Below are positions 1 through 64,000 of a stretch of 64,000 nt of DNA, piece by piece. Made by a program: the position numbers and the translations under genes. The notes under the pieces are model-generated. The model ran no database searches and was not told the DNA's origin. It saw only the letters and a program-made list of their open reading frames with translations. Origin of the DNA: Marinicauda algicola. Its GTDB lineage: Bacteria > Pseudomonadota > Alphaproteobacteria > Caulobacterales > Maricaulaceae. Each line of letters starts with the position of its first letter. Position 1 is the stretch's first letter. The DNA lies in the NCBI RefSeq assembly GCF_017161425.1, contig NZ_CP071057.1, positions 434,001 to 498,000 of the forward strand, in the 5' to 3' direction.

Positions 1-221
1 GTCATCAGCGGCTCGAAGGCGTGGCCTTCGGGAAGATGGGCCAGGATGCGCTCGCGATATGCGGCCGCGTCGGCGACCGTGGTCACCGGCGGCTTCAGGT
101 TCGGCATGACGATGGCGCGCGCGAAGCACCGGCTCGTGGCAGGCACCGTGTAGCGAAGCGCCTCGCCGTCCCGCAGGTGGAGATGCCAGTCGTCGGGCGT
201 GGCGATTTCGAGAACGGACAT
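1..221 (-). CDS. pyrC: Dihydroorotase, class II (PyrC), 5' part only
   Basis: The first 73 residues of a dihydroorotase, running off the left edge. The product would close N-carbamoyl-aspartate to dihydroorotate in pyrimidine synthesis. The start ATG is at 219-221. The segment [10 protein letters not shown] carries the HxH metal ligands, and [15 protein letters not shown] followed by the YRERIL helix is typical of the E. coli-type (class II, about 345 residues) enzyme rather than the PyrB-associated class I type. The gene is divergent from the DUF305 gene. It matters because the other dihydroorotase-like gene in this window, next to pyrB, has lost its HxH motif, so this gene is the likely source of activity. 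The identification is strong, but the rest of the gene lies outside the window. Confidence 0.9.
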
Positions 222-442
222 GGGGTGCGGACCTCGGCCTGGAACGTGCGGCGGCGCAGAAAGAGCACGGCCGCGATCTGATACATAATCGCACCGCTGC
301 ATAACAAGAACCGGCCTGCGGCGATATCGACGCAGGCAACGGCTCCGGCGGGGCGGCGGGCGGTCTTGTGATCAGCCGGACATTTGCCGGTGGCCCGCAC
401 TCGGCTAGGGTGGACGCAAAGAACATCCTGGGAGGTATCGTC

Positions 443-2866
443 TTGAAAACCAAACTCTTTGTAGGGTCTTGTCTGATCGCCCTCGTTTCCGGGCTTGCCG
501 CGGCCGGTCCCGCCGCGGCGCAGGAGGCTCCGATCGTGCAGCCGGGCGCGCCGGGTGAGGACGTGCGCCGGCTGAGCGCGGAAGAAGCCTCGCGGATCGC
601 CGCCAACCGGTATAGCGAAGACGATGTCCGCTTCATGCAGGACATGATCCTGCACCATTACCAGGCGGTGCAGATGGCCGATCTCGTGGAGGGCCGCACC
701 GCCACGCCGGAAATCGTCGCCATCGCCGGGCGTATCGACGCCTCCCAGGCCGACGAGATCGCCTTCATGCAAGGATGGCTCGCCGAGCGGGGCGAGCATG
801 CGCCCGACCCGGCGAACGATCCCCATGCCATGCACCACGGCGCACGCCACGCGCAGATGGCGGGCATGGCCACGCCCGCCGAGATGGAGGCGCTGGCCGC
901 GGCGAGTGGGACCGGCTTCGACGAGATGTTCCTGGGCCTGATGATCGCCCACCACGAGGGCGCGGTGGAGATGGTCGACCACCTGCTCGCCCAGCGCGGC
1001 TCGGCCTACGACCCCGTGCTGTACGACTTCGTCAACGACGTGCGCGGCGAGCAGCAGGCCGAGATCCGGCGCATGGATACGCTTCTCGCCGGGCTGTCGG
1101 ACGATCCGCGCAACGGCCTCGCGCCCGGCTTCCGCGATGCGGGCCAGGCGATCTCCAATCTCGAGCTGGTCGCGAGCCTGCCCAAGCCGACCGGCTTCTT
1201 CGATCCGGAGAACCCCGCCGGCCTGCCGCCGGAACTGCCCTCCGGGGAGGAGGCCGAGGCGGAAGGCGGCGAGGAGGACGAACCCCGGTTCGCCGAGCGC
1301 TCGCCCTTCCTGAGCTTCTCCAACACCGACATGGCGTTTGCCGGCGACCTGCTGGCGGCCGGCAATTATCACGGCTTCAATCTCTACCGGCTCGGCGGCG
1401 ACGAGCCGCGCCTGATCAGCTCGGTCGTCTGCCCGGGCGGGCAGGGCGATGTCTCCATCGTCGGCGACCTCCTCCTCGTCTCGGTGCAGGACACCCGCGC
1501 GCGCATCGATTGCGGCCGTCAGGGCGTCAGCGAGGAGGTCAGCGCGGAGCGCATGCGGGGCCTGCGCATCTTCGACATCTCCGATCCCCTGGCCCCGCGC
1601 CAGGTCGGCCTGGTGCAGACCTGCCGAGGCTCGCACACCCATTCGGTGGTGGCCAGCGACGAGGAGACGATCCTGGTCTATAATTCCGGTACGAGCTCGA
1701 TCCGTTCGGAAGAGGAACTCGCCGGCTGCGTCGAGGGCCTGCCGGGCGACGAGAACACGGCCCTGTTCTCCATCGACGTCATCGAGATTCCGGTCGACGA
1801 CCCGGCCGCGGCGCGCATCGTCGACAGCCCGCGCGTCTTCGCCGACGACGAGACCGGGCGCATCGCCGGGCTGTGGGCCGGCGGCGATCACGGCGAGGGG
1901 ACGCAGACCACGCGGCGCACCGACCAGTGCCACGACATCACCGTGTTCCCCTCGGCCAACCTCGCGGCCGGGGCGTGCTCGGGCAACGGCATCATCCTGG
2001 ACATCTCCGATCCGCGCGCGCCGAAGCGGATCGACGCGGTGGTCGACCAGGGCTTCGCCTACTGGCACTCGGCGACCTTCAACAACGAGGGCACCAAGGT
2101 GATCTTCACTGACGAGTGGGGCGGGGGCGGACGCCCGCGCTGCCGCGCGCAGGATCCCGACACCTGGGGTGCCGACGCGATCTACGAGATCGAAGACGGC
2201 CGCCTCGAATTCGCGAGCTACTACAAGCTCCCCTCCGCCCAGTCGGAAACGGAGAACTGCGTCGCGCACAACGGCTCGGTCGTGCCCGTGCCGGGTCGCG
2301 ACATCTTCGTGCAGTCCTGGTACCAGGGCGGGATCTCGGTGATCGACTTCACCGACGCGGCCAACCCGGTGGAGATCGCCTTCTTCGACCGCGGTCCGGT
2401 CGATCCGGACGTGCTGGTCTCTGGCGGATACTGGTCGAGCTACTGGTATGACGGGCGCATCTACGCCACCGAGATCGTGCGCGGGCTCGACGTGTTCGAA
2501 CTTGCCCCGAGCGAGCATCTCACCGCGAACGAGATCGAAGCGGCGGCGCTCGCCGACCAGGGCGAGGCCTTCAACCCGCAGCAGCAATTGCCCGTGAGCT
2601 GGCCGGACCACCCGGTCGTCGCGCTGGCCTATCTCGACCAGCTCGTGCGCGAGGGGGCGCTGTCGGCCGAGGCGGCAGAGCCGCTCTATGGCGCACTCGC
2701 GAGCGCCCGCGAGCACGTCGAGGCGGGATCGGGCGATACGGCTCTGGCAGCGCAGCTCGACCGTCTGGCCCGCGACCTGTCCTCGCGCGAAGCGGGCTCG
2801 ACCGCCGCCCGGCGGATCACTGCACTGCGCGATGTCATGGACGCGGTCGCGGACGTCCTGCGCTAG
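443..2866 (+). CDS. Secreted DUF305 - LVIVD beta-propeller protein
   Basis: An 807-residue exported protein. I chose the TTG at 443 because a perfect GGAGG lies at 431-435 with 7-base spacing and it opens directly into a signal peptide (KTKLFVGSCLIALVSGLAAA, cleavage near AAAQ-EA). An upstream start at 368 would bury the signal. Residues about 50-220 form a DUF305 four-helix domain with two metal-type motifs, MILHHYQAVQM and MIAHHEGAVEM, plus a His/Met-rich link (HAMHHGARHAQM). DUF305 proteins are known to bind copper and related metals. From about residue 290 the protein has repeats of the LVIVD type (LRIFDISDP, ISVIDFTDAANP), a predicted seven-blade propeller, then a helical tail. The likely role is periplasmic metal binding or extracellular surface function. 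The exact role is unknown. Confidence 0.8.
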   Translation: MKTKLFVGSCLIALVSGLAAAGPAAAQEAPIVQPGAPGEDVRRLSAEEASRIAANRYSEDDVRFMQDMILHHYQAVQMADLVEGRTATPEIVAIAGRIDASQADEIAFMQGWLAERGEHAPDPANDPHAMHHGARHAQMAGMATPAEMEALAAASGTGFDEMFLGLMIAHHEGAVEMVDHLLAQRGSAYDPVLYDFVNDVRGEQQAEIRRMDTLLAGLSDDPRNGLAPGFRDAGQAISNLELVASLPKPTGFFDPENPAGLPPELPSGEEAEAEGGEEDEPRFAERSPFLSFSNTDMAFAGDLLAAGNYHGFNLYRLGGDEPRLISSVVCPGGQGDVSIVGDLLLVSVQDTRARIDCGRQGVSEEVSAERMRGLRIFDISDPLAPRQVGLVQTCRGSHTHSVVASDEETILVYNSGTSSIRSEEELAGCVEGLPGDENTALFSIDVIEIPVDDPAAARIVDSPRVFADDETGRIAGLWAGGDHGEGTQTTRRTDQCHDITVFPSANLAAGACSGNGIILDISDPRAPKRIDAVVDQGFAYWHSATFNNEGTKVIFTDEWGGGGRPRCRAQDPDTWGADAIYEIEDGRLEFASYYKLPSAQSETENCVAHNGSVVPVPGRDIFVQSWYQGGISVIDFTDAANPVEIAFFDRGPVDPDVLVSGGYWSSYWYDGRIYATEIVRGLDVFELAPSEHLTANEIEAAALADQGEAFNPQQQLPVSWPDHPVVALAYLDQLVREGALSAEAAEPLYGALASAREHVEAGSGDTALAAQLDRLARDLSSREAGSTAARRITALRDVMDAVADVLR

Positions 2867-2893
2867 GCCATCGCGGGTCGAGTACCGGTGTGG

Positions 2894-2921
2894 AAGCCGC
2901 GATCCCGGCCGATCGCGGCTT
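2894..2921 (+). terminator. Perfect 11-bp hairpin after the DUF305 gene
   Basis: AAGCCGCGATC, a 6-base loop, then GATCGCGGCTT, 28 bases after the DUF305 gene stop. The stem is perfect and GC-rich but is not followed by a clear T-run, so it may act as a transcript-stabilising end or a weak terminator. The rest of the 232-base gap up to 3098 shows nothing else I can support. Confidence 0.5.
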
Positions 2922-3098
2922 CTGCCCGTCTGCTGCCGGCAATCTCGGCAGCCGGCCGGGCGGTGACGGATCGCGGGCTCCTCGCGCGGAACCGTTCGCT
3001 GGGCGTGTCCCTATCTGACAGGGCAGTTTTCGCGTATGCCGCGCCCGGGAGCTCCCGCCGGGAGCCACGCCCCGACTCGAAACGAGGAAGACGTCCGT

Positions 3099-3446
3099 TT
3101 GAAACATAATGAACAGAAGAGTTTTGCCGACCGGCGCAAGGACGCCGAGGCGGCTCGCGAGAAGCTTCTGAAGAAGTTCAAGGCCGCGCCGGGTGCCGAC
3201 GATCCGCGCATGAAGGCCAAGGCGGCCGAGCGCCAGGCGACCGCCGAACGGCGCGAGCAGAGACAGGCCGAGCGCGATCGCGCCAATGCCGAAGCGGCCG
3301 AGCAGGACAGGCTCGACGAAGCCGCCCGCGCGGAAGCGGAGAAAGCCCGGGCGATCGCCGAGGCTGACCGTCTCGTGACCGAGGAAGCCGAGCGCAAGGC
3401 CGAACGCGACCGGCGCTATGCCGCGCGCAAGGCCCGCCGGCGGTAG
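3099..3446 (+). CDS. DUF6481-family small helical protein
   Basis: A 115-residue, very highly charged protein with no membrane segment. It opens with KHNEQKSFADRRKDAEAAR and continues as a nearly uninterrupted Glu/Arg/Ala-rich helix, ending in ARKARRR. The pattern FADR(R/L)K-A-A-A-(R/K)E-LL-KF at the N-terminus resembles the DUF6481 family, whose function is unknown. I chose the TTG at 3099 because GAGGAAG (3084-3090) sits at a suitable distance and family members begin at this point. An ATG at 3036 in frame would add 21 Pro/Gly/Arg residues without homology-like character. It stands alone, convergent with the globin gene. Confidence 0.65.
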   Translation: MKHNEQKSFADRRKDAEAAREKLLKKFKAAPGADDPRMKAKAAERQATAERREQRQAERDRANAEAAEQDRLDEAARAEAEKARAIAEADRLVTEEAERKAERDRRYAARKARRR

Positions 3447-3463
3447 ACGCGTGCGGCTCGGCT

Positions 3464-3494
3464 CACGCCGGCGCGCTTTTTCATCACCGGCGTG
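3464..3494. terminator. Inverted repeat between convergent genes
   Basis: CACGCCGG at 3464-3471 and CCGGCGTG at 3487-3494 form an 8-bp stem. The 15-base spacer contains a T5 run. It sits between the ends of the DUF6481 gene and the globin gene and could terminate either transcript. The long loop makes this a weak call. Confidence 0.35.
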
Positions 3495-3635
3495 CGGCAC
3501 GCGCTGCCGGGAAAGCGCTTTGCGGGACTTCCTTCGCTCCTCTTGCGGGGCCGGACGCGCTCCGGTCGGTACGCCTCAACCCCCGGCAGGGATGAAGTTG
3601 CCGTCCGAAGCGGCGGAGCGGGACCGGTTCCCGGC

Positions 3636-4100
3636 TCAAGGCTCTCCCAGCCGCTCGCCCGGGGCGAGATCGGCGCCACGCGTCAGGGCGATGGCGTATT
3701 CGAGGCTGGCGGCGATGCGCCGGGCGCGTTCGATGAATATCTCGGCGGCGCGTGGCGGGCAGACCTCGCGGGCGGTGGCCTCGAACAGGGCCAGCCAGCG
3801 GTCGAAATGATCCCCGCAGACCGGGAGAGGCGCGTGTTTCGGCATCGGCCGGCCGTGATAGCGCCCGGTGCCGAGCACGACCGATGACCAGAAGGCGTAC
3901 ATCTGCCGCAGATGGGGCTCCCAGTCGGCGATCTTCGCCGCGAAGACCGGGGCGAGCAGCGCGTCCTCGCGCACCCGGGCATAGAAGCGGTCGACGAGGC
4001 GCTCGATCATCGCCTCGTCTATTCCGATCGCGTGCGCGAAGGCTGCGCGCTGCGCCGCGCGCGGCGCGGCGGCGTGCGATTTGAAGCTTTCCGGGCCCAT
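3636..4100 (-). CDS. Group III truncated haemoglobin
   Basis: A 154-residue single-domain globin. Recognisable group III features are the helix around LVDRFYARVREDALLAPVF, then the block W-x-x-H-L-x-x-M-Y-A-F-W, LGTGRYHGRPMPKH (the His is the expected proximal haem ligand) and the closing HFDRWLALFEATA. Group III globins bind O2 or NO in the cytoplasm. Their precise roles differ between species and are mostly unproven. No redox partner gene is adjacent. The 3' end lies 189 bases from the convergent DUF6481 gene. Confidence 0.85.
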   Translation of the reverse strand: MGPESFKSHAAAPRAAQRAAFAHAIGIDEAMIERLVDRFYARVREDALLAPVFAAKIADWEPHLRQMYAFWSSVVLGTGRYHGRPMPKHAPLPVCGDHFDRWLALFEATAREVCPPRAAEIFIERARRIAASLEYAIALTRGADLAPGERLGEP

Positions 4101-4286
4101 GGGACGAGTCCGCTAGCACGCGTAGCGCGGGCGGCAAACGCGGCGGTGCAGCACATGTGGCAAAATTGCACCGGGCTTCGCCGCGCACTCAGGTGCACGG
4201 GGGAACCGGGCGCGGGGCCCCGCGTTACCTCGCCACGTCTGAACGCCCTTATGGGCGGCACCGATGTCTGGAGGAGGAAGAGCTTC

Positions 4287-4442
4287 ATGCGACGCGACGT
4301 TTCCCCGCGCATTCTTTACGGCGCAATCGCGCTTCTGCTCGTGGTGGTCGGCGCGCTCGGCTACGCGCTGTGGCAGGAGAGCCGGACCGAGACGATCGAG
4401 TTTTCCATCGGCGAGGGCGAGCTCGAAGTCCACGAGGGCTGA
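4287..4442 (+). CDS. Small single-pass membrane protein
   Basis: A 51-residue protein with a short basic N-terminus (MRRDVSPR), one hydrophobic helix (about residues 9-28, LYGAIALLLVVVGALGYALW) and an acidic C-terminal tail. GAGGAGG at 4271-4277 lies 9 bases before the ATG, which supports real translation. It ends 29 bases before the GST-like gene on the same strand, so the two may be cotranscribed. I do not recognise a family; small proteins of this shape are common in alphaproteobacteria and usually uncharacterised. Confidence 0.6.
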   Translation: MRRDVSPRILYGAIALLLVVVGALGYALWQESRTETIEFSIGEGELEVHEG

Positions 4443-4471
4443 GCGGCCCAGGGGGTATGCAGGAGACGGCG

Positions 4472-5683
4472 ATGCGCGCCTACAAGCTGATCACGGCGTT
4501 CGGCTCCCCGGCGTCGAACAAGGTGCGCGCCTATCTGCGCTGGCGCGACCTGCCGTTCCGGGAAACCGCGGCGACCGCGCTCGTGCTCAAGTCCGAGGTG
4601 CGCCCGCGCCTGAAGAATGTGAAGGTGCCCGTCCTGGTCACGCCCTCGCACGAGACGCTGCAGGACAGCCGGCTGATCTTCGACGCCGTGGAGAAGAGCG
4701 AGCCCGGCGAGCCGCTGTCGCCGAAATACGGCCACCACCGCTTCGCGATGGGGCTGATCGAAGCCTTCGGCGACGAGGTGCTGGCACCGGCGGCGGTGTA
4801 CCATTTCTGGTCCGGCAATATCGCTGCGGCGGCGGGCGGGCTGGGCGCGATGGTCTATCCCGGCCTCGAGCCGGACCTGCAGCGGCGCTATGCGCGCATC
4901 CTCTCCGGCCAGCTGATGAACGCGCTGGAGCAGCGCGGCTTTTCCGCCCGCACCGCCCGGCGCACGCGCGCCCTCCTGCAGCGCACGATCGCGGCGCTCG
5001 AGACCCATTTCCAGTCCAGCCGCTTCCTCCTCGAGGACCGGCCGTGCAGCGCGGACTTCAGCCTGTTCGGTGCGCTCGCCCTGCTGCGCGAGCTGCTCGA
5101 CGGATCGGACAGGACCCTGCCGGACTCCCCCAATGTCCGGCGCTGGATGGCCGACGTGAACGCGCCCTGGGACCAGGTGGGCGGGCGGTACCGCAAGGCC
5201 TACGCGGTGCCCGAAAGCCTCGCGGCGGTCTGCGAGGTGGCGGCCGGGGCGTTCCTGCCCGAGGCGCTGGAGACCTGCGGGGCCGTCACCGAGTGGGCCG
5301 AGTGCAATCCGGGACGGATCAACCTGCCCGCCCGGCTCGGCAAGCGGAAGATCCCCGCCGACGAGGGCGAGACGGTGCAGCAGCTCCGGCCCGCCACGCA
5401 GTGGGTGTTCCAGCGTGTGATCGCCCCCCTCCACGAGGACCTGCCGGATGCGCAACGCCGTGCCGGCGAAGAATTGCTGGGCGCCATCGGCTTCAAGCGC
5501 CTGGCCGAGTTCCGACCCGAGCGCGATGTGCTCCAAGAGCACCACGAATTCACCGTGAACCTCAAGGCCGCGCTTCCCTCCCGCGAGGAGAGCGAGGCCT
5601 CGCGCGAGGTGACGGGCGCCCTGCTCAAGGCCCGCGAAGGCGCCGAGGCGACCCGCGATCTCGACCGGATGATCCTGGGCTGA
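4472..5683 (+). CDS. GST-like protein with glutaredoxin-fold N-terminus
   Basis: A 403-residue soluble protein. Residues 1-80 look like a GST N-terminal (thioredoxin-fold) domain: YKLITAFGSPASNKVRAYL, then KVPVLVTPSHETLQDSRLI with the cis-Pro region and the glutathione-contact DS. Residues about 90-220 form the all-helical GST C-terminal domain, ending in a FLLEDRPCSADFSLFG-type motif. The remaining 180 residues are an extension beyond the usual 220-residue GST. Substrate unknown. The start at 4472 is preferred over 4457 because AGGAG lies 6 bases upstream. An eroded active-site Cys/Ser cannot be judged without structure. Confidence 0.7.
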   Translation: MRAYKLITAFGSPASNKVRAYLRWRDLPFRETAATALVLKSEVRPRLKNVKVPVLVTPSHETLQDSRLIFDAVEKSEPGEPLSPKYGHHRFAMGLIEAFGDEVLAPAAVYHFWSGNIAAAAGGLGAMVYPGLEPDLQRRYARILSGQLMNALEQRGFSARTARRTRALLQRTIAALETHFQSSRFLLEDRPCSADFSLFGALALLRELLDGSDRTLPDSPNVRRWMADVNAPWDQVGGRYRKAYAVPESLAAVCEVAAGAFLPEALETCGAVTEWAECNPGRINLPARLGKRKIPADEGETVQQLRPATQWVFQRVIAPLHEDLPDAQRRAGEELLGAIGFKRLAEFRPERDVLQEHHEFTVNLKAALPSREESEASREVTGALLKAREGAEATRDLDRMILG

Positions 5684-5686
5684 GGC

Positions 5687-8056
5687 TCAGGCGGACCGTG
5701 CGAAGCCGGCTTGCGCCTCACGGTCGTGCGTGTGTCCCGGAGCGCGATGCACCGCGCGGATGCGCCTGAGGTGTTCGACCATGGCCGCGGTGCGGTCCCG
5801 GTCGCCCGTCGCCTCGAAGGCGCGCTTGGCCGCGTAGAACGCGTCGAACGCCCGGTCGAGCAGGCCGGTGTCCTTGCGAAGCGGGTACAGGCAGAGCAGG
5901 GTTTCGGCCATCTTCGCCTGGCTGGCGGCATGGGCGGCGGGCTGAGCCTCCGCCCCGCGCCGGCAGAGCGCCTCGCTGAAGGCGTGAAGCGCAAGGTCGA
6001 GCACCTGCGGATCGCGCTTCAGCCGTCCCAGCGCGCAAAGCGTGATGCCGAGCGCGTGCTGCGCCGCGGCCCAGCGCCCGGGGTCCGTGTCCGGGTCGGT
6101 CGAAGCGATCGCCTGTTCGAGCGTTGCGGCCGCCTGCTCGAGCAGGCCGGAATCCTCCCTCAGACGCCCCTCGGCGGCGACCGTCACGCCGAGGGTGAAC
6201 AGCAGGCCCTGGCCCCGTTCGGGGTGATCTTCCAGCGGCAGGTAGGCCATTGCCTCGCTGAAGCACGCGGCCGCGCGGCTGAGCACCGCCGGCTCGCGTC
6301 GATGCTCGCCCTGCGCCTTCAGGGCATGGCCGAGCTGGAGCTTCGTCTCCACCCACTCCGCGACGTCGATCTCGGGCCGGCGCACGCACAGCGCCGCCTC
6401 GAACGCGCCGACCGCATGGTCCAGCAGCGCCGGATCCCCCGTCCGCGCAGCGAGGGCACGCTGGACGGTGCCGCGAAGGTGCTGCAGCCTCGCCCATGCC
6501 AGGGGATGCCTCGCCCGCGGCGTGTGCCTGAGCGCGAGCGACAGCTCGCCCTCGGCGTCCTGCAGCCGGCTGGCCTCGCCGGTCAGCCGGGCAAGTTCGC
6601 GCAGGCCCTCGGCCATGAGCAGGCGGACCCGCGCAGAGCCCTCCAGATCACCGGCACGCACATGGATGTCCTGTGCATCGCGGCAAAGGGCGATCACTTC
6701 GCGCAGCACGCCTTGCTCGCCGCTGTGGCCTGCATGTCCGAGCAGGGCCAGCGCGAGGCTTTCCTGCGTCGCCGCGCGGTCGCCGGGAAGCCCGCCGCGC
6801 TTTCGCAGCTGGAGCGCCTCGCGCAGCGCCGCGATCGCGTGCGGCCAGTGGGCCGGGTCGCGGCTGGCCTTGAGCGCGTGTACTCCGCCCAGCCGGTCCT
6901 GGATCAGGGCCCATTGCTCGGGCGCGCTGTCCTCGGTGAAGACCTCCGCGGCGCGGGAGAGGGCCGTGACCGCCTCGTCCAGCATCGAGACGTCACCGCT
7001 CAGCCGGGCGGCGAGTTCGATGGCGGCGGCGAAGTCGACATGGCCCTGTGCCCAGCTGACGGGGCTGCGAGATGCGTCGAGCAGAGTGAAAATCTGGCGA
7101 TGGGCCTGGGCCGAGGCGAGCGCGAGGGAGATGTCGCGGAAGCGGTCGGCGATCGCGGTCAGGGCCGTCGCCGCACGCAGCCGGATGCCGGTAGAGCCCG
7201 CGTCGATCTCCGGCCGCCTTGCGAAAGCGATCTGGACCAGGCGCAGCTGGGCGGTGCGCCGGTTGTCCAGCGCTCTCCGCTCGAGACGGTCGAGGGCGCG
7301 CTGCGCGATGTGGACATCGCCCGAGCGCAGGGCGCTGTCGATATCGTGATTGCGCCGTCCCGTCGCGGCCGGATGGATCGACAGGGCGAGGATGCCGGCC
7401 GCGGCCAGAACGGCGAGGCCGAGGCCGGCGCGGAGCGCCGCCGCGATCAGGCCCGTCTCTCCAGGCGCCGCAAGCCCGGGCAGCACCGCGGCGGCGAGCT
7501 CGCGCGCCACCGCCGACAGCGGCAGGAGCGGGGCGGCCAGCGAGGGCGCGGGCCAGTCGACGGCGGCCCGGATCGAGCCGGCTGCCAGGACGAAGCCGAA
7601 CACGGCCAGTCCGGCCAGGCATTCGCCTCTTGTGCGGAGCGGATCGATCGCGGCCCGTCCCTCGTCGGCGAGGCGGCGCGCCTCGCACCTGTCGAACACG
7701 GCAAGGCGCCAGAGGCCGGCGAACAGGATCGCCGCAAGGCCGGCGCTTGCTCCGGCCATGACGGGCGGCCCGAGCAGGGCACCCAGGATCAGCGGGAGGG
7801 ACAGCGCGGCGAGACTGGCCCGGCGCAGGCCGGAACGGCGAAGCCGCAGGCCGGTCACGGTGCGGCAGGCCTGTCTGAAGCGGGCGTCGGCTGCGCCGAG
7901 CGCTCGGGCGGCGGCTTCAAGCCGGGCCGGCGTCAGGAGGCGCCGTACACCGATAGCGGCAAGGATCACGAGCCCGCCGCAGGCGAGCAGCAGGCCCGAC
8001 GCCATCACGGTCATCAGGATCGAGACGGGGTCGGCATGGCGCAAGACCGTATCCAT
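5687..8056 (-). CDS. Large membrane-anchored TPR-like repeat protein
   Basis: A 789-residue protein. The N-terminal third holds several hydrophobic helices (about residues 12-36, 85-120, 155-180 and 205-225). The remaining two thirds form an alpha-helical repeat array with recurring patterns such as LDEAVTALSRAAEVF, LDHAVGAFEAAL and LSRAAACFSEAMAYL, spaced as in TPR-like solenoids. It probably lies in the inner membrane with a cytoplasmic or periplasmic scaffold. The ATG at 8056 has GGAG about 8 bases upstream; an in-frame GTG at 8074 would add six residues. It ends 3 bases from the convergent GST-like gene. No enzyme motif was seen; family and partner unknown. Confidence 0.7.
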   Translation of the reverse strand: MDTVLRHADPVSILMTVMASGLLLACGGLVILAAIGVRRLLTPARLEAAARALGAADARFRQACRTVTGLRLRRSGLRRASLAALSLPLILGALLGPPVMAGASAGLAAILFAGLWRLAVFDRCEARRLADEGRAAIDPLRTRGECLAGLAVFGFVLAAGSIRAAVDWPAPSLAAPLLPLSAVARELAAAVLPGLAAPGETGLIAAALRAGLGLAVLAAAGILALSIHPAATGRRNHDIDSALRSGDVHIAQRALDRLERRALDNRRTAQLRLVQIAFARRPEIDAGSTGIRLRAATALTAIADRFRDISLALASAQAHRQIFTLLDASRSPVSWAQGHVDFAAAIELAARLSGDVSMLDEAVTALSRAAEVFTEDSAPEQWALIQDRLGGVHALKASRDPAHWPHAIAALREALQLRKRGGLPGDRAATQESLALALLGHAGHSGEQGVLREVIALCRDAQDIHVRAGDLEGSARVRLLMAEGLRELARLTGEASRLQDAEGELSLALRHTPRARHPLAWARLQHLRGTVQRALAARTGDPALLDHAVGAFEAALCVRRPEIDVAEWVETKLQLGHALKAQGEHRREPAVLSRAAACFSEAMAYLPLEDHPERGQGLLFTLGVTVAAEGRLREDSGLLEQAAATLEQAIASTDPDTDPGRWAAAQHALGITLCALGRLKRDPQVLDLALHAFSEALCRRGAEAQPAAHAASQAKMAETLLCLYPLRKDTGLLDRAFDAFYAAKRAFEATGDRDRTAAMVEHLRRIRAVHRAPGHTHDREAQAGFARSA

Positions 8057-8131
8057 CGCAGGCTCCGGCCTCACGCTGGGAAAGGCCGCCTCTGTTGTTG
8101 AGAGGAAGACCTCGACGCTGCGCCCGCCCCC

Positions 8132-8146
8132 TTAACGAGGTGTTAC
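8132..8146 (-). promoter_or_regulatory. Near-match to a CtrA-type box
   Basis: TTAA-N7-TTAC, one base off the TTAA-N7-TTAA full site recognised by CtrA in Caulobacter and relatives, about 75 bases upstream of the repeat-protein gene. It overlaps a GAGGT-GTT-ACCTC palindrome (8137-8149), which could instead be a repressor site. Weak. Confidence 0.3.
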
Positions 8147-8200
8147 CTCCCGCCGCGCCGGGTTGCGTGCATGGCCATTGCCCGCCTTAAAACCGTCCGC

Positions 8201-8236
8201 GCGGTTAACCGGGGGTTTCGCGCACCGGTTAACCGC
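8201..8236. promoter_or_regulatory. Paired CGGTTAACCG palindromes (12-bp inverted repeat)
   Basis: GCGGTTAACCGG at 8201-8212 and CCGGTTAACCGC at 8225-8236 form a perfect 12-bp inverted repeat with a 12-base spacer. Each arm itself contains the self-complementary decamer CGGTTAACCG. It lies 50 bases past the end of the DoxX-like gene and 145 bases upstream of the repeat-protein gene. It could be a two-site operator for the latter or a structural transcript end. No T-run is present on either strand. Confidence 0.5.
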
Positions 8237-8285
8237 GGTGAACCCTGGCGCGGCGCATTGGTCGCGATCCCGGTGGCACGAGGTT

Positions 8286-8795
8286 CTAGCTCAGCGCGCC
8301 GTCCGTGGCGCGCCCGGTCAGCGTGCGCCGGGCAAGCGGTCCTCTCAGCAGCAGGATCAGGCCGGCGCAAAGCCAGCTGACCACCGCCGCGACGAACAGG
8401 GCCGGGGAGGTCTCCACCGGCTGTGCGTCCTGCCAGGCCGTCGGCGTCTCGATCCCGAGCGGGGTGAAGAGGTGGAAGACGATCGCCCCGCTCATCACGC
8501 CGATCGCGATCAGCGCGCCGAGACTCTGGGAGAGGGCGGCGTGCGCCTCGCGGCCCCGTGTCACGACCACCAGCGCGGGCAGCACGACCAGCAGCAGGGC
8601 GGCGGCCAGCTCGGCAAGGCCGATGATCCAGGGCCCCGCCGGATAGAACAGATCGATTCCCGACCAGTCGCGCAGCGTGGTGAATATGTGGCGCGGGGTT
8701 TCGTGACCGGTGAACTTGAAGCGCAGGGAGTCGATGAAGATCGCCGAGATGAACAGGGCCGCGGCCCAGCTGGCGAGGCGGGTTATGGAGGGCAT
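8286..8795 (-). CDS. DoxX-like four-helix membrane protein
   Basis: A 169-residue protein with four hydrophobic segments (about residues 8-25, 52-78, 90-115 and 130-150). The overall plan (LASWAAALFISAIFIDSLRFKFTG, then GIAELAAALLLV- and GA-IVFHLF-type helices) is that of DoxX/DUF417-type inner-membrane proteins. The start at 8795 is the first ATG in frame and has a GGGAAG stretch upstream. Function in the family is mostly unknown; some members are tied to thiosulfate oxidation or redox stress. It is divergent from the methionine sulfoxide reductase gene, 171 bases away. Confidence 0.6.
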   Translation of the reverse strand: MPSITRLASWAAALFISAIFIDSLRFKFTGHETPRHIFTTLRDWSGIDLFYPAGPWIIGLAELAAALLLVVLPALVVVTRGREAHAALSQSLGALIAIGVMSGAIVFHLFTPLGIETPTAWQDAQPVETSPALFVAAVVSWLCAGLILLLRGPLARRTLTGRATDGALS

Positions 8796-8966
8796 TTGAA
8801 GCTTCCCGGGCGGGTGGATGACCGGTGGGCATACTAGCCTGCAGCGCCCGCACGCGCCGCTCACGTTTCGCGACCGGCCGATCACCCCTTCGTGTGCGCG
8901 CGGCCCCTTCCATCGCCGCGCCGCATGCTTACCTTCCCGCGCGTTCGTTGAAGGGAGACATCCGTC

Positions 8967-9467
8967 ATGGCCGAAGCGATGAGCACCGCGCCGCAGGGCG
9001 AGACCAGGGCCGAGGCCTATGTGCGCCTGAAGAAGGAGATCGCCAGCATCGTGGCGGGCGAGACGAGCGAGACCGCGCGCTTTGCCACTGCCGCCTGCCT
9101 GCTCGCGCACGCTTTCGCGCCGCGATTCTTCTGGACGGGCTTCTACCAGGTCGATCCCGACAAGCCCGGCGAACTCGTCGTCGGCCCCTACCAGGGCACG
9201 CTCGGCTGCCTTCGGATCCCGTTCGGGCGCGGGGTGTGCGGCGCGGCGGCCGAGACGGGCGAGACCCAGCTCGTGCCCGACGTGCACGCCTTTCCCGGCC
9301 ACATCGCCTGCGACAGCCGCAGCCAGTCGGAAATCGTCGTGCCGGTGTTTCGCGCCGACGGTTCGCTCGCTGCCGTGCTCGATGTGGACTCCGCCGACAG
9401 GGACGCCTTCGACGAGACCGATCGCGACGGCCTCGAGGCGATCTGCGAAATCCTGCTCAAGGCCTAG
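8967..9467 (+). CDS. msrC: Free methionine-(R)-sulfoxide reductase (GAF-type)
   Basis: A 166-residue GAF-domain enzyme of the YebR/fRMsr family, which reduces free Met-R-sulfoxide in the cytoplasm. Diagnostic segments are FFWTGFYQVD, GPYQGTLGCLRIPFGRGVCG, VHAFPGHIACD and SEIVVPVF. They contain the three family cysteines (in GCLRI, GVCG and IACD) that form the catalytic and resolving set. A GGGAG lies upstream of the ATG. The last 4 bases overlap the end of the convergent coiled-coil protein gene. Confidence 0.92.
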   Translation: MAEAMSTAPQGETRAEAYVRLKKEIASIVAGETSETARFATAACLLAHAFAPRFFWTGFYQVDPDKPGELVVGPYQGTLGCLRIPFGRGVCGAAAETGETQLVPDVHAFPGHIACDSRSQSEIVVPVFRADGSLAAVLDVDSADRDAFDETDRDGLEAICEILLKA

Positions 9468-9892
9468 AAAAGTCCGAGGAAGCGCTTCTTGCGGATCCTG
9501 ACCCGGACCTTGCCGGCGCCCGCCTTGCGTGCCGGGGACACGGCCGGCGCCGGCTTGCCCGCGAGCGCAGGCGACTTGCCGGGCAGGCGCGGGGCGGGCG
9601 GGGCGCAGACATCGGCGTCGCACATCGCCCCCTCCATCGCCGCGGTGCCCAGCACCGAGCTGACGGAGAGCCGCTCGGCGCCCGCCTCGGCCAGGCCGAG
9701 GCGCTGGCGCACCGCGCCGCGGAACTCGGCCGAGCGCGCCTCCAGGCGCGAGCGGCGTTCCTCCAGCTCGGCCAGGCGCGAGAGATCGACGGGGCGCGGG
9801 CTGCGGATGGCGCCGGACTGGCCCTCCATGCGGGCCTTGGCGAGCGCGGCGCGCGCGCGTTCGATGTTCAGCCGGGTGTTCTCGGTGACCAT
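9464..9892 (-). CDS. Small helical protein downstream of the proteasome-fold gene
   Basis: A 142-residue protein that I do not recognise. Residues about 5-70 are Ala/Glu/Arg-rich and likely a helical hairpin or coiled coil (LNIERARAALAKARMEG, LAELEERRSRLEAR). The middle holds two cysteines (CDADVCAPPAP), followed by a Pro/Ala low-complexity stretch. The tail is strongly basic and ends in a hydrophobic FLGLF. I chose the ATG at 9892 because GGGAGG sits 6 bases upstream; the ATG at 9898 overlaps that site. It starts 22 bases after the stop of the proteasome-fold gene and is almost certainly cotranscribed. An adaptor or substrate role is an inference only. Confidence 0.6.
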   Translation of the reverse strand: MVTENTRLNIERARAALAKARMEGQSGAIRSPRPVDLSRLAELEERRSRLEARSAEFRGAVRQRLGLAEAGAERLSVSSVLGTAAMEGAMCDADVCAPPAPRLPGKSPALAGKPAPAVSPARKAGAGKVRVRIRKKRFLGLF

Positions 9893-9914
9893 GATCATCC
9901 TCCCGTCCTCGCCG

Positions 9915-11153
9915 TCAGGATTTGCGAGCATACCATTCTACCCCGGCGGTGCGCGAGATCATAACCACATCGACATCCCCGCCGACCCCGGTCTGGGTCA
10001 TCTGGAGAGAACTCTTCAGAATATTCAGTTCCACCAGGGCCTTGGCGGTTTCCGCCAGCTGGCGCTTGCCCGACGCGGCCACAACCGCGATGAACGGATT
10101 GATGAATTCTTCCTGTGAAAAACTCTGGCTGCCGCGGATGAATTCCATGGTCAGCTGCGGCAGGGCGGTCGCCTGAAGCTTCTCCATGATCCCGGCCGCG
10201 CGCTCGCCCTCCACGCCCGCCTCGGTAAGGGCCTGTTCGGCCGCCGCCTCGTTGGTGACGAGGTTCATCGCGATCATCATGTCGAACATCAGGGGATGCA
10301 CGCCGCGCAGGAAGGCGTGGGTCATGTCGGCCTGGGCGAAGGTGCGCACGAAGGCGCTCGGCCCGTCATCCACCCCGACGCGGGTGGTCTCGTCGTGGGC
10401 GCGCTTCAGGATGCCGTCGACCAGGATAGAGGCGTAGAAGTGCTCGTAGACGGGGAAGACGTCGTCATTGCCGAAGCCGGCGAAGACCAGGCCCGCATAG
10501 GGTTCCAGGAAGGCCGGCATTGTGGCGAGCATGTAGGCGAAATCGAAGATCTTCGCGCGCGTCTCCTCGCCGCGGCCGAAATCGCCCAGGGCATCGGCGA
10601 GGATCGCGTCGATCATCTCCCCGTAGAGCTCATAGAAGCGGTCGCGCGAGAAGCCGGCGAGCACCTCGACGGGCTGGCGCTCGGTGCCGGCCTCGTCATG
10701 GGCGAGATGGGCCCGGTAGAGATCGAGCGCGGCGTCGAAGGCGGCCTCGTCGGTCTGGTACGGGCTGCCCGGATACATGCGCATGGCGCGGGCATGGTTC
10801 AGCACGGTCAGGACCGCGAGGCGCATCAGCTCCTCGAACTCGGCGCGCTCCTCGGCCTCGGGAAACAGGCGCCGGTTCCCGTCGATGAAGGCGAAGAAGG
10901 CCTTCGCGCACTCCTGCACCGTGTCGAAATCGGTGTCGCCATGCTGCTTGTTGAAGGCGTGGGCGATGTGCGACCAGGACCGCCCGATGACGTCGCCGCG
11001 CGAATAGACCATCAGCGCGATGGTCTTGGTCAGCGGCAGGATCTTCTCCGCCTCCAGCGTGACGACCGGCTCGGGCCCGCCGCCATAGGTGACCGCGCTG
11101 TCGGCCGCGAGCACCACCGCCTGGCGGTTCATGATCATCACTTCCGACGTCAT
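9915..11153 (-). CDS. Proteasome-fold Ntn-hydrolase-like protein with long C-terminal domain
   Basis: A 412-residue protein. After removal of Met1, the N-terminus TSEVMIMNRQAVVLAADSAV lines up without a gap on the 20S proteasome beta subunit (Thr1, V12-V13-L14-A15-A16-D17, T21). The catalytic Thr1 and Asp17 are kept, and EKILPL a few residues later gives a candidate for Lys33. Known proteasome/HslV/Anbu subunits are about 175-250 residues; here about 200 more, mostly helical, residues follow. No classical propeptide is present, so Met removal would expose Thr1. The start has GAGGGG upstream, and a CtrA-type box lies about 80 bases upstream. The partner gene follows after 22 bases. The fold assignment is an inference from this alignment; activity and substrate are unknown. 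Confidence 0.7.
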   Translation of the reverse strand: MTSEVMIMNRQAVVLAADSAVTYGGGPEPVVTLEAEKILPLTKTIALMVYSRGDVIGRSWSHIAHAFNKQHGDTDFDTVQECAKAFFAFIDGNRRLFPEAEERAEFEELMRLAVLTVLNHARAMRMYPGSPYQTDEAAFDAALDLYRAHLAHDEAGTERQPVEVLAGFSRDRFYELYGEMIDAILADALGDFGRGEETRAKIFDFAYMLATMPAFLEPYAGLVFAGFGNDDVFPVYEHFYASILVDGILKRAHDETTRVGVDDGPSAFVRTFAQADMTHAFLRGVHPLMFDMMIAMNLVTNEAAAEQALTEAGVEGERAAGIMEKLQATALPQLTMEFIRGSQSFSQEEFINPFIAVVAASGKRQLAETAKALVELNILKSSLQMTQTGVGGDVDVVMISRTAGVEWYARKS

Positions 11154-11231
11154 CGGCCCTGTCCCCTCGTGTCTCGCTCCGGCGCGCCCCCTCGGCGCAC
11201 CGGGCTCGCCGGTGCGCACCCTAGCCGAGCG

Positions 11232-11246
11232 TTAAGACCCTGTTAA
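11232..11246 (-). promoter_or_regulatory. CtrA-type box TTAA-N7-TTAA
   Basis: TTAA GACCCTG TTAA exactly matches the CtrA full-site consensus known from Caulobacter. It lies 79-93 bases upstream of the proteasome-fold gene start and 62 bases past the end of the deacetylase gene. It is the only perfect match I noticed in the window. Regulation by CtrA is an inference; the site could arise by chance, though TTAA is rare in this GC-rich DNA. Confidence 0.5.
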
Positions 11247-11307
11247 GGCAGGCCGCGCCGGAAACAGCGTTAACGCGGCGCCTTGGCCGGCAGGCGCGGC
11301 GAAAAGG

Positions 11308-12243
11308 TCACGGCCGTTCGCGCGCCGGGGAGGGGGCGGAGATCAGCGGTGCGAAGGCCTCGCGCAGGGCGTCCGTGGCTTCCAACGCCGGGCGCAGCCC
11401 GGTCGCGGGGACGCCCCGGGCATGGGCGAGAGCGGCGACCCGGCCCTGTCCCAGATAGAGCGTATCCGGCTCCATCGCGGCAATCGGATCCTCGTAGGCG
11501 CGCTCGGCCGGTATGATTGTCCAGCCACGAGTCCTCAGCTCGCGCGCGAGATCGTCGGAAAACATCGCGGCGAGATCGTTCTCGTGCAGGAGGAGCACGT
11601 GGCGCGGGGAGCGATCGAGATGTCGCCGGGCGATCGCGTCATAATGCTCGGCGGCATCGGCGAGCATGTCCACATACAGCTCTCGCAAGCCCTCCCAGTC
11701 GACGCTCTGGCCCGCCGCCACGGCATCGTTGGCGAGGCGGTCGAGATAGAAGTCGAAATTGTCGACCGTTACATATCCGATCGTGTAGCCGAGCTCTGCG
11801 AGCCCGGAACGGGCCGCATCGCGCTGTGCGCTATCCGAGCCGTGGTTGAGATAGGGAAAGCGGAACCAGGGGCGGAAGCCGTCATGGGCGCGCAGGATTG
11901 AATCCGCCGTGCGTACGTCGTCGAGAAATGCGTCGACACCGGCGGTGTGCAGGTTCATGTGGCTGTGGGTGTGATTGGCGATCACATGGCCGGCCTCGGC
12001 ATAGGCGCGCAATCGCGCGGCGCCGCTGGCGTCGATCCGCTCGGTGACGGCGAAGAACGCCGCTCCCTCAACATCGGCCTCGTCCAGGGCCGCGATAAGC
12101 GCCTCGGTACGGTCCACGCCCGTCATGATCGCGGTGTCCCGCCAGGGCGGGTCATCGTAGGAGAACGCGATCTCGCGGCTTTCGCCGGACGGGGCCTGAA
12201 CCGCGAGCAGGATCGCGATACAGAACGGTGCCGCGGCGTTCAT
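11308..12243 (-). CDS. Secreted polysaccharide deacetylase (NodB fold)
   Basis: A 311-residue carbohydrate esterase family 4 (NodB-fold) protein that would remove acetyl groups from a cell-wall or capsular polysaccharide. FSYDDPPW supplies the motif 1 Asp pair, HTHSHMNLH the metal-binding H-x3-H, and RFPYLNHG the motif 3 Arg. The N-terminus is hydrophobic (AAPFCIAILLAVQA), so it is probably exported. The segment after motif 3 is longer than in minimal deacetylases and includes HVLLLHEND (motif 5 His). Its ATG overlaps the stop of the upstream esterase gene by 4 bases, so the two form one transcription unit. Substrate unknown. Confidence 0.85.
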   Translation of the reverse strand: MNAAAPFCIAILLAVQAPSGESREIAFSYDDPPWRDTAIMTGVDRTEALIAALDEADVEGAAFFAVTERIDASGAARLRAYAEAGHVIANHTHSHMNLHTAGVDAFLDDVRTADSILRAHDGFRPWFRFPYLNHGSDSAQRDAARSGLAELGYTIGYVTVDNFDFYLDRLANDAVAAGQSVDWEGLRELYVDMLADAAEHYDAIARRHLDRSPRHVLLLHENDLAAMFSDDLARELRTRGWTIIPAERAYEDPIAAMEPDTLYLGQGRVAALAHARGVPATGLRPALEATDALREAFAPLISAPSPARERP

Positions 12244-13097
12244 TGGAACAGCTTCCGCAGGCCGGTGGACAGCGCACGGGGAAAGACGCTGGCATGGGTC
12301 TCCCCGTCGAGTTCCTCGACCTCGTACTCGATGCGCGTGTCAGGCCACGCTTCGAGACGCTGGCCGAAGCGCCGGAGATCGCTGACCATGGCGCGGCCGT
12401 TTTCCGGCTGTTCCTCGTAGGCCCCGACCGCAAGATAGACGCGGTTGCGCTGGCCGGCCTCGCCTGGCCCGTGCTCGGCCTCGTAATCGAAGATCCAACC
12501 GTCATGATACCAAAGGCTCGGCGAAACCGAGATCGCCTGGTCGAACAGGTCCGGCTCCGTCAGCAGGGCATAGATCGCGAACAGCCCGCCATAGGAATGG
12601 CCGACGAGCGTGCGTGGACGCTGTGCGGCAGGGAAGTTCGCTTCCACATAGGGCACGATCTCCGTCTCGATCGCGTCGAGGAAGGCCGGCGCGCCGCCGC
12701 TTTCGGCCTGATAGCGCTCGCCATACCCGTCATCGGGGTCGAAGACCGGCGTGTAGTCGCGCGAGCGGTTCGACCGATAGCCTTCCTCCGTCTTGTCGCG
12801 ATAGGCGATGGAGACCACGATCAGGTGCGGAATGCGGTTCCGGTCGGCGAGGTGCTCGGTGATATTGGCGGCGAGCGCGAATGAATACTCAGCGTCGAGC
12901 AGGTAGACGACCGGGCAGCCGTCCTCTCGCGCCCGGCATTCCTCCGGGACCTTCACATAGAGCTCGTACTCGATGGCGTTCGCCGCCGCCGGGAGAGCGT
13001 GGACTTCCGTTTCCGGCAGCACGAAAGGGTCTTGAGCACCGGCCGCGCCGATGCTCAGCGCGGCAAGCGTCGCGGTCGCGGCGATTGTCAATTTCAT
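12240..13097 (-). CDS. Secreted alpha/beta-hydrolase esterase (esterase D/IroE-like)
   Basis: A 285-residue exported serine hydrolase. The signal peptide is MKLTIAATATLAALSIGAAG, cleaved near GAQ-DP. The nucleophile motif is GHSYGG (in RTLVGHSYGGLFAIYAL), the fold begins at VVYLLDAEYSF, and the C-terminal catalytic His is probably in ELDGETHASVFP. This is the putative-esterase family (PF00756 type) that includes siderophore and S-formylglutathione esterases. Coupling by ATGA overlap to a polysaccharide deacetylase suggests joint action on an acylated extracellular polymer or metabolite, which is an inference. No iron-uptake genes adjoin it. Confidence 0.82.
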   Translation of the reverse strand: MKLTIAATATLAALSIGAAGAQDPFVLPETEVHALPAAANAIEYELYVKVPEECRAREDGCPVVYLLDAEYSFALAANITEHLADRNRIPHLIVVSIAYRDKTEEGYRSNRSRDYTPVFDPDDGYGERYQAESGGAPAFLDAIETEIVPYVEANFPAAQRPRTLVGHSYGGLFAIYALLTEPDLFDQAISVSPSLWYHDGWIFDYEAEHGPGEAGQRNRVYLAVGAYEEQPENGRAMVSDLRRFGQRLEAWPDTRIEYEVEELDGETHASVFPRALSTGLRKLFQ

Positions 13098-13190
13098 AAA
13101 ATTAATCCGTCCCTTGCTTCGCCCCCGGCTCGGGGAAGACTAGCAAGCGGGAAGAGGTGGTCTAGTGACAATCTTCAGCAAGGCAGCCCT

Positions 13191-15575
13191 TCATTCGCCC
13201 CGCGCCCTGACCTCGTCGCTCGCCAGCTCCCGGTCGAAGAAGGCGCGGATCGTCCGCAGCAGGTGTACCTGCAGTTCGGGCGGGCGGATGCCGTGGCGCT
13301 GGCCGGGATAGGTCATCATCTCGAACAGCTCGCCGCGGCGCTGCAGCTCGGCATACAGGCGCGTGGAGTGGTCGAAGGTGACGTTGTCGTCGGCCATGCC
13401 GTGGATCATCAGGGTCGGCGTCTCGTAGCCCTCGACATGGGTGAGGACCGCGCCCGTCTCGTAGCCGGAACGGTTCTCCTGCGGCATGCCCATGTAGCGC
13501 TCGGTATAGTGGGTGTCGTAGAGGCTCCAGTCGGTGACCGGCGCGCCGGAGACGGCGGCCTCGAAGCGGCCGGGCGCCTGCAGCGTGGTCATCAGGGTCA
13601 TGTAGCCGCCATAGGACCAGCCCCACAGGCCGATGCGCTCGGGATCGACGAAGTCGAGCCCCTGCAGGTAATCGAGCCCTTCGAGCTGGTCGGCGACCTC
13701 CACCGTGCCCATGCGGTCGTGCAGCGCCGCCTCGAAGGCATGGCCCCGGTTCCAGCTGCCCCGGTTGTCGAGCTTGAAGTAGACATAGCCCGCCTGGGCG
13801 TAGATCTGGTCGCGCAGCGGCGTCCAGGTCTTCGTGACGCGCTGCACGTGGGGGCCGCCATAGACCTCGATGATGGCCGGGCAGGGGCTTTGCGCCGTGC
13901 AGTGGTCCGGCCGGTACATCATCCAGTGAAGCTCGGTTTCCCCGTCCGCGGCGGTCAGCGTGCCGTATTCCGGGGCGACATGGCTGTCGCGATACGGCCC
14001 ATAGGGATGATCGGCGTCGAGCGCGTTCTCCTCGATCCAGGCGATGGGCGCGCCGAGCCCGGTATAGAGCCCGGTCCGCGGCGGGGTCGCCGGATCGCGA
14101 TAGGTACCGATGAAGGCCTGTGCGCCCTCGCCGAGCGTGACGCTCCACCAGCCCTGCCCTTCCGTGATCTGCTCCGGCGGGCTCTCGCCGTCCACGCGCA
14201 CAGCGTAGAGATGGCGCTCCAGCGGGCTTTCCACCCAGCCCTCGAAATAGACCGTCTGCCCGTCCGCGGAGAGGCCGGACAGCTCGTCGACCACCCAGTC
14301 CCCGCTCGTGATCTGCACCAGCTCGCCCCCGGGCGTCATGCGGTAGACATGGCGGAAGCCCGAGCGCTCCGAGGTCCACAGGAAGCCGCCATCCTCCAGC
14401 GGCGTGAAATCGTCGGTGAGATTGATCCAGGTCTCCGCCTCCTCGCTGAGCGCAACCTGCGTCTCACCCGTCGCCGCATCGGCAGCGAGGATGTCGAGCC
14501 GGGTCTGCTGGCGGTTCTGGCGCTGGACATAGACGGTGGAGGAGTCCGTCGACCAGTCGACGCGGGCGAGATAGATGTCGTTGTTGTCCCCCAGATCGAC
14601 CTGGCGGCGCGCCGTGTCCGCGGCCTCCCCCGCGATCGTGCGCTGAAGGTCGAAGACGAACAGGTCGACGATGGCGTTGGCCGTGCCGGCCCGCGGATAG
14701 CGCTGCTCGGTGACGGTGAAGCCGTCCGGCTCGAAGCCGAAGCGCTCCACGATCATGACCGGGTTCTCGTTGACGCGCGCCACGGCGATCCGGGTCTCGT
14801 CCGGGCTCCACCAATAGCCGGTATAGCGCTGCATCTCCTCCTGCGCGACGAACTCGGCCATGCCCCAGCTGACCGCGCCGCCGCCGCCTTGCGTGATCTG
14901 GAATTCCCGGTCGCGCTCAAGGTCGTGGACCCAGAGATTCTGCTCGCGGATGAAGGAGACATAGCGCCCGCCCGGGCTGACCTTGGCGTCGGTCTCGAAG
15001 GCCTCGGTCTGCATCAGCCGGCGCGTCTCGCCGCTCTCGACATCGACATGGAAGATGTCGCCGTCCAGCGGGACGAGGATCGCCTCGCCGGCCTCGTCCC
15101 AGGAATAGCTCACCACGCCGGAATGGGTGATGCGCGCGCGCTCGCGGAACTGGATCTCCGCCTCGGTCAGCTCGCGCTCCTCCGGCGCCAGGGCGCTGGC
15201 ATCCACGAGCCGGTAGGTGCGCCCGTCGGCGACATCCATCGCCCACAGGTCGAGCACGGTGCGGTCCTCCTCCTTCGGGCGGGTGAAGGTGACGCGCGTG
15301 CCGTCGGGGGAGAATTTCAGGTTCTGCGGCGCCGGCCCGTCGAGCGAGGGCGAGCCGTAGAGCCGCTCGATGGTGAGGGCTCCGGCGGCGGCCTGCCTTG
15401 CGTTGGCGCTGCCGGCCTGCGCGCGGTCGCCGGCCTCGCCCGCGCCGTTTGCCGCCCCGTCTTCGCGCGCGCCATCGGCCTGCGCACCCTCGCGCGGCTG
15501 GCCGGGTTCGTCCTGCAGGCCGCAGGCGGTCAGGGCGAGGGCGGGAAGGATGAGGGCGATCGTGCGCGTGAGCAT
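13191..15575 (-). CDS. Lipoprotein dipeptidyl-peptidase IV-type serine peptidase (S9B)
   Basis: A 794-residue exported prolyl dipeptidyl peptidase. The N-terminus has a lipobox (LPALALTACG), so it is a lipoprotein, followed by a 40-residue Ala/Gly/Glu linker. Residues about 80-520 form the DPP-IV N-terminal propeller, with the Glu pair expected in SWGMAEFVAQEEM for binding the substrate amino terminus. The catalytic domain has GWSYGGYM (Ser), MADDNVTFDHS (Asp) and GQRHGIR (His). Length matches bacterial DPP-IV (700-800). It removes X-Pro dipeptides in the periplasm. The gene lies 93 bases upstream of the esterase on the same strand. Confidence 0.93.
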   Translation of the reverse strand: MLTRTIALILPALALTACGLQDEPGQPREGAQADGAREDGAANGAGEAGDRAQAGSANARQAAAGALTIERLYGSPSLDGPAPQNLKFSPDGTRVTFTRPKEEDRTVLDLWAMDVADGRTYRLVDASALAPEERELTEAEIQFRERARITHSGVVSYSWDEAGEAILVPLDGDIFHVDVESGETRRLMQTEAFETDAKVSPGGRYVSFIREQNLWVHDLERDREFQITQGGGGAVSWGMAEFVAQEEMQRYTGYWWSPDETRIAVARVNENPVMIVERFGFEPDGFTVTEQRYPRAGTANAIVDLFVFDLQRTIAGEAADTARRQVDLGDNNDIYLARVDWSTDSSTVYVQRQNRQQTRLDILAADAATGETQVALSEEAETWINLTDDFTPLEDGGFLWTSERSGFRHVYRMTPGGELVQITSGDWVVDELSGLSADGQTVYFEGWVESPLERHLYAVRVDGESPPEQITEGQGWWSVTLGEGAQAFIGTYRDPATPPRTGLYTGLGAPIAWIEENALDADHPYGPYRDSHVAPEYGTLTAADGETELHWMMYRPDHCTAQSPCPAIIEVYGGPHVQRVTKTWTPLRDQIYAQAGYVYFKLDNRGSWNRGHAFEAALHDRMGTVEVADQLEGLDYLQGLDFVDPERIGLWGWSYGGYMTLMTTLQAPGRFEAAVSGAPVTDWSLYDTHYTERYMGMPQENRSGYETGAVLTHVEGYETPTLMIHGMADDNVTFDHSTRLYAELQRRGELFEMMTYPGQRHGIRPPELQVHLLRTIRAFFDRELASDEVRARGE

Positions 15576-15709
15576 GGTGTGATCTCCGAAGTGACGGCCG
15601 GACCCGGAACGCTAGCCGGAGCAGGCCTCGAATGCCAGAGCACGGGAGCCCTTCGCGCGTTCGGGACGTTGGAACCGGGCCAAGCGTTCATAGCCGGACG
15701 GAGGGCGCC

Positions 15710-16177
15710 ATGAGCTATATCGCCAATTCCAGCCTGCCCGAGGAGGAGGTCTGCTACCGCATCGGCCTGCACTGGCTGGTCTGGCTCGCCTCGATCCTGG
15801 TCACGCTCGCCCTGCTCGCCGTCCTGGCCGCGCTCCTGGCCTATGACGTCACGGTCTGGCTCTGGGCAGTGCCGATGATCTTCATTCCGTTCGCCTGGTA
15901 TCCCTTCATCTCGCTGGAGCGCGGCGTCACGACGCGCCGCGTGGTGCAGAAGACCGGCATCTTCAACGTGGAGACCGAGGAGATGCAGCTGCCGGCGCTG
16001 GAAACGGTGGAGTTCGAGCGGAGCCTTCTCGGCCACATCTTCCGCTACGGCACGATCGAGCTCACCGGGCGCGGGGTGAGCGACCTGCGCTTCGAGATGG
16101 TCCCGGACCCCTACGCGGTGAAGAAGGCCGTCGAACGGGCGCAGAAGACCTGGCGCGAGGGGAAGGGGGCGGGCTAG
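15710..16177 (+). CDS. Bacterial PH-domain (YdbS-type) membrane protein
   Basis: A 155-residue protein with two adjacent transmembrane helices (about residues 20-42 and 45-65) and a C-terminal bacterial PH domain (bPH2): VTTRRVVQKTGIFNVETEEMQLPALETVEFERSLLG has been shortened in evolution to the usual RR-x-x-x-K-x-G and Q-I-E-x-V-E pattern. The start at 15710 has GGAGGG upstream; longer in-frame starts would add an unlikely tail. Families of this type are inner-membrane proteins of unknown role. It stands alone before ettA. Confidence 0.75.
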   Translation: MSYIANSSLPEEEVCYRIGLHWLVWLASILVTLALLAVLAALLAYDVTVWLWAVPMIFIPFAWYPFISLERGVTTRRVVQKTGIFNVETEEMQLPALETVEFERSLLGHIFRYGTIELTGRGVSDLRFEMVPDPYAVKKAVERAQKTWREGKGAG

Positions 16178-16281
16178 CGCAGAGCGCAAACCATGCCCGG
16201 CCTCATTGCCGTCCCGGCCTTCCTGCGTTATGAGCGCGGACTGAATTTCCCCTCATGTTCCCGAAGGAGCACCGGCGGCCG

Positions 16282-17946
16282 ATGTCGTCCTATCAATACG
16301 TCTATCACATGGACAAGCTGGGCAAGACCTATCCCGGCGGCAAGCAGGTCTTTTCCGGCATCTCGCTGCACTTCCTGCCCGACGCCAAGATCGGCGTCGT
16401 CGGCGTGAACGGCTCGGGCAAGTCGACCCTGCTCAGGATCATGGCAGGCCAGGACCAGGACTTCACCGGCGAGGCCTGGGCGGAGAAGGGCGTGCGCGTC
16501 GGCTATCTGCCCCAGGAGCCCCAGCTCGATCCGGACAAGACCGTCTGGGAAAACGTCATCGAGGGCAGCGAGGACAAGAAGATCTACGACGCCTACAACG
16601 CCATCGCCATGAAGCTCGCCGAGGACTATTCCGACGAGCTCATGGAGGAGATGACGAGCCTGCAGGAGCAGGTCGACCGGCGCGATGCCTGGGACATCGA
16701 TTCCAAGATCGAGATGGCGATGGAGGCCCTGCGCTGCCCGCCGGGCGATGCCGACGTCACCAAGCTCTCGGGCGGGGAACGCCGCCGCGTGGCGATCTGC
16801 CGGCTGCTGCTGTCCAAGCCGCACATGCTGCTGCTCGACGAACCGACGAACCACCTGGACGCGGAATCCGTCGCCTGGCTGCAGCACCACCTGGAGAACT
16901 ATGACGGCGCGGTGCTGATCGTCACCCACGACCGCTACTTCCTCGACGCCATCACGACCTGGACGCTCGAGCTCGATCGCGGCCAGGGCATCCCCTACAA
17001 GGGCGGCTATTCGGACTGGCTGGAACAGAAGAAGAAGCGCCTCGAGCAGGAAGCGCGCGAGGAGACCGCCAAGCAGCGCGCGCTCGCCCGCGAGCTGGAA
17101 TGGATCCGCTCCTCGCCGAAGGCGCGCCAGGCCAAGTCCAAGGCGCGTATCAATGCCTATGAGGAAATGCGCGACAAGGCGGACAAGGAGAAGATCTCCA
17201 CCGCGACGATCCGCATTCCGCCGGGCCCGCGCCTGGGCGGCAACGTGGTCGAGTTCGACGGCGTGTCCAAGGCCTTCGGCGACAAGCTCCTGATCAAGGA
17301 CCTCTCCTTCAAGCTGCCCCCGGGCGGCGTGGTCGGCGTGATCGGCCCCAACGGCGCGGGCAAGACGACGCTGTTCAAGATGATCACCGGCGCCGAAGCG
17401 CCCGACGAGGGCACGATCAGGCTCGGCGAGACCGTCAAGCTCGGCTATGTCGACCAGTCCCGCGACGCGCTCGACGGGTCCAAGACCGTCTGGCAGGAGA
17501 TTTCCGGCGGCCACGACGTCATCGATCTCGGCGGCCACGAGGTGCCGAGCCGGGCCTATGTCGGCGCGTTCAACTTCAAGGGCGGCGACCAGCAGAAGAA
17601 GGTCGGCGTGCTCTCGGGCGGGGAACGCAACCGCGTCCACCTCGCCAAGATGCTCAAGGAGGGCGGCAACCTCCTGCTCCTCGACGAACCGACCAACGAT
17701 CTCGACGTGGAGACCCTGTCCGCGCTCGAAGCGGCGCTGGAGGATTTCCCCGGCTGCGCCGTGGTGATCTCCCACGACCGCTTCTTCCTCGACCGGATCG
17801 CCACCCACATCCTCGCCTTCGAGGGCGATTCTCATGTCGAATGGTTCGAGGGCGCGTTCTCCGACTATGTCGAGGACAAGAAGCGGCGCCTCGGAACCGA
17901 CGCGGAAATCCCCCACCGCATCAAGTTCCAGAAGTTCGAGCGGTAG
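16282..17946 (+). CDS. ettA: Energy-dependent translational throttle protein EttA (ABC-F)
   Basis: A 554-residue ABC-F ATPase with two nucleotide-binding domains and no membrane segment. First domain: GVNGSGKST (Walker A), LSGGERRRVAICR (signature), LLLDEPTNHLD (Walker B). Second domain: GPNGAGKTT, LSGGERNRVHLAK, LLLDEPTNDLD. The linker between them carries the Arg/Lys-rich P-site tRNA-interacting motif (RSSPKARQAKSKARI). EttA binds the ribosomal E site and gates entry into elongation according to ATP/ADP. I chose the ATG at 16282 because SSYQYVYHMDKLGKTYPGGK begins as EttA does. A good terminator follows. Confidence 0.95.
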   Translation: MSSYQYVYHMDKLGKTYPGGKQVFSGISLHFLPDAKIGVVGVNGSGKSTLLRIMAGQDQDFTGEAWAEKGVRVGYLPQEPQLDPDKTVWENVIEGSEDKKIYDAYNAIAMKLAEDYSDELMEEMTSLQEQVDRRDAWDIDSKIEMAMEALRCPPGDADVTKLSGGERRRVAICRLLLSKPHMLLLDEPTNHLDAESVAWLQHHLENYDGAVLIVTHDRYFLDAITTWTLELDRGQGIPYKGGYSDWLEQKKKRLEQEAREETAKQRALARELEWIRSSPKARQAKSKARINAYEEMRDKADKEKISTATIRIPPGPRLGGNVVEFDGVSKAFGDKLLIKDLSFKLPPGGVVGVIGPNGAGKTTLFKMITGAEAPDEGTIRLGETVKLGYVDQSRDALDGSKTVWQEISGGHDVIDLGGHEVPSRAYVGAFNFKGGDQQKKVGVLSGGERNRVHLAKMLKEGGNLLLLDEPTNDLDVETLSALEAALEDFPGCAVVISHDRFFLDRIATHILAFEGDSHVEWFEGAFSDYVEDKKRRLGTDAEIPHRIKFQKFER

Positions 17947-17974
17947 GACGTCGCACGACGCCGGAACGATCAGC

Positions 17975-18003
17975 GGGGCGCCTTCGGGCGCCCCGTTTCG
18001 TTT
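17975..18003 (+). terminator. Intrinsic terminator of ettA
   Basis: GGGGCGCC - TTCG - GGCGCCCC, a perfect 8-bp stem with a UUCG-type tetraloop, followed by GTTTCGTTT. It lies 28 bases after the ettA stop and is a textbook GC-rich bacterial terminator. Confidence 0.85.
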
Positions 18004-18087
18004 GGGCCTCAGGTTTATCCGCCCCGTATTCGGATCGGCCTATACTGCGCGCCCGCCGTCCCGGACCGCGTCATGCCTCACGCCTCC

Positions 18088-18132
18088 GCCCTCGCTGCGC
18101 GTGCCGTCTCGCCGGCACAGCGCAAGGAGGGC
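18088..18132. other. Long imperfect hairpin with adjacent GTAGTA run
   Basis: A stem formed by GCCCTC-CTGCGC-GTGCCG and CGGCAC-GCGCA-GGAGGGC with a 6-base loop (TCTCGC) and three single-base bulges, in the gap between ettA and the ridA-like gene. Next to it (18137-18153) runs GTTGTAGTAGTCGTAGTA. A promoter-like TATACT is at 18041-18046 (plus strand). Read rightward, the run encodes six consecutive valines; read leftward it encodes Tyr-Tyr-Asp-Tyr-Tyr, directly downstream and in frame with the ridA-like stop. It could be an orphan amino-acid leader/attenuator or a dispersed intergenic repeat; I cannot tell which. Confidence 0.4.
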
Positions 18133-18186
18133 AGGGTTGTAGTAGTCGTAGTAGGAGTCCGATTTTCCCACTCCGGGAGTCGTCTC

Positions 18187-18648
18187 TCACTCCACCTCCA
18201 CCACCGCATCCACCTCCACGGCGGCATTCAGCGGCAGCACCGCGCAGCCGATGGCGGAGCGGGCGTGGCGGCCGGCCTCGCCGAACACCTCGACCATCAG
18301 GTCGGAGGCGCCGTTGATCACCTGCGGGATGTCGGTGAAGGCGGGGTCGGCATTGACATAGCCCCCGAGGCGCACGATGCGCTTCACCTTCGAGAGGTCC
18401 CCGCCGCAGGCCGCCTTGAGCTGGGCGATGAGGTTGAGCGCGCACACCCGCGCGGCGGCCTTGGCCTCGTCGAGCGTCAGGTCCGTCCCGACCCGGCCCG
18501 CGATCAGTCCGTCCCGGCCCTTGGAGACCTGCCCGGAAACGTGCACCAGGTTTCCCGACTGCACGAAGGGCACGTAATTGGCCACCGGCGCGGCGGCTTC
18601 GGGCAGGGTGAGGCCGAGTTCGGCGAGGCGGGATTCGGGACTCGTCAT
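18187..18648 (-). CDS. RidA/YjgF-family protein
   Basis: A 153-residue single-domain RidA-superfamily protein. The segments VQSGNLVHVSGQVSKGRDGLI (shortened YjgF entry), the ALNLIAQLKAA helix, and VKRIVRLGGYVNAD followed by GEAGRHARSAIGCAVLPLNA are typical of the family. The HARSAIG arginine corresponds to the conserved substrate carboxylate-binding Arg. RidA proteins hydrolyse reactive imines such as 2-aminoacrylate; subfamily members differ, and this longer form with an N-terminal LAELGLTLPEAAAPVANY is the common alphaproteobacterial type. Start at 18648 chosen because upstream residues lack family character. Divergent from the hydrolase gene. Confidence 0.88.
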   Translation of the reverse strand: MTSPESRLAELGLTLPEAAAPVANYVPFVQSGNLVHVSGQVSKGRDGLIAGRVGTDLTLDEAKAAARVCALNLIAQLKAACGGDLSKVKRIVRLGGYVNADPAFTDIPQVINGASDLMVEVFGEAGRHARSAIGCAVLPLNAAVEVDAVVEVE

Positions 18649-18763
18649 GGGGCGGGCTCCTTGAGTTTGAACGCCGAAGGCTTCATATCCGTTGAACACC
18701 CCGCGCGGCAATGCACCCGCGCCGGAGAAGAAACAGGCCGGGGGGCGAAGCACGAGGAGCCCG

Positions 18764-19663
18764 ATGCGCGACTTCGCCGAAACGCCGATCCACGTCCACG
18801 ACATCGCCTTCCACGCGGCCGACGGGCGGCGCCTGGCGGGGCGCCTGTTCGAGCCCGAGCGTCCGCTCGCGGCGATGGCGGTGTTCGCCGCGACCGGCTA
18901 CCGCAAGGAATTCTACGAGGCCTTCGCACGCGCCGCGGCGCGCCAGGGCTGGGCCGTGCTCACCTTCGACTATCGCGGCCAGGGCGGGTCGTGCAACGGG
19001 CCGGCGCGCGAGGACGAGGCGACCATGCTCGACTGGGGCCGGCGCGACATGCCGGCCGCCGCGCGCGAGCTGAAGGGCCGCTATCCGCGCCTGCCGCTGG
19101 ACATCGTGGGCCACTCGGTCGGCGGCCATTTCCTGGCGCTCCTGCCCGACGATGTGGAGGTGCGCCGCGCCGCGCTGCTCTCCTCCTCCTCGGGCTACTG
19201 GGGCAAGCAGAGCGCGAAGATCAAGTACACCGCCTGGGCCTTCTGGCGCATCGTCGGCCCGGCCTTCCTGGTCACTCGGGGCCATGTCCCCAAGGGGCTG
19301 ATGTGGAAGGGCGAGGACCTGCCGCCCGGCGTGTTCCGCGACTGGCGCGACTGGGGCGTGCGCCCGGACTATTTCCGCGACCGGCTCGCCGAGGAGGGTC
19401 TCCTGCAGCGCTATGCGCGTTTTCGCGCGCCGATCAAGGCCTGGGTCGCCGACGACGACCCGATCGCGAACCGCGAGGCGACGCGCTGGCTGCTGGAGCA
19501 GTACGAGGCCGCCCCGACCGAGATGAAGCTCGTCAGCCGCGCCGATCTCGGGCGCGGCGCCATCGGCCATCATGGCCTGTTCCACCCGGCCATGGCGGAC
19601 GTGTTCTGGCCGCAGGTGTGGCGCTGGCTGTCGCGCGAGGAAGGGGCCCGCGAGGCGGCCTGA
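18764..19663 (+). CDS. Alpha/beta-hydrolase (serine aminopeptidase S33-like)
   Basis: A 299-residue cytoplasmic hydrolase. It has the N-terminal cap-type opening FHAADGRRLAGRLFEPE, the oxyanion region VFAATGYRKEFYEAFA, FDYRGQGGS, the nucleophile motif GHSVGGH, an acid in WVADDDPIAN and a His near GAIGHHGLFHP. Such proteins hydrolyse esters or lipids, but the substrate cannot be read from sequence. The ATG at 18764 has GAGGAG upstream; an in-frame ATG at 18692 would add 24 poorly ordered residues. It precedes a GST gene by 60 bases on the same strand. Confidence 0.8.
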   Translation: MRDFAETPIHVHDIAFHAADGRRLAGRLFEPERPLAAMAVFAATGYRKEFYEAFARAAARQGWAVLTFDYRGQGGSCNGPAREDEATMLDWGRRDMPAAARELKGRYPRLPLDIVGHSVGGHFLALLPDDVEVRRAALLSSSSGYWGKQSAKIKYTAWAFWRIVGPAFLVTRGHVPKGLMWKGEDLPPGVFRDWRDWGVRPDYFRDRLAEEGLLQRYARFRAPIKAWVADDDPIANREATRWLLEQYEAAPTEMKLVSRADLGRGAIGHHGLFHPAMADVFWPQVWRWLSREEGAREAA

Positions 19664-19723
19664 TTTCGCTCGCGGCGACTCTTCTGCGGTGCTAGAGCAC
19701 GCATCCCGCCCGGAGATCTGCCG

Positions 19724-20428
19724 ATGTACGTGCTCCACATCGCCAACAAGAACTATTCCTCATGGTCGCTGCGCGCCTGGCTGTTGCTGCGCGGGCTTTC
19801 GATTCCCTTCGAGGAGCGTCTGCACCCGTTCGATCCGGACGGGTCGAGCTTTGCCGCGTTCCGCGAGTTCTCGCCTTCCGGAATGGTCCCCTGCCTGGAA
19901 GACGGGCCGGTGAAGGTCTGGGACAGCCTCGCCATCGCCGAATACCTCGCCGAGGCTCATGAGGGCGTCTGGCCCGCCGGGCGCGATGCGCGCGCCTGGG
20001 CGCGCTCGGTCAGCGCGGAAATGCATTCGGGCTTCACGGCCCTGCGCTCGATCTGCTCGATGAGCGTCGGGGTACGCGTCCGTCTGGCCCGGATCGCGCC
20101 CGCCCTGCAGAAGGATCTCGACCGGATCGCCGAGATCTGGACCGAAGGACTCGCCCGCTTCGGCGGGCCTTACCTCGCGGGCGCGCGCTTCACCGCGGTG
20201 GATGCCATGTACGCTCCCGTCGCCTACCGCATCCGCACCTACGGGCTGGAACTCCCGGGGCCGGCCATGGGCTGGGCGGAGCGCATGCTCGCCCATCCCG
20301 CGATGGCAGAATGGGAGCGGGCCGCGATCGAGGAACCGTATCGCGAGCCGGGCCACGACGCCGAGATCGCCGCCCAGGGCGTGCTGATCGAGGACCGGCG
20401 CGTGCCGCCCGCGCGGACGGGGGGATGA
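19724..20428 (+). CDS. Glutathione S-transferase
   Basis: A 234-residue GST with a clear two-domain plan. The thioredoxin-fold domain opens with YVLHIANKNYSSWSLRAW, where the Ser after NYSS is the likely glutathione-activating residue. GMVPCLEDG gives the cis-Pro and KVWDSLAIAEYLAE the glutathione gamma-Glu contact Asp-Ser. The C-terminal helices include FGGPYLAGARFTAVDAMYAP, the conserved N-cap box. The NYSSWS opening is typical of the GST subfamily often found in alphaproteobacteria. The role is probably detoxification or stress. The gene ends one base before the end of the convergent dinB gene. Confidence 0.88.
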   Translation: MYVLHIANKNYSSWSLRAWLLLRGLSIPFEERLHPFDPDGSSFAAFREFSPSGMVPCLEDGPVKVWDSLAIAEYLAEAHEGVWPAGRDARAWARSVSAEMHSGFTALRSICSMSVGVRVRLARIAPALQKDLDRIAEIWTEGLARFGGPYLAGARFTAVDAMYAPVAYRIRTYGLELPGPAMGWAERMLAHPAMAEWERAAIEEPYREPGHDAEIAAQGVLIEDRRVPPARTGG

Positions 20429-21694
20429 TCAGTCCTTCTTCAGCATGCGGCCCTTGAGCACGGCCGCGTCGCCGAATTTGCGTCGCGCCGCGTCCATCGC
20501 GCGCTCGGCCGCCGCGCGGCGAAGGGCACCGGTGTCCAGGAGGTCGCCGGCATCGCCGTGGGCCGGTTCGAGCTCGCTGTATCCGGCCCCGATCAGGCGG
20601 TATTTCACGCCGGGCTTCTCCCGGGCGAGCAGCTCGCGGGCATGGCGGAACAGCGTGTCGGCGAGCTGGGCGCTGTCGGACAGCGTGCGCCGGCGCGTCA
20701 GCGTGCGGAAGTCGGCGGTCTTCAGCTTCAGCGTCACCACGCGCCCGGCGATGGCCTTCTCCTTCATCCGGTCGGCGATCTTGACGCAGAGCGGCCAGAG
20801 CCGGTCCTCCAGCTCCCCGAGATCGGCGATGTCGGTGTCGAACGTGGTTTCGGCCGAGACCGATTTCCGCTCGCGCTCGGGCTCCACCTTGCGCGTGTCG
20901 ATCCCCTGGGCGAGCCGCCACAGGCGCTGGCCGGCCTCGCCGTGGCGCTTGATCATGGCGTGCTCGCCGAGCTTCACGACGTCGGCGAGGGTCTTCAGCC
21001 CTTCGCTCTCCAGCTTCTTCGCGAACACCGGCCCGACGCCGTACACCGTGCCGACGCCGCGGGGCGCCAGGAAACCGGCCGCCTCGGCCCTGCCGATGAC
21101 CGCGAATCCGTCGGGCTTGTCGAGATCGGAGGCCGTCTTCGCGAGGAACTTGTTGAAGGACAGGCCGACCGAGACCGTCACCCCGACCTCGCGTCTTATG
21201 CGGTCCTGCAGCCGGATCAGGGTCAGCGCCGGCGGGGCGCCGTGCAGGCGGGCCGTCCCGGTGAGATCGAGAAACGCCTCGTCGATGGACAGCGGTTCGA
21301 CGAGCGGGGTGACGTCCTCCATCATCTCGCGGATGCGCCGGCCCTCGCTCGCATAAACGCTCATGCGCGGGCGGATCACCACGGCGTCGGGGCAGAGCTT
21401 CAGGGCCTTGAACATCGGCATGGCCGACTTCACGCCGTGAAGGCGCGCGACATAGCAGGCCGTGGAGACGACGCCGCGCCGGCCTCCGCCGATGATAACG
21501 GGACGATCCTCGAGGCTGGGGTCGTCACGCTTCTCGATCGAGGCATAGAAGGCGTCGCAGTCGATATGGGCGATCGAGAGCGCCTCGATCTCCCCGTGGC
21601 GCACCAGCCGGCGCGAGCCGCAGGACGGGCAGGCGGCGTGGCGGTCGTCCACGCCCGCGAAGCAGCGCCGGCACCAGCCCCTGCGCCCGCTCAT
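20429..21694 (-). CDS. dinB: DNA polymerase IV with N-terminal zinc ribbon
   Basis: A 421-residue Y-family translesion polymerase. Residues 1-30 carry four cysteines (C8, C11, C22, C25) forming a candidate zinc ribbon absent from E. coli DinB. The catalytic palm starts at HIDCDAFYASIEKRDDP (metal Asp) and continues to SIDEAFLDLT (second Asp/Glu pair). VGLSFNKFLAKTASDLDKPDG and the helix-hairpin-helix VYGVGPVFAKKLESEGL follow, then the little-finger domain. There is no obvious C-terminal beta-clamp motif, the tail being RKFGDAAVLKGRMLKKD. The stop overlaps the ROK kinase gene by 4 bases in the sense of translation coupling (ROK first). Confidence 0.93.
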   Translation of the reverse strand: MSGRRGWCRRCFAGVDDRHAACPSCGSRRLVRHGEIEALSIAHIDCDAFYASIEKRDDPSLEDRPVIIGGGRRGVVSTACYVARLHGVKSAMPMFKALKLCPDAVVIRPRMSVYASEGRRIREMMEDVTPLVEPLSIDEAFLDLTGTARLHGAPPALTLIRLQDRIRREVGVTVSVGLSFNKFLAKTASDLDKPDGFAVIGRAEAAGFLAPRGVGTVYGVGPVFAKKLESEGLKTLADVVKLGEHAMIKRHGEAGQRLWRLAQGIDTRKVEPERERKSVSAETTFDTDIADLGELEDRLWPLCVKIADRMKEKAIAGRVVTLKLKTADFRTLTRRRTLSDSAQLADTLFRHARELLAREKPGVKYRLIGAGYSELEPAHGDAGDLLDTGALRRAAAERAMDAARRKFGDAAVLKGRMLKKD

Positions 21695-22593
21695 GTCTCC
21701 TCCCAGAGCCAGGCCGCGCCGCGCACCCCGGAGGAATCGCCGTGATGATGAACCACCACCTGGGTGGTGACCTCGTCGGAGAAGACGTAGGCGGGAAGCG
21801 CCCGCGCGATCGCCGGGGCGATGCCGGGGATGTTCGACAGCCCGCCGCCGAGCACGATCACCTCTGGATCGAGGATGTTGATGACGGTGGCGAGCCCGCG
21901 CGCGACACGGTCGTGATGGCGCTCCAGCGTGGCGAGGCCATCCCTGTCGCCGCGGGCGGCGGCCTCGACGATGCCGGGGCCGGCGAGCGCCTTGCCGGTT
22001 TCGCGGGCGTGGTCGGCGGCCAGCCCCGGACCCGAGCACCAGGCCTCGATGCAGCCGGTCTTGCCGCACTTGCACTGCGGCCCCGGCACCTCCTCGCGCG
22101 AGGGCCACGGCAGTGCGGTGTGGCCCCATTCCCCGCCGAGCCGGCTCGCGCCCTCGTGCAGACTCCCCTCGATCACGATGCCGCCGCCGACCCCGGTGCC
22201 CAGGATCACGCCGAACACGCTCCTCGCGCCGGCCCCGGCGCCGTCGGCAGCCTCGGACAGGGCGAAGCAGTTGGCGTCGTTGGCCAGGCGCACCGGCCGG
22301 TCCAGTGCGGTTTCCAGATCGCGGTCGAGGGGATGGCCGTTGAGTGCGGTGGAGTTGGCATTGCGAATCAGGCCGGTGCGCGGGTTGAGCGAGCCGGGAT
22401 GGCCGATCCCGACGGTCAGCCCGGTGCGGCCATACTCGGCTTCCAGCGCCGCGGTGAGCCGGGCGATCGCGTCGATCTTCGCAGCGTATCCCGCGGGCGT
22501 CGGCACGCGCCGGCGCACGGCGATGTCTCCGCCGCGCTCGAGGACGATGCCCTCGATCTTCGTTCCGCCAAGGTCGATGCCGATGCGCGCCAT
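21691..22593 (-). CDS. ROK-family sugar kinase (Mak/NagK-like)
   Basis: A 300-residue ROK kinase that would phosphorylate a hexose (fructose, glucose or an amino sugar). It starts with the ATP-binding [11 protein letters not shown], has GHPGSL and [11 protein letters not shown] (catalytic Asp region), GTGVGGGIV, and the ROK zinc site GHTALP...[12 protein letters not shown] with three cysteines. Length matches the Mak type (300 residues). Overlap with the dinB start (ATGA) makes a two-gene unit whose logic is unclear. It diverges from divK across 190 bases. The specific sugar is not inferable. Confidence 0.88.
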
Positions 22594-22783
22594 CGCGAGA
22601 AAGCCTGCTTGCGCTTGTGCGGGAGGTCAGCTGTTCTTATCTTGTTCCTTAACCAACCGGAAGTGCCTGACTCATCCTCCATTAAGGAAGATCATGTCTA
22701 ATGCGCAGCGGATGGGAAGACGGCTCACGCCGGAAAAACGGCGGGGTGAACCGGGGAGGTGCGAAAGCGCCATGCTGCAGGTC

Positions 22784-23149
22784 ATGTCCAAGAAAGTCCT
22801 GATCGTCGAAGACAACGAGCTCAACATGAAGCTCTTCAGGGACCTGCTCGAAGCCCATGGCTACGAGACCTATCAGACTCGCGAGGGTCTGAAGGCGCTC
22901 GACATGGCGCGCGAGCACAGGCCGGACCTGATCCTGATGGACATCCAGCTGCCCGAGGTTTCCGGTCTCGACGTGACCAAGTGGATCAAGAACGACGAGG
23001 AACTCTCCGAGATTCCCATCGTCGCGGTCACCGCCTTCGCCATGAAGGGCGACGAGGAGCGCATCCGTCAGGGCGGATGCGAGGGCTACCTCTCCAAGCC
23101 CATCACGGTGACCACCTTCATCGAGACCATCCGCAAGTTTCTCGGCTGA
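22784..23149 (+). CDS. divK: Single-domain response regulator DivK
   Basis: A 121-residue receiver domain. DivK in Caulobacter is phosphorylated by DivJ and dephosphorylated by PleC; phosphorylated DivK steers polar asymmetry by modulating DivL-CckA and so lowers CtrA activity. The acidic pocket is VEDNE, the phospho-acceptor is Asp53 in [19 protein letters not shown], the Thr switch is in [15 protein letters not shown] and Lys is in SKPI. The order divK-pleD (12 bases apart) is the conserved Caulobacterales arrangement. Start at 22784 chosen to match family N-termini ([10 protein letters not shown]); an ATG at 22772 in frame is possible. Confidence 0.96.
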
Positions 23150-23161
23150 GGAGGCGCCGTC

Positions 23162-24520
23162 ATGAGCGCGCGCATCCTCGTCGTCGACGATATCGAGACC
23201 AATCGGCGCCTGCTCGAAGCGCGCCTGTCGGCCGAGTATTTCGAGGTCGTCTGCGCCGCATCGGGGCAGGAATGCCTCGATATCGCGGGCAGCAAGGCGC
23301 CCGATCTCATCCTGCTCGACGTTATGATGCCCGGCCTCGACGGCTTCGCGACCTGCAGGCAGCTCAAGGCGGACGCGAAGACCCGGCACATCCCGGTCGT
23401 GATGGTGACCGCGCTCGATCAGCGCCAGGACCGCATCAAGGGCCTGGAAGCGGGCGCCGACGATTTCCTGACCAAGCCGGTCGACGACATCGCGCTTTTC
23501 GCGCGCGTGCGCTCGCTTCTGCGCCTGAAGCAGGTGATGGACGAGCTGCGTCTGCGCGACGGTTCCGGCCCGGTGCTGCCCGAGGAGGCCGGCGAAGGCC
23601 CGGTTCGCGGGCGGGTCGTGGTCATCGCAGGCGATGCGCGCACGGGCGAGCGTCTCGCCCGGAAGCTGCCCGCAGGCGTCGAGGCCCGCGTCGAGAGCGA
23701 TCCGAAGACGGCCATCGAGACGGTGGAAGCCGGCGCCGATCTCGTCCTCATCGATCTCACCGCGAGTCAGTTCGACGGGCTGCGCCTGTGTGCGCGGATC
23801 CGCTCCGAGAGCGTCACGCGCAACCTGCCGATCCTGGCCGTCGTCGACGGGGACGCCGGCGAGCAGATGGTGCGCGCCCTCGACCTGGGCGTGAACGACG
23901 TGCTCGCACGTCCGGTTGATTCCGGAGAACTCGCCGCTCGCACCGCGACCCAGCTGAGGCGCGCGCGCTATGCCGCCCAGCTGCGCGACCGGCTCCACGA
24001 GAGCCTGGAGCTGGCCGTCACCGATCCCCTGACCGGTCTCTACAACAGGCGCTATCTCGCGTCCCGGCTCGAGCAGGCGATCGACAGCTTCCACCGTTCG
24101 GGCGAGGCGGTGAGCCTCATCCTGTTCGACATCGACCGGTTCAAGTCGATCAACGACAGCTACGGCCATGGCGCCGGGGACTTCGTGCTGAAGGCGTTCG
24201 CGCGCACGATGAAGGGCGAGCTGCGCGCCATCGACATCGCCGGGCGTTATGGCGGGGAGGAATTCCTCGTCATCCTCGCCGGTGCGACCGCGGGGGCCGC
24301 CTGCGAGGCGGCCGAGCGCGTTCGCGCGGCGGTGGCGCGCCAGACCTATTCGGTCAAGGCCACCGGCGAGGTGCTGAAGGTCACGGTCAGTGCCGGCGTC
24401 GCCCAGCTCGACGCCGGGGAGACCGCCTCGCGCTTTCTCGCCCGCGTCGACGCGGCGCTCTACGAGGCGAAGACCTCCGGGCGCAACCAGGTCGTCTGCG
24501 CCCGCCCGAAGGCTGCCTGA
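23162..24520 (+). CDS. pleD: Diguanylate cyclase response regulator PleD
   Basis: A 452-residue REC-REC-GGDEF protein with the domain plan of Caulobacter PleD. REC1 (residues 1-120) has the phospho-acceptor Asp53 in LILLDVMMPGLDG. REC2 (about 148-265) is an adaptor receiver. The GGDEF domain has active site GGEEF (364-368) and an intact inhibitory site RAID (355-358), so product inhibition by c-di-GMP is expected. PleD makes c-di-GMP at the stalked pole and drives loss of the flagellum, stalk growth and holdfast formation. GAGGAGG precedes the ATG. Cotranscribed with divK. Confidence 0.96.
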   Translation: MSARILVVDDIETNRRLLEARLSAEYFEVVCAASGQECLDIAGSKAPDLILLDVMMPGLDGFATCRQLKADAKTRHIPVVMVTALDQRQDRIKGLEAGADDFLTKPVDDIALFARVRSLLRLKQVMDELRLRDGSGPVLPEEAGEGPVRGRVVVIAGDARTGERLARKLPAGVEARVESDPKTAIETVEAGADLVLIDLTASQFDGLRLCARIRSESVTRNLPILAVVDGDAGEQMVRALDLGVNDVLARPVDSGELAARTATQLRRARYAAQLRDRLHESLELAVTDPLTGLYNRRYLASRLEQAIDSFHRSGEAVSLILFDIDRFKSINDSYGHGAGDFVLKAFARTMKGELRAIDIAGRYGGEEFLVILAGATAGAACEAAERVRAAVARQTYSVKATGEVLKVTVSAGVAQLDAGETASRFLARVDAALYEAKTSGRNQVVCARPKAA

Positions 24521-24634
24521 GCGCTGTCACTGATTTGTCACCGCTTCTTCGCGAAGCCGGCCTTGGCCTGCCGCGGCCGGGACGGCATGAGTTCGCCGCT
24601 GGACGCACTCAGGTCCAGGCGAGGCGGCGCGTAC

Positions 24635-25063
24635 ATGTCCAACCGGCACGACACCAGGTCCGAGGGCAGGGAAGAGACGATCCCGGCGGACGGGAATTTC
24701 CGCATGGCGGTCGTCCCGGAGCGCGGCTACGCGCTGATCGAGATTTTCGGCGATCGGTCGAGGGAGCGCGCCGATGCGGCCGCGCACGCATTCCACGGCG
24801 CCTACCGCGCCCACGGCCTGCGCGCGCTGCTGATCGATTCGCGTACCGCCCGATTCCCGGCCGACCTGATGAGCCTCGTGGATCGCTACTCGGCGTTCGC
24901 GGTGCGCCTGCCGCGCTCGCGCGTCGCCCTTCTCGTTGCCGATCCCAAGGCGCCGGCGCACATCCTCGCCGCCCAGGCGCTGCGTGCCGCCGGCCACGAG
25001 GTCCTGATCACCGTGCGGAAAACGGACGCCGAGGCGTTCCTCGCGGCGAGGCCGGGCTTCTAG
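24635..25063 (+). CDS. Conserved hypothetical protein downstream of pleD
   Basis: A 142-residue protein. It has alternating strand and helix segments (FRMAVVPERGYALIEIFGDRS with an AHAFHGAYRAHGLRALLIDSR-type helix and strand, VALLVAD, and AAGHEVLITVRKTDAEAFLA at the end) that read like a small alpha/beta STAS or SpoIIAA-like fold. No catalytic motif is seen. The start is uncertain: 24635 has GAGGCGG upstream, while 24587 and 24563 are in-frame alternatives. It lies 114 bases after pleD on the same strand, in the place where Caulobacterales carry a short conserved gene before rpmG. A role in c-di-GMP signalling is speculation. Confidence 0.55.
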   Translation: MSNRHDTRSEGREETIPADGNFRMAVVPERGYALIEIFGDRSRERADAAAHAFHGAYRAHGLRALLIDSRTARFPADLMSLVDRYSAFAVRLPRSRVALLVADPKAPAHILAAQALRAAGHEVLITVRKTDAEAFLAARPGF

Positions 25064-25074
25064 CCCCGACGCAG

Positions 25075-25101
25075 AAAGGGCCGCACAAGGGCGGCCCTTT
25101 T
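25075..25101. terminator. Bidirectional terminator between convergent genes
   Basis: AAAGGGCCGC - ACAAGG - GCGGCCCTTT, a perfect 10-bp stem with flanking A and T tracts that serves both strands. It separates the end of the pleD-downstream gene (plus) from rpmG (minus). Confidence 0.85.
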
Positions 25102-25127
25102 CAGGAATTCCGACTGAAACGCAGATC

Positions 25128-25295
25128 CTACTTGATCTTGCCTTCCTTGAACTCGACGTGCTTGCGCACGACCGGGTCGTACTTCTTCAGGACGAGCTTC
25201 TCGGTCATCGTGCGCGCGTTCTTCTTGGTCACGTAGAAATAGCCGGTGTTCGCCGTGGAGTTCAGGCGAATCTTGATCGTGGTGGGTTTAGCCAT
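25128..25295 (-). CDS. rpmG: 50S ribosomal protein L33
   Basis: A 55-residue ribosomal protein. The sequence starts [19 protein letters not shown], contains [21 protein letters not shown] and ends [13 protein letters not shown]. This is the cysteine-free (C-minus, zinc-independent) form typical of alphaproteobacteria, so no zinc-dependent paralogue swap is needed. It binds 23S rRNA near the E site. The gene lies in its standard neighbourhood after divK-pleD. The ATG follows CACCTAAGG on the complementary reading. Confidence 0.96.
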
Positions 25296-25378
25296 GTCGC
25301 GCACCTAAGGAAATTCGTGGCGCGCCGGACCCGATCCGGCGCTGCGAGCCGCGGAACATACTCGCAAACGCAATTCTG

Positions 25379-26554
25379 TCAACGCCGCCTGCGGGCGAAA
25401 ACCAGCACGGCAATCACGAGATACAGCGCGGCGGTGGCGGAGAAGGCGAGCATCAGCCCGCCGGGGTCCATCGCGTCCATCGCGGCGCCCGAGACCGGTG
25501 GGCCGACGAGCGAGCCGAAACCGTAGGCGAAGATGAAGGCGGCGTTGCCCACCGCCAGCATGCCCCCCGTGAGCCGTTCGCCCATCATGGCGAGGCCGAG
25601 CGTGTAGAACGCGCCTGCGATCCCGCCATAGAGGAAGATCAGCCCGAACAGGGCGGGCGTGAAGGCTCCGGCCGAAAGGATGACCAGCGGCAGCACGACG
25701 CTGGCCCCGGCGACGAGCAGCAGGGTCTGCGGCCGGCCGCGCCGGTCGGCGAGCCCGCCTATGGGGATCTGCAGCGCGATGCCGCCGAGCGCGCCGGTCA
25801 TCGCGAGCAGGCCGACGAACTGGACGGTCAGCCCGAGGCGTTCGGCATAGACCGGGACAAGGGTGAAGAGACCCGTCTCCAGCGCGCCGTACAGCAGGCC
25901 GGCCAGGATCGCCGCCGGGGCGAGGCGCACTGCCGCGAGCATGGCGCGCGGCCCGCTCTCGGCCGGGTTCGGCGCGTCGAGTTCGGGGCCCTTGAGCAGC
26001 AGGATCGGAATGGCGCCGATCGCGAAGATGGCGAAGCCCGCAATCCAGGGGGTCCAGCCTTCCGCACCGAGAATCGACAGGACCAGCCCGCCCGATCCGA
26101 ACCCGCCCGACAGGACGGTGGCATAGACCGCGAGCAGCCGTGCGCGCGCCTCGGGCTTGGCGAGCTGGTTGATCCAGGTCTCGCTGGCCACGAACACGAC
26201 GGTGACCGCGAGCCCGGTCAGGAAGCGCAGGAGCCACCAGAACCAGACATCGCGCCAGACCGGAAAGAGGAGGATGCCGACGGCCGTGAAGACGAGGCTC
26301 GCCACCATCGCGCCGCGGGCTGGAGACCGGCTCAGCAGGATCGGGATGAAGGGCGTCGCCACGAGCGTGGAGAGCGCCGCCGCCGTCGTGTTCCAGCCGA
26401 CGACGACCGCCGAGCCCGTCATGGCCTCGAGGTTCAGCGAGACCAGCGGCATCAGCAGACCGAAGCCGCAGCCCGACAACGCGGCGGCGAGCATCGCCGC
26501 GGCGAGGGAACGGGCGCGCCCGTGAAGGGGGTCGGTCAGCAGTCTGGCGATCAT
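25379..26554 (-). CDS. MFS transporter (YcaD-like)
   Basis: A 391-residue major facilitator protein with about 12 membrane helices. Features are LSGCGFGLLMPLVSLNLEA in helix 1, the GSGGLVLS turn in helix 5, the central loop KGPELDAPNPAESG, and GGLADRRGRPQ, a clear MFS motif A in the second half. The layout and WINQLAKPEARARLLAVYATV motif resemble the YcaD/fosmidomycin-resistance group. Substrate not inferable. The start is 10 bases after the stop of the degenerate Nudix gene, so these are probably cotranscribed. Confidence 0.85.
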   Translation of the reverse strand: MIARLLTDPLHGRARSLAAAMLAAALSGCGFGLLMPLVSLNLEAMTGSAVVVGWNTTAAALSTLVATPFIPILLSRSPARGAMVASLVFTAVGILLFPVWRDVWFWWLLRFLTGLAVTVVFVASETWINQLAKPEARARLLAVYATVLSGGFGSGGLVLSILGAEGWTPWIAGFAIFAIGAIPILLLKGPELDAPNPAESGPRAMLAAVRLAPAAILAGLLYGALETGLFTLVPVYAERLGLTVQFVGLLAMTGALGGIALQIPIGGLADRRGRPQTLLLVAGASVVLPLVILSAGAFTPALFGLIFLYGGIAGAFYTLGLAMMGERLTGGMLAVGNAAFIFAYGFGSLVGPPVSGAAMDAMDPGGLMLAFSATAALYLVIAVLVFARRRR

Positions 26555-26563
26555 GGGGCGGGC

Positions 26564-27175
26564 TTATAGCCGGGCGATGCGCCGGCGTCCCGCCCTGTAT
26601 GACACCATCAGGGGGCGCGGGCGTCCGCCGAGTGCGGGCAGGGCCATGGCCGCGAAGGGCTCGACCGGTGTGCCCTTCAGGGCGCGCTCGGCTGCTTCCG
26701 GAGAGAGCCAGACCAGCCGGTCCATGCTGCCGCGCACCTTCAGCGAATTGGTCACGCGCGCCAGCGGCGCGGCGAAGACCCGGACATGAGCCCGCTCGGG
26801 CGCCTCGACCGGCGAGATCGCGCGGCCGAGATAGGTGAGGGCCTCGCGGTCCGGTTCCAGGCGATGGCGCAAGAGCCGCGCCCAGAGGCCGGGCGAGGGC
26901 AGGTCGGTTTCCGGATCGAGGGCGGGGCGCGCGATCAGCATGCCGAGCCGCTCGAAGCCGGCGCGCAGGGCGGCGTCCATGAAGGCGGGCGCGCGCGTCT
27001 GCGGCGCGCCGAGACGCGTCTTCGAGATGCGTTCGTCGCCGGCCGGTCGGCCGTCGGCCCGTTCGAGCGCTGCCATGGGCAGGCGTGCCTCTCCGTCGAC
27101 CCGGCCGAGCGCGAGCTTGCGCGCATGGGGATCGGCGATGATCAGCGCGCTCATGTCCTTTGCCCGTCGGCTCAT
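26564..27175 (-). CDS. Nudix-fold-like protein lacking the catalytic box
   Basis: A 203-residue protein in the same operon as the Nudix hydrolase upstream (ATGA overlap). By eye it aligns with that neighbour: residues 68-85 (DAALRAGFERLGMLIARP) match the partner's AAAIRETAEETGLLIAEP, but REtaEE of the Nudix box is replaced by RAgfER, so the metal-binding glutamates are missing. The stretch RAISPVEAPERAHVRVFAA...MDRLVWLSPEAAERAL likewise matches RAITPPGRPRRFDAFFFRA...LEDLRWVSLEEAGSL. I read it as a catalytically dead Nudix paralogue, perhaps a partner or regulator. Without this alignment it would be a hypothetical protein. Confidence 0.6.
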   Translation of the reverse strand: MSRRAKDMSALIIADPHARKLALGRVDGEARLPMAALERADGRPAGDERISKTRLGAPQTRAPAFMDAALRAGFERLGMLIARPALDPETDLPSPGLWARLLRHRLEPDREALTYLGRAISPVEAPERAHVRVFAAPLARVTNSLKVRGSMDRLVWLSPEAAERALKGTPVEPFAAMALPALGGRPRPLMVSYRAGRRRIARL

Positions 27176-27759
27176 AGCTCCTCCAGCTTCGGCCCCGACC
27201 TCGTGACCCGCGCGCAGCGCACCGGCGCGCGCCCTTTGAGGTGGGCATCCAGTTCGGCCAATACGAAACGGGTTATGATCGGAATGTCGAGGCTCCCCGC
27301 CTCCTCGAGGCTGACCCAGCGCAGGTCCTCCAGCTCGCCCGAGCCGGCGAGTTCGGTGCCGCCATGGACCGCTTCGGCGTCGGCGCGGAAGAAGAAGGCG
27401 TCGAAGCGGCGCGGCCGGCCGGGGGGCGTGATGGCCCGTGCGACGATGTCCAGGGGCTCTGCCGAGGGCGCCGCGCCGGCTTCGGCGAAGGGTGCCCATT
27501 CCGGCTTCGGCTTCTCGATCCGGCCCGGCTCGGCGATCAGCAGCCCCGTCTCCTCGGCGGTCTCGCGGATCGCCGCGGCGGCGGCGGCCCGGACGCGGCG
27601 CTCGGGCAGAACCCGGCTCAGCACTTCACGCACCTGCTCGCGCGGCTCGGAGGCGAGGGGCGCAAAGCCGTCGCGCCGGTCGACCCGTCCCCCGGGGAAG
27701 ACGTACTTCTGAGGCATGAAGACATGCCCGCCCGAGCGCCGCCCGAGCAGGAGCTCCAC
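27172..27759 (-). CDS. Nudix hydrolase (start uncertain)
   Basis: A Nudix-domain hydrolase, 195 residues from the GTG at 27759. Motifs are KYVFPGGRVD, RETAEETGLL with the catalytic glutamates, and LEDLRWVSLEEA near the end. It cleaves nucleoside-diphosphate-linked compounds, substrate unknown. The start is doubtful: the open frame continues upstream with SRPLRLKPALASLILTRKR, which looks like the missing first strand of the fold, back to an ATA codon at 27844-27846, 4 bases after the rnr stop. No ATG, GTG or TTG lies in that stretch, so translation may begin at a rare codon or couple to rnr. It follows rnr and overlaps the degenerate Nudix gene by 4 bases. Confidence 0.8.
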   Translation of the reverse strand: MELLLGRRSGGHVFMPQKYVFPGGRVDRRDGFAPLASEPREQVREVLSRVLPERRVRAAAAAAIRETAEETGLLIAEPGRIEKPKPEWAPFAEAGAAPSAEPLDIVARAITPPGRPRRFDAFFFRADAEAVHGGTELAGSGELEDLRWVSLEEAGSLDIPIITRFVLAELDAHLKGRAPVRCARVTRSGPKLEEL

Positions 27760-27850
27760 CTCGCCGCGATGACGCTTGCGCGTCAGGATCAGCGAGGCGG
27801 CGAGCTTGGGGCGCAGCGGCCGCGATGTCGTTTCCGGTTTCGTTATGGCT

Positions 27851-30127
27851 CTACCGTCGGGCTCGGGGCTTGCGTTCCGGGCGCTGGCCCGGCTTGCTGC
27901 GGCCCTTTTTCGGGCGCGGCGAGGACCGGCGCCCTCTACCGGGCTTTGTACCCGATTCCGGCGGCGTCAGGATGTCCACGAGCAGCCCGCCCGTGATCGG
28001 CGCCGCCTCCACCAGGCGCACGGTGACGTCCATGCCGAGCCGGTAGGTCGCGCCCGTGCGCTCCCCGACGAGGGCGTGGGCGCGCTCGTCGTGGCGGAAG
28101 AAGTCGTCGCCGAGCTTGGAGATCGGGCACAGCGCGTCCGCGCCGGTCTCCGCGAGCCGGATGAAGGCCCCGAACCGGGTCACGCCGGTGATGCGGCCCT
28201 TGAACTCCTGGTCGATCCGGTCGGCGAGGAAGCCGGCGATGAAGCGGTCGGTCGCATCTCGCTCGGCGGCCATGGCGCGGCGCTCGTTGGAGGTGGTTTC
28301 CTCCGCGATCGCCTGCAGCTGGCTGCGTTCCTCGTCGCTCTGGCCCCCGTCCCCGAGATCGTAGGCGCGGATGAGGGCCCGGTGGACGGTGAGATCGGCA
28401 TAGCGCCGGATCGGCGAGGTGAAGTGGGCGTACTTGGCGAGATTGAGCCCGAAATGGCCGATATTGTCGGTGTCGTAGACCGCCTGGGACTGGCTTCGAA
28501 GCACGACCTCGTTGACCGTCTCGTAGTGCGGGCCGCCCTTGGCGCGTTCCAGCACCGCGTTGAAGCGCTTCGGCGTGACGCGCTCGCCCTTGGTCCATTT
28601 CAGCCCGACATTGGGCAGGAAATCGGCGAGGTTCTCCAGCTTCTCCGAGCCCGGCTCGTCGTGGATGCGATAGATCATTGGCGTGCGCCTGGCCTCCAGC
28701 GCCTCGGCGGCGGCGACGTTCGCCTGGATCATGAACTCCTCGATCAGGCGCATCGTGTCGAGGCGCTCGCGTGCCTCCACGCCGGTGACATTGCCGGCCT
28801 CGTCCACCCTGACCTTGCGTTCGGGCGCGTCGATCTCCAGCGGCTCGCGCCGGTCGCGCTCCTGCTTGAGCGCCTGATAGGCGCCCCAGAGCGGATCGAG
28901 CACGTCGCGTCTGATCTTCTCCGCCGTCCCCTTGCCCTTGCCGTCGAGCGCGGCCTGGGCGGCCTGGTAGGACAGCTTGGCATGGCTCTTCATCCAGCCG
29001 CGGATGAAGCGGTGGGACTTCTTGCGCCCGTGCCTGTCGAAGACCATGCGCACGGCCAGACACGGGCGCTCTTCCTTCTCGCGCAGCGAGCACAGGTCGT
29101 TGGACAGGCGTTCGGGCAGCATCGGCACGACGCGGTCGGGCAGGTAGACCGAGACCCCGCGCTTCCTCGCGCCGCGATCGAGCGGCGAGCCGCCGGTGAC
29201 GTAGGCCGCCACGTCCGCGATCGCGACCCAGACGACCCAGCCGCCCTCGTTCTTCGGGTCGTCGTCGGGCTGCGCGCAGACCGCGTCGTCGTGGTCGCGC
29301 GCCTCCTCCGGGTCGATGGTGATGAGCGGGATGTCGCGCAGGTCCTCGCGCTTGCCCATCTTCGCGGGCTTGAGCTTCTCCACCTGGGCGAGCTCGGCCT
29401 CGGCGAATTTCTGCGGGATGCCGTGTTCCTCGAGCGCGATGACCGAGCCGGCCCGCGGGGAATCGGCGGATCCAAGCACCTCCTCGATCACCCCGGTCTT
29501 CAGGCCGTGCGTACGCCCACCGGCTATGCGCACGAGGACGAGATCGCCGTCCTGGGCCTTCTCGCCTTCGCCCCTGGCCGGGACGAGTTCGTGCTTGGTA
29601 CGCTTGTCGACCGGCTTCAGGCGCCCGCCGCGGCCGTGCTTGCCGGCCTGGTAGACGCAGAGGATGCGGTCGATCTTCTCCTGGCCGCCGAGCGGCCTGA
29701 TCAGCCGGGCCTCGTAGCTGCCGTCATCCTCGCGCTTCAGTCGCGCGAGCACCTTGTCGCCGAGCCCGAGCGCCAGCGCGCCGGCCTTGCCCTTGCCGTC
29801 GGAGGGGGCAAGGCGGATGAGCGGGCCCTTGAGCTCGTCCTTGACCGGTTCGCAGATCAGCTCGCCGTCAATGTCCATGTCGGAGATGACCAGCACGGTT
29901 ACCGGGGGCAGGCCGGAGGCGAGGGCGTACTCCTTGCGCCCGGTCTTGCGGATCGCGCCCTCGTCCTCGAGCCGGCGCAGGGCGTCCTTCAGCGCGGCGC
30001 GCTGATCGCCCTTCAGCGACAGCGCCCGCGCGATCTCGCGCTTGGTGAAGCGGCCTTCGCCGAGCTTCACCGCCTCGATGACGGCTTCGCGGGTGAACCC
30101 GCCTTCCTGGAATGGATCGTCGCTCAA
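27851..30127 (-). CDS. rnr: Ribonuclease R
   Basis: A 758-residue 3'-5' exoribonuclease of the RNB family that degrades structured RNA. It has an N-terminal winged-helix region (KREIARALSLKGDQRAALKD), cold-shock-type domains, the RNB catalytic domain with TIDPEEARDHDDAVCAQPDD (the Asp cluster for Mg), PFADRALIR-type nucleic-acid loops and a C-terminal S1 domain (FRHDERAHALVGERTGATY). The basic tail (RRSSPRPKKGRSKPGQRP) probably anchors RNA. It starts with TTG at 30127, 9 bases after the topA stop, so the two are cotranscribed. Confidence 0.95.
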   Translation of the reverse strand: MSDDPFQEGGFTREAVIEAVKLGEGRFTKREIARALSLKGDQRAALKDALRRLEDEGAIRKTGRKEYALASGLPPVTVLVISDMDIDGELICEPVKDELKGPLIRLAPSDGKGKAGALALGLGDKVLARLKREDDGSYEARLIRPLGGQEKIDRILCVYQAGKHGRGGRLKPVDKRTKHELVPARGEGEKAQDGDLVLVRIAGGRTHGLKTGVIEEVLGSADSPRAGSVIALEEHGIPQKFAEAELAQVEKLKPAKMGKREDLRDIPLITIDPEEARDHDDAVCAQPDDDPKNEGGWVVWVAIADVAAYVTGGSPLDRGARKRGVSVYLPDRVVPMLPERLSNDLCSLREKEERPCLAVRMVFDRHGRKKSHRFIRGWMKSHAKLSYQAAQAALDGKGKGTAEKIRRDVLDPLWGAYQALKQERDRREPLEIDAPERKVRVDEAGNVTGVEARERLDTMRLIEEFMIQANVAAAEALEARRTPMIYRIHDEPGSEKLENLADFLPNVGLKWTKGERVTPKRFNAVLERAKGGPHYETVNEVVLRSQSQAVYDTDNIGHFGLNLAKYAHFTSPIRRYADLTVHRALIRAYDLGDGGQSDEERSQLQAIAEETTSNERRAMAAERDATDRFIAGFLADRIDQEFKGRITGVTRFGAFIRLAETGADALCPISKLGDDFFRHDERAHALVGERTGATYRLGMDVTVRLVEAAPITGGLLVDILTPPESGTKPGRGRRSSPRPKKGRSKPGQRPERKPRARR

Positions 30128-30136
30128 AACGCCTGA

Positions 30137-32737
<2,601 letters not shown>

Positions 32738-32852
32738 GGGGAAAGACTCGACAGGCTGGTCCGGCCGGAACGCCCGGCGAACGGCGGGGGAAGTTGAGGT
32801 AGGCCCTCGGCCAAGTCAACCAAGGTCTGCGCTTGCACGCGATAGTTTTATT

Positions 32853-32882
32853 AGATAACGATACCTGCAAAGGTTGTTATCT
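32853..32882. promoter_or_regulatory. Inverted repeat in the topA / small-gene intergenic region
   Basis: AGATAAC at 32853-32859 pairs perfectly with GTTATCT at 32876-32882. Between them ACCT and AGGT pair around GCAA, so the whole can also fold as a hairpin with a GCAA tetraloop. It lies 14 bases upstream of the small plus-strand gene and 116 bases upstream of topA, in an unusually AT-rich patch. It could be an operator for either gene or a 5'-leader hairpin of the small gene. Confidence 0.45.
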
Positions 32883-32896
32883 GCCCGGTGGCACCC

Positions 32897-33121
32897 ATGT
32901 CGCGCTCTTTCGACGATCCGCTGACCCATATCGGGGACATGCGCCATGAGCCCGCCACGGCCGCGGGCTATCTCGTGGAGCTGCTGGATTCCGCCGCCCT
33001 CCTGGCGCTCGCAGCCGATCTTCCCAATTCGAGCGCCATGCTCTCGGCCTGCGCGAAGCTCGTCGAACAGGAATGCCTCAACGTCACGAGGCGCGAGCCG
33101 GTCCAGCCGGGCCGGCGCTAG
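32897..33121 (+). CDS. Small conserved-type helical protein
   Basis: A 74-residue, mostly helical protein (PLTHIGDMRHEPATAAGYLV, then LDSAALLALAADLPNSSAM and ACAKLVEQECLNV). I do not recognise a family. The start is ATG at 32897; a GTG at 32888 is in frame. No strong Shine-Dalgarno is visible, but the hairpin just upstream could matter for its translation. The stop codon overlaps the end of convergent dprA by 4 bases. It may be a genuine small gene between topA and dprA; coding potential is moderate. Confidence 0.5.
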   Translation: MSRSFDDPLTHIGDMRHEPATAAGYLVELLDSAALLALAADLPNSSAMLSACAKLVEQECLNVTRREPVQPGRR

Positions 33122-34248
33122 CTTTCCGGCCAGGCCATCCGTGCCATCCCGCCAGGCAAGAGTTCGGCCCGCCCGGCGAGTTCGAGCTCGACGAGGGCTG
33201 CCATGACCGCCTGCGGCGAGGCGCCGAGCTGTCGCGTGAGTTCGTCGCGCGAAATCGGCGTGGGCGAGAGCAGACCGGCCACGCTCTCCCGGATCGCGTC
33301 GGCCTCGGCCTCTATGCGACCGGGCTCGGGCATGTCGTCCTCATAGTCGTGATCGCCGGGCTCCTCGAAGCGCGGCCGGCTCGCGCCCTGCAGCACGGCG
33401 ATGACGTCCTCGGCGCTCTCCACCAGCGCCGCACCCTCGCGCAGCAGCCGGTTGGTCCCCTTCGCCCGCGGATCGAGCGGGGAGCCCGGCACGGCCATCA
33501 CCTCGCGGTTCTGCTCAAGGGCATAGCGCGCGGTGATCAGCGTCCCCGAGCGTTCGGCCGCCTCGATCACCAGTACGCCGAGCGATAGCCCGGAGATCAG
33601 CCGGTTGCGGCGCGGGAAGTCGCGCGCGCCGGCCTGGTAGCGCGGATGGGACTCGCTCACCACGAGGCCCTGTTCGGCGATGGCCCGGTAGAGCGCTTCG
33701 TGCTGGGGCGGGTAGATGTGCTCCAGCCCGCCGGCGAGAACCGCGATCGTGCCGGTCTCCAGGCTGGCGGCGTGCGCCGCGCCGTCGATGCCGCGGGCAA
33801 GGCCGGAGACGATGACGATGCCGCGCTGCCCGAGTTCGCGCGCTATGGTCCCCGCGAATCTTATCCCGATGCCCGAGGCATTGCGCGAGCCGACCATGGC
33901 GCAGGCCGGCTTCGCGTCCGGGTCGAGCGGGCCGAGCACCGAGATTACCGGCGGCGGCGGATCGATGACCGCGAGGCCCTTCGGGAAACCCGGCTCGCAG
34001 GCGCACAGGAGACGCGCACCGATGCGCTCCAGTGCCGCGATCTCGTCCTCGGCCTCGCTGCGGGAGACGACCTTCATCGGATCCACGCGCCCGCCGCGCC
34101 TGGCCAGGCGCGGCAGCGCCTCGATGGCCGCCTCGGGTGCGGAGAACCGCTCGATGAGCTTGGCGAAGGTGACCGGTCCGACCCCCGGCGTGCGCGCGAG
34201 ACGGAGCCAGTCCGTGCGCTGGCCCGCCGAGAGGTCGCGGCGCTTCAC
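33118..34248 (-). CDS. dprA: DNA-processing protein DprA
   Basis: A 376-residue DprA/Smf protein that loads RecA on incoming single-stranded DNA during transformation. It has an N-terminal SAM-like helical domain (LARTPGVGPVTFAKLIERFS), the extended Rossmann fold with MVGSRNASGIGIRFA and SGLARGIDGAAHAASL (the ssDNA-binding G-S/T-R and SGxARGID motifs), and a C-terminal winged helix (DML1: ISRDELTRQLGASPQAVMA). The GTG start at 34248 overlaps the plsY stop (GTGA). Whether the organism is transformable cannot be told here. Confidence 0.95.
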   Translation of the reverse strand: MKRRDLSAGQRTDWLRLARTPGVGPVTFAKLIERFSAPEAAIEALPRLARRGGRVDPMKVVSRSEAEDEIAALERIGARLLCACEPGFPKGLAVIDPPPPVISVLGPLDPDAKPACAMVGSRNASGIGIRFAGTIARELGQRGIVIVSGLARGIDGAAHAASLETGTIAVLAGGLEHIYPPQHEALYRAIAEQGLVVSESHPRYQAGARDFPRRNRLISGLSLGVLVIEAAERSGTLITARYALEQNREVMAVPGSPLDPRAKGTNRLLREGAALVESAEDVIAVLQGASRPRFEEPGDHDYEDDMPEPGRIEAEADAIRESVAGLLSPTPISRDELTRQLGASPQAVMAALVELELAGRAELLPGGMARMAWPES

Positions 34249-34844
34249 GTCTTCTTCGCCCCGATGCGCGGCTCGGTGCCGTTCAGCAGCCGCTGGATAT
34301 TCGCGCCGTGGCGCCAGTAGAGCAGGGCGGCGAGGAAGACCGCGAGGATCGCCACGTCCTCGCGTGCGAAGGCGAGCGCCAGGAGCGGAGCCGCCGCGGC
34401 GGCCACGAGCGCGGAGAGCGAGGAGATGCGCGCCACCAGCGCCATGCCGAGCCACGTGGCGCAGACCAGCAGGCCGACAGGCCAGTGGGCGGCGATGAGG
34501 GTGCCGAGGAAGGTCGCGACGCCCTTCCCGCCCTTGAAGTTGAGCCAGATCGGGAAGCAGTGGCCGAGAAAGGCCGCCCCGCCTGCGACCAGCCCGGCCG
34601 GGGTGGAGACCGCGAAGGTGAAGATCAGGCAGGCGATCCCGGCCTTGCCCGCGTCGAGGACGAGCGTGGCCAGGGCGAGATCCTTGCGGCCCGTACGCAG
34701 CACGTTGGTTGCGCCGATATTGCCCGAGCCGACCGCTCGGATGTCGCCGAGACCGGCCACGCGCGTCAGCACCAGACCGAAGGGAATCGAGCCCAGCAGG
34801 TAGCCCGCCACGGCGGCCAGGATGAGCAGCGGATCGAGCCCCAT
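34245..34844 (-). CDS. plsY: Acyl-phosphate glycerol-3-phosphate acyltransferase PlsY
   Basis: A 199-residue inner-membrane enzyme that acylates glycerol-3-phosphate with acyl-phosphate in phospholipid synthesis. The three PlsY motifs are visible: GSIPFG, GSGNIGATNVLR and the glycine-rich HCFPIWLNFKGGKGVAT. Five hydrophobic spans. It ends with a 4-base overlap with dprA and starts 8 bases after the pyrX stop, so it is part of the pyr-plsY-dprA cluster. Confidence 0.95.
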   Translation of the reverse strand: MGLDPLLILAAVAGYLLGSIPFGLVLTRVAGLGDIRAVGSGNIGATNVLRTGRKDLALATLVLDAGKAGIACLIFTFAVSTPAGLVAGGAAFLGHCFPIWLNFKGGKGVATFLGTLIAAHWPVGLLVCATWLGMALVARISSLSALVAAAAAPLLALAFAREDVAILAVFLAALLYWRHGANIQRLLNGTEPRIGAKKT

Positions 34845-34852
34845 TTCGCCCC

Positions 34853-36121
34853 TCAGGTTTCAGGTTGCAGGATGATCGCGCCTTCCACGAAAGACATCAA
34901 GACTTTCCCGAACAGGCGCCGGCCGGAAAAGGCGCTCGAGCCCTGGCTCACCGTCCCGGTCCGCCCGTGGACGACGGGCGCGGCCGGGTCGAGTATCAGC
35001 AGGTCCGCCGGAGCGCCTTCCTCGATCCGGCCCTGGGGCAGGCCCAGGAGGTCGGCCGGGCCGCTCGTCACCGGGCGCAGGGCCTGCAGGAGGGAGAGCC
35101 GGCCTTCCTCGACGAGCGAGACGAGGGCGGGCAGCAGGGCTTCGAGATTGGACGAGCCGGGCAGGGCATCGGCGAAGGGATTGGCCTTGTCGACGCGGCT
35201 GACCGGCACGTGATCGGAGACCACGGCATCGATGAGCCCCTCGCGCACCGCCTCGATCAGCGCCTCGCGATCCTCCTGGCTGCGAAGCGGCGGCTCCAGG
35301 CGGTAGCGCGCATCGAAATTGCCGGCATCTATCTCGTTGAACATGAGATGGGTGACCGGCGCGGTCGCGGCGATCTCCAGCCCGCGGCGCTTGGCGGCGC
35401 GCAGGGCGATGAGCCCCTCCGCGGTGGTGACGCGGTCGAGGATCAGGCGTCCCCCGGTCAGCTCCACGAGCCCCGCATCGCGCTCGGCCGCGAGGCGCTC
35501 GGAGACGCCGGGCCGGGTGGCGAGCCCCATGCGCACCGACATGTCGCTCTCGTGGGCGACCGTTCCGGCCGCGAGATGGGCGTCCTCGGGCCGCAGGCTC
35601 ACCCAGGCCTCGAACCCGCCGGCATAGGACAGGATGCGGCGTACCAGGCGGGAATCGGCGATCGGCCGTCCGCCATCGCCGACGTAGAGCGCGCCGGCGC
35701 GCAGCATCAGGCCGATCTCGGCCATCTCCCCGTCGTGCGCCGCGAGACCCCCGGCGTGGACGCGCACCGGCAGGGTGAGGGCGCGGGCCTCGACGAGCTC
35801 GATGTCTTCCGGCCTGGCGAGCCCGTGTCCGCTTTCCGGCGCCAGGACCAGCGTGCCGATCCCGCCCGCGGCGGCGGCGCGCGCGGTGGTGTCGAGGCGT
35901 TCCGGCGCGCCGGGGCCGGGCTCGCAGGCCGTCGCGCGCAGGTCGACCAGGGCGGGGCAGAGGATGCGACCCTTCGCCTCGATCTCCTCCTCGCCCTCGC
36001 CCGCGGCGAGACCGTCGCCGATCTCGGCGATCAGCCCGTCGGCGATCCGCAAATCGGCCTCGTACTCGCGGTCCGAAGCCGGGTCGGCGATCTTTGCTCC
36101 GGTGATGAGAAAGCGGCTCAT
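34853..36121 (-). CDS. pyrX: Pseudo-dihydroorotase PyrX (class I-type, catalytically dead)
   Basis: A 422-residue amidohydrolase-fold protein similar to class I dihydroorotase. The signature region, normally D-x-H-x-H, reads CPALVDLRATACEPG here: both histidines are lost (Arg and Thr take their place), and the C-terminal region has DAVVSDHVPVSR with one metal-site residue changed. The family is known as PyrC'/PyrX, a non-catalytic subunit needed for PyrB assembly in some bacteria. The start ATG overlaps the pyrB stop (ATGA). The class II pyrC at the left edge would then supply the actual dihydroorotase activity. Confidence 0.88.
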   Translation of the reverse strand: MSRFLITGAKIADPASDREYEADLRIADGLIAEIGDGLAAGEGEEEIEAKGRILCPALVDLRATACEPGPGAPERLDTTARAAAAGGIGTLVLAPESGHGLARPEDIELVEARALTLPVRVHAGGLAAHDGEMAEIGLMLRAGALYVGDGGRPIADSRLVRRILSYAGGFEAWVSLRPEDAHLAAGTVAHESDMSVRMGLATRPGVSERLAAERDAGLVELTGGRLILDRVTTAEGLIALRAAKRRGLEIAATAPVTHLMFNEIDAGNFDARYRLEPPLRSQEDREALIEAVREGLIDAVVSDHVPVSRVDKANPFADALPGSSNLEALLPALVSLVEEGRLSLLQALRPVTSGPADLLGLPQGRIEEGAPADLLILDPAAPVVHGRTGTVSQGSSAFSGRRLFGKVLMSFVEGAIILQPET

Positions 36122-37089
36122 CGATCGTCCTCGTAGCGCATGTTCGGGGCCCGGCTGGCGACCATCTCCAGGATCGCCATGCGGATCGCGACGCCGGATT
36201 CGACCTGTTCGAGAATCACCGACCGGTCCGGATCGTCGGCCAGCGCGGGGTGGATCTCCACGCCGCGATTCATCGGGCCGGGATGCATGACGAGACAGTC
36301 GGGCTTCGCCGCCTCGAGGCGCTTGTGGGTGAGGCCGTAGAGCGCGGCATACTCGCGCTCGGACGGGATCAGTCCGCCGCTCATGCGCTCGCGCTGGAGC
36401 CTCAGGGTCATCACCGCGTCGCAGTCCTCCAGCGCCGCGTCGAGGTCGTGGAAGACGGTGGCCCCCCAGCGGTCCGCGTCGGGCGGCAGCAGCGTCGCCG
36501 GTCCGCACAGACGCACCTCGGCATTGAGGAGGTTCATCAGGGAAACGTTCGAGCGCGCGACCCGCGAGTGGGCGATGTCGCCGACGATGGCGATCCGCCT
36601 GCCGCCGATCTCGCCCCAGTGGCGCGACAGCGTGAACACGTCGAGCAGGGCCTGGGAGGGATGCTCGTGCGCGCCGTCTCCGGCATTGATCGTGGAGATG
36701 CCGGTCACGTCGGCGAAGAAGGCCGCCGCGCCAGCGCTCTGATGGCGCACGACCAGCAGGTCCGGGTTCATCGCGGCGAGCGTCTCGGCGGTGTCGGCCA
36801 GACTCTCGCCCTTCTTCGTCGAGGCGTTGCCGGCGGAGAAGTTCACCACGTCCGCGCCGAGGCGCTTGCCGGCAAGCTCGAAGCTGGCGAGCGTGCGCGT
36901 GGAGGGCTCGAAGAAGAGGTTGATCTGGGTCAGGCCCTTTAGGGCGTCGAGCTTCTTGTTCGGTTCGCGATTGCGCTCGAAATGCTCGCCCGCGCGCTCG
37001 AATAGCATCTGCACGTCGAGCGGGTTGAGCGAACCCGCGCTCAACAGATTGCGGTGAGGGAAGTCGTAGGCGAAGCTGGCGCGTCCCAT
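36118..37089 (-). CDS. pyrB: Aspartate carbamoyltransferase catalytic subunit
   Basis: A 323-residue ATCase catalytic chain that makes N-carbamoyl-aspartate. The carbamoyl-phosphate loop is FFEPSTRTLASFELAGKRLG, followed by STKKGESLADT and the HEHPSQALLDVFTL and VMTLRLQRERM motifs. The ATG at 37089 was chosen because GRASFAYDFPHRNLLS begins as in family members and GGAGGG lies upstream. It is directly coupled to pyrX; no separate regulatory pyrI gene is near, as expected for the PyrB/PyrX type. Confidence 0.96.
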   Translation of the reverse strand: MGRASFAYDFPHRNLLSAGSLNPLDVQMLFERAGEHFERNREPNKKLDALKGLTQINLFFEPSTRTLASFELAGKRLGADVVNFSAGNASTKKGESLADTAETLAAMNPDLLVVRHQSAGAAAFFADVTGISTINAGDGAHEHPSQALLDVFTLSRHWGEIGGRRIAIVGDIAHSRVARSNVSLMNLLNAEVRLCGPATLLPPDADRWGATVFHDLDAALEDCDAVMTLRLQRERMSGGLIPSEREYAALYGLTHKRLEAAKPDCLVMHPGPMNRGVEIHPALADDPDRSVILEQVESGVAIRMAILEMVASRAPNMRYEDDR

Positions 37090-37157
37090 CGATACGGGTC
37101 CCTCCGGGCCGAAGCGTTGCGGGGGTATAAGGGCGCGCCCCCTTTGCGGCAAGCCTC

Positions 37158-38063
37158 TCAGAGCGCGAGCGCCAGCCAGACGAAGACCGGCGAGGTCGCG
37201 GCGCTCGCGAGCACGCTCGCCGTGATCATCCCCGCGGTCAGTCCCTCCTCGCCCTCGAACTCGGCGACGAGGGCGAACACGAAGGCGGCGGTCGGGGAGC
37301 TCGCCGCGATGAGGACGATGGCCAGCGTCTCGCCGGAGAAACCGGCCGCCAGCGCGAAGGCGAGGAAGATGAGCGGCGAGGCGAGGGCTCGCATCCCCGC
37401 GGCCGAGGCGAGCACCTTGTAGCGGCCCTTCAGCGCGCCGAAATCGAGCCCGGCCCCGATCGCGAGCAGGATCACGCTGATCGAGCCGGAGGCCACGATG
37501 TCGAGCGGGCGCATCAGCTGCCCGGCCCGCTCGAGCGGGGTGAAGCTGGCCGCGAGGCCGAGGATCACCCCGAGCACGAGAGGGTCGGTGGCGAGGCCGC
37601 CGAGCCTCACCGGCCCGCTGCCCCGGGCGACCGCGTAGCGCGCGATGAGGGTAGCGAGCAGGGAGCCCGGTACCAGCACCCGGATCGCGGTCTCCTCCGC
37701 CTGTGCGCCGAAGATGCTCGTGGCGAGCGCGAGCACCAGGACGATGTTCCAGACGCTCGTCACCGCGACGAAGGCCCCGATGACACGGGGCTCCCTGGAG
37801 ATGAGGCGGATCAGGGCGAATCCGCAGGCGGCCAGTGTCGCGATGCCGGCCAGGGAAAGGGCGGTGAGGCGCAGCGCGTCCGGTCCGGCGAACTCGGTGC
37901 GCGCGAGCGTCACGAAGAGCAGCGAGGGCAGCAGGACGCGGTAGTTCAGCGTATTGACGCCGCGCCAGGACGCGCGCGGGATCAGCCCGCTCGCGCGCAC
38001 GCCGTAGCCGATCGCGATCACGACGAAGACCGGAAGGAAGCCGAACAGGATCTGAGCCGTCAT
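37158..38063 (-). CDS. AEC-family (auxin efflux carrier-like) transporter, second copy
   Basis: A 301-residue membrane protein with about 10 hydrophobic helices: GFLPVFVVIAIGYGVRASG, then the AGxDFGALKGR (helix 6-7 loop) and GSISVILLAIGAG, characteristic of AEC permeases. Substrates in the family include organic acids and amino acids; none can be assigned. It overlaps the first AEC copy by 4 bases (ATGA). The two copies look related by duplication. Confidence 0.85.
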   Translation of the reverse strand: MTAQILFGFLPVFVVIAIGYGVRASGLIPRASWRGVNTLNYRVLLPSLLFVTLARTEFAGPDALRLTALSLAGIATLAACGFALIRLISREPRVIGAFVAVTSVWNIVLVLALATSIFGAQAEETAIRVLVPGSLLATLIARYAVARGSGPVRLGGLATDPLVLGVILGLAASFTPLERAGQLMRPLDIVASGSISVILLAIGAGLDFGALKGRYKVLASAAGMRALASPLIFLAFALAAGFSGETLAIVLIAASSPTAAFVFALVAEFEGEEGLTAGMITASVLASAATSPVFVWLALAL

Positions 38064-38977
38064 GACAGCGCGAACCCGATCCAGAGCGGCAGGGAGATCG
38101 CGGCGAGCAGGGTGGTGGCCGTGACGTGCCCGGCGGTCAGGCGCGCGTCCCCGCCCATCTCCCGGGCGAGCACGTAGCTCGCCGCCGCGCCCGGGGTGGC
38201 GCCCACCGCGGTGAGCACGGCCAGCGCGACGCCTTCCACCCCGAAGGCGAGACCGAGGGCGTAGAACACGGCCGGCGCGAGCACGAGCTTCAGCGCCACG
38301 GCGAGGGTGAGCAGTTGCGGGCGCGCCTTCAGCGCCGAAAAGTCGAGCCCGGCCCCGATGGCGAGCAGGATCAGCGGCAGCGCAGCCCGGCCGGCGAGCG
38401 CGGCGGTGTCGGCGACCGGTCCGGTCTGGAACACGCCGGCGACATTGGCCGCCGCACCGGCGACGCAGCCCAGGATCAGCGGATTGGTGACGATGCGCAT
38501 GACGATGGCGCGCCGGTTCAGCCTGCGCTCGCTCTCTCCCCAGACCGAGAGCACGGCGACGCACATCACGTTGATCAGCGGCACGGTCGGGGCGAAAACC
38601 AGGGCGGCGAGGGCCGCGCCCTCCGGCCCGAAGACCGGCGCGGCGAGTGCCAGCAGCACGAAGCCGTTCCAGCGCACCGCGCCCTGGAAGAGGCTGGTAT
38701 AGGCCGGCCCGTCTATCGGCAGCGGCCGGAAAAGGAGCGCGATCGCGCCCATCGCCACGAAGCCGAGCGTTACCGCCACGAGAAACGTGCCGGCGGGAAG
38801 GCCCGCATAGTCGGCGCGGCTGATCGTGGAGAAGAGCAGGGCGGGCAGGAGCGCCTGATAGCTCAGGCGATTGATCCCGCCCCAGAGCTCGGCCGCGACG
38901 AGCCGGCTCCGGCGCAAGCCCCAGCCGAGCGCGATCACGCCGAAGATCGGTATGAGAGCCTCGAGGACGGGGTTCAA
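38060..38977 (-). CDS. AEC-family transporter, first copy
   Basis: A 305-residue AEC permease: ALIPIFGVIALGWGLRRSRL at the N-terminus, GRAALPLILLAIGAGLDFSALK in the middle and LPLWIGFALS at the end. The start is a TTG at 38977 that overlaps the ruvX stop as TTGA, a tight coupling that supports this unusual start. It lies in line with ruvX, the second AEC copy and pyrB. Substrate unknown. Confidence 0.82.
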   Translation of the reverse strand: MNPVLEALIPIFGVIALGWGLRRSRLVAAELWGGINRLSYQALLPALLFSTISRADYAGLPAGTFLVAVTLGFVAMGAIALLFRPLPIDGPAYTSLFQGAVRWNGFVLLALAAPVFGPEGAALAALVFAPTVPLINVMCVAVLSVWGESERRLNRRAIVMRIVTNPLILGCVAGAAANVAGVFQTGPVADTAALAGRAALPLILLAIGAGLDFSALKARPQLLTLAVALKLVLAPAVFYALGLAFGVEGVALAVLTAVGATPGAAASYVLAREMGGDARLTAGHVTATTLLAAISLPLWIGFALS

Positions 38978-39441
38978 CTCTGTCCGCCTCCGGCCTGCTG
39001 CTCGATGCGCTCGATGGCGCTGGCAAGGATGACCGCCGCGGCCTCGGCATCGATCATCGCCTTGTGTCCGGCGGGTTTCACGCCCGCCTCGATCAGGCGT
39101 TCGGCCGCGGCGAAGGTCGACAGGCGCTCGTCCTCGTAGGCGACCGGCAGGTCCCGGATGCGCAGGAGATTCGTCACGAAGCTGCGCGCCGACTGCGCGC
39201 GCCGCCCGTCGCCTCCGTCCATGTGCAGCGGCAGGCCGACGACGAGGCCCCTGCACTTGCGCTCGTCGTAGAGTCGCAAGAGTTCGCGGGCGTCCTCGGT
39301 GAACTTGGTGCGCGCGATCGTGGTCAGCGGCGTGATGACGGTGCGGTCGGTATTGCAAACCGCGATGCCCAGCGTCTTCGATCCGGGATCGACGCCCATC
39401 AGCGGGCCCTTGGGAAGATGGGACGGATCGAGGAACAGCAT
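38974..39441 (-). CDS. ruvX: Putative Holliday junction resolvase / pre-16S rRNA nuclease RuvX
   Basis: A 155-residue YqgF/RuvX protein with the RNase H-like fold: MGVDPGSKTLGIAVCN (first catalytic Asp), GLVVGLPLHMDGGDG, VAYEDERLSTFAAAERL (Glu) and MIDAEAAAVILASA (last Asp). In E. coli YqgF processes pre-16S rRNA. The ATG at 39441 was chosen over an ATG at 39477 because residues before it lack homology character. First gene of the ruvX-AEC-AEC-pyrB-pyrX-plsY-dprA line. Confidence 0.92.
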   Translation of the reverse strand: MLFLDPSHLPKGPLMGVDPGSKTLGIAVCNTDRTVITPLTTIARTKFTEDARELLRLYDERKCRGLVVGLPLHMDGGDGRRAQSARSFVTNLLRIRDLPVAYEDERLSTFAAAERLIEAGVKPAGHKAMIDAEAAAVILASAIERIEQQAGGGQS

Positions 39442-39482
39442 GGCGCGCGAGTTACACCCGCGACGGCGCGAATGCAAAGGGA

Positions 39483-40454
39483 TCAGTCCGGTCCCGTGCG
39501 TGCCCTGATCAGCCGCTCGGCCGCCTCGCTGGCGGGCAGGGTGCCCTTCGCGACGGCCTCTTCCAGCGCGGGCGCGGCAGACCTCACCCCTTCGTCGGAC
39601 CTGAAGCGGGAGAGCACTGCCTCCTCCACCAGCGACCAGAGCCAGCGCACCTGCTGGCCGCGCCGGCGCTGCTCGAGTTCGCCCGCGCCCTCGAGCGCCT
39701 CGCGGTGCTTCTCGATCGTTTCCCAGAGCGTGTCGATGTTCGTGCGTTCGAGCGCCGAGCCGGTGAGCACGACGGGGTTCCAGTTCGGGCTGGCCGGCGC
39801 GAAGAGGTGCAGCGCGGCCTCGAGGTCGCGCGCGGCGCGCCGGGCGCGCTTCTCGTTCTCGCCCTCGGCCTTGTTCACGAAGAGGATCTCGGCAAGTTCC
39901 AGGATGCCCTTCTTGATGCCCTGCAGCTCGTCGCCGGCGCCGGGCAGCATCAGGGCGACGAAGACGTCCACCATGTCGGCGACGACGGTCTCCGACTGGC
40001 CGACCCCTACCGTCTCCACGATCACCACGTCATAGCCCGCCGCCTCGCACAGCAGCATGGATTCGCGCGTCTTCTTCGCGACCCCGCCGAGCGTGCCGGC
40101 GGCCGGGGAGGGGCGGATGAAGGCGTGCGGATCGGTGGCGAGTTCGCCCATGCGGGTCTTGTCGCCGAGGATCGAGCCCCTTGTGCGCGAGGAGGACGGA
40201 TCGACGGCCAGCACCGCGACGCGTTTTCCCTGTCCGGTCAGGTGCTTGCCCAGTGCCTCGATGAGCGTGGACTTGCCCACCCCCGGCACACCGGTCAGAC
40301 CGATGCGCCAGGCCCTGCCGGTGGCGTCCATCACCTCGGTTAGGATCTCGCGCGCCTCGCGCTGGTGCTCGGCCCGGGTGGATTCCACCCTGGTGATCGC
40401 GCGCGCCAGCGCGGCGCGGTCGCCATCGAGGAGTTTTCGGGCCAGCTCGTTCAT
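39483..40454 (-). CDS. meaB: Methylmalonyl-CoA mutase chaperone GTPase MeaB
   Basis: A 323-residue G3E-family GTPase (MeaB/ArgK) that guards and reloads adenosylcobalamin in methylmalonyl-CoA mutase. Walker A is GLTGVPGVGKST, followed by AVDPSSSRTRGSILGDKTRM, VIVETVGVGQSE and the NKAEGEN (NKxD-type) base-recognition motif. The mutase genes lie 5-9 kb away on the same strand, so the functional match is strong although the genes are not adjacent. Confidence 0.94.
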   Translation of the reverse strand: MNELARKLLDGDRAALARAITRVESTRAEHQREAREILTEVMDATGRAWRIGLTGVPGVGKSTLIEALGKHLTGQGKRVAVLAVDPSSSRTRGSILGDKTRMGELATDPHAFIRPSPAAGTLGGVAKKTRESMLLCEAAGYDVVIVETVGVGQSETVVADMVDVFVALMLPGAGDELQGIKKGILELAEILFVNKAEGENEKRARRAARDLEAALHLFAPASPNWNPVVLTGSALERTNIDTLWETIEKHREALEGAGELEQRRRGQQVRWLWSLVEEAVLSRFRSDEGVRSAAPALEEAVAKGTLPASEAAERLIRARTGPD

Positions 40455-40587
40455 GGGCGCGACTTCACGGCGTTTCGCCCGGCAAGGCAAGCGGGGGCGC
40501 ACAGGGGCCGGCTCGTCTTCCCGCTCTTCCACCGCCATCAGCCGCTATCGCGCCGTCATCTCCCTCTAGCTTGCCACCCCCGGACCG

Positions 40588-40908
40588 CTATCTCAGGCTC
40601 ACCGCCGTTCCCGACACCGAGACCATCAGCATCGAACCCTGCTCGCCGATCACCTCGTAGTCGAGATCGACGCCGACGACCGCGTCCGCGCCGCGCCGGC
40701 GGGCCTCCTCCTCCAGCTCGCCGAAGGCGATCTCGCGCGCCTCGCGCAGCGACTTCTCGTAACTGCCCGAGCGCCCGCCGACGAGATCGCGGATTCCCGC
40801 GAACAGGTCGCGGAACATGTGCGCGCCAAGGATCGCCTCGCCGGTGACGACGCCGTGATACTCGGTGATGGTCCTGCCTTCGACGCCCGGCGTGGTGGTC
40901 ACGATCAT
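40588..40908 (-). CDS. YbjQ/UPF0145-family protein
   Basis: A 106-residue protein of the heavy-metal-binding-domain (YbjQ, UPF0145) family: [51 protein letters not shown] and [14 protein letters not shown]. Despite the family name, the metal-binding role is not well proven. Among three consecutive ATG codons the third (40908) has GGGAG at the best distance. Divergent from the DUF445 gene. Confidence 0.88.
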
Positions 40909-41009
40909 CATCATACTCCCTCTGGTGATGGACGGGGAAAGCTAGCGGGCGCGGGCGCCCGATGAAAGCCGCGCATCGACTGGACGATCATGCGCGTTAT
41001 CCTCTGCCC

Positions 41010-42245
41010 ATGCCGACCGATCTCTCCCCCGCCGCGCGCATGCGCATCGCCGCGACCGCCGCGCTCGTCGCCATGGCCTTCGTGTTCGCCGCCACCCATG
41101 TCTGGGGGCGCGACGAAGGGCTCTGGGGCTATGTGCGCGCCTTCGCCGAGGCGGGGCTGGTGGGCGGGCTCGCGGACTGGTTCGCCGTGACGGCCATCTT
41201 CCGCCGCCCGCTGGGGCTTCCCATCCCGCACACCGCGGTCATCCCGAGGAACAAGCAGCGCATCGCCGACGCGGTCGGGCGCTTCATCGCGGACAATTTC
41301 CTCGATCCCGCGCTCGTCGGGCAGCGCCTGAAACAGGCCGATCCCGGCGAACAGATCGGGCGCCTGCTCGCCGACCGGTCCCAGGCCCGCAGAATCGCCG
41401 ACGGCCTCGTCGGCGCGCTGCCCGACCTGCTGGCTTTCCTCGACGACGAAGCGGTGGCGCGCTTCTGGCGCGAGCGGCTGTCGGAGCAGGCGAGCGGGGC
41501 GCGCCTCGCCCCGGCCTTCGGCGCGGTGCTGCAGGCGGTCACCGCGGAGGGCCGCCACCACGCCCTGCTCAACGCCGCGCTGGACGAGGCGTTCAGGGCG
41601 CTCGAGGAGAACGAGGCACGCATCCGCGACGCGGTCAGGAACCAGACCCCGCGCCTGTTGCGCTATACCCGCCTCGACAAGCCGGTCGCGGACCGTGCCA
41701 TCGCGGCGATCGAGGAACTGCTGCACGATGTCGCGACCGAGCCCGGGCACCCGGTGCGCGGCCAGCTCACCCGCATCGTGGAGGACTTCGCGCGCGGGCT
41801 GAAGGACGATCCGGCCCTGCAGGCGCGCATCGAGGTGATCGTGGCCGAGACGCTGACCCACCCGGCCGTCGCCGACTTCACGCAGGCCGGCTGGCGCTCG
41901 GCCAAGGCCGCGGTGCTGATCGATGCGCGAAGGGGGGAGCGGTCCGAGCTCGCCGGCCATCTCGCCGACGGCCTCGTCACGCTCGGCAAGGCGATCCTCT
42001 GCGACCGGGAAGCGCGCGCCGCCTTCAATGCCCGCCTGACGCCCGTCCTCGTCCATCTCGCCGAGCGCCACGGGCCGGACGTCGCGCGCATCGTCTCCGA
42101 CACCATCGCCAGCTGGGACGCGGACACGATCGTGGACAAGCTCGAAGCCAATGTCGGGCGCGACCTGCAATACATCCGCCTCAACGGCACGCTGATCGGC
42201 GGCCTCGTCGGCGTGACGCTGCACGCGGCGACGCATGCGATTTGA
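41010..42245 (+). CDS. DUF445 (YjiN-like) membrane protein
   Basis: A 411-residue DUF445 protein. N-terminal hydrophobic helix (about residues 12-30), then GLVGGLADWFAVTAIFRRPLGLPIPHTAVIP with the family's core NK(QR)IADAVGRFI motif, long helical middle, and the typical C-terminal membrane hairpin GRDLQYIRLNGTLIGGLVGV ending in LHAATHAI. Function unknown; inner-membrane location likely. A diverged second copy of its 3' end lies 540 bases downstream, beyond an AT-rich insert. Confidence 0.88.
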   Translation: MPTDLSPAARMRIAATAALVAMAFVFAATHVWGRDEGLWGYVRAFAEAGLVGGLADWFAVTAIFRRPLGLPIPHTAVIPRNKQRIADAVGRFIADNFLDPALVGQRLKQADPGEQIGRLLADRSQARRIADGLVGALPDLLAFLDDEAVARFWRERLSEQASGARLAPAFGAVLQAVTAEGRHHALLNAALDEAFRALEENEARIRDAVRNQTPRLLRYTRLDKPVADRAIAAIEELLHDVATEPGHPVRGQLTRIVEDFARGLKDDPALQARIEVIVAETLTHPAVADFTQAGWRSAKAAVLIDARRGERSELAGHLADGLVTLGKAILCDREARAAFNARLTPVLVHLAERHGPDVARIVSDTIASWDADTIVDKLEANVGRDLQYIRLNGTLIGGLVGVTLHAATHAI

Positions 42246-42317
42246 AGGTGGGGGAGGCGGACATCCCCGATTCAGGGATCTGAGCGAATGAAGACGGACC
42301 CGCGAGGCTCGCTATCA

Positions 42318-42341
42318 ATCTTACAGATAATCTTACAGATA
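42318..42341. promoter_or_regulatory. Two tandem 12-bp copies of ATCTTACAGATA
   Basis: Two perfect adjacent copies of ATCTTACAGATA. Each contains the palindrome ATCT-TAC-AGAT. They lie 142 bases upstream of the small AT-rich membrane-protein gene and could be operators or iteron-like sites. The surrounding 42246-42482 region holds no gene I can support (a 45-codon open frame at 42288-42425 spans the repeats but lacks a ribosome site). Confidence 0.45.
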
Positions 42342-42482
42342 TTGTGTCCTCATCTTGCTTCCACGGGGGATTGGCGGCACGCTCTCCGGAGGGCGAAGCC
42401 AATTTATTCGGGGGCGGATAAATAGCCGTCGCGACAAAAGAAGTGCCTCAGGTATTCCGCTTCAAACTAAAAGTGGTTAATC

Positions 42483-42713
42483 ATGAGAATGATGTACACC
42501 CTTTTTCATGATTTCATGATTTCCACTTTGATGATGGGCTCTATAAGTGCTTTGTTCATTGGGGTTCGGTTTCTGCTTTATGGCTGGGCTAATACACTCG
42601 GTTGTCTACCCGGGATCCTGATATTCAATGGATTTGCCGTAATTGTAATTGCGCTTGCCTTTCAAGTTCTGCGAAAGGTGCAGGAAGAACTAGAAGCCTC
42701 TTCGGGTAGGTAG
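42483..42713 (+). CDS. Small AT-rich two-helix membrane protein
   Basis: A 76-residue protein of unknown family with two hydrophobic helices (about residues 12-34 and 42-64; MGSISALFIGVRFLLYGWAN and NGFAVIVIALAFQVLRK). Codon and base use is far more AT-rich than every neighbour (many TTT, AAT, ATT, GTA codons), indicating recent transfer. No clear Shine-Dalgarno. The gene sits between DUF445 and a decayed DUF445 3' end. Confidence 0.5.
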   Translation: MRMMYTLFHDFMISTLMMGSISALFIGVRFLLYGWANTLGCLPGILIFNGFAVIVIALAFQVLRKVQEELEASSGR

Positions 42714-42860
42714 TCGCGCTGAAACTAGCCGTCGTCAGTAGCCCGCTGAGCCAAGCGCTTCTGGCTACCACCCATGTTATCGGCCGCGAGCTGCAATGGA
42801 TCGAATTGAGCGGCACGCTTATCGGCGGTGACGTTGCATGCGATTGCGCACGCTCTCTAG
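42713..42860 (+). pseudogene. Decayed DUF445 C-terminal fragment
   Basis: Reading 42782-42827 gives GRELQWIELSGTLIG, which matches GRDLQYIRLNGTLIG of the intact DUF445 gene. Relative to that gene 11 bases are then missing, and the frame resumes at 42828 as VTLHAIAHAL plus stop (intact gene: VTLHAATHAI). Upstream, KLAVVSSPLSQALL is a weaker match region. It has no start and a frameshift, so it is a remnant. It may be the original 3' end of the gene displaced by the AT-rich insert or the end of a decayed paralogue. Confidence 0.75.
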
Positions 42861-42926
42861 AAACCGCTCCCCAGCGGGTCCAGTGCGGTCTAGTCTGACG
42901 CGAATTCACTTTGGGGATCACACGCC

Positions 42927-44303
42927 ATGCGCCTGCGTCTTGCCGTCCTGTGTCTGGGCGTCCTCGCCGCCTGCGGTCCTTCCGGAGACGCCGCGCCCGA
43001 CGCCCCGCCAGCGGCGATCGAACTCACCCTCACCAGGCACGACGACGGGAGCTGGTCGGCGCTCTATCGCTTCCCGAGCGAGGCGCCGGCCTGGGTGTTT
43101 TCCCGCTCGGCCCTGACGCGTGCGGACGGGGAGCCCTGGCGGCCGGCCTCCTGGACGGTTCGCACGCCCGGCGTGCGCCTCGACCGCGTCGGCGACCGCG
43201 ACGTGCTCGTGGCCGAAGACGGCAATGTACCGATCGAGCTCGAAGTGGGCTTCACGCCCTATACCAGCCTGCTGCTGGCCGACTACGTCCCGGTCCTCGC
43301 CTTCAGCGACGGGGCGCAGGCCGTCTTCACCGGCCATTTCATCGCCGGGCCGGCCGACAGGGAGGCGCTCGCCGCCGGGACCGATCCGTTCGAGGACGCC
43401 CCCGCCCTGCAGGTGGAGTTCGTCGACGCGGCCGGCGGACCGATCGCGGTCGGCGGCACGGTGGGCGAGGGCCGGGTCGCCTATGCCGGCGAGGACGACA
43501 CCTACGCCTATTTCGGCAGCACGGCACCGGAGGTGACCGAGCACCTGGTCCTGCTGATCGACGGGCAGGTGCCCGGGTGGATCTCGGCGGAGCTGAACGC
43601 CTTCATGCCCGCGCTGATGGCGCTCTATGCCGAGCGGTTCAGGGTCGAACTCAGGAACCGGCCGAGCGTCTATGCGGTGTGGGAGGGGGCCGAGGCGGAC
43701 GGCTTCTCGATGGGCGGCAGCGTCGCGCCGGGTCTGCTCGCGGCGAACTTCTCCGGCGCGCAGATGCTGGAGCCGAATGCGGCGATTCTCGGCCATCTGC
43801 GTAACTTCTACGCCCACGAGGCGGCCCATTTCTGGAACGGCTGGACGGCGGTCCCGGAGAGCCGGACGAACGCCTTCGTCCACGAGGGCGGAGCCGATGC
43901 GCTGTCCTTCCTGGCGATGGACGCGCTGGTCGCCGATTTCGACCTCGTGGCGGCCCGGGCGGCGGCGGTGGCACGCTGTCGGCAGGGGGGCGGACCGGCC
44001 CCGCTCGCCGAGGCCCAGCGCGAGGGCCGCGACGACGCGGTCTATGGCTGCGGCGCGCTCGCCCATTTCGCCGCCGCGCAGGCTCTCGCCGCGCAGGGCC
44101 ATGACCTGTTCGACCTCTGGGAAGCGGTGATCGCCGGCGCGCTGGGGCGCGATCGGCCCACCTACGCCCTGGAGGACTGGCTCGCGGCGCTGGAAGCGCT
44201 CAGCGGTGACGGCGAACTCGTCGCCACGCTGCGCACCTGGAGCGAGACCGGGCTCGGCGAGGCGCAATTCGAGGCGCTCGCCGCCCGCGCGGCGGCTCAG
44301 TAA
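42927..44303 (+). CDS. Lipoprotein with HExxH-type metallopeptidase motif
   Basis: A 458-residue exported lipoprotein (lipobox LGVLAACGPS). A beta-rich N-terminal half (EAPAWVFSRSALTRADGEPW, LEVGFTPYTSLLLADYVP) precedes a helical domain with AHEAAHFWNG, a zinc-binding HExxH motif, and FVHEGGADALSF, supplying the third Glu, as in gluzincin (M1/M61) peptidases. Similarity to an aminopeptidase or glycyl aminopeptidase of the M61 type is likely by layout. Substrate unknown. The 3' end overlaps the convergent lipoprotein gene by 7 bases. Confidence 0.75.
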   Translation: MRLRLAVLCLGVLAACGPSGDAAPDAPPAAIELTLTRHDDGSWSALYRFPSEAPAWVFSRSALTRADGEPWRPASWTVRTPGVRLDRVGDRDVLVAEDGNVPIELEVGFTPYTSLLLADYVPVLAFSDGAQAVFTGHFIAGPADREALAAGTDPFEDAPALQVEFVDAAGGPIAVGGTVGEGRVAYAGEDDTYAYFGSTAPEVTEHLVLLIDGQVPGWISAELNAFMPALMALYAERFRVELRNRPSVYAVWEGAEADGFSMGGSVAPGLLAANFSGAQMLEPNAAILGHLRNFYAHEAAHFWNGWTAVPESRTNAFVHEGGADALSFLAMDALVADFDLVAARAAAVARCRQGGGPAPLAEAQREGRDDAVYGCGALAHFAAAQALAAQGHDLFDLWEAVIAGALGRDRPTYALEDWLAALEALSGDGELVATLRTWSETGLGEAQFEALAARAAAQ

Positions 44304-44797
44304 GCCGGAGCGCCGCCCATGCCGGCGAGCACCTGGCGGGCGTCGTAGGCGAGTTCGGGGCGATCCTCGCCGCTGCCGGCGATGATTTCCAGCGTCAGCG
44401 TCTCGCGCCGCTCCTGGCCGGGGCTGAGATTGATGCCGATCCCGACCCCGCTGGAGCGGTAGCCGCCCGAGCCGATCGTGCCCCCGACACTGCCCCCGAC
44501 GCCGACGGGAGAGTCCCGGTAGCCCGAGCGGGTCATGTCGCGCCCGACGATCTCGAACCAGTCATAGCCCGCCTCCAGCGTCAGCTCCGCCGCGCGGCGC
44601 AGGGCGTAGCGTTCGAGCGCCGCCGGCCCGGCATCGGGCCCGGCGGTGAAGCTCACCCGCCAGCGATCATCCTCGATGCGGATGCTGTCATAGCCCACCG
44701 CCCGGTCGCCGGGTCCGGCGGGGCCGTACGTGGTCTGCGTCGGGGCGCAGGCGCCAAGGCTCGCGGCGAGGACGGCGGCGGAAAGGAGGCGGATCAT
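44297..44797 (-). CDS. CC0125/CC1285-family lipoprotein
   Basis: A 166-residue lipoprotein. Lipobox LAASLGACAP, then GYDSIRIEDDRWRVSFTAG, LERYALRRAAELTLEAGYDWFEIV and a glycine/serine-rich middle. The RVSF-x-G and RAAELTLxxGYDWF blocks match the Caulobacter CC0125/CC1285 lipoprotein family as I recall it. Its function is not known. It lies opposite the metallopeptidase gene and downstream of a dispersed repeat. Confidence 0.8.
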   Translation of the reverse strand: MIRLLSAAVLAASLGACAPTQTTYGPAGPGDRAVGYDSIRIEDDRWRVSFTAGPDAGPAALERYALRRAAELTLEAGYDWFEIVGRDMTRSGYRDSPVGVGGSVGGTIGSGGYRSSGVGIGINLSPGQERRETLTLEIIAGSGEDRPELAYDARQVLAGMGGAPAY

Positions 44798-44861
44798 GGC
44801 GGGGCTCCCGGGGCTGAGGCGGGAAGTCTAGCGCATGGGGCGGGGCGTGGCGAATGGGTCC

Positions 44862-44902
44862 CCGGTCAGGCATGGGTGGCCCGGTCAGGCCGGGCCATGA
44901 CA
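44862..44902 (-). repeat. Dispersed intergenic repeat, copy A (partial)
   Basis: The reverse complement of this 41-base segment differs at only two positions from 52303-52343. It starts TGTCAT-GCCCGGC and continues to CCATGCCTGACCGG. The rest of the element seen in copy B is absent. Located between two minus-strand genes. Confidence 0.8.
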
Positions 44903-44916
44903 CGGAGGGTGAAGGC

Positions 44917-47046
44917 TTATCCCGCCAGCTTCCCCAACAGCTCCAGCGCGCTCTCCGCGATGACCGTGCCCGGCGGAAACACAGCGGCCGCGCCCATCTT
45001 CTTGAGCTCGGGCACGTCCTCGGGCGGGATGACGCCGCCGACGACGACGAGGATGTCGCCGCGGCCCTGGTCTTCCAAGGCGGTCTTCAGCTCGGGCACC
45101 AGGGTCATGTGGCCGGCGGCCAGCGAGGAGGCGGCGACCACGTGGACGTCGTTCTCCACCGCCTGGCGGGCGGCCTCCTGCGGGGTCTGGAAGAGCGGGC
45201 CGATATCGACGTCCCAGCCCATGTCGGCGAAGGCCGACGCGACGACCTTCTGGCCGCGGTCGTGGCCGTCCTGGCCCATCTTGGCGATCAGGATGCGCGG
45301 GCGCCGGCCCTCCGCTTCGGCGAAGCGGTCGGCGGCCTCGAGGGCCTTCTTCACCTTCTCGTCGTTCCCGGACGCTTTCAAATACACCCCCTGCACCGAC
45401 TGGATCTCCGCCCTGTGCCGGCCCCAGACCTTTTCCAGAGCATAGGAGATTTCCCCCACCGTGGCAGCCGCGCGCGCGGCATCGACGGCGAGCGCCAGCA
45501 GATTGCCCTCGCTGGTCTCGGCGCATCTTGTGAGCGCATCGAGAGCCTGCTCGACCCGTTCCGGCTCGCGATTGGCCTTCAGCGTCTCCAGCTTTTCCAG
45601 CTGCTCGCGGCGCACCCGGGCATTGTCGACCTTGAGGACCGGCACGTCTTCGGGCTCGGTGAGGCGGAACTTGTTGACCCCGACGATGGTCTGGGTCCCT
45701 GAATCGATGCGCGCCTGCGTCCTGGCGGCGGCCTCCTCGATCCTGAGCTTCGGCGTGCCGTCCTCGATCGCCTTGGCCATGCCGCCGAGGGAGTCGATCT
45801 CCTCGATGTGCTTGAGCGCCTTCACGGCGAGATCGTGGGTCAGGCGCTCGACATAGAAGGAGCCGCCCCAGGGATCGATCGCGTCGGTGAGGTGGGCCTC
45901 GCTTTCCAGCACGAGCTGGGTGTTCCGCGCGATGCGCGCGGAGAAGTCGGTGGGCAGGGCGAGCGCCTCGTCGAGCGAGTTGGTGTGCAGGGACTGGGTG
46001 TGGCCGTCGACCGCGGCCATCGCCTCCACGGCCGTGCGCGCCACGTTGTTGTAGACGTCCTGCGCGGTGAGCGACCAGCCCGAGGTCTGGCAATGGGTGC
46101 GAAGCGAGAGGGACTTGTCGCTCTTCGGGGCGAAGCGCTCCTTCATCAGCCTGGCCCAGATGAGGCGCGCGGCCCTGAGCTTGGCGACCTCCATGAAGAA
46201 GTTCATCGAGATGCCGAAGAAGAAGGACAGGCGCGGGGCGAAGGCGTCGACGTCCAGCCCGGCCTCCACGCCCGCCTTCACGTATTCGAGGCCGTCGGCG
46301 ATCGTGTAGGCGAGCTCGATATCTGCCGGCGCGCCGGCTTCGAGCATGTGATAGCCGGAGATCGAGATCGAGTTGAAGCGCGGCATCTCCCTGGAGGTGT
46401 AGGCGAAGATGTCGGAGATGATCCGCATGGAGGGGCGCGGGGGGTAGATATAGGTGTTGCGCACCATGAACTCTTTCAGGATGTCGTTCTGGATCGTTCC
46501 CGAAAGCTTGTCGTGGCTCACCCCCTGTTCCTCGGCCGCGACGATGTAGAGCGCCATGATCGGCAGGACCGCGCCGTTCATCGTCATCGACACGCTCATC
46601 TCGTCGAGCGGGATGCCGTCGAAGAGCTGACGCATGTCCAGGATGGAGTCGATCGCGACCCCGGCCATGCCGACATCGCCCTTGACTCGCTCGTTGTCGG
46701 AATCGTAGCCGCGGTGGGTGGCGAGATCGAAGGCGACCGAGAGGCCCTTCTGGCCGGCGGCGAGATTGCGCCGGTAGAAGGCGTTGGATTCTTCCGCCGT
46801 GGAGAAGCCGGCATATTGCCGGATCGTCCAGGGCCGCTGGGTGTACATGGTGGGATAGGGCCCGCGCACGAAGGGGGCGATGCCCGGCCGCGTGTCGGCG
46901 AAATCGAGCCGGTCGCGGTCCTGCCGCCCGTAGGCGGGCTTGATCGCGATGCCTTCCGGGCTCATCCACGCCTCGGCCGCGGCCGGCGTGCCGGGCTCGG
47001 GCGCGACGGGGCCGAGATCGATCTTGGTGAAATCGGGATGGGCCAT
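44917..47046 (-). CDS. mutB: Methylmalonyl-CoA mutase, large subunit
   Basis: A 709-residue adenosylcobalamin-dependent mutase alpha chain converting (R)-methylmalonyl-CoA to succinyl-CoA. The TIM-barrel half has [18 protein letters not shown], the [15 protein letters not shown] and [17 protein letters not shown] motifs. The C-terminal cobalamin-binding domain has [13 protein letters not shown] (base-off His), then [14 protein letters not shown] and [10 protein letters not shown]. Start choice: ATG at 47046 has GGGAG at good distance; ATG at 47049, overlapping the mutA stop as ATGA, is equally possible. Cotranscribed with mutA. Confidence 0.96.
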
Positions 47047-49010
47047 CATGCCACTCCCAGGATCTGGTGCGCGGCCTTCAGGTCCTCGACCGCGTGGCTG
47101 CGAAGGTGGATGAAGCGGTGGATGCCCGCGATGTCGACCGGCCTGCCGGCGAGCCAGACCTCCTTCGCGCCGGCCTGCTTGAGGCGCGCGGCGAGGGCGG
47201 CGGCGTGCTCGCCATACGCCTCGTCCGTGCCACAGATCACCGCGAGCGGGGTCGCGGCGGCGAGGAAGGCCGCCGTGCAGGCCTCGATGTCGGGATAGAC
47301 GTCCGGATCGGGCGTCTCCACCCCGCCGACGGCGAGGCGGCCCCGGGCAAAGCCCGCCCGCGCATTGAACTCCGACAGGAGGCCGATCGTGGCGAGGAAG
47401 GCGTGCGGACGCTTTCCGCTGCGCTCGGCATGGGCATCCGCCGCATCGCGCAGCGCCTCGAAGGGTTCGGCAAAGCGTATGGGCCTCAGGGGCGCCCATT
47501 GCGGCTCGGGCAGCTTCAGCACGCGGATCTGGCCGCCCTCGCGGGCGCGGGCGATCTTCTCGGCGAAGGGCTGGGGCTCGATCACCGGCGCGTCGAGCTT
47601 CGGCGGAGCGTAGCTGCGCTTTTCCACCTCGACCGGTTTTTCCTCGAGCACCGGGAAGGCGGACACCCCGATGAGGCTTTCCCGGCCCGTGGCATAGGCG
47701 AGCCGGCGCGCCTCGCGGACCTTCTCGATCTCGCCCTGCAGCCAGCCGGCCTTGACGGTCTCGAACAGGCCGCCGCGGCTTTCGATCTGCTGGAAGAGCG
47801 CCCAGCCGGCCTCGGCGAGGCGCTGGCCGAGCGTCTCGTGCAGATAGCCGCCCCCGGCCGGGTCGGCGACCTTGCCGGCATGGCTCTCCTCGGCGAGCAT
47901 GATCTGGAGATTGCGCGCCAGCCGCCGGGCAAAGCGCGTCGGCGCGCCGAGCGCGTCGGTGAAGGGGCGCGTCAGGATCGAATCGGCCCCGCCCGCGGCG
48001 GCCGCGAAGGCCGCGCAGGTGTTGCGCACGAGATTCGTCCAGGGATCGCGCGCGGTCAGCATGCGCCGGCTGGTGACGGCAAGAAGGCGCATGCCGCGCT
48101 TGTCCGGGCTCACCCCGAAACCCTCCGCGACGCGCGCCCAGGCGCGGCGTGCGGCGCGGATCTTGGCGATGGTCAGGTGGATGTCGGCATCGGCGGCCAT
48201 GGAGAATTCGAGCGCGTTCGCGGCCTCGTCCGGGCTCATGCCGTGATCGATGAAGCAGCGCATATAGCTCGCCCCGCCCGCGCACACGAAGGCGATCTCC
48301 TGGGCTTCCGAGCCGCCGGCCTCGTGCGGGGCGGTCGCGGTGATCGCGACGGTCTTCACGCCCGGGAAGCGGTCGCGGCAGTAGAGCGCGGCCTCGGCGG
48401 TGCGCTCCAGGCGCGTGGCGAGCTTCTCCGCCCCGCCGCCGGCCATGGATTTCTGCCCGATCGGGGACAGGCCGAGCCCGCCGCGCAGCTTCGCCGGATC
48501 GAGGCCGGAGTCCTCCAGCAGCGCGAGCAGCATGGCCCCGTATTGCGGCGCCATGCGCGAGGGCGCGAGATAGACTGGGGCGAGGTCGAGCATCACCGCG
48601 TCGAGCGCGGTCTTCATCTCGTCGAGCGTGCGGATGGTCACCCCGGTCTCGCCATTGGGATCGACGCGCAGCGAGATCTCGCTCGCCCCGCCTTCGAGTT
48701 CCTCGAGGATGACCGCGTTGGCCTTTTTCGGATCGGGCTCGTCGACCGGCTGGCGGATGCCCCAGGGCAGGTAGGGATCGCGCGCCGCGACGAGACCGCG
48801 CACGAAGGGGGCCGCGCCGGGCGCGCCGGGATCGGACACCTCCTCGAGATGGGCCCTGGTGAAGAGCGGGCCGCGCGCGACGGCATCCAGGGTCACCCGC
48901 GTGATGCGCTCGAGATCCGCGCCGTTCAGGGCCTTCTTTGCCAGTTCGCGCCATTGCGCGTCGTCGGCGGCGGGAAATCCCGCGGCGAGGGGGTGGATAT
49001 CGTCAGCCAT
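47046..49010 (-). CDS. mutA: Methylmalonyl-CoA mutase, small subunit
   Basis: A 654-residue beta chain of methylmalonyl-CoA mutase. It has the mutase barrel ([16 protein letters not shown], then [19 protein letters not shown]) but the C-terminal cobalamin-type domain lacks the DxHxxG motif, reading [20 protein letters not shown], as expected of the non-catalytic subunit. It precedes mutB with overlap. Together with MeaB (at 39.5 kb) it allows propionate, odd-chain fatty-acid and branched amino-acid catabolism. Confidence 0.93.
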
Positions 49011-49184
49011 GCGCTTTTCTCTAAACCGGTCCGGGCCGTGAGGTAAGTCAAGCCGGGCGGCGAAGGTCAAGCGCGAAGCTGTTCGCGGCGGGCCGAGGAG
49101 AGGCCCGGGCGCTGTGCGCCTGGTACCGCGCCGCACCTAGGATGAGGGCGATTCAGATGCCCCTCGTGAAAGGCCCGACGCGCG

Positions 49185-50561
49185 ATGAGCGAGACCACCG
49201 ACCGACTGAGCCTTCCCTATCTGATGCCCGCCCAGGCACAGAAGCACGTCACGGTGAACGAGGCCCTCAGACGCCTCGACGCGCTGGTGCAGGCGCGTGT
49301 GCTGAGCCGGACGCTCGCCGCCGAGCCCGCCGGCCCGGCGCCGGGCGATGCCTATATCCTGCCCGCCGGCGCCACGGGCGCGGCCTGGACCGGGTTTGCC
49401 GAGCACGATCTGGCCGTGTTCCAGGACGGGGCCTGGGAGGCGTTTCCCCCGAAGGCCGGCTGGCAGGTCTTCCTCGCCGACGAGGCGGAGATCGCGGTGT
49501 TCGACGGCGCGGCCTGGCGCACGGCCTCCGAGCTGGTCGGCGAACTCCAGAACCTCACCCGGCTCGGTGTGGGCACGGTGGCGGACGGGACAAACCCCTT
49601 CTCGGCGAAGCTCAACGCCGCGCTGTGGACCGCGCTGGAGACCGGGGCGGGCGGCACGGGCGATCTCCGCTACACGCTGAACAAGCAGGCGGCCGGCAAC
49701 GTGCTCTCCCTGCTCTTCCAGTCGGGATGGTCGGGCCGGGCCGAGATCGGGCTGACCGGGGACGAGGACTTCCACTTCAAGGTCTCGCCCGACGGTTCGG
49801 CCTGGACGGAGGCGCTGACGATCGACCGCACCAGCGGGTCGATCACGCTCGGCGGCGCGCTGGCGCTCGGTCACAATCAGAGCGACTACCGCTCGCTGAC
49901 CCTGCACCACACGGCGACGAATGGCGGTCTGTTCGCGATTCACAGGAGCGGCTCGGACGCCTTCGTCGGCTTCACCGGATTCGAGGGCGGGGACGGCATG
50001 CGGCGGCTGTTCTTCGGCGGCGGCGGCTGGGACGTCGCGGACGCCAACGAGATCCGCTTCTACACCGACCCGACCACGGGCGCGGGCGCCAATCAGGGCG
50101 TGGAGCGCATGCGCCTGCACAAGAGCGGGGGGCTGGTGATCGCCGGCAGCGGGCTCGGCACCGATCCGGGCGGCGGCAATGTCACGATCGGGGGCAGCCT
50201 GACGGTCGGCGCTCCGACCGGCGGCCACCAGGGGGCGGGCACGATCAACGCGGTCGCGGTCTATGACGACGGGACGCTGCTGACCGATCTCGTGCTGGAA
50301 CAAGCGGCCACCGGCCGGTTCGATCCGCAGCGCTATGTCGGCCATCCGGTCGCCGCCGAGCTGGAAGACTTCTGGTTCGATCCGGAGGCCTACGAGGCTT
50401 ACTGGCGGACCCATCACCGCCTGCCGGGCATGGTCAGCTGGCAGGAGGCCGGCGACCGGCCCTCGCTCGGCGAGCAGGTCACGCGCCTGGTCGCCGCCGT
50501 GGAGACCCAGGCGGTGCTGATCGCGCGGCTCAACGCCCGGCTGAAACGCCTGGAGACATGA
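49185..50561 (+). CDS. DUF2793 protein, phage tail-fibre or GTA-type
   Basis: A 458-residue protein. The N-terminal DUF2793 domain is clear (RLSLPYLMPAQAQKHVTVNE, then YILPAGATGAAWTGFAEHDL and WQVFLADEAEIAVFDGAAW). The middle is a Gly/Thr/Asp-rich beta region, and the C-terminus (AELEDFWFDPEAYEAYWRTH) ends in a short coiled coil (VETQAVLIARLNARLKRLE). DUF2793 proteins occur as tail fibres or spikes of phages and gene-transfer agents of alphaproteobacteria. No other phage gene is near, so this may be a dispersed GTA component or a domesticated adhesin. Confidence 0.8.
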   Translation: MSETTDRLSLPYLMPAQAQKHVTVNEALRRLDALVQARVLSRTLAAEPAGPAPGDAYILPAGATGAAWTGFAEHDLAVFQDGAWEAFPPKAGWQVFLADEAEIAVFDGAAWRTASELVGELQNLTRLGVGTVADGTNPFSAKLNAALWTALETGAGGTGDLRYTLNKQAAGNVLSLLFQSGWSGRAEIGLTGDEDFHFKVSPDGSAWTEALTIDRTSGSITLGGALALGHNQSDYRSLTLHHTATNGGLFAIHRSGSDAFVGFTGFEGGDGMRRLFFGGGGWDVADANEIRFYTDPTTGAGANQGVERMRLHKSGGLVIAGSGLGTDPGGGNVTIGGSLTVGAPTGGHQGAGTINAVAVYDDGTLLTDLVLEQAATGRFDPQRYVGHPVAAELEDFWFDPEAYEAYWRTHHRLPGMVSWQEAGDRPSLGEQVTRLVAAVETQAVLIARLNARLKRLET

Positions 50562-50565
50562 GCCT

Positions 50566-51576
50566 TCAGCCCCGCGCCAGCTGCTCGAACACCGCGCGCA
50601 CGCGGCGATGGGCCGGCTCGGTCATGGCGTGCCCGCCCTCGGGTACGAGATGGAGGACGGCGTGCGCCACCGCGCGGGCGAGCCGCGCGGCGGCGCGCGG
50701 CGGACAGACCAGGTCGTAGCGGCTCTGGACGATATGGACTGGCATGGCGAGCTTTGCCGCATTGCCCAGCAGCTGGCCCTCGCCCAGGAAACAGGCATTC
50801 GAAAAATAATGCGCCTCGATAAGGGAGTGAGCGATGAGCCAGTCGCGCCCCTTCGCGGCGAAGCCGGTGCGGATCTCCTCCGGCGTGACCGCCATCCAGG
50901 ACAGCGTCTCCTCGTAGGCGCTCCAGCGGTAGACGAGGCTCTCCTGCAGCCGCGAGAGCGGGGCTGCCGGATCGGCGAGATCATCGAGGATCGGCGCGCC
51001 GGCCTCGAGCTCGCGCGCCATCTCCTCGCGCGCCCAGGCCATGAAGGCGGGCGGATCCTCGTGCAGGGCCTCGGGCACGCCCGTCATCAGGGCGCCAAGG
51101 GCCTCCGGATGGATGCGGCCCGCCCCCGCCGGCGCGTGCCACCAGTCGAGTTCCTCGCGCGTGGCCAGGAAGACCCCTTCCACCACGAGGGCCTCGACCC
51201 GGTCCGGGCAGGCCTGGGCATAAGCCAATCCCAGCGTCGAACCCCAGGAGGGGCCGAACACCGTCCAGCGCTCGAGGCCGAGATGCGCGCGCAGGGCCTC
51301 CAGATCGGCGATCAGGTCGGGGGTCGTGTTGTCCTTCAGCGAAAACAGCGGCGTGGAGCGCCCGCAGCCCCTCTGGTCGAGCTGGACGATGCGCCAGACC
51401 TCGGGGTCGTAATAGCGCCGGTGGCGCGGACTGGAGCCGGAGCCAGGTCCGCCATGCAGGAAGAGAACCGGCCGGCCTTCGCGGTTGCCGCTCTGCTCGT
51501 AATGCAGCTCGTGGCCGCCGCCGACGGGCAGGCGCCCGGTGGCGAAGGGCTCGATCTCGGGATAAAGCGCGCTCAT
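50566..51576 (-). CDS. pip: Proline iminopeptidase
   Basis: A 336-residue alpha/beta-hydrolase (peptidase S33) that removes N-terminal proline. Oxyanion loop FLHGGPGSGSSPRHRRYYDP, QLDQRGCGRSTP, nucleophile GPSWGSTLGLAYAQ, a catalytic Asp in VQSRYDLVCPP and His in EGGHAMTEP. Length and motifs match Pip (about 315-340). It ends 4 bases after the convergent DUF2793 gene. Adjacent genes are unrelated. Confidence 0.93.
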   Translation of the reverse strand: MSALYPEIEPFATGRLPVGGGHELHYEQSGNREGRPVLFLHGGPGSGSSPRHRRYYDPEVWRIVQLDQRGCGRSTPLFSLKDNTTPDLIADLEALRAHLGLERWTVFGPSWGSTLGLAYAQACPDRVEALVVEGVFLATREELDWWHAPAGAGRIHPEALGALMTGVPEALHEDPPAFMAWAREEMARELEAGAPILDDLADPAAPLSRLQESLVYRWSAYEETLSWMAVTPEEIRTGFAAKGRDWLIAHSLIEAHYFSNACFLGEGQLLGNAAKLAMPVHIVQSRYDLVCPPRAAARLARAVAHAVLHLVPEGGHAMTEPAHRRVRAVFEQLARG

Positions 51577-51661
51577 GGGCGCTCACACTAGCCCAAGCGC
51601 GCCGCGCCGCCAGCCGGCAGGCGCAAGTGAACGCACCGGGGCGTTCGCGCGTCCTTCACCC

Positions 51662-52255
51662 ATGGCAGAGACGATCTCCACCCGCATCGCACGCTGGGCG
51701 CAGAGCCGTCATGGCCCGCTCGCCCTGTTCTTCGCCTCGATCGCGGAGAGCACGCTCGTGCCCGTCCCCATCGAGATGGTGATGGCGCCGCTCATGCTCG
51801 CCGACCGCGCGCGCATCTGGCTCTATGCCGGGGCGACGCTCGCGGGCTGCGTCGCCGGCTCGACGCTCGCCTATCTGACGGGGCTGTTCTTTTTCGAGAC
51901 GGCGGGCGAGGCGCTGATCGACATGCTGGGCCAGCAGGGCGCCTATGCGCGCTTTCGCGACTTCGCGGCGCGGTATGGCGGCTGGGCGACCGCCTTCATC
52001 GCCATCACCCCGATCCCGCTCGTCACGGCCGGGCTCGGCGCGGGCGCGGCGAAGATGAATTTCGCGCTCTTCATCGCGATCGTCACCGCCATGCGCTTCG
52101 TGCGCTATTTCGGCATCGGCGCGCTGGTGGCGGTGTTCGGCGAGGCCTTCGTGCGCGTCGTGCGCGAGCGGCTGGAGAGCAGGCGCGCCAGGCGCATCGC
52201 CTGGGCCGTGACGCTCGCGGCGCTGGCGGGGCTGGCGGCGTGGGTGTTCTTGTGA
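51662..52255 (+). CDS. DedA/YqaA-family membrane protein
   Basis: A 197-residue inner-membrane protein of the DedA-like VTT/YqaA family: SIAESTLVPVPIEMVMAPLM, the G-A-G-S-T-L-A-Y-L-T-G helix, and GGWATAFIAITPIPLVTAGLGAG with the loop that re-enters the membrane. The family includes candidate phospholipid scramblases or flippases. The ATG at 51662 was chosen; upstream in-frame residues are Pro/Arg-rich and unlikely. Substrate unknown. Confidence 0.82.
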   Translation: MAETISTRIARWAQSRHGPLALFFASIAESTLVPVPIEMVMAPLMLADRARIWLYAGATLAGCVAGSTLAYLTGLFFFETAGEALIDMLGQQGAYARFRDFAARYGGWATAFIAITPIPLVTAGLGAGAAKMNFALFIAIVTAMRFVRYFGIGALVAVFGEAFVRVVRERLESRRARRIAWAVTLAALAGLAAWVFL

Positions 52256-52302
52256 GGAGAAGCCGGTCTTTCCGATCAGAACGCCCGGAACATCGCCAAT
52301 GC

Positions 52303-52415
52303 TGTCATTGCCCGGCTTGACCGGGCCACCCATGCCTGACCGGCAAGGAGGTCTGCGGCGGCGCAGTTTCGGAGCGGGTTCCCCGGTCGATGCTTCGCAT
52401 CGCCGGAGAATGACA
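52303..52415. repeat. Dispersed intergenic repeat, copy B, with short inverted ends
   Basis: A 113-base intergenic segment bounded by TGTCATT (52303-52309) and AATGACA (52409-52415). Its first 41 bases match copy A at 44862-44902 (two differences). The right part contains GATGCTTCGCATCGCCGG, a small hairpin. No coding sequence. This has the look of a miniature mobile or REP-type element; it may also act as transcript end for the flanking convergent genes. Confidence 0.7.
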
Positions 52416-52447
52416 AAGTCGGGGGGCGGTTGATGATCGACCGCGGA

Positions 52448-53230
52448 CTACTCCTTCTTGCCCCCGAGGCTCCTCGACAGATTCCCCAGGAGGTCGATCG
52501 GCATGGGGAAGACGATGGTGTTCGCGCCTTCGTCCGCGCCGAGCTGCTGCAGGGTGGACAGATAGCGCAGCTGCATCGCGCCCTCCTGGGTGCCGAGCGT
52601 CTGCGCCGCGTCGGCGAGCTTCTGGGCGGCCTGGGCCTCGCCCTCCGCACTGATGACCTTGGCGCGCCGCTCGCGCTCGGCCTCGGCCTGGCGGGCGATG
52701 GCGCGGATCATGGAGGGGTCGAGATCGACATGCTTGATCTCGACATTGGAGACCTTGATGCCCCAGGCGTCGGTCTGGCTGTCGAGGATCTGCTGGATGT
52801 CCTTGTTGAGCTTGTCGCGCTCGGCGAGCATCTCGTCGAGATCGTGCTTGCCGAGCACGCTCCTGAGCGTGGTCTGGGCGAGCTGGCTCGTCGCCATGGC
52901 GTAGTCGGAAACCTTGTTGATCGCCTTCTCCGCATCGACGACGCGGTAGTAGATCACCGCGTTGACCTTCACCGACACGTTGTCCTGACTGATCACGTCC
53001 TGGCTCGGCACGTCCTCGGCGAAGATGCGCATGTCCACCTTCACCATCTGCTGGATGTAGGGGATGAGGATGACCAGGCCGGGCCCGACCGTGCCGGTAT
53101 AGCGCCCGAGCGTGAACACCACGCCGCGCTCGTACTCGCGCAGGATCTTGATCGCCGCGGACAGGAAGCCGCCGAGCACGGCGACCACCAGGAGGAGGAT
53201 TCCGATATTGAGACCGATCTGTTCGAGCAT
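52448..53230 (-). CDS. Slipin/stomatin-family SPFH protein
   Basis: A 260-residue membrane scaffold protein. One N-terminal helix (about residues 8-27, [19 protein letters not shown]), then the SPFH domain: [39 protein letters not shown], and the coiled-coil part [26 protein letters not shown]. Stomatin-like proteins scaffold inner-membrane microdomains and pair with NfeD proteases. The partner NfeD gene lies 15 bases upstream, the usual arrangement. Confidence 0.93.
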
Positions 53231-53245
53231 GATTGCGCTCCCCTG

Positions 53246-54682
53246 CTAGAGTTTCTTCACCGTGAGGGTCAGGCCCTCGATTCCGGTCACCTTGATGCGG
53301 TCGCCGGCCGCGAGAGCGTCCTTCGAGACCGCGTGCCAGCGCTCGCCGTCGACATGGACGAAGCCTTCCGCCCCGTCCCATTCGAGCACGTCGCCCTCCA
53401 TGCCGGTCAGGCTCTCCCGGCCGGAGACCGGTTTTCGGACCTGCGCGGCGAGCCCGTAGCTCACCGCCGCGAAGGTGAGGGCGCCGAGCGCGGCCGTCAT
53501 GCCCGCGATCAGGCGCCAGTCGATCTGCAGCGCGTCGATCTCGGTATCCACCAGCATCACCGCGCCGAGCGCGAAGATGGCAAGGCCGGAGATCGCGAGC
53601 ACGCCGGCCGACGCCACGAAGAGTTCGGCGATCAGGAGCCCCAGCCCGAGCACGATCAGCGCCGCGCCGGCATAGTTCACCGGCAGGGTGTTGAGCGCGT
53701 AGAAGCCGACGATGAGGCAGATGAGCCCTGCGATGAGGGTGACCGGTTCGAGCCCGTTGTAGAAGCTCGCCAGAAGGCCGATGAAGCCGATATTGATCAG
53801 CAGGAAGGCGATGTTCGGATTGGTGATGACCTGCAGCAGCTCGAGCGCGAAGCCCGGCTCCACGCGCTCCACCTCGGCACCGGCGAGCGCAAGCACCAGC
53901 TCGCGGCCCTCCACCAGCGTCACGTTGCGCCCGTCGGCGGCCTCGAGCAGGGCCTGCAGGCTCGGCGCGACGAGATCGGCGACGTTCATGTCCACCGCCT
54001 GTTCGGCGGTGAGGCTCACGCCCTCGCGCACGGCGCGCTCGGCCCAGTCGGCATTGCGTCCGCGCAGCTCGGCGAGTGCCCGGATCTGCGCGACGGAATC
54101 GTTGACCACCTTGTTGCGCATGGCCTGGGCGGAGGAAGGGGCGGGCTCCTCGGCGGGAGCGGCGTCGCCCTCGGCCGGGGCCGCCTCGTCGGACGGAGCG
54201 GGCTCGGCGGGCTCGGCGGGCGTGTCCGCGGGCAGTTCGGGCGGTTCGGAGGCCGGGCCGAATTCCACCGGGGTCGCCGCGCCGACCGTGGTGCCCGGCG
54301 CCATAGCGGCCAGGTGGCTCGCATAAAGGATATAGGCCCCGGCGCTCGTCGCGCGCGCGCCCTGGGGCGCGACATAGACGATGACGGGGACCTCGCTGGA
54401 GAGGATGGCGAGATTGATCTCGCGCATCGCGTCGACGAGCCCGCCGGGCGTGTCCATCTCGATGACGAGCGCGCGCGCCTCGCGCTCGGCCTCCTCGATC
54501 GCACCGGTGACGAAGGCCGCCGTCGCCGGCCCGATCGGCCCGGTCAGCGGCGCGACATGGACGGGTCGGGCGTCGGGGGCGGGCTCGGCGTCCTGCGCCA
54601 CGGCGGAGAGGGCGAGCGCGAGCGTGCCGAGCGTGGCGAGGAGTGCTCCGAACGTTCGCAGCCCATGACGGAGTTGTCTCAC
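53246..54682 (-). CDS. NfeD-like membrane protease (1510-N type)
   Basis: A 478-residue membrane serine protease of the NfeD/ClpP-class type. Signal peptide LRTFGALLATLGTLALALSA, ClpP-like domain with TPGGLVDAMREINLAIL and RATSAGAYILYASHLAAMAP (catalytic Ser), a long Pro/Glu/Ala insert, then NKVVNDSVAQIRALAELRG with the Lys, four to five membrane helices and a C-terminal NfeD OB-fold. Substrate is the slipin C-terminus in archaeal homologues. GTG at 54682 has GGAGG upstream; the neighbouring GTG at 54688 is an alternative. Confidence 0.88.
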   Translation of the reverse strand: MRQLRHGLRTFGALLATLGTLALALSAVAQDAEPAPDARPVHVAPLTGPIGPATAAFVTGAIEEAEREARALVIEMDTPGGLVDAMREINLAILSSEVPVIVYVAPQGARATSAGAYILYASHLAAMAPGTTVGAATPVEFGPASEPPELPADTPAEPAEPAPSDEAAPAEGDAAPAEEPAPSSAQAMRNKVVNDSVAQIRALAELRGRNADWAERAVREGVSLTAEQAVDMNVADLVAPSLQALLEAADGRNVTLVEGRELVLALAGAEVERVEPGFALELLQVITNPNIAFLLINIGFIGLLASFYNGLEPVTLIAGLICLIVGFYALNTLPVNYAGAALIVLGLGLLIAELFVASAGVLAISGLAIFALGAVMLVDTEIDALQIDWRLIAGMTAALGALTFAAVSYGLAAQVRKPVSGRESLTGMEGDVLEWDGAEGFVHVDGERWHAVSKDALAAGDRIKVTGIEGLTLTVKKL

Positions 54683-54771
54683 CTGCACGCCTCCCTCTCG
54701 CTTCGGAGGGAATCTAGCGCACGGAAGCGGCGATCCCAATCACAATCGGCCAATGTCTCGGGGAAGGAAAA

Positions 54772-54846
54772 TGGTGCCGCTAGAGTGAATTGAACACTCG
54801 ACCTCTCCCTTACCAAGGGAACGCTCTACCCCTGAGCTATAGCGGC
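54772..54846 (-). tRNA. tRNA-Thr (anticodon GGT)
   Basis: A 75-nt tRNA with genome-encoded CCA. Acceptor GCCGCTA pairs with TAGCGGC. The anticodon arm reads TTCCC-TTGGTAA-GGGAG (anticodon GGT, for ACC and ACT), the D arm has AGCTCAGGGGTAGAGC, and the T arm GAGTGTTCAATTCACTC. Nearby genes are nfeD and the small gene before murA. No integrated element is seen beside it. Confidence 0.97.
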
Positions 54847-54958
54847 ATGCCGGGGGCCGGGCGGGGCCGGCGCGGGCAGGACCGGGGCTATACCCCATCA
54901 TGTTCGCCCCGCCAAGAGCGGGCTTGACGCCGATTGCAGGTGGCCGCATCTCACGTCC

Positions 54959-55081
54959 ATGACCCAGCGCAAGGACAATCCCGGACCGCCGCGCGAAACG
55001 CAGTCGGAGCGTGAAAAGCGCCTGGCCGAGGCCTTGCGCGCCAACCTCAAACGCCGCAAAGCTGCGAAGAAACCCGATTAA
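54959..55081 (+). CDS. Small basic protein upstream of murA
   Basis: A 40-residue basic peptide, ending REKRLAEALRANLKRRKAAK plus KPD. The LAEALRANLKRRK block resembles a short conserved protein I recall upstream of murA in several alphaproteobacteria. No membrane segment or known domain. It is 93 bases before murA on the same strand. Functional role unknown. No strong Shine-Dalgarno, so this is moderate confidence. Confidence 0.6.
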   Translation: MTQRKDNPGPPRETQSEREKRLAEALRANLKRRKAAKKPD

Positions 55082-55174
55082 GGCCCTTCCGCCGCCCGGT
55101 TTTCGCCCGATCGGCATCGATGCTCGGCGGTTCGGCGGGGCAAGGCGGGCCGGCACGAGGACAGTTTTCAGACC

Positions 55175-56449
55175 ATGGACCGCATTCGCATTCGCGGCGG
55201 CAAGCCGCTTTCCGGCGAAATCCGCATTTCCGGCGCCAAGAACTCCGCCCTGAAGCTGATGGCGGCGAGCCTTCTCACCGACGAGCCGCTGATCCTGCGG
55301 AACATGCCGCGCCTGGCCGACACGCGCTTCATGGGCCAGCTGCTGGCCCATCTCGGCGTGCGCGTGGAGGAGCGCGACGGGGCGGTGCTGTTCCTGCACG
55401 GGCAAACCCTCTCCGAGCCGTTCGCGCCCTACGATCTGGTGCGCAAGATGCGTGCGACCTTCAACGTGCTCGGCCCGCTGGTGGCCCGGCTCGGCAAGGC
55501 GAAGGTCTCCCTGCCCGGCGGCTGCGCCATCGGCGCGCGCCCGGTCGATCTCCACCTGAAGGCGCTCGAGGCGCTAGGCGCCCGGATCGAGCTGGAGGAA
55601 GGCTATGTGCTCGCCTCCGCGCCCGACGGGCTGACCGGCGGGCAGATCAGCTTTCCCATGGTCTCGGTCGGGGCGACCGAGCACGCCATGCTCGCCGCGG
55701 TGCTCGCCAGGGGCGAGACGATCCTTGAGAACTGCGCGCGCGAGCCGGAGATTTCCGACCTCGCCGACTGCCTGAACGCCATGGGCGCGGACGTGACGGG
55801 CGCGGGCACGCCGACCATCGCGATCCGCGGCGTCGAACGCCTGTCCGGCGCGACCTGGAGCGTGGTTCCCGACCGCATCGAGACCGGTACCTACGCCATC
55901 GCCGCGGCGGCCACGGGCGGGCGCGTGACGCTGACCAACGTGGCCCCCCAGCACAACCGCGCGCTCTGGAGCGCGCTGAAGCAGGCCGGCGTCGGTGTCG
56001 AGACCGGCGAGGACACGGTGACCATCGCCCGGAACGGCACCCCGCTGTCCCCGGTGGACATCCAGACCGCGCCCTGGCCGGGATTCGCCACCGACCTGCA
56101 GGCCCAGTTCATGGCGCTGATGACGCTCGCGGAAGGAGCCTCGCTGATCCGCGAGACCATCTTCGAAAACCGCTTCATGCACGCCCCGGAACTTGCAAGA
56201 CTGGGCGCGCGTATCGATGTTCACGGCAACGAGGCCGTGGTGCGCGGACCGGTGTCGCTGAAGGGCGCCCCCGTCATGGCGACCGATCTTCGCGCCTCGG
56301 TGAGCCTCGTCATCGCCGGGCTCGCCGCCTCGGGAGAAACGCTCGTGAACCGGGTCTATCATCTCGACCGCGGGTTCGAGCATCTGGAAGACAAGCTCTC
56401 GCGCTGCGGTGCCGACATCGTGCGCGAACGCGAACAGGAGACGCGATAG
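55175..56449 (+). CDS. murA: UDP-N-acetylglucosamine 1-carboxyvinyltransferase MurA
   Basis: A 424-residue enolpyruvyl transferase, the first committed step of peptidoglycan synthesis. [37 protein letters not shown] (GCAIG includes the catalytic Cys), [10 protein letters not shown] and [15 protein letters not shown] are MurA blocks. Typical length (418-430). GAGGA lies upstream of the ATG. Overlaps the DUF2948 gene by one base. Start of the conserved murA-yacG block. Confidence 0.96.
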
Positions 56450-56904
56450 TGGCCGATGCAAAACCGCTGCGACTGAAGGCGGAAGACAGCGAGGACCTGA
56501 AGGTCGTCTCGGCCGCCCTGCAGGATGCGGTCGGCCAGCTCGGCGACTTCGTCTTCGATGCCAAGACGCGCACCTTCACCTTCGCGGTGAACCGCTTCCG
56601 CTGGGAGGCGCAGCCCTCGCGGCGCGGCGAACGGGTGCGCACGGCCGTCCAGGCCGGATCGGTGCTGGCGGCCAAGTCGCGCAATCTGAAGCTCGGCCAG
56701 CCCGACGCGGTGGTGGCGCTGCTGGCGCTGAGCTTCGAGCCCGGCGAGCAGGAGCCCGGGGGCCAGCTGATTCTCACCTTCTCCGGGGACGGCGAGCTGC
56801 GCCTGTCGGTGGAATGCATCGATCTCGTCATGGCCGATGTCTCCGAGCCCTGGCGGGCGCGGGTGAAACCCGGTCACCGCTTCGAGGAGGAAGAGGGACG
56901 GTGA
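56449..56904 (+). CDS. DUF2948-family protein
   Basis: A 151-residue protein: [39 protein letters not shown], and [16 protein letters not shown] at the end. This matches the DUF2948 family, strictly placed after murA in alphaproteobacteria. It starts with GTG overlapping the murA stop. Function unknown. Confidence 0.9.
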
Positions 56905-57377
56905 GCGCGAACCACCACCTCGTCTCGGTCCATCTCGACATGACGAGCATCGGGCGCGGCGAGGAGACCGTCGAACACGAGCGCCGCGTGGCCATCGCCG
57001 ACCTCCTGGAAGCCAACTCCTTCGCGCCGGCGGGGTCGCAGGCAGGACCCTACGAGCTGCGCCTGGCGATCGAGGACGAGCGCCTGGTCTTCGACATCAA
57101 GCGCGAGGACGGCGAGCCGGTGCGCGTCTTCGTGTTCTCGCTCGGGCCGCTGCGCCGGATCATCAAGGACTATTTCCTGATCTGCGAGAGCTATTACGCC
57201 GCGGTACGCGACGCGCCGCTCGCCCAGATCGAGGCGATCGACATGGGACGGCGCGGCGTCCACAACGAGGGTTCGGCGCTGCTCAAGGAACGGCTGGAGG
57301 GAAAGATCGAGGTCGATTTCGATACCGCGCGGCGCCTGTTCACCCTGATCTGCGCGCTGCACCGGAGGGGCGCGTGA
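56901..57377 (+). CDS. UPF0262-family protein
   Basis: A 158-residue UPF0262 protein: [75 protein letters not shown]. The GTG at 56901 overlaps the DUF2948 stop (GTGA). In many alphaproteobacteria a hisD gene lies between DUF2948 and UPF0262; here it is absent. Function unknown. Confidence 0.92.
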
Positions 57378-57820
57378 GCGCGGCCCGCGGGCAGGGGCCC
57401 GCCGTCGTCTTCGTGTGCGGGCGCAACTCGGTGCGCTCGCCCATGGCGGAGGCGCTGTGGAAGAAGACGTTCGGACCGGACACGCCCTCCACCTCCTGCG
57501 GCGTCAGCCCGGCCGGCTATCCCGACGGCTTCATGGTCAGCGTGATGAGCGAGATCGGCATCGATCTGTCGCGCTTCGGCTGCCGCACGCTGGACGAGGT
57601 CGCGGACGCGCCCTGCGAGCTGGTCATCTGCCTCGCCGCCGAGGCCGAACCCGACGCGAAGGCGCTGGCGAGGGCGCGCGGGGCGCAGTATCAGCGCTGG
57701 CAGGTCTCCGACCCGGCGATGCAGGAGGGTCATCACGGCGAGCGCCTGGAGGCCTTCCGCATCTCGCGCGACGCCATCGCGGCGCGCATCGAGCGCTTCG
57801 CGCGCGAGCGCAGGGCCTGA
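57374..57820 (+). CDS. Low-molecular-weight phosphotyrosine phosphatase / ArsC-like
   Basis: A 148-residue phosphatase-fold protein. The P-loop is [17 protein letters not shown] (C-x5-R-S), with the general-acid loop VSDPAMQEG. The family covers protein tyrosine phosphatases and arsenate reductases; the Asn in CGRNSVR and the neighbourhood (UPF0262, infA) match the alphaproteobacterial LMW-PTP-like gene rather than a dedicated ArsC. GTG start overlaps the UPF0262 stop. Confidence 0.85.
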
Positions 57821-57830
57821 GCCGCGGCGC

Positions 57831-57860
57831 TCGACGGACCGGGGGGAAAGCGACTATATA
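57831..57860 (+). promoter_or_regulatory. Probable infA promoter
   Basis: TCGACG (57831-57836) and TATATA (57855-57860), 18 bases apart, within the 154-base gap before infA. TATATA stands out in GC-rich DNA. The -35 is one base off TTGACG. Leader would be about 110 bases. Confidence 0.4.
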
Positions 57861-57974
57861 GCGCCCGACACCCGCGACCGGGAGCAATCCGGCGCGGTCG
57901 AACGTTTTGGAAAACCAGCCGGTACGCCGGCCATCGCTGCCGCAGGCGCAGTGAAGCACGACAAGAGGAGCCGC

Positions 57975-58193
57975 ATGGCGAAGGAAGAACTTCTCGAGTT
58001 TCCGGGCGAGGTCGTCGAACTTCTCCCGAACGCGACCTTCAAGGTCAAACTGGAAAACGATCACGAGATCATCGCCCATACCGCAGGCAAGATGCGCAAG
58101 AACCGCATCCGCGTGCTCGCCGGCGACAAGGTCCTGGTCGAGATGACCCCGTACGACCTGACCAAGGGTCGCATCACCTATCGCTTCAAGTAG
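57975..58193 (+). CDS. infA: Translation initiation factor IF-1
   Basis: A 72-residue S1-fold protein that blocks the ribosomal A site during initiation. [20 protein letters not shown], then [20 protein letters not shown] and the ending [13 protein letters not shown]. Full length. AGAGGAG precedes the ATG. Preceded by a 154-base gap with a promoter-like TATATA. Confidence 0.97.
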
Positions 58194-58203
58194 ACGCGCG
58201 AGC

Positions 58204-58785
58204 GTGGCCGACGAGACCCGCCCGCGCCTGGTCCTGGCGAGCGCCTCGCCGCGCCGGCGCGAGCTCCTGACCCGGATCGGCTTTCCGCCCGACGCGGTCC
58301 ATCCCACCGATATCGACGAATCCGTGATTCCCGGCGAGCTGCCGCGCGGCCATGCCGAGCGCCTGACGCTGGAGAAGCTCGCCGCCGCCGACCATCCGGG
58401 CTGCTTCGTGGTGGCGAGCGACACGGTGGTCGCGGTCGGCCGGCGCATTCTGCCCAAGACCGAGACCGAGGACGAGGCGCGGGCCTGCCTCGAGCTGATG
58501 AGCGGGCGCAATCACCGGGTCTTCACCGGCGTGGCGGTGCGCGCGCCCGACGGGCGCCAGGCCCACAGGATCGCCGAGACCCGGATCGCGATGAAGCGCC
58601 TGCATCCCGGCGAGATCGAGGAATACATCGCGTCCGGGGAGTGGAAGGGCAAGGCGGGCGGCTACGGCATCCAGGGCCGGGCCGGGGCCTTCGTGGAAAA
58701 CCTCATCGGTTCCTATACCGGCGTCGTCGGCCTTCCCGTCTATGAGACCCGCCTGCTGCTGGTCGGGCTTGGATACATGCCATGA
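58204..58785 (+). CDS. maf: Maf-like nucleoside-triphosphate pyrophosphatase
   Basis: A 193-residue Maf/YhdE-family enzyme removing modified or non-canonical nucleoside triphosphates. LVLASASPRRRELLTRIGFP, ASDTVVAVGRRILPK, GEWKGKAGGYGIQGRAGAFV and VVGLPVYET are present. Starts with GTG 10 bases after infA; overlaps the RNase E/G gene by 4 bases (ATGA). Confidence 0.93.
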   Translation: MADETRPRLVLASASPRRRELLTRIGFPPDAVHPTDIDESVIPGELPRGHAERLTLEKLAAADHPGCFVVASDTVVAVGRRILPKTETEDEARACLELMSGRNHRVFTGVAVRAPDGRQAHRIAETRIAMKRLHPGEIEEYIASGEWKGKAGGYGIQGRAGAFVENLIGSYTGVVGLPVYETRLLLVGLGYMP

Positions 58786-59852
58786 GAATCCTCACCGCCG
58801 AGCATATCGGGGAGACCCGCGTCGCGCTGATGGAGGGCGATCTCGCGGTCGAGCTGCATCTGGAACGCTGGAGCGAGCGCGGCACGCGCGCCGTGCGCGG
58901 CGAGGTCTATCGCGGACGCGTGAAGCGCATCGAGACGTCCCTGAACGGCGCCTTCATCGATATCGGTACCGGTCCGGACGGCTTCCTGCCCTTCGGCGGG
59001 CAGGGCCGGCCCGACAGCGTGCACGAGGGCGCGGCGGTCGGCGTGCAGGTCGCCCGCGAGGCCTTCCAGGACAAGGGCCCGACGCTTTCCCTGTTCGAGG
59101 TGGAGGAGGGCGAGGCGCCCGAGGTGGTGATTCCCGCCCCGCCGGTCGCCGAGCGCCTGTCCATGTTCCACGAGTGCCCGGTCAAGCGCGCGAAGGACGC
59201 CGGCGTCGATCTCGATGCCTTCTTCGAGGAGGCGCTCGATCCCGTCGTGCCGCTGCCCGGCGGCGGGCGCATCGTGGTCGAGCCGGTCACGGCGCTGACC
59301 GCCATCGATGTCGACGCGGCGGGGCGCAAGTCGGTTTCCGGCGGCGCAAAGCTCGCGATGGAGCTCAACAAGCTCGCCGCGCGCGAGGCGGCCCGCCAGA
59401 TCCGCCTGCGCGGCATCGGCGGGGTGGTCGCGATCGACTTCCTGCCGCTGAAGAAGAAGGCCGACCAGGGCAATCTCATGGCCTCGCTCAAGAGCGCCTT
59501 CCGCAACGATCCGGCCAAGATCGACATCGCCCCGCCCTCGCGCTTCGCCATCGTCGAGCTTGCCCGCCAGCGCCTGTCGCGCCCGCTGCACGAGATCGTC
59601 TTCGAGCGCCCGGGCGTGGAGACGGTGGAGACCCGCGCGCTCGCCGCGCTGCGCGCGCTGGAGCGCGAGGCGGCCTCCGACCGGGGCGCGAGGCTTCTCA
59701 TCCGCGCGGGAAGCGCCATATATGAATGGCTCGAGGCCGACCCGATCGGCTGGAGGAAGGCCGCCAGGCACCGCTTCGGCGACCGGATCGAGCTGAAGCG
59801 CGAGGAGGGGTTCGGCCCCCGCGCCTTCGACGTGAAACCCCACCGGGACTGA
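58782..59852 (+). CDS. Short RNase E/G-family protein
   Basis: A 356-residue protein of the RNase E/G family. An S1-type start is visible (GEVYRGRVKRIETSLNGAFIDIG, FLPFGGQG) and the catalytic domain keeps both metal Asp sites, ALTAIDVDA and GVVAIDFLPLKKK. Relative to RNase G (about 490 residues) it is short, so the middle region and much of the C-terminal zinc-link part are reduced. It sits in the maf-rng-yacG order typical of alphaproteobacteria, where this short form is common. It probably processes rRNA or RNA ends. A separate full RNase E is expected elsewhere. Confidence 0.85.
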   Translation: MRILTAEHIGETRVALMEGDLAVELHLERWSERGTRAVRGEVYRGRVKRIETSLNGAFIDIGTGPDGFLPFGGQGRPDSVHEGAAVGVQVAREAFQDKGPTLSLFEVEEGEAPEVVIPAPPVAERLSMFHECPVKRAKDAGVDLDAFFEEALDPVVPLPGGGRIVVEPVTALTAIDVDAAGRKSVSGGAKLAMELNKLAAREAARQIRLRGIGGVVAIDFLPLKKKADQGNLMASLKSAFRNDPAKIDIAPPSRFAIVELARQRLSRPLHEIVFERPGVETVETRALAALRALEREAASDRGARLLIRAGSAIYEWLEADPIGWRKAARHRFGDRIELKREEGFGPRAFDVKPHRD

Positions 59853-59859
59853 AAACGAA

Positions 59860-60066
59860 TTGACCGAGACGACCAAGACGACCGCGCCGAAATGCCCGTC
59901 CTGCAACGCGCCGGCTGTGCGTGAATTCCGCCCGTTCTGCTCGAAGCGCTGCGCCGACGCCGATCTCGGGCGCTGGTTCTCCGGCGCCTATGCCATCCCC
60001 GGCCAGCCCGTCCCGCGCGAGGCCCTGCCCCCGCGCGAGGGGGAGGATGACGAGACCGGGCGCTAA
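59860..60066 (+). CDS. yacG: DNA gyrase inhibitor YacG
   Basis: A 68-residue zinc protein: APKCPSCNAPAVREFRPFCS and KRCADADLGRWFSGAYAIPG hold the four cysteines (CxxC ... CxxxC). YacG binds GyrB and inhibits gyrase. The start is TTG at 59860, 8 bases after the RNase E/G stop. Last gene of the conserved block. Confidence 0.93.
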   Translation: MTETTKTTAPKCPSCNAPAVREFRPFCSKRCADADLGRWFSGAYAIPGQPVPREALPPREGEDDETGR

Positions 60067-60144
60067 CCCTTTTTCCTAACGAAGTCTTAGCCCGTTCCGG
60101 CGATTCTGCGTCGTGGCGCCGTGTGCGCGGATTCGGAGCGGGCG

Positions 60145-62901
60145 ATGGTCCTGTCGGCCTCATTGCTGGGTGCGTATTTCAACGCGCAGACGAGCCTGCG
60201 CCTGGCGGGTGCCGCCGGGCCGCAGCCCTCCGGCGCGAGCACCGGCACGGCGCAGGGCGGGGCCGCCAAGCCGGAGATCCTTCCTCCCTGGGATCCGCGC
60301 GGCGAGGTCGCGGCGCTGGAAACCCTCAGGCGCTCGGTCCTGGCGAGCGGGGAGTTCTTCGACCCGAAGTTCGGCGAGTTCGCCGATCTCGACACGGGCG
60401 AGGACGAGAAGACGCTGTTCGCCATGTATCAGGGCCTCAAGCGCCTGCAATCGCTCGCGAGCCCGGCCGGCGAGAAGACCACGAGCGAGACCGACCGCAG
60501 CTTCTGGAACCGGCGCTTCCAGGAAGGCGTAGAACAGATGAACGCCTATTTCGAGGGCATGGACCTCGAGGGCGTCTCCGTGCTCAAGGGCGAGGAACTG
60601 TCCAAGGCGGAAAGTACGCTCGCCATATCGCGCGGCTCGTCGACCTACCGCACCGGCATCCTGCATTCGGGCGCCTTCGACGCGGAGGTCGCGAACTTCA
60701 CCGGAAACGTCGCCTTCGACATCACGGTCAGGAAGAACGGTATCGACACCGTCATCTCCATCGATCTCGCCGACATGGGCACGACGACGCGCTCGCTCGA
60801 CAATGTCGCGGCCCATATCAACGCCGAACTGGAAGCGGCCGGCATGCTGACGCGCTTCGAGCGGGTCAAGATCGGGGAGAAGAACGAGTTCGGTATCGTC
60901 GAGGGCGACGATTTCGGCTTCGAGATCCAGGGCATCATCACCGAGAAGGTGACCTTCACCCCGGCCGCGGGCGCCGCGCCGGCGATCTACATGGCCGGCC
61001 TGTCGGGATCGGGCGACACGGCGTCGGGCCAGCTCACCAAGTTCACCGGCCTGTCCGGCGGGGCGAGCGCGGAATTCATCCGCCGCGTCGAGGCCGATCC
61101 GACGCTGACCGAGACCACGAACGAGGACGGCGAGACCACCACGAAGGCGGCCGAGAACCCGCTGGAGATCAAGGCGATGGCGCGCGGTGCCGATGGCGGC
61201 CTCTTCGTCGTCGGCCACACCAGCGCCGCGGTCGACGGCCAGACGCTGAAGGGCGGCCAGGACCTCGTCCTGATGCGCTACGATTCCACCGGCAAGAAGC
61301 TCTGGTCGCGCGTGCTCGGCGCCGCCGAAAGCGCCTCGGGCGCGGCGGTGACCGTCGACACCAGCGGCAACGTCATCGTGGCCGGATCGGTTGCCGGCGA
61401 GCTGTCGGGCACCAACAAGGTCGGCGGGGCCGATTCCCTGGTGGTGAAATACTCCGCCGACGGGGTGGAGCAGTGGACGCGCCGCTTCGGCGGCACGGCT
61501 GACGACCGCGCCCAGTCGGTCAGCGTCGGCGCGGACGGGACGATCTACGTGGCCGGCCGGGCAGATTCGGCGATCGGCGGCGTCGCCAATACCGGCGGCA
61601 CGGACGGCTACGTTCGCGCCCTCGATGCCAGCGGCAACACGCTCTACACGCGCGGCGTCGGGACCGGTACGGGCACGCAGGAGGTCAAGGCGACCGCGAT
61701 CGCCTCCGATGGCGGGCTCATCGTCGCGACCGAGGAAGAGGGCCGGGCGGTGCTGACCAAGTATGCCGCGGGCGACGACGGCACCGGCGCGCCGGTCTGG
61801 ACGCTCGATCTCGGCGACATGGATTCAGGGCGCATCGGGGGTCTCGCGGTCGATGAGACGGGCGCGATCTATCTCTCCGGCGCGGCCGGCGCGGGCTTCT
61901 CTCCGAGCGCGCCGGTGACGGCCAATGCCGGCGGGCGCGACGCGGTGCTGGTCAAGATCAACGACGGCGCGTCGGCGAGCGTCGCCTTCACCACCTTCCT
62001 GGGCAGTGCCGACGACAACTCGGCGGCCGGCGTCGCGGTGTCCGGCGGCAAGGTCTATCTTACCGGCAAGACGTCAGATGCGTTGCCCGGCGGCACGCAG
62101 AACGGCGCGCGCAACGCCTTCGCCGCGAGCCTCGACGCCACCACCGGCGCGCTCGACTGGGTGCAGCAGGTGTCCGGACGCGGGGGCCTCAGCGAGGGAG
62201 CGGGCATCGTCGTCGACCCGGCCGGAGACAATGCGCTGACCCGGCTCGGCCTTCCGACGGGCACGCTCTCCCATTCCGACAGCCGCCTCGTCACCGACCG
62301 CTCGAGCCTGCGCGCGGGCGATCATTTCTACGTCTCGGTGGACGGCGCGCGGAAGAAGAAGATCACCATCGAGGCGGGCGACACGATGCGCTCGCTGACC
62401 TTCAAGCTGAACGCGGCCTTCCTGCTGGACGCCACCGCCGACGTGCGCCGGGCGAGCACCGGCGACGTGCTGCGCGTGAAGCCGAAGGAGGGCGTCACGG
62501 TCGAGTTCTTCCCCGGCGATGCCGGCGAGGACGCGCTGGAAGGGCTCGGGCTTCCCACCGGCGCGATCACCGGCAAGGCGAGCCTGCTGGACACCGGCGG
62601 CGACACCACCTCGGACGCGCCGAAGATCTTCGCGCTCGAGCTGCCGAGCCGCATGGACATCTCCACGAAGGAAGGCGCGCTCGCCGCCTCGGAGGCCCTT
62701 TCCAACGCCATGAGCAAGGTGCAGCGCGCCTATCGCGAGCTGACCGCCGACCCCGCTCTCAAGGAGCTGCTCGCCGGCCCGAAGGCCGGCAAGCGCGGCG
62801 GCACCGTGCCCGCCTACCTCCAGGCCCAGCTCGCGAACTATTCCGCGGGTCTGGAGCGCCTGAACGCCGGTGGCGGGGGCGGGACGCTGGGGCTGTTCTA
62901 G
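60145..62901 (+). CDS. FlaEY-like flagellar beta-propeller protein
   Basis: A 918-residue protein. The N-terminus (VLSASLLGAYFNAQTSLRL) and helical domain (LFAMYQGLKRLQSLASPAG, FWNRRFQEGVEQMNAYF) are followed by about six SBBP-type propeller repeats (GGADSLVVKYSADGVEQWTR, GGRDAVLVKINDGASASVAF). Near the end LGLPTG occurs twice around RAGDHFYVSVDGARKKKITI, which resembles the hook-IN motif of flagellin or hook-associated proteins. The layout resembles FlaEY of Caulobacter as I recall it, a protein affecting filament assembly. The ATG at 60145 was preferred over GTG at 60121. It stands outside any flagellar cluster here. Confidence 0.6.
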   Translation: MVLSASLLGAYFNAQTSLRLAGAAGPQPSGASTGTAQGGAAKPEILPPWDPRGEVAALETLRRSVLASGEFFDPKFGEFADLDTGEDEKTLFAMYQGLKRLQSLASPAGEKTTSETDRSFWNRRFQEGVEQMNAYFEGMDLEGVSVLKGEELSKAESTLAISRGSSTYRTGILHSGAFDAEVANFTGNVAFDITVRKNGIDTVISIDLADMGTTTRSLDNVAAHINAELEAAGMLTRFERVKIGEKNEFGIVEGDDFGFEIQGIITEKVTFTPAAGAAPAIYMAGLSGSGDTASGQLTKFTGLSGGASAEFIRRVEADPTLTETTNEDGETTTKAAENPLEIKAMARGADGGLFVVGHTSAAVDGQTLKGGQDLVLMRYDSTGKKLWSRVLGAAESASGAAVTVDTSGNVIVAGSVAGELSGTNKVGGADSLVVKYSADGVEQWTRRFGGTADDRAQSVSVGADGTIYVAGRADSAIGGVANTGGTDGYVRALDASGNTLYTRGVGTGTGTQEVKATAIASDGGLIVATEEEGRAVLTKYAAGDDGTGAPVWTLDLGDMDSGRIGGLAVDETGAIYLSGAAGAGFSPSAPVTANAGGRDAVLVKINDGASASVAFTTFLGSADDNSAAGVAVSGGKVYLTGKTSDALPGGTQNGARNAFAASLDATTGALDWVQQVSGRGGLSEGAGIVVDPAGDNALTRLGLPTGTLSHSDSRLVTDRSSLRAGDHFYVSVDGARKKKITIEAGDTMRSLTFKLNAAFLLDATADVRRASTGDVLRVKPKEGVTVEFFPGDAGEDALEGLGLPTGAITGKASLLDTGGDTTSDAPKIFALELPSRMDISTKEGALAASEALSNAMSKVQRAYRELTADPALKELLAGPKAGKRGGTVPAYLQAQLANYSAGLERLNAGGGGGTLGLF

Positions 62902-64000
62902 GCGTGCTCGGCCGCGGCCCGGCGCAGGGCGGGGTAATCGATATAGCCTTCTGCGCCTCCGCCGTAATAGGTCGCCGGATTTCCCTCGTTCAGAGGCGCG
63001 CCGCTGCGGATGCGCGCGGGCAGGTCCGGATTGGCGATGAAGTCCCGCCCGAACGCGACGGCGTCGGCATGGCCGCTCTCGACGGCGGCCGCCGCCCGGT
63101 CGGGCGTATAGTTGCCGTTGGCGATATAGAGCCCCGGCCAGGCCGCGCGGACCGCTGCGAGAATGGCAGGCGCGTCGGGCAGGGCGGTCTCGGTCGAGAA
63201 TTCCTCGACGACATGGAGATAAGCCGCCCCGATCCGCGCCAGGGCGCGCGCCGCGGCGGAGAACAGCGCCTTCGGGTCGCTGTCGCTCATGTCGTTGAAC
63301 TGGCCGACCGGGGAAAGGCGAACGCCCAGCCTCTCGGTGCCGATTTCCCCGGCTATGGCACTGGCCACCTCTTCGAGGAAGCGGATGCGGTTCTCGACCG
63401 GGCCGCCATACTCGTCGGTGCGCCGGTTGACGCCATCGCGCAGGAACTGGTCGACGAGGTAGCCGTTCGCGGCGTGAAGTTCGACCATGTCGAAGCCCGC
63501 CTCGATCGCGTTGCGCGCGGCCCGAGCATAGTCCGCGACGATGGCATCGATCTCCTCGCGGCTCAGCGCTCGCGGCGTGCTGGTATCGGCGACGCCGTCA
63601 TAGGTGACGGTCCAGGTGCGTGCCCGGATCGCCGATGCGGACACCGGTTGAGCGCCGCCGGGCAGCAGCGAGGCGTGGCTGATGCGCCCGACATGCCAGA
63701 GCTGGAGGGCGATGTGCCCGCCGGCCTCGTGAACGCCGTCGGTGATGTCCCGCCAGCGGGCGATCTGCTGCGGGCTGTGAATCCCCGGCGTGTCCCTGTA
63801 ACCCCGCCCCATGGGGCTGATCTGCGTGGCCTCGGTGATGATGAGGCCCGCGCCGGCACGCTGGCGGTAATAGGTCTGCGCAAGTTCGCCGGGTACGCCG
63901 GAGGCGTCGGCGCGGTTGCGCGTGAGCGGTGCCATGAAGATGCGGTTGGAGGCCGTGACCGGGCCGATCTTCAGCGGGGTGAAAAGTGACTCGCGGGACA
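62898..64000 (-). CDS. Old Yellow Enzyme-family NADH:flavin oxidoreductase (start off edge)
   Basis: An FMN-dependent OYE ene-reductase (NemA/xenobiotic-reductase type), 367 codons in the window. Segments are SLFTPLKIGPVTASNRIFMA, QLWHVGRISHASLLPGG, VELHAANGYLVDQFLRDG and GGPVENRIRF, then AFGRDFIANPDL (FMN phosphate site). The frame is open to the right edge and reads xTG-TCC-CGC-GAG there, so the start codon may be exactly at the edge (xTG at 63999-64001). It would reduce activated alkenes, nitroaromatics or nitrate esters. Overlaps the convergent FlaEY-like gene by 4 bases. Confidence 0.93.
   Translation of the reverse strand, partial: SRESLFTPLKIGPVTASNRIFMAPLTRNRADASGVPGELAQTYYRQRAGAGLIITEATQISPMGRGYRDTPGIHSPQQIARWRDITDGVHEAGGHIALQLWHVGRISHASLLPGGAQPVSASAIRARTWTVTYDGVADTSTPRALSREEIDAIVADYARAARNAIEAGFDMVELHAANGYLVDQFLRDGVNRRTDEYGGPVENRIRFLEEVASAIAGEIGTERLGVRLSPVGQFNDMSDSDPKALFSAAARALARIGAAYLHVVEEFSTETALPDAPAILAAVRAAWPGLYIANGNYTPDRAAAAVESGHADAVAFGRDFIANPDLPARIRSGAPLNEGNPATYYGGGAEGYIDYPALRRAAAEHA

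Follow-up and report, generated by a model that had tools for sequence, protein, structure and literature searches.

A probable PMI-4-family proteasome homolog of Marinicauda algicola is co-encoded with a small basic protein

In 2021, Fuchs, Alva, and Lupas described 22 new proteasome-like families, the largest of which, PMI-4 ("proteasome homolog with multiple insertions"), comprises 501 sequences at 90% identity and has no known function (PMC8665760). Insertions at both of two sites, after H1/H2 and between H3/H4, were reported for PMI-3 and PMI-4, and of these two families only PMI-4 occurs in phages and Firmicutes (PMC8665760). This survey gives no informative gene context or co-occurrence for PMI-4, and our literature search, the coverage of which was incomplete, returned nothing on the family beyond it. 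The C-terminal octapeptide of HslU, EDLSRFIL, serves as an activator of the peptidase activity of HslV (PMC4106860). The Anbu operon contains ATP-grasp, alpha-E, and transglutaminase genes, and although Anbu has a conserved proteasome-like active site, cleavage of standard substrates was seen with no Anbu protein that was assayed (PMC6376114).

We analysed a stretch of 64,000 nucleotides of the Marinicauda algicola genome, here called the window, for which an original prediction had proposed a 412-residue proteasome-fold (Ntn-hydrolase) protein encoded 22 bases upstream of a basic 142-residue partner, with no ATPase gene adjacent. The coordinates of the open reading frames bear out this layout, with 22 bases between the enzyme stop codon and the start of the partner gene (Table 1). 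The computed pI values of 11.4 for the partner and 4.8 for the enzyme confirm that the small protein is basic and give the two products opposite charge. A Pfam scan of the nearest neighbours (genes for a GAF-domain protein, a polysaccharide deacetylase, an esterase, and a DPP-IV type S9 peptidase) found, as predicted, no ATPase gene adjacent to the pair. A 445-codon open reading frame (8286-9623, minus strand) traverses the GAF gene in antisense and shares some of its length with the partner gene; the final part resembles a membrane protein, and the remainder is probably non-coding. The sole tRNA gene of the window is a tRNA-Thr (ggt) at 54772-54846 on the minus strand.

Table 1. Positions in the window of the two genes and of features within them
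Feature	Position	Strand	Basis
Gene of the probable PMI-4-type proteasome-like Ntn hydrolase (P0001), 412 aa	9915..11153	-	ORF, AF2 model, Foldseek, homologs
Partner gene (P0002), 142 aa, basic	9464..9892	-	ORF 22 bp downstream of the enzyme gene
C-terminal tail of the partner, RKKRFLGLF	9467..9493	-	hhalign of partner profiles
GGGAGG, candidate ribosome-binding-like site of the partner gene	9899..9904	-	Read from the sequence
Codon of Thr2, predicted N-terminal nucleophile after Met1 removal	11148..11150	-	157/157 unique homologs
Codon of Asp18 (proteasome Asp17)	11100..11102	-	157/157, partly biased by the search pattern
Codon of Lys37 (proteasome Lys33)	11043..11045	-	157/157, outside all search patterns
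First helical insertion, ~residues 91-219, after H1/H2	10497..10883	-	DSSP of the model
H3/H4 region and second helical insertion, residues 284-393	9975..10304	-	DSSP of the model; PMC8665760
Last two core strands, 394-400 and 404-409, closing the Ntn fold	9927..9974	-	DSSP

Single-sequence searches of the enzyme against Pfam, NCBIfam, and the PDB gave no meaningful match. The Pfam family PF00227 (20S proteasome beta/HslV) left the enzyme unmatched and was matched weakly by 3 of 109 homologs (best E value, 0.008). When the host genome was searched with the Pfam proteasome family, which includes HslV, one other locus was found elsewhere and the PMI-4-type gene was not detected. It is the fold and the active site alone that reveal the relationship to proteasomes. 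An AlphaFold2 model built from an alignment of 109 relatives had a mean pLDDT of 91.4 and a pTM of 0.88. In a Foldseek search of this model against solved structures, the best 50 matches were all 20S proteasome subunits (E values of ~1e-4 at best, probabilities of 0.95 to 1.00). The leading matches had TM-scores of ~0.5 by target length, which are modest because of the insertions, and rmsd values of 16 to 20 Angstrom over whole-length alignments.

The model shows the alpha-beta-beta-alpha fold of proteasome subunits, with the elements in proteasome order (S1-S4, H1, H2, S5-S8, H3, H4, and two final strands), strands and helices having been named from their DSSP order along the model. H1 and H2 lie at residues 60-71 and 79-90. 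They are followed by a first insertion of four helices (99-126, 135-151, 170-189, and 196-211), after which the next strand starts at residue 220; this is the place of the insertion that follows H1/H2 in PMI-4 (PMC8665760). Further helices lie between ~312 and 360 in the H3-H4 region, and V390, G391, G392, and G404, which flank the final strands, are 98 to 99% conserved among the relatives. Because this order is that of a proteasome subunit and the final strands come last, the ~200 extra residues sit within the fold. The active site, the model, and the Foldseek matches thus support the proteasome-fold reading of the original prediction; its ~200 additional helical residues are present, but they are inserted within the Ntn fold (~91-219 and within 284-393) and do not follow it at the C terminus.

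The 412-residue enzyme starts with MTSEVMIMNRQAVVLAADSAVT, that is, with Met-Thr-Ser-Glu, followed by a LAADSAVT core and an EKI motif. After removal of Met1, the Thr would be residue 1, the Asp residue 17, and the Lys of the KI motif residue 36 (K37 when Met is counted). These are the residues that had been proposed as Thr1, Asp17, and a candidate for Lys33, and T2, D18, and K37 were each invariant in 157 of 157 unique full-length relatives, although the count for D18 is partly biased because this residue was inside the search patterns. The pattern used for the genome collection left out T2 and K37, so that their invariance there is no selection effect; of the three alternative patterns applied to viral contigs, one contained T2. 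Thr directly follows Met1 in all 157 relatives, and a propeptide is therefore absent. Together with the confident fold prediction, this conservation places the original observation beyond chance. The position of the oxyanion-hole Gly47 holds V or I in a hand alignment, and nearby columns vary among the relatives; this glycine does not appear to be plainly conserved, which we count against the mechanism proposed below.

Matches to the enzyme were found in 15 of 41 related genomes, 7 of them window-like at an identity of at least 68%, and homologs were present in 16 of 289 genomes of the same class. Further homologs are carried by plasmids, phages, and Streptococcus satellite phages, the viral ones coming from phages and satellites of Streptococcus, Porphyromonas, Stenotrophomonas, and Providencia. 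From species genomes 350 candidate stretches were collected, and from viral contigs 170; 80 of each set were kept. All of 20 diverse family members matched phrog_5990 of the PHROGs collection, the window enzyme over its full length with an E value of 4.6e-50. Since the enzyme combines both insertions with a distribution that includes phages and Firmicutes, it fits PMI-4, and membership in this family is most likely, as judged from the described architecture, distribution, and propeptide absence. The "distinct branch" of the original prediction holds in that the protein is not 20S beta, HslV, or Anbu, but the branch had already been described in 2021 as PMI-4 (PMC8665760) and is represented by phrog_5990.

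Several unusual homologs were noted. A second PMI-4 subtype of 404 residues occurs in the Maricaulaceae genomes G008 and G024 (loci L012 and L014/L016) and is followed by a 99-residue gene (MKRYRYRK...) that is apparently unrelated. One homolog is split over two adjacent open reading frames (L197/L201, G080:C2:386508-387717) and is possibly a broken gene. On the Mesorhizobium plasmid NZ_AP023255 (L024, 1733-6437), a homolog lies near genes annotated as a ThiF adenylyltransferase, a multiubiquitin-domain protein, and a RES/XRE pair, and might be part of a ubiquitin-like conjugation system.

An open reading frame begins near the enzyme stop codon in 123 of 127 non-redundant loci (<92% identity), a count that includes one frame of 407 residues that is no small partner (L100) and a few frames cut by contig ends. 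Two of the other four loci lie at a contig end, and the remaining two show candidates on inspection: in L189 a protein with the tail KKKRGFFGWLFGR, in L024 an overlapping frame. Under a strict rule (a co-directional ATG at -25 to +50 and a length of 40-80 residues in viral or 85-220 residues in alphaproteobacterial loci), 39 of 41 viral loci (95%) and 63 of 69 alphaproteobacterial loci (91%) had a small co-directional frame behind the enzyme. For other long open reading frames of the same loci, the control values were 16 of 119 (13%) and 22 of 258 (9%); we give these counts without a p-value because related sequences are not independent. The small gene spans Maricaulaceae chromosomes, prophages, and satellites. 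Among the 41 related genomes, a profile of the window-type partner matched the 7 with the window-type enzyme and no others, except for an eighth, weak match in a Parvularculaceae genome (G032), which was dismissed as spurious since its reading frame contains six stops. The small partner that had been predicted for this one locus is thus a near-universal feature of the family. It appears to be new, as it is reported neither in the survey that named PMI-4 (PMC8665760) nor in other literature that we found.

Homologs of the window partner are encoded at the same place in 16 related loci. In all 136 pairs of window-type partners pN was smaller than pS, and dN/dS was 0.31 against the nearest relative; on this sequence evidence, the gene is under purifying selection. 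The partner evolves faster than the enzyme, with a mean identity of 47% versus 72%. The bodies of the Maricaulaceae, Parvularculaceae, and Rhizomicrobium-type partners differ. When the Maricaulaceae and Parvularculaceae profiles were compared with hhalign, only the last 16 columns aligned (probability, 87.8; E value, 3.3e-6), with the tails ..KRKKFLGLF and ..KKKRFGIF; Rhizomicrobium-type partners end in RRSWLGRLFGR or similar. Alphaproteobacterial partners thus share a basic-aromatic C-terminal tail of the KKRFLGLF type, which recurs in lineages whose enzymes are under ~30% identical. A broad tail pattern was present in 60 of 67 alphaproteobacterial partners versus 12% of control frames; it replaced a narrower first pattern (48 of 67 versus 4%), both having been written after the tails had been seen. 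Phage partners are only ~35-70 residues long, lack this tail, and in many cases contain an FF or YF motif; homology to the alphaproteobacterial partners is not shown by their sequences. In the model of a natural Parvularculaceae read-through of enzyme and partner, partner residues ~37-66 and 117-136 reached block pLDDT values of ~68-82, and most other partner residues were disordered.

On Maricaulaceae chromosomes, a DPP-IV type peptidase gene flanks the pair on one side and a convergent GAF-domain gene on the other. For each of these two flanking genes, 9 of the 16 loci have a homolog at this place. In two genomes without the window-type pair, G010 and G008 (loci L212 and L213), a distance of 0.7-1 kb separates the DPP-IV gene from the GAF gene, and it holds a single gene, which we take to be a YgjP-like metallopeptidase from its appearance. 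Because the same flanking genes stand there without the pair, its two genes have entered or left this fixed site of the chromosome together. Besides the partner, no functional neighbour was common to the Maricaulaceae, Parvularculaceae, and Rhizomicrobium-type loci, each lineage having its own conserved neighbours.

The predicted fold, the invariant active site, the near-universal co-encoding, the joint gain and loss, the purifying selection, and the shared tail are the observations on which we base the following explanation, to which we give an even chance: the two genes form a module of a PMI-4 enzyme and a basic partner that binds it and then activates it or brings it substrate or location. 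The first gene product would be a catalytically competent Ntn hydrolase in which removal of Met1 exposes Thr as nucleophile, acting with the equivalents of Asp17 and Lys33; its two helical insertions would probably prevent a normal stacked ring. The small, strongly basic, and largely flexible partner would bind the acidic enzyme, with one or two short helices and, above all, the conserved basic-aromatic tail as the most likely contacts, and would control or feed it in the role that the ATPase has for HslV. The substrate-presenting adaptor of the original prediction would be one of several possibilities for this role. We infer Met1 removal, catalysis, the docking of the partner as the most likely interaction, the direction of control, and any substrate; control through the tail is likened to that of HslV by the tail of HslU. 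Counted against docking, the tail had a low pLDDT in the read-through model (block mean, 51). A single docking mode may not apply to all partners, given the short, tailless phage partners, and the basic-aromatic tail could instead bind membranes or nucleic acids. A conserved active site without detectable peptidase activity, which would also speak against the proposed enzyme, has a precedent in Anbu (PMC6376114).

At the level of biological role, the pair may serve in phage defence or superinfection exclusion, as a cassette that has become domesticated in some chromosomes, a possibility compatible with each of the molecular explanations and on balance unlikely. It would agree with the position of the pair at accessory sites of phages, where the neighbours often include antiterminator Q (10 of the 121 neighbour proteins that were scanned), repressors, HNH endonucleases, holins, and endolysins. 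In several contigs, moreover, the pair is oriented opposite to the genes on either side, as is usual for an accessory "moron" gene. In the Streptococcus satellite phage Javan468 and prophage Javan85 (L019 and L020), PMI-4 is at or beside the last gene of the element, and element ends are a common place for accessory genes. However, the window enzyme matched no PADLOC model, 20 homologs gave four weak single hits, known defence genes among the phage neighbours were scattered hits only, the location in Maricaulaceae is stable and conserved, and we found no published assay. Filing the pair as a known anti-phage defence system was rejected as unsupported by these PADLOC results.

Quite unlikely, in our estimation, is a partner that, translated together with the enzyme, acts as an inhibitor or antitoxin-like guard and blocks the active site until a trigger such as phage infection removes it. 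The enzyme would then be born active, because it has no propeptide in any of the 157 relatives, and the occurrence on phages, satellites, and plasmids as a compact cassette of two genes, the presence or absence of both genes together, and the fast evolution of the partner would all suit such a guard. Against it, the Maricaulaceae pair keeps one chromosomal site with conserved neighbours, unlike typical mobile toxin-antitoxin pairs, and the window enzyme is without a PADLOC match.

It is improbable that the partner is a specific substrate, cleaved or ligated by PMI-4 at a conserved site. Connectase, a proteasome homolog that acts as a specific protein ligase (PMC8665760), would be the model for such an activity, and the partners, which are for the most part flexible and carry one or two short motifs that are conserved, would suit it; but the feature shared between partner lineages is at the free C terminus, where there is little to cut off, and the S3/S4 insertion by which connectase is recognised is absent from PMI-4, whose insertions lie elsewhere. 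We hold it to be similarly improbable that the partner anchors the enzyme to membranes or nucleic acids, its basic-amphipathic tail recruiting the enzyme to a site where it processes nearby targets: tails such as RRSWLGRLFGR and GSWIRAL resemble, we assume, short basic amphipathic membrane-binding segments, but this tail is missing from phage partners, and which neighbours are conserved depends on the lineage. That the small frame is coincidental or unrelated to the enzyme, as the absence of detectable homology outside the tail between partners of distant lineages might suggest, is very improbable and strongly disfavoured by the control comparison (95% and 91% of loci versus 13% and 9% of controls), by the purifying selection on the partner, and by the exact co-occurrence of the window-type genes.

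To return to the module of enzyme and docking partner, we tentatively suggest, with somewhat less than even confidence, that PMI-4 and its partner form a proteasome-like system of two components that is widespread and works without an ATPase, a short, fast-evolving protein switching or aiming a Thr-nucleophile enzyme. Prophages and satellites would have spread this system, possibly for defence, and it would have become fixed as a function of the chromosome in some alphaproteobacteria. The enzyme itself is a new member of a described, uncharacterised family, and the near-universal partner is the part worth following: it is a first testable handle on PMI-4, one of the 22 families described without a clue to function. 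A partner that proved to be an activator or a guard would reveal a way of controlling proteasome-like enzymes in which no ATPase takes part.

Compared with known systems, the window enzyme shares with PMI-4 the Thr1/Asp17/Lys33 residues, the lack of a propeptide, both insertions, an occurrence in many bacterial phyla and phages, and the lack of an AAA+ partner; for PMI-4 as described (PMC8665760), no informative gene context or co-occurrence is given, whereas here a small downstream gene is near-universal. The phage family phrog_5990 is the same family, labelled "unknown function" in PHROGs with no partner annotated. Connectase is likewise a proteasome homolog with a helical insertion and possibly specific for a single substrate, but it lacks H1/H2 and carries its insertion between S3 and S4 (PMC8665760); the window enzyme, as modelled, differs in having H1/H2 and insertions at other sites. 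Anbu is also proteasome-like with conserved co-encoded genes, but the Pfam scan of the nearest neighbours found no ATP-grasp, alpha-E, or transglutaminase gene beside the pair, which sets it apart from the Anbu operon. HslV has the same Ntn fold and triad; its partner HslU differs from the one described here, which has 142 residues and gave no ATPase match in a Pfam search. The activation of HslV by the aromatic-bearing C-terminal tail of its partner (PMC4106860) is the nearest precedent for the control by a tail that we propose here.
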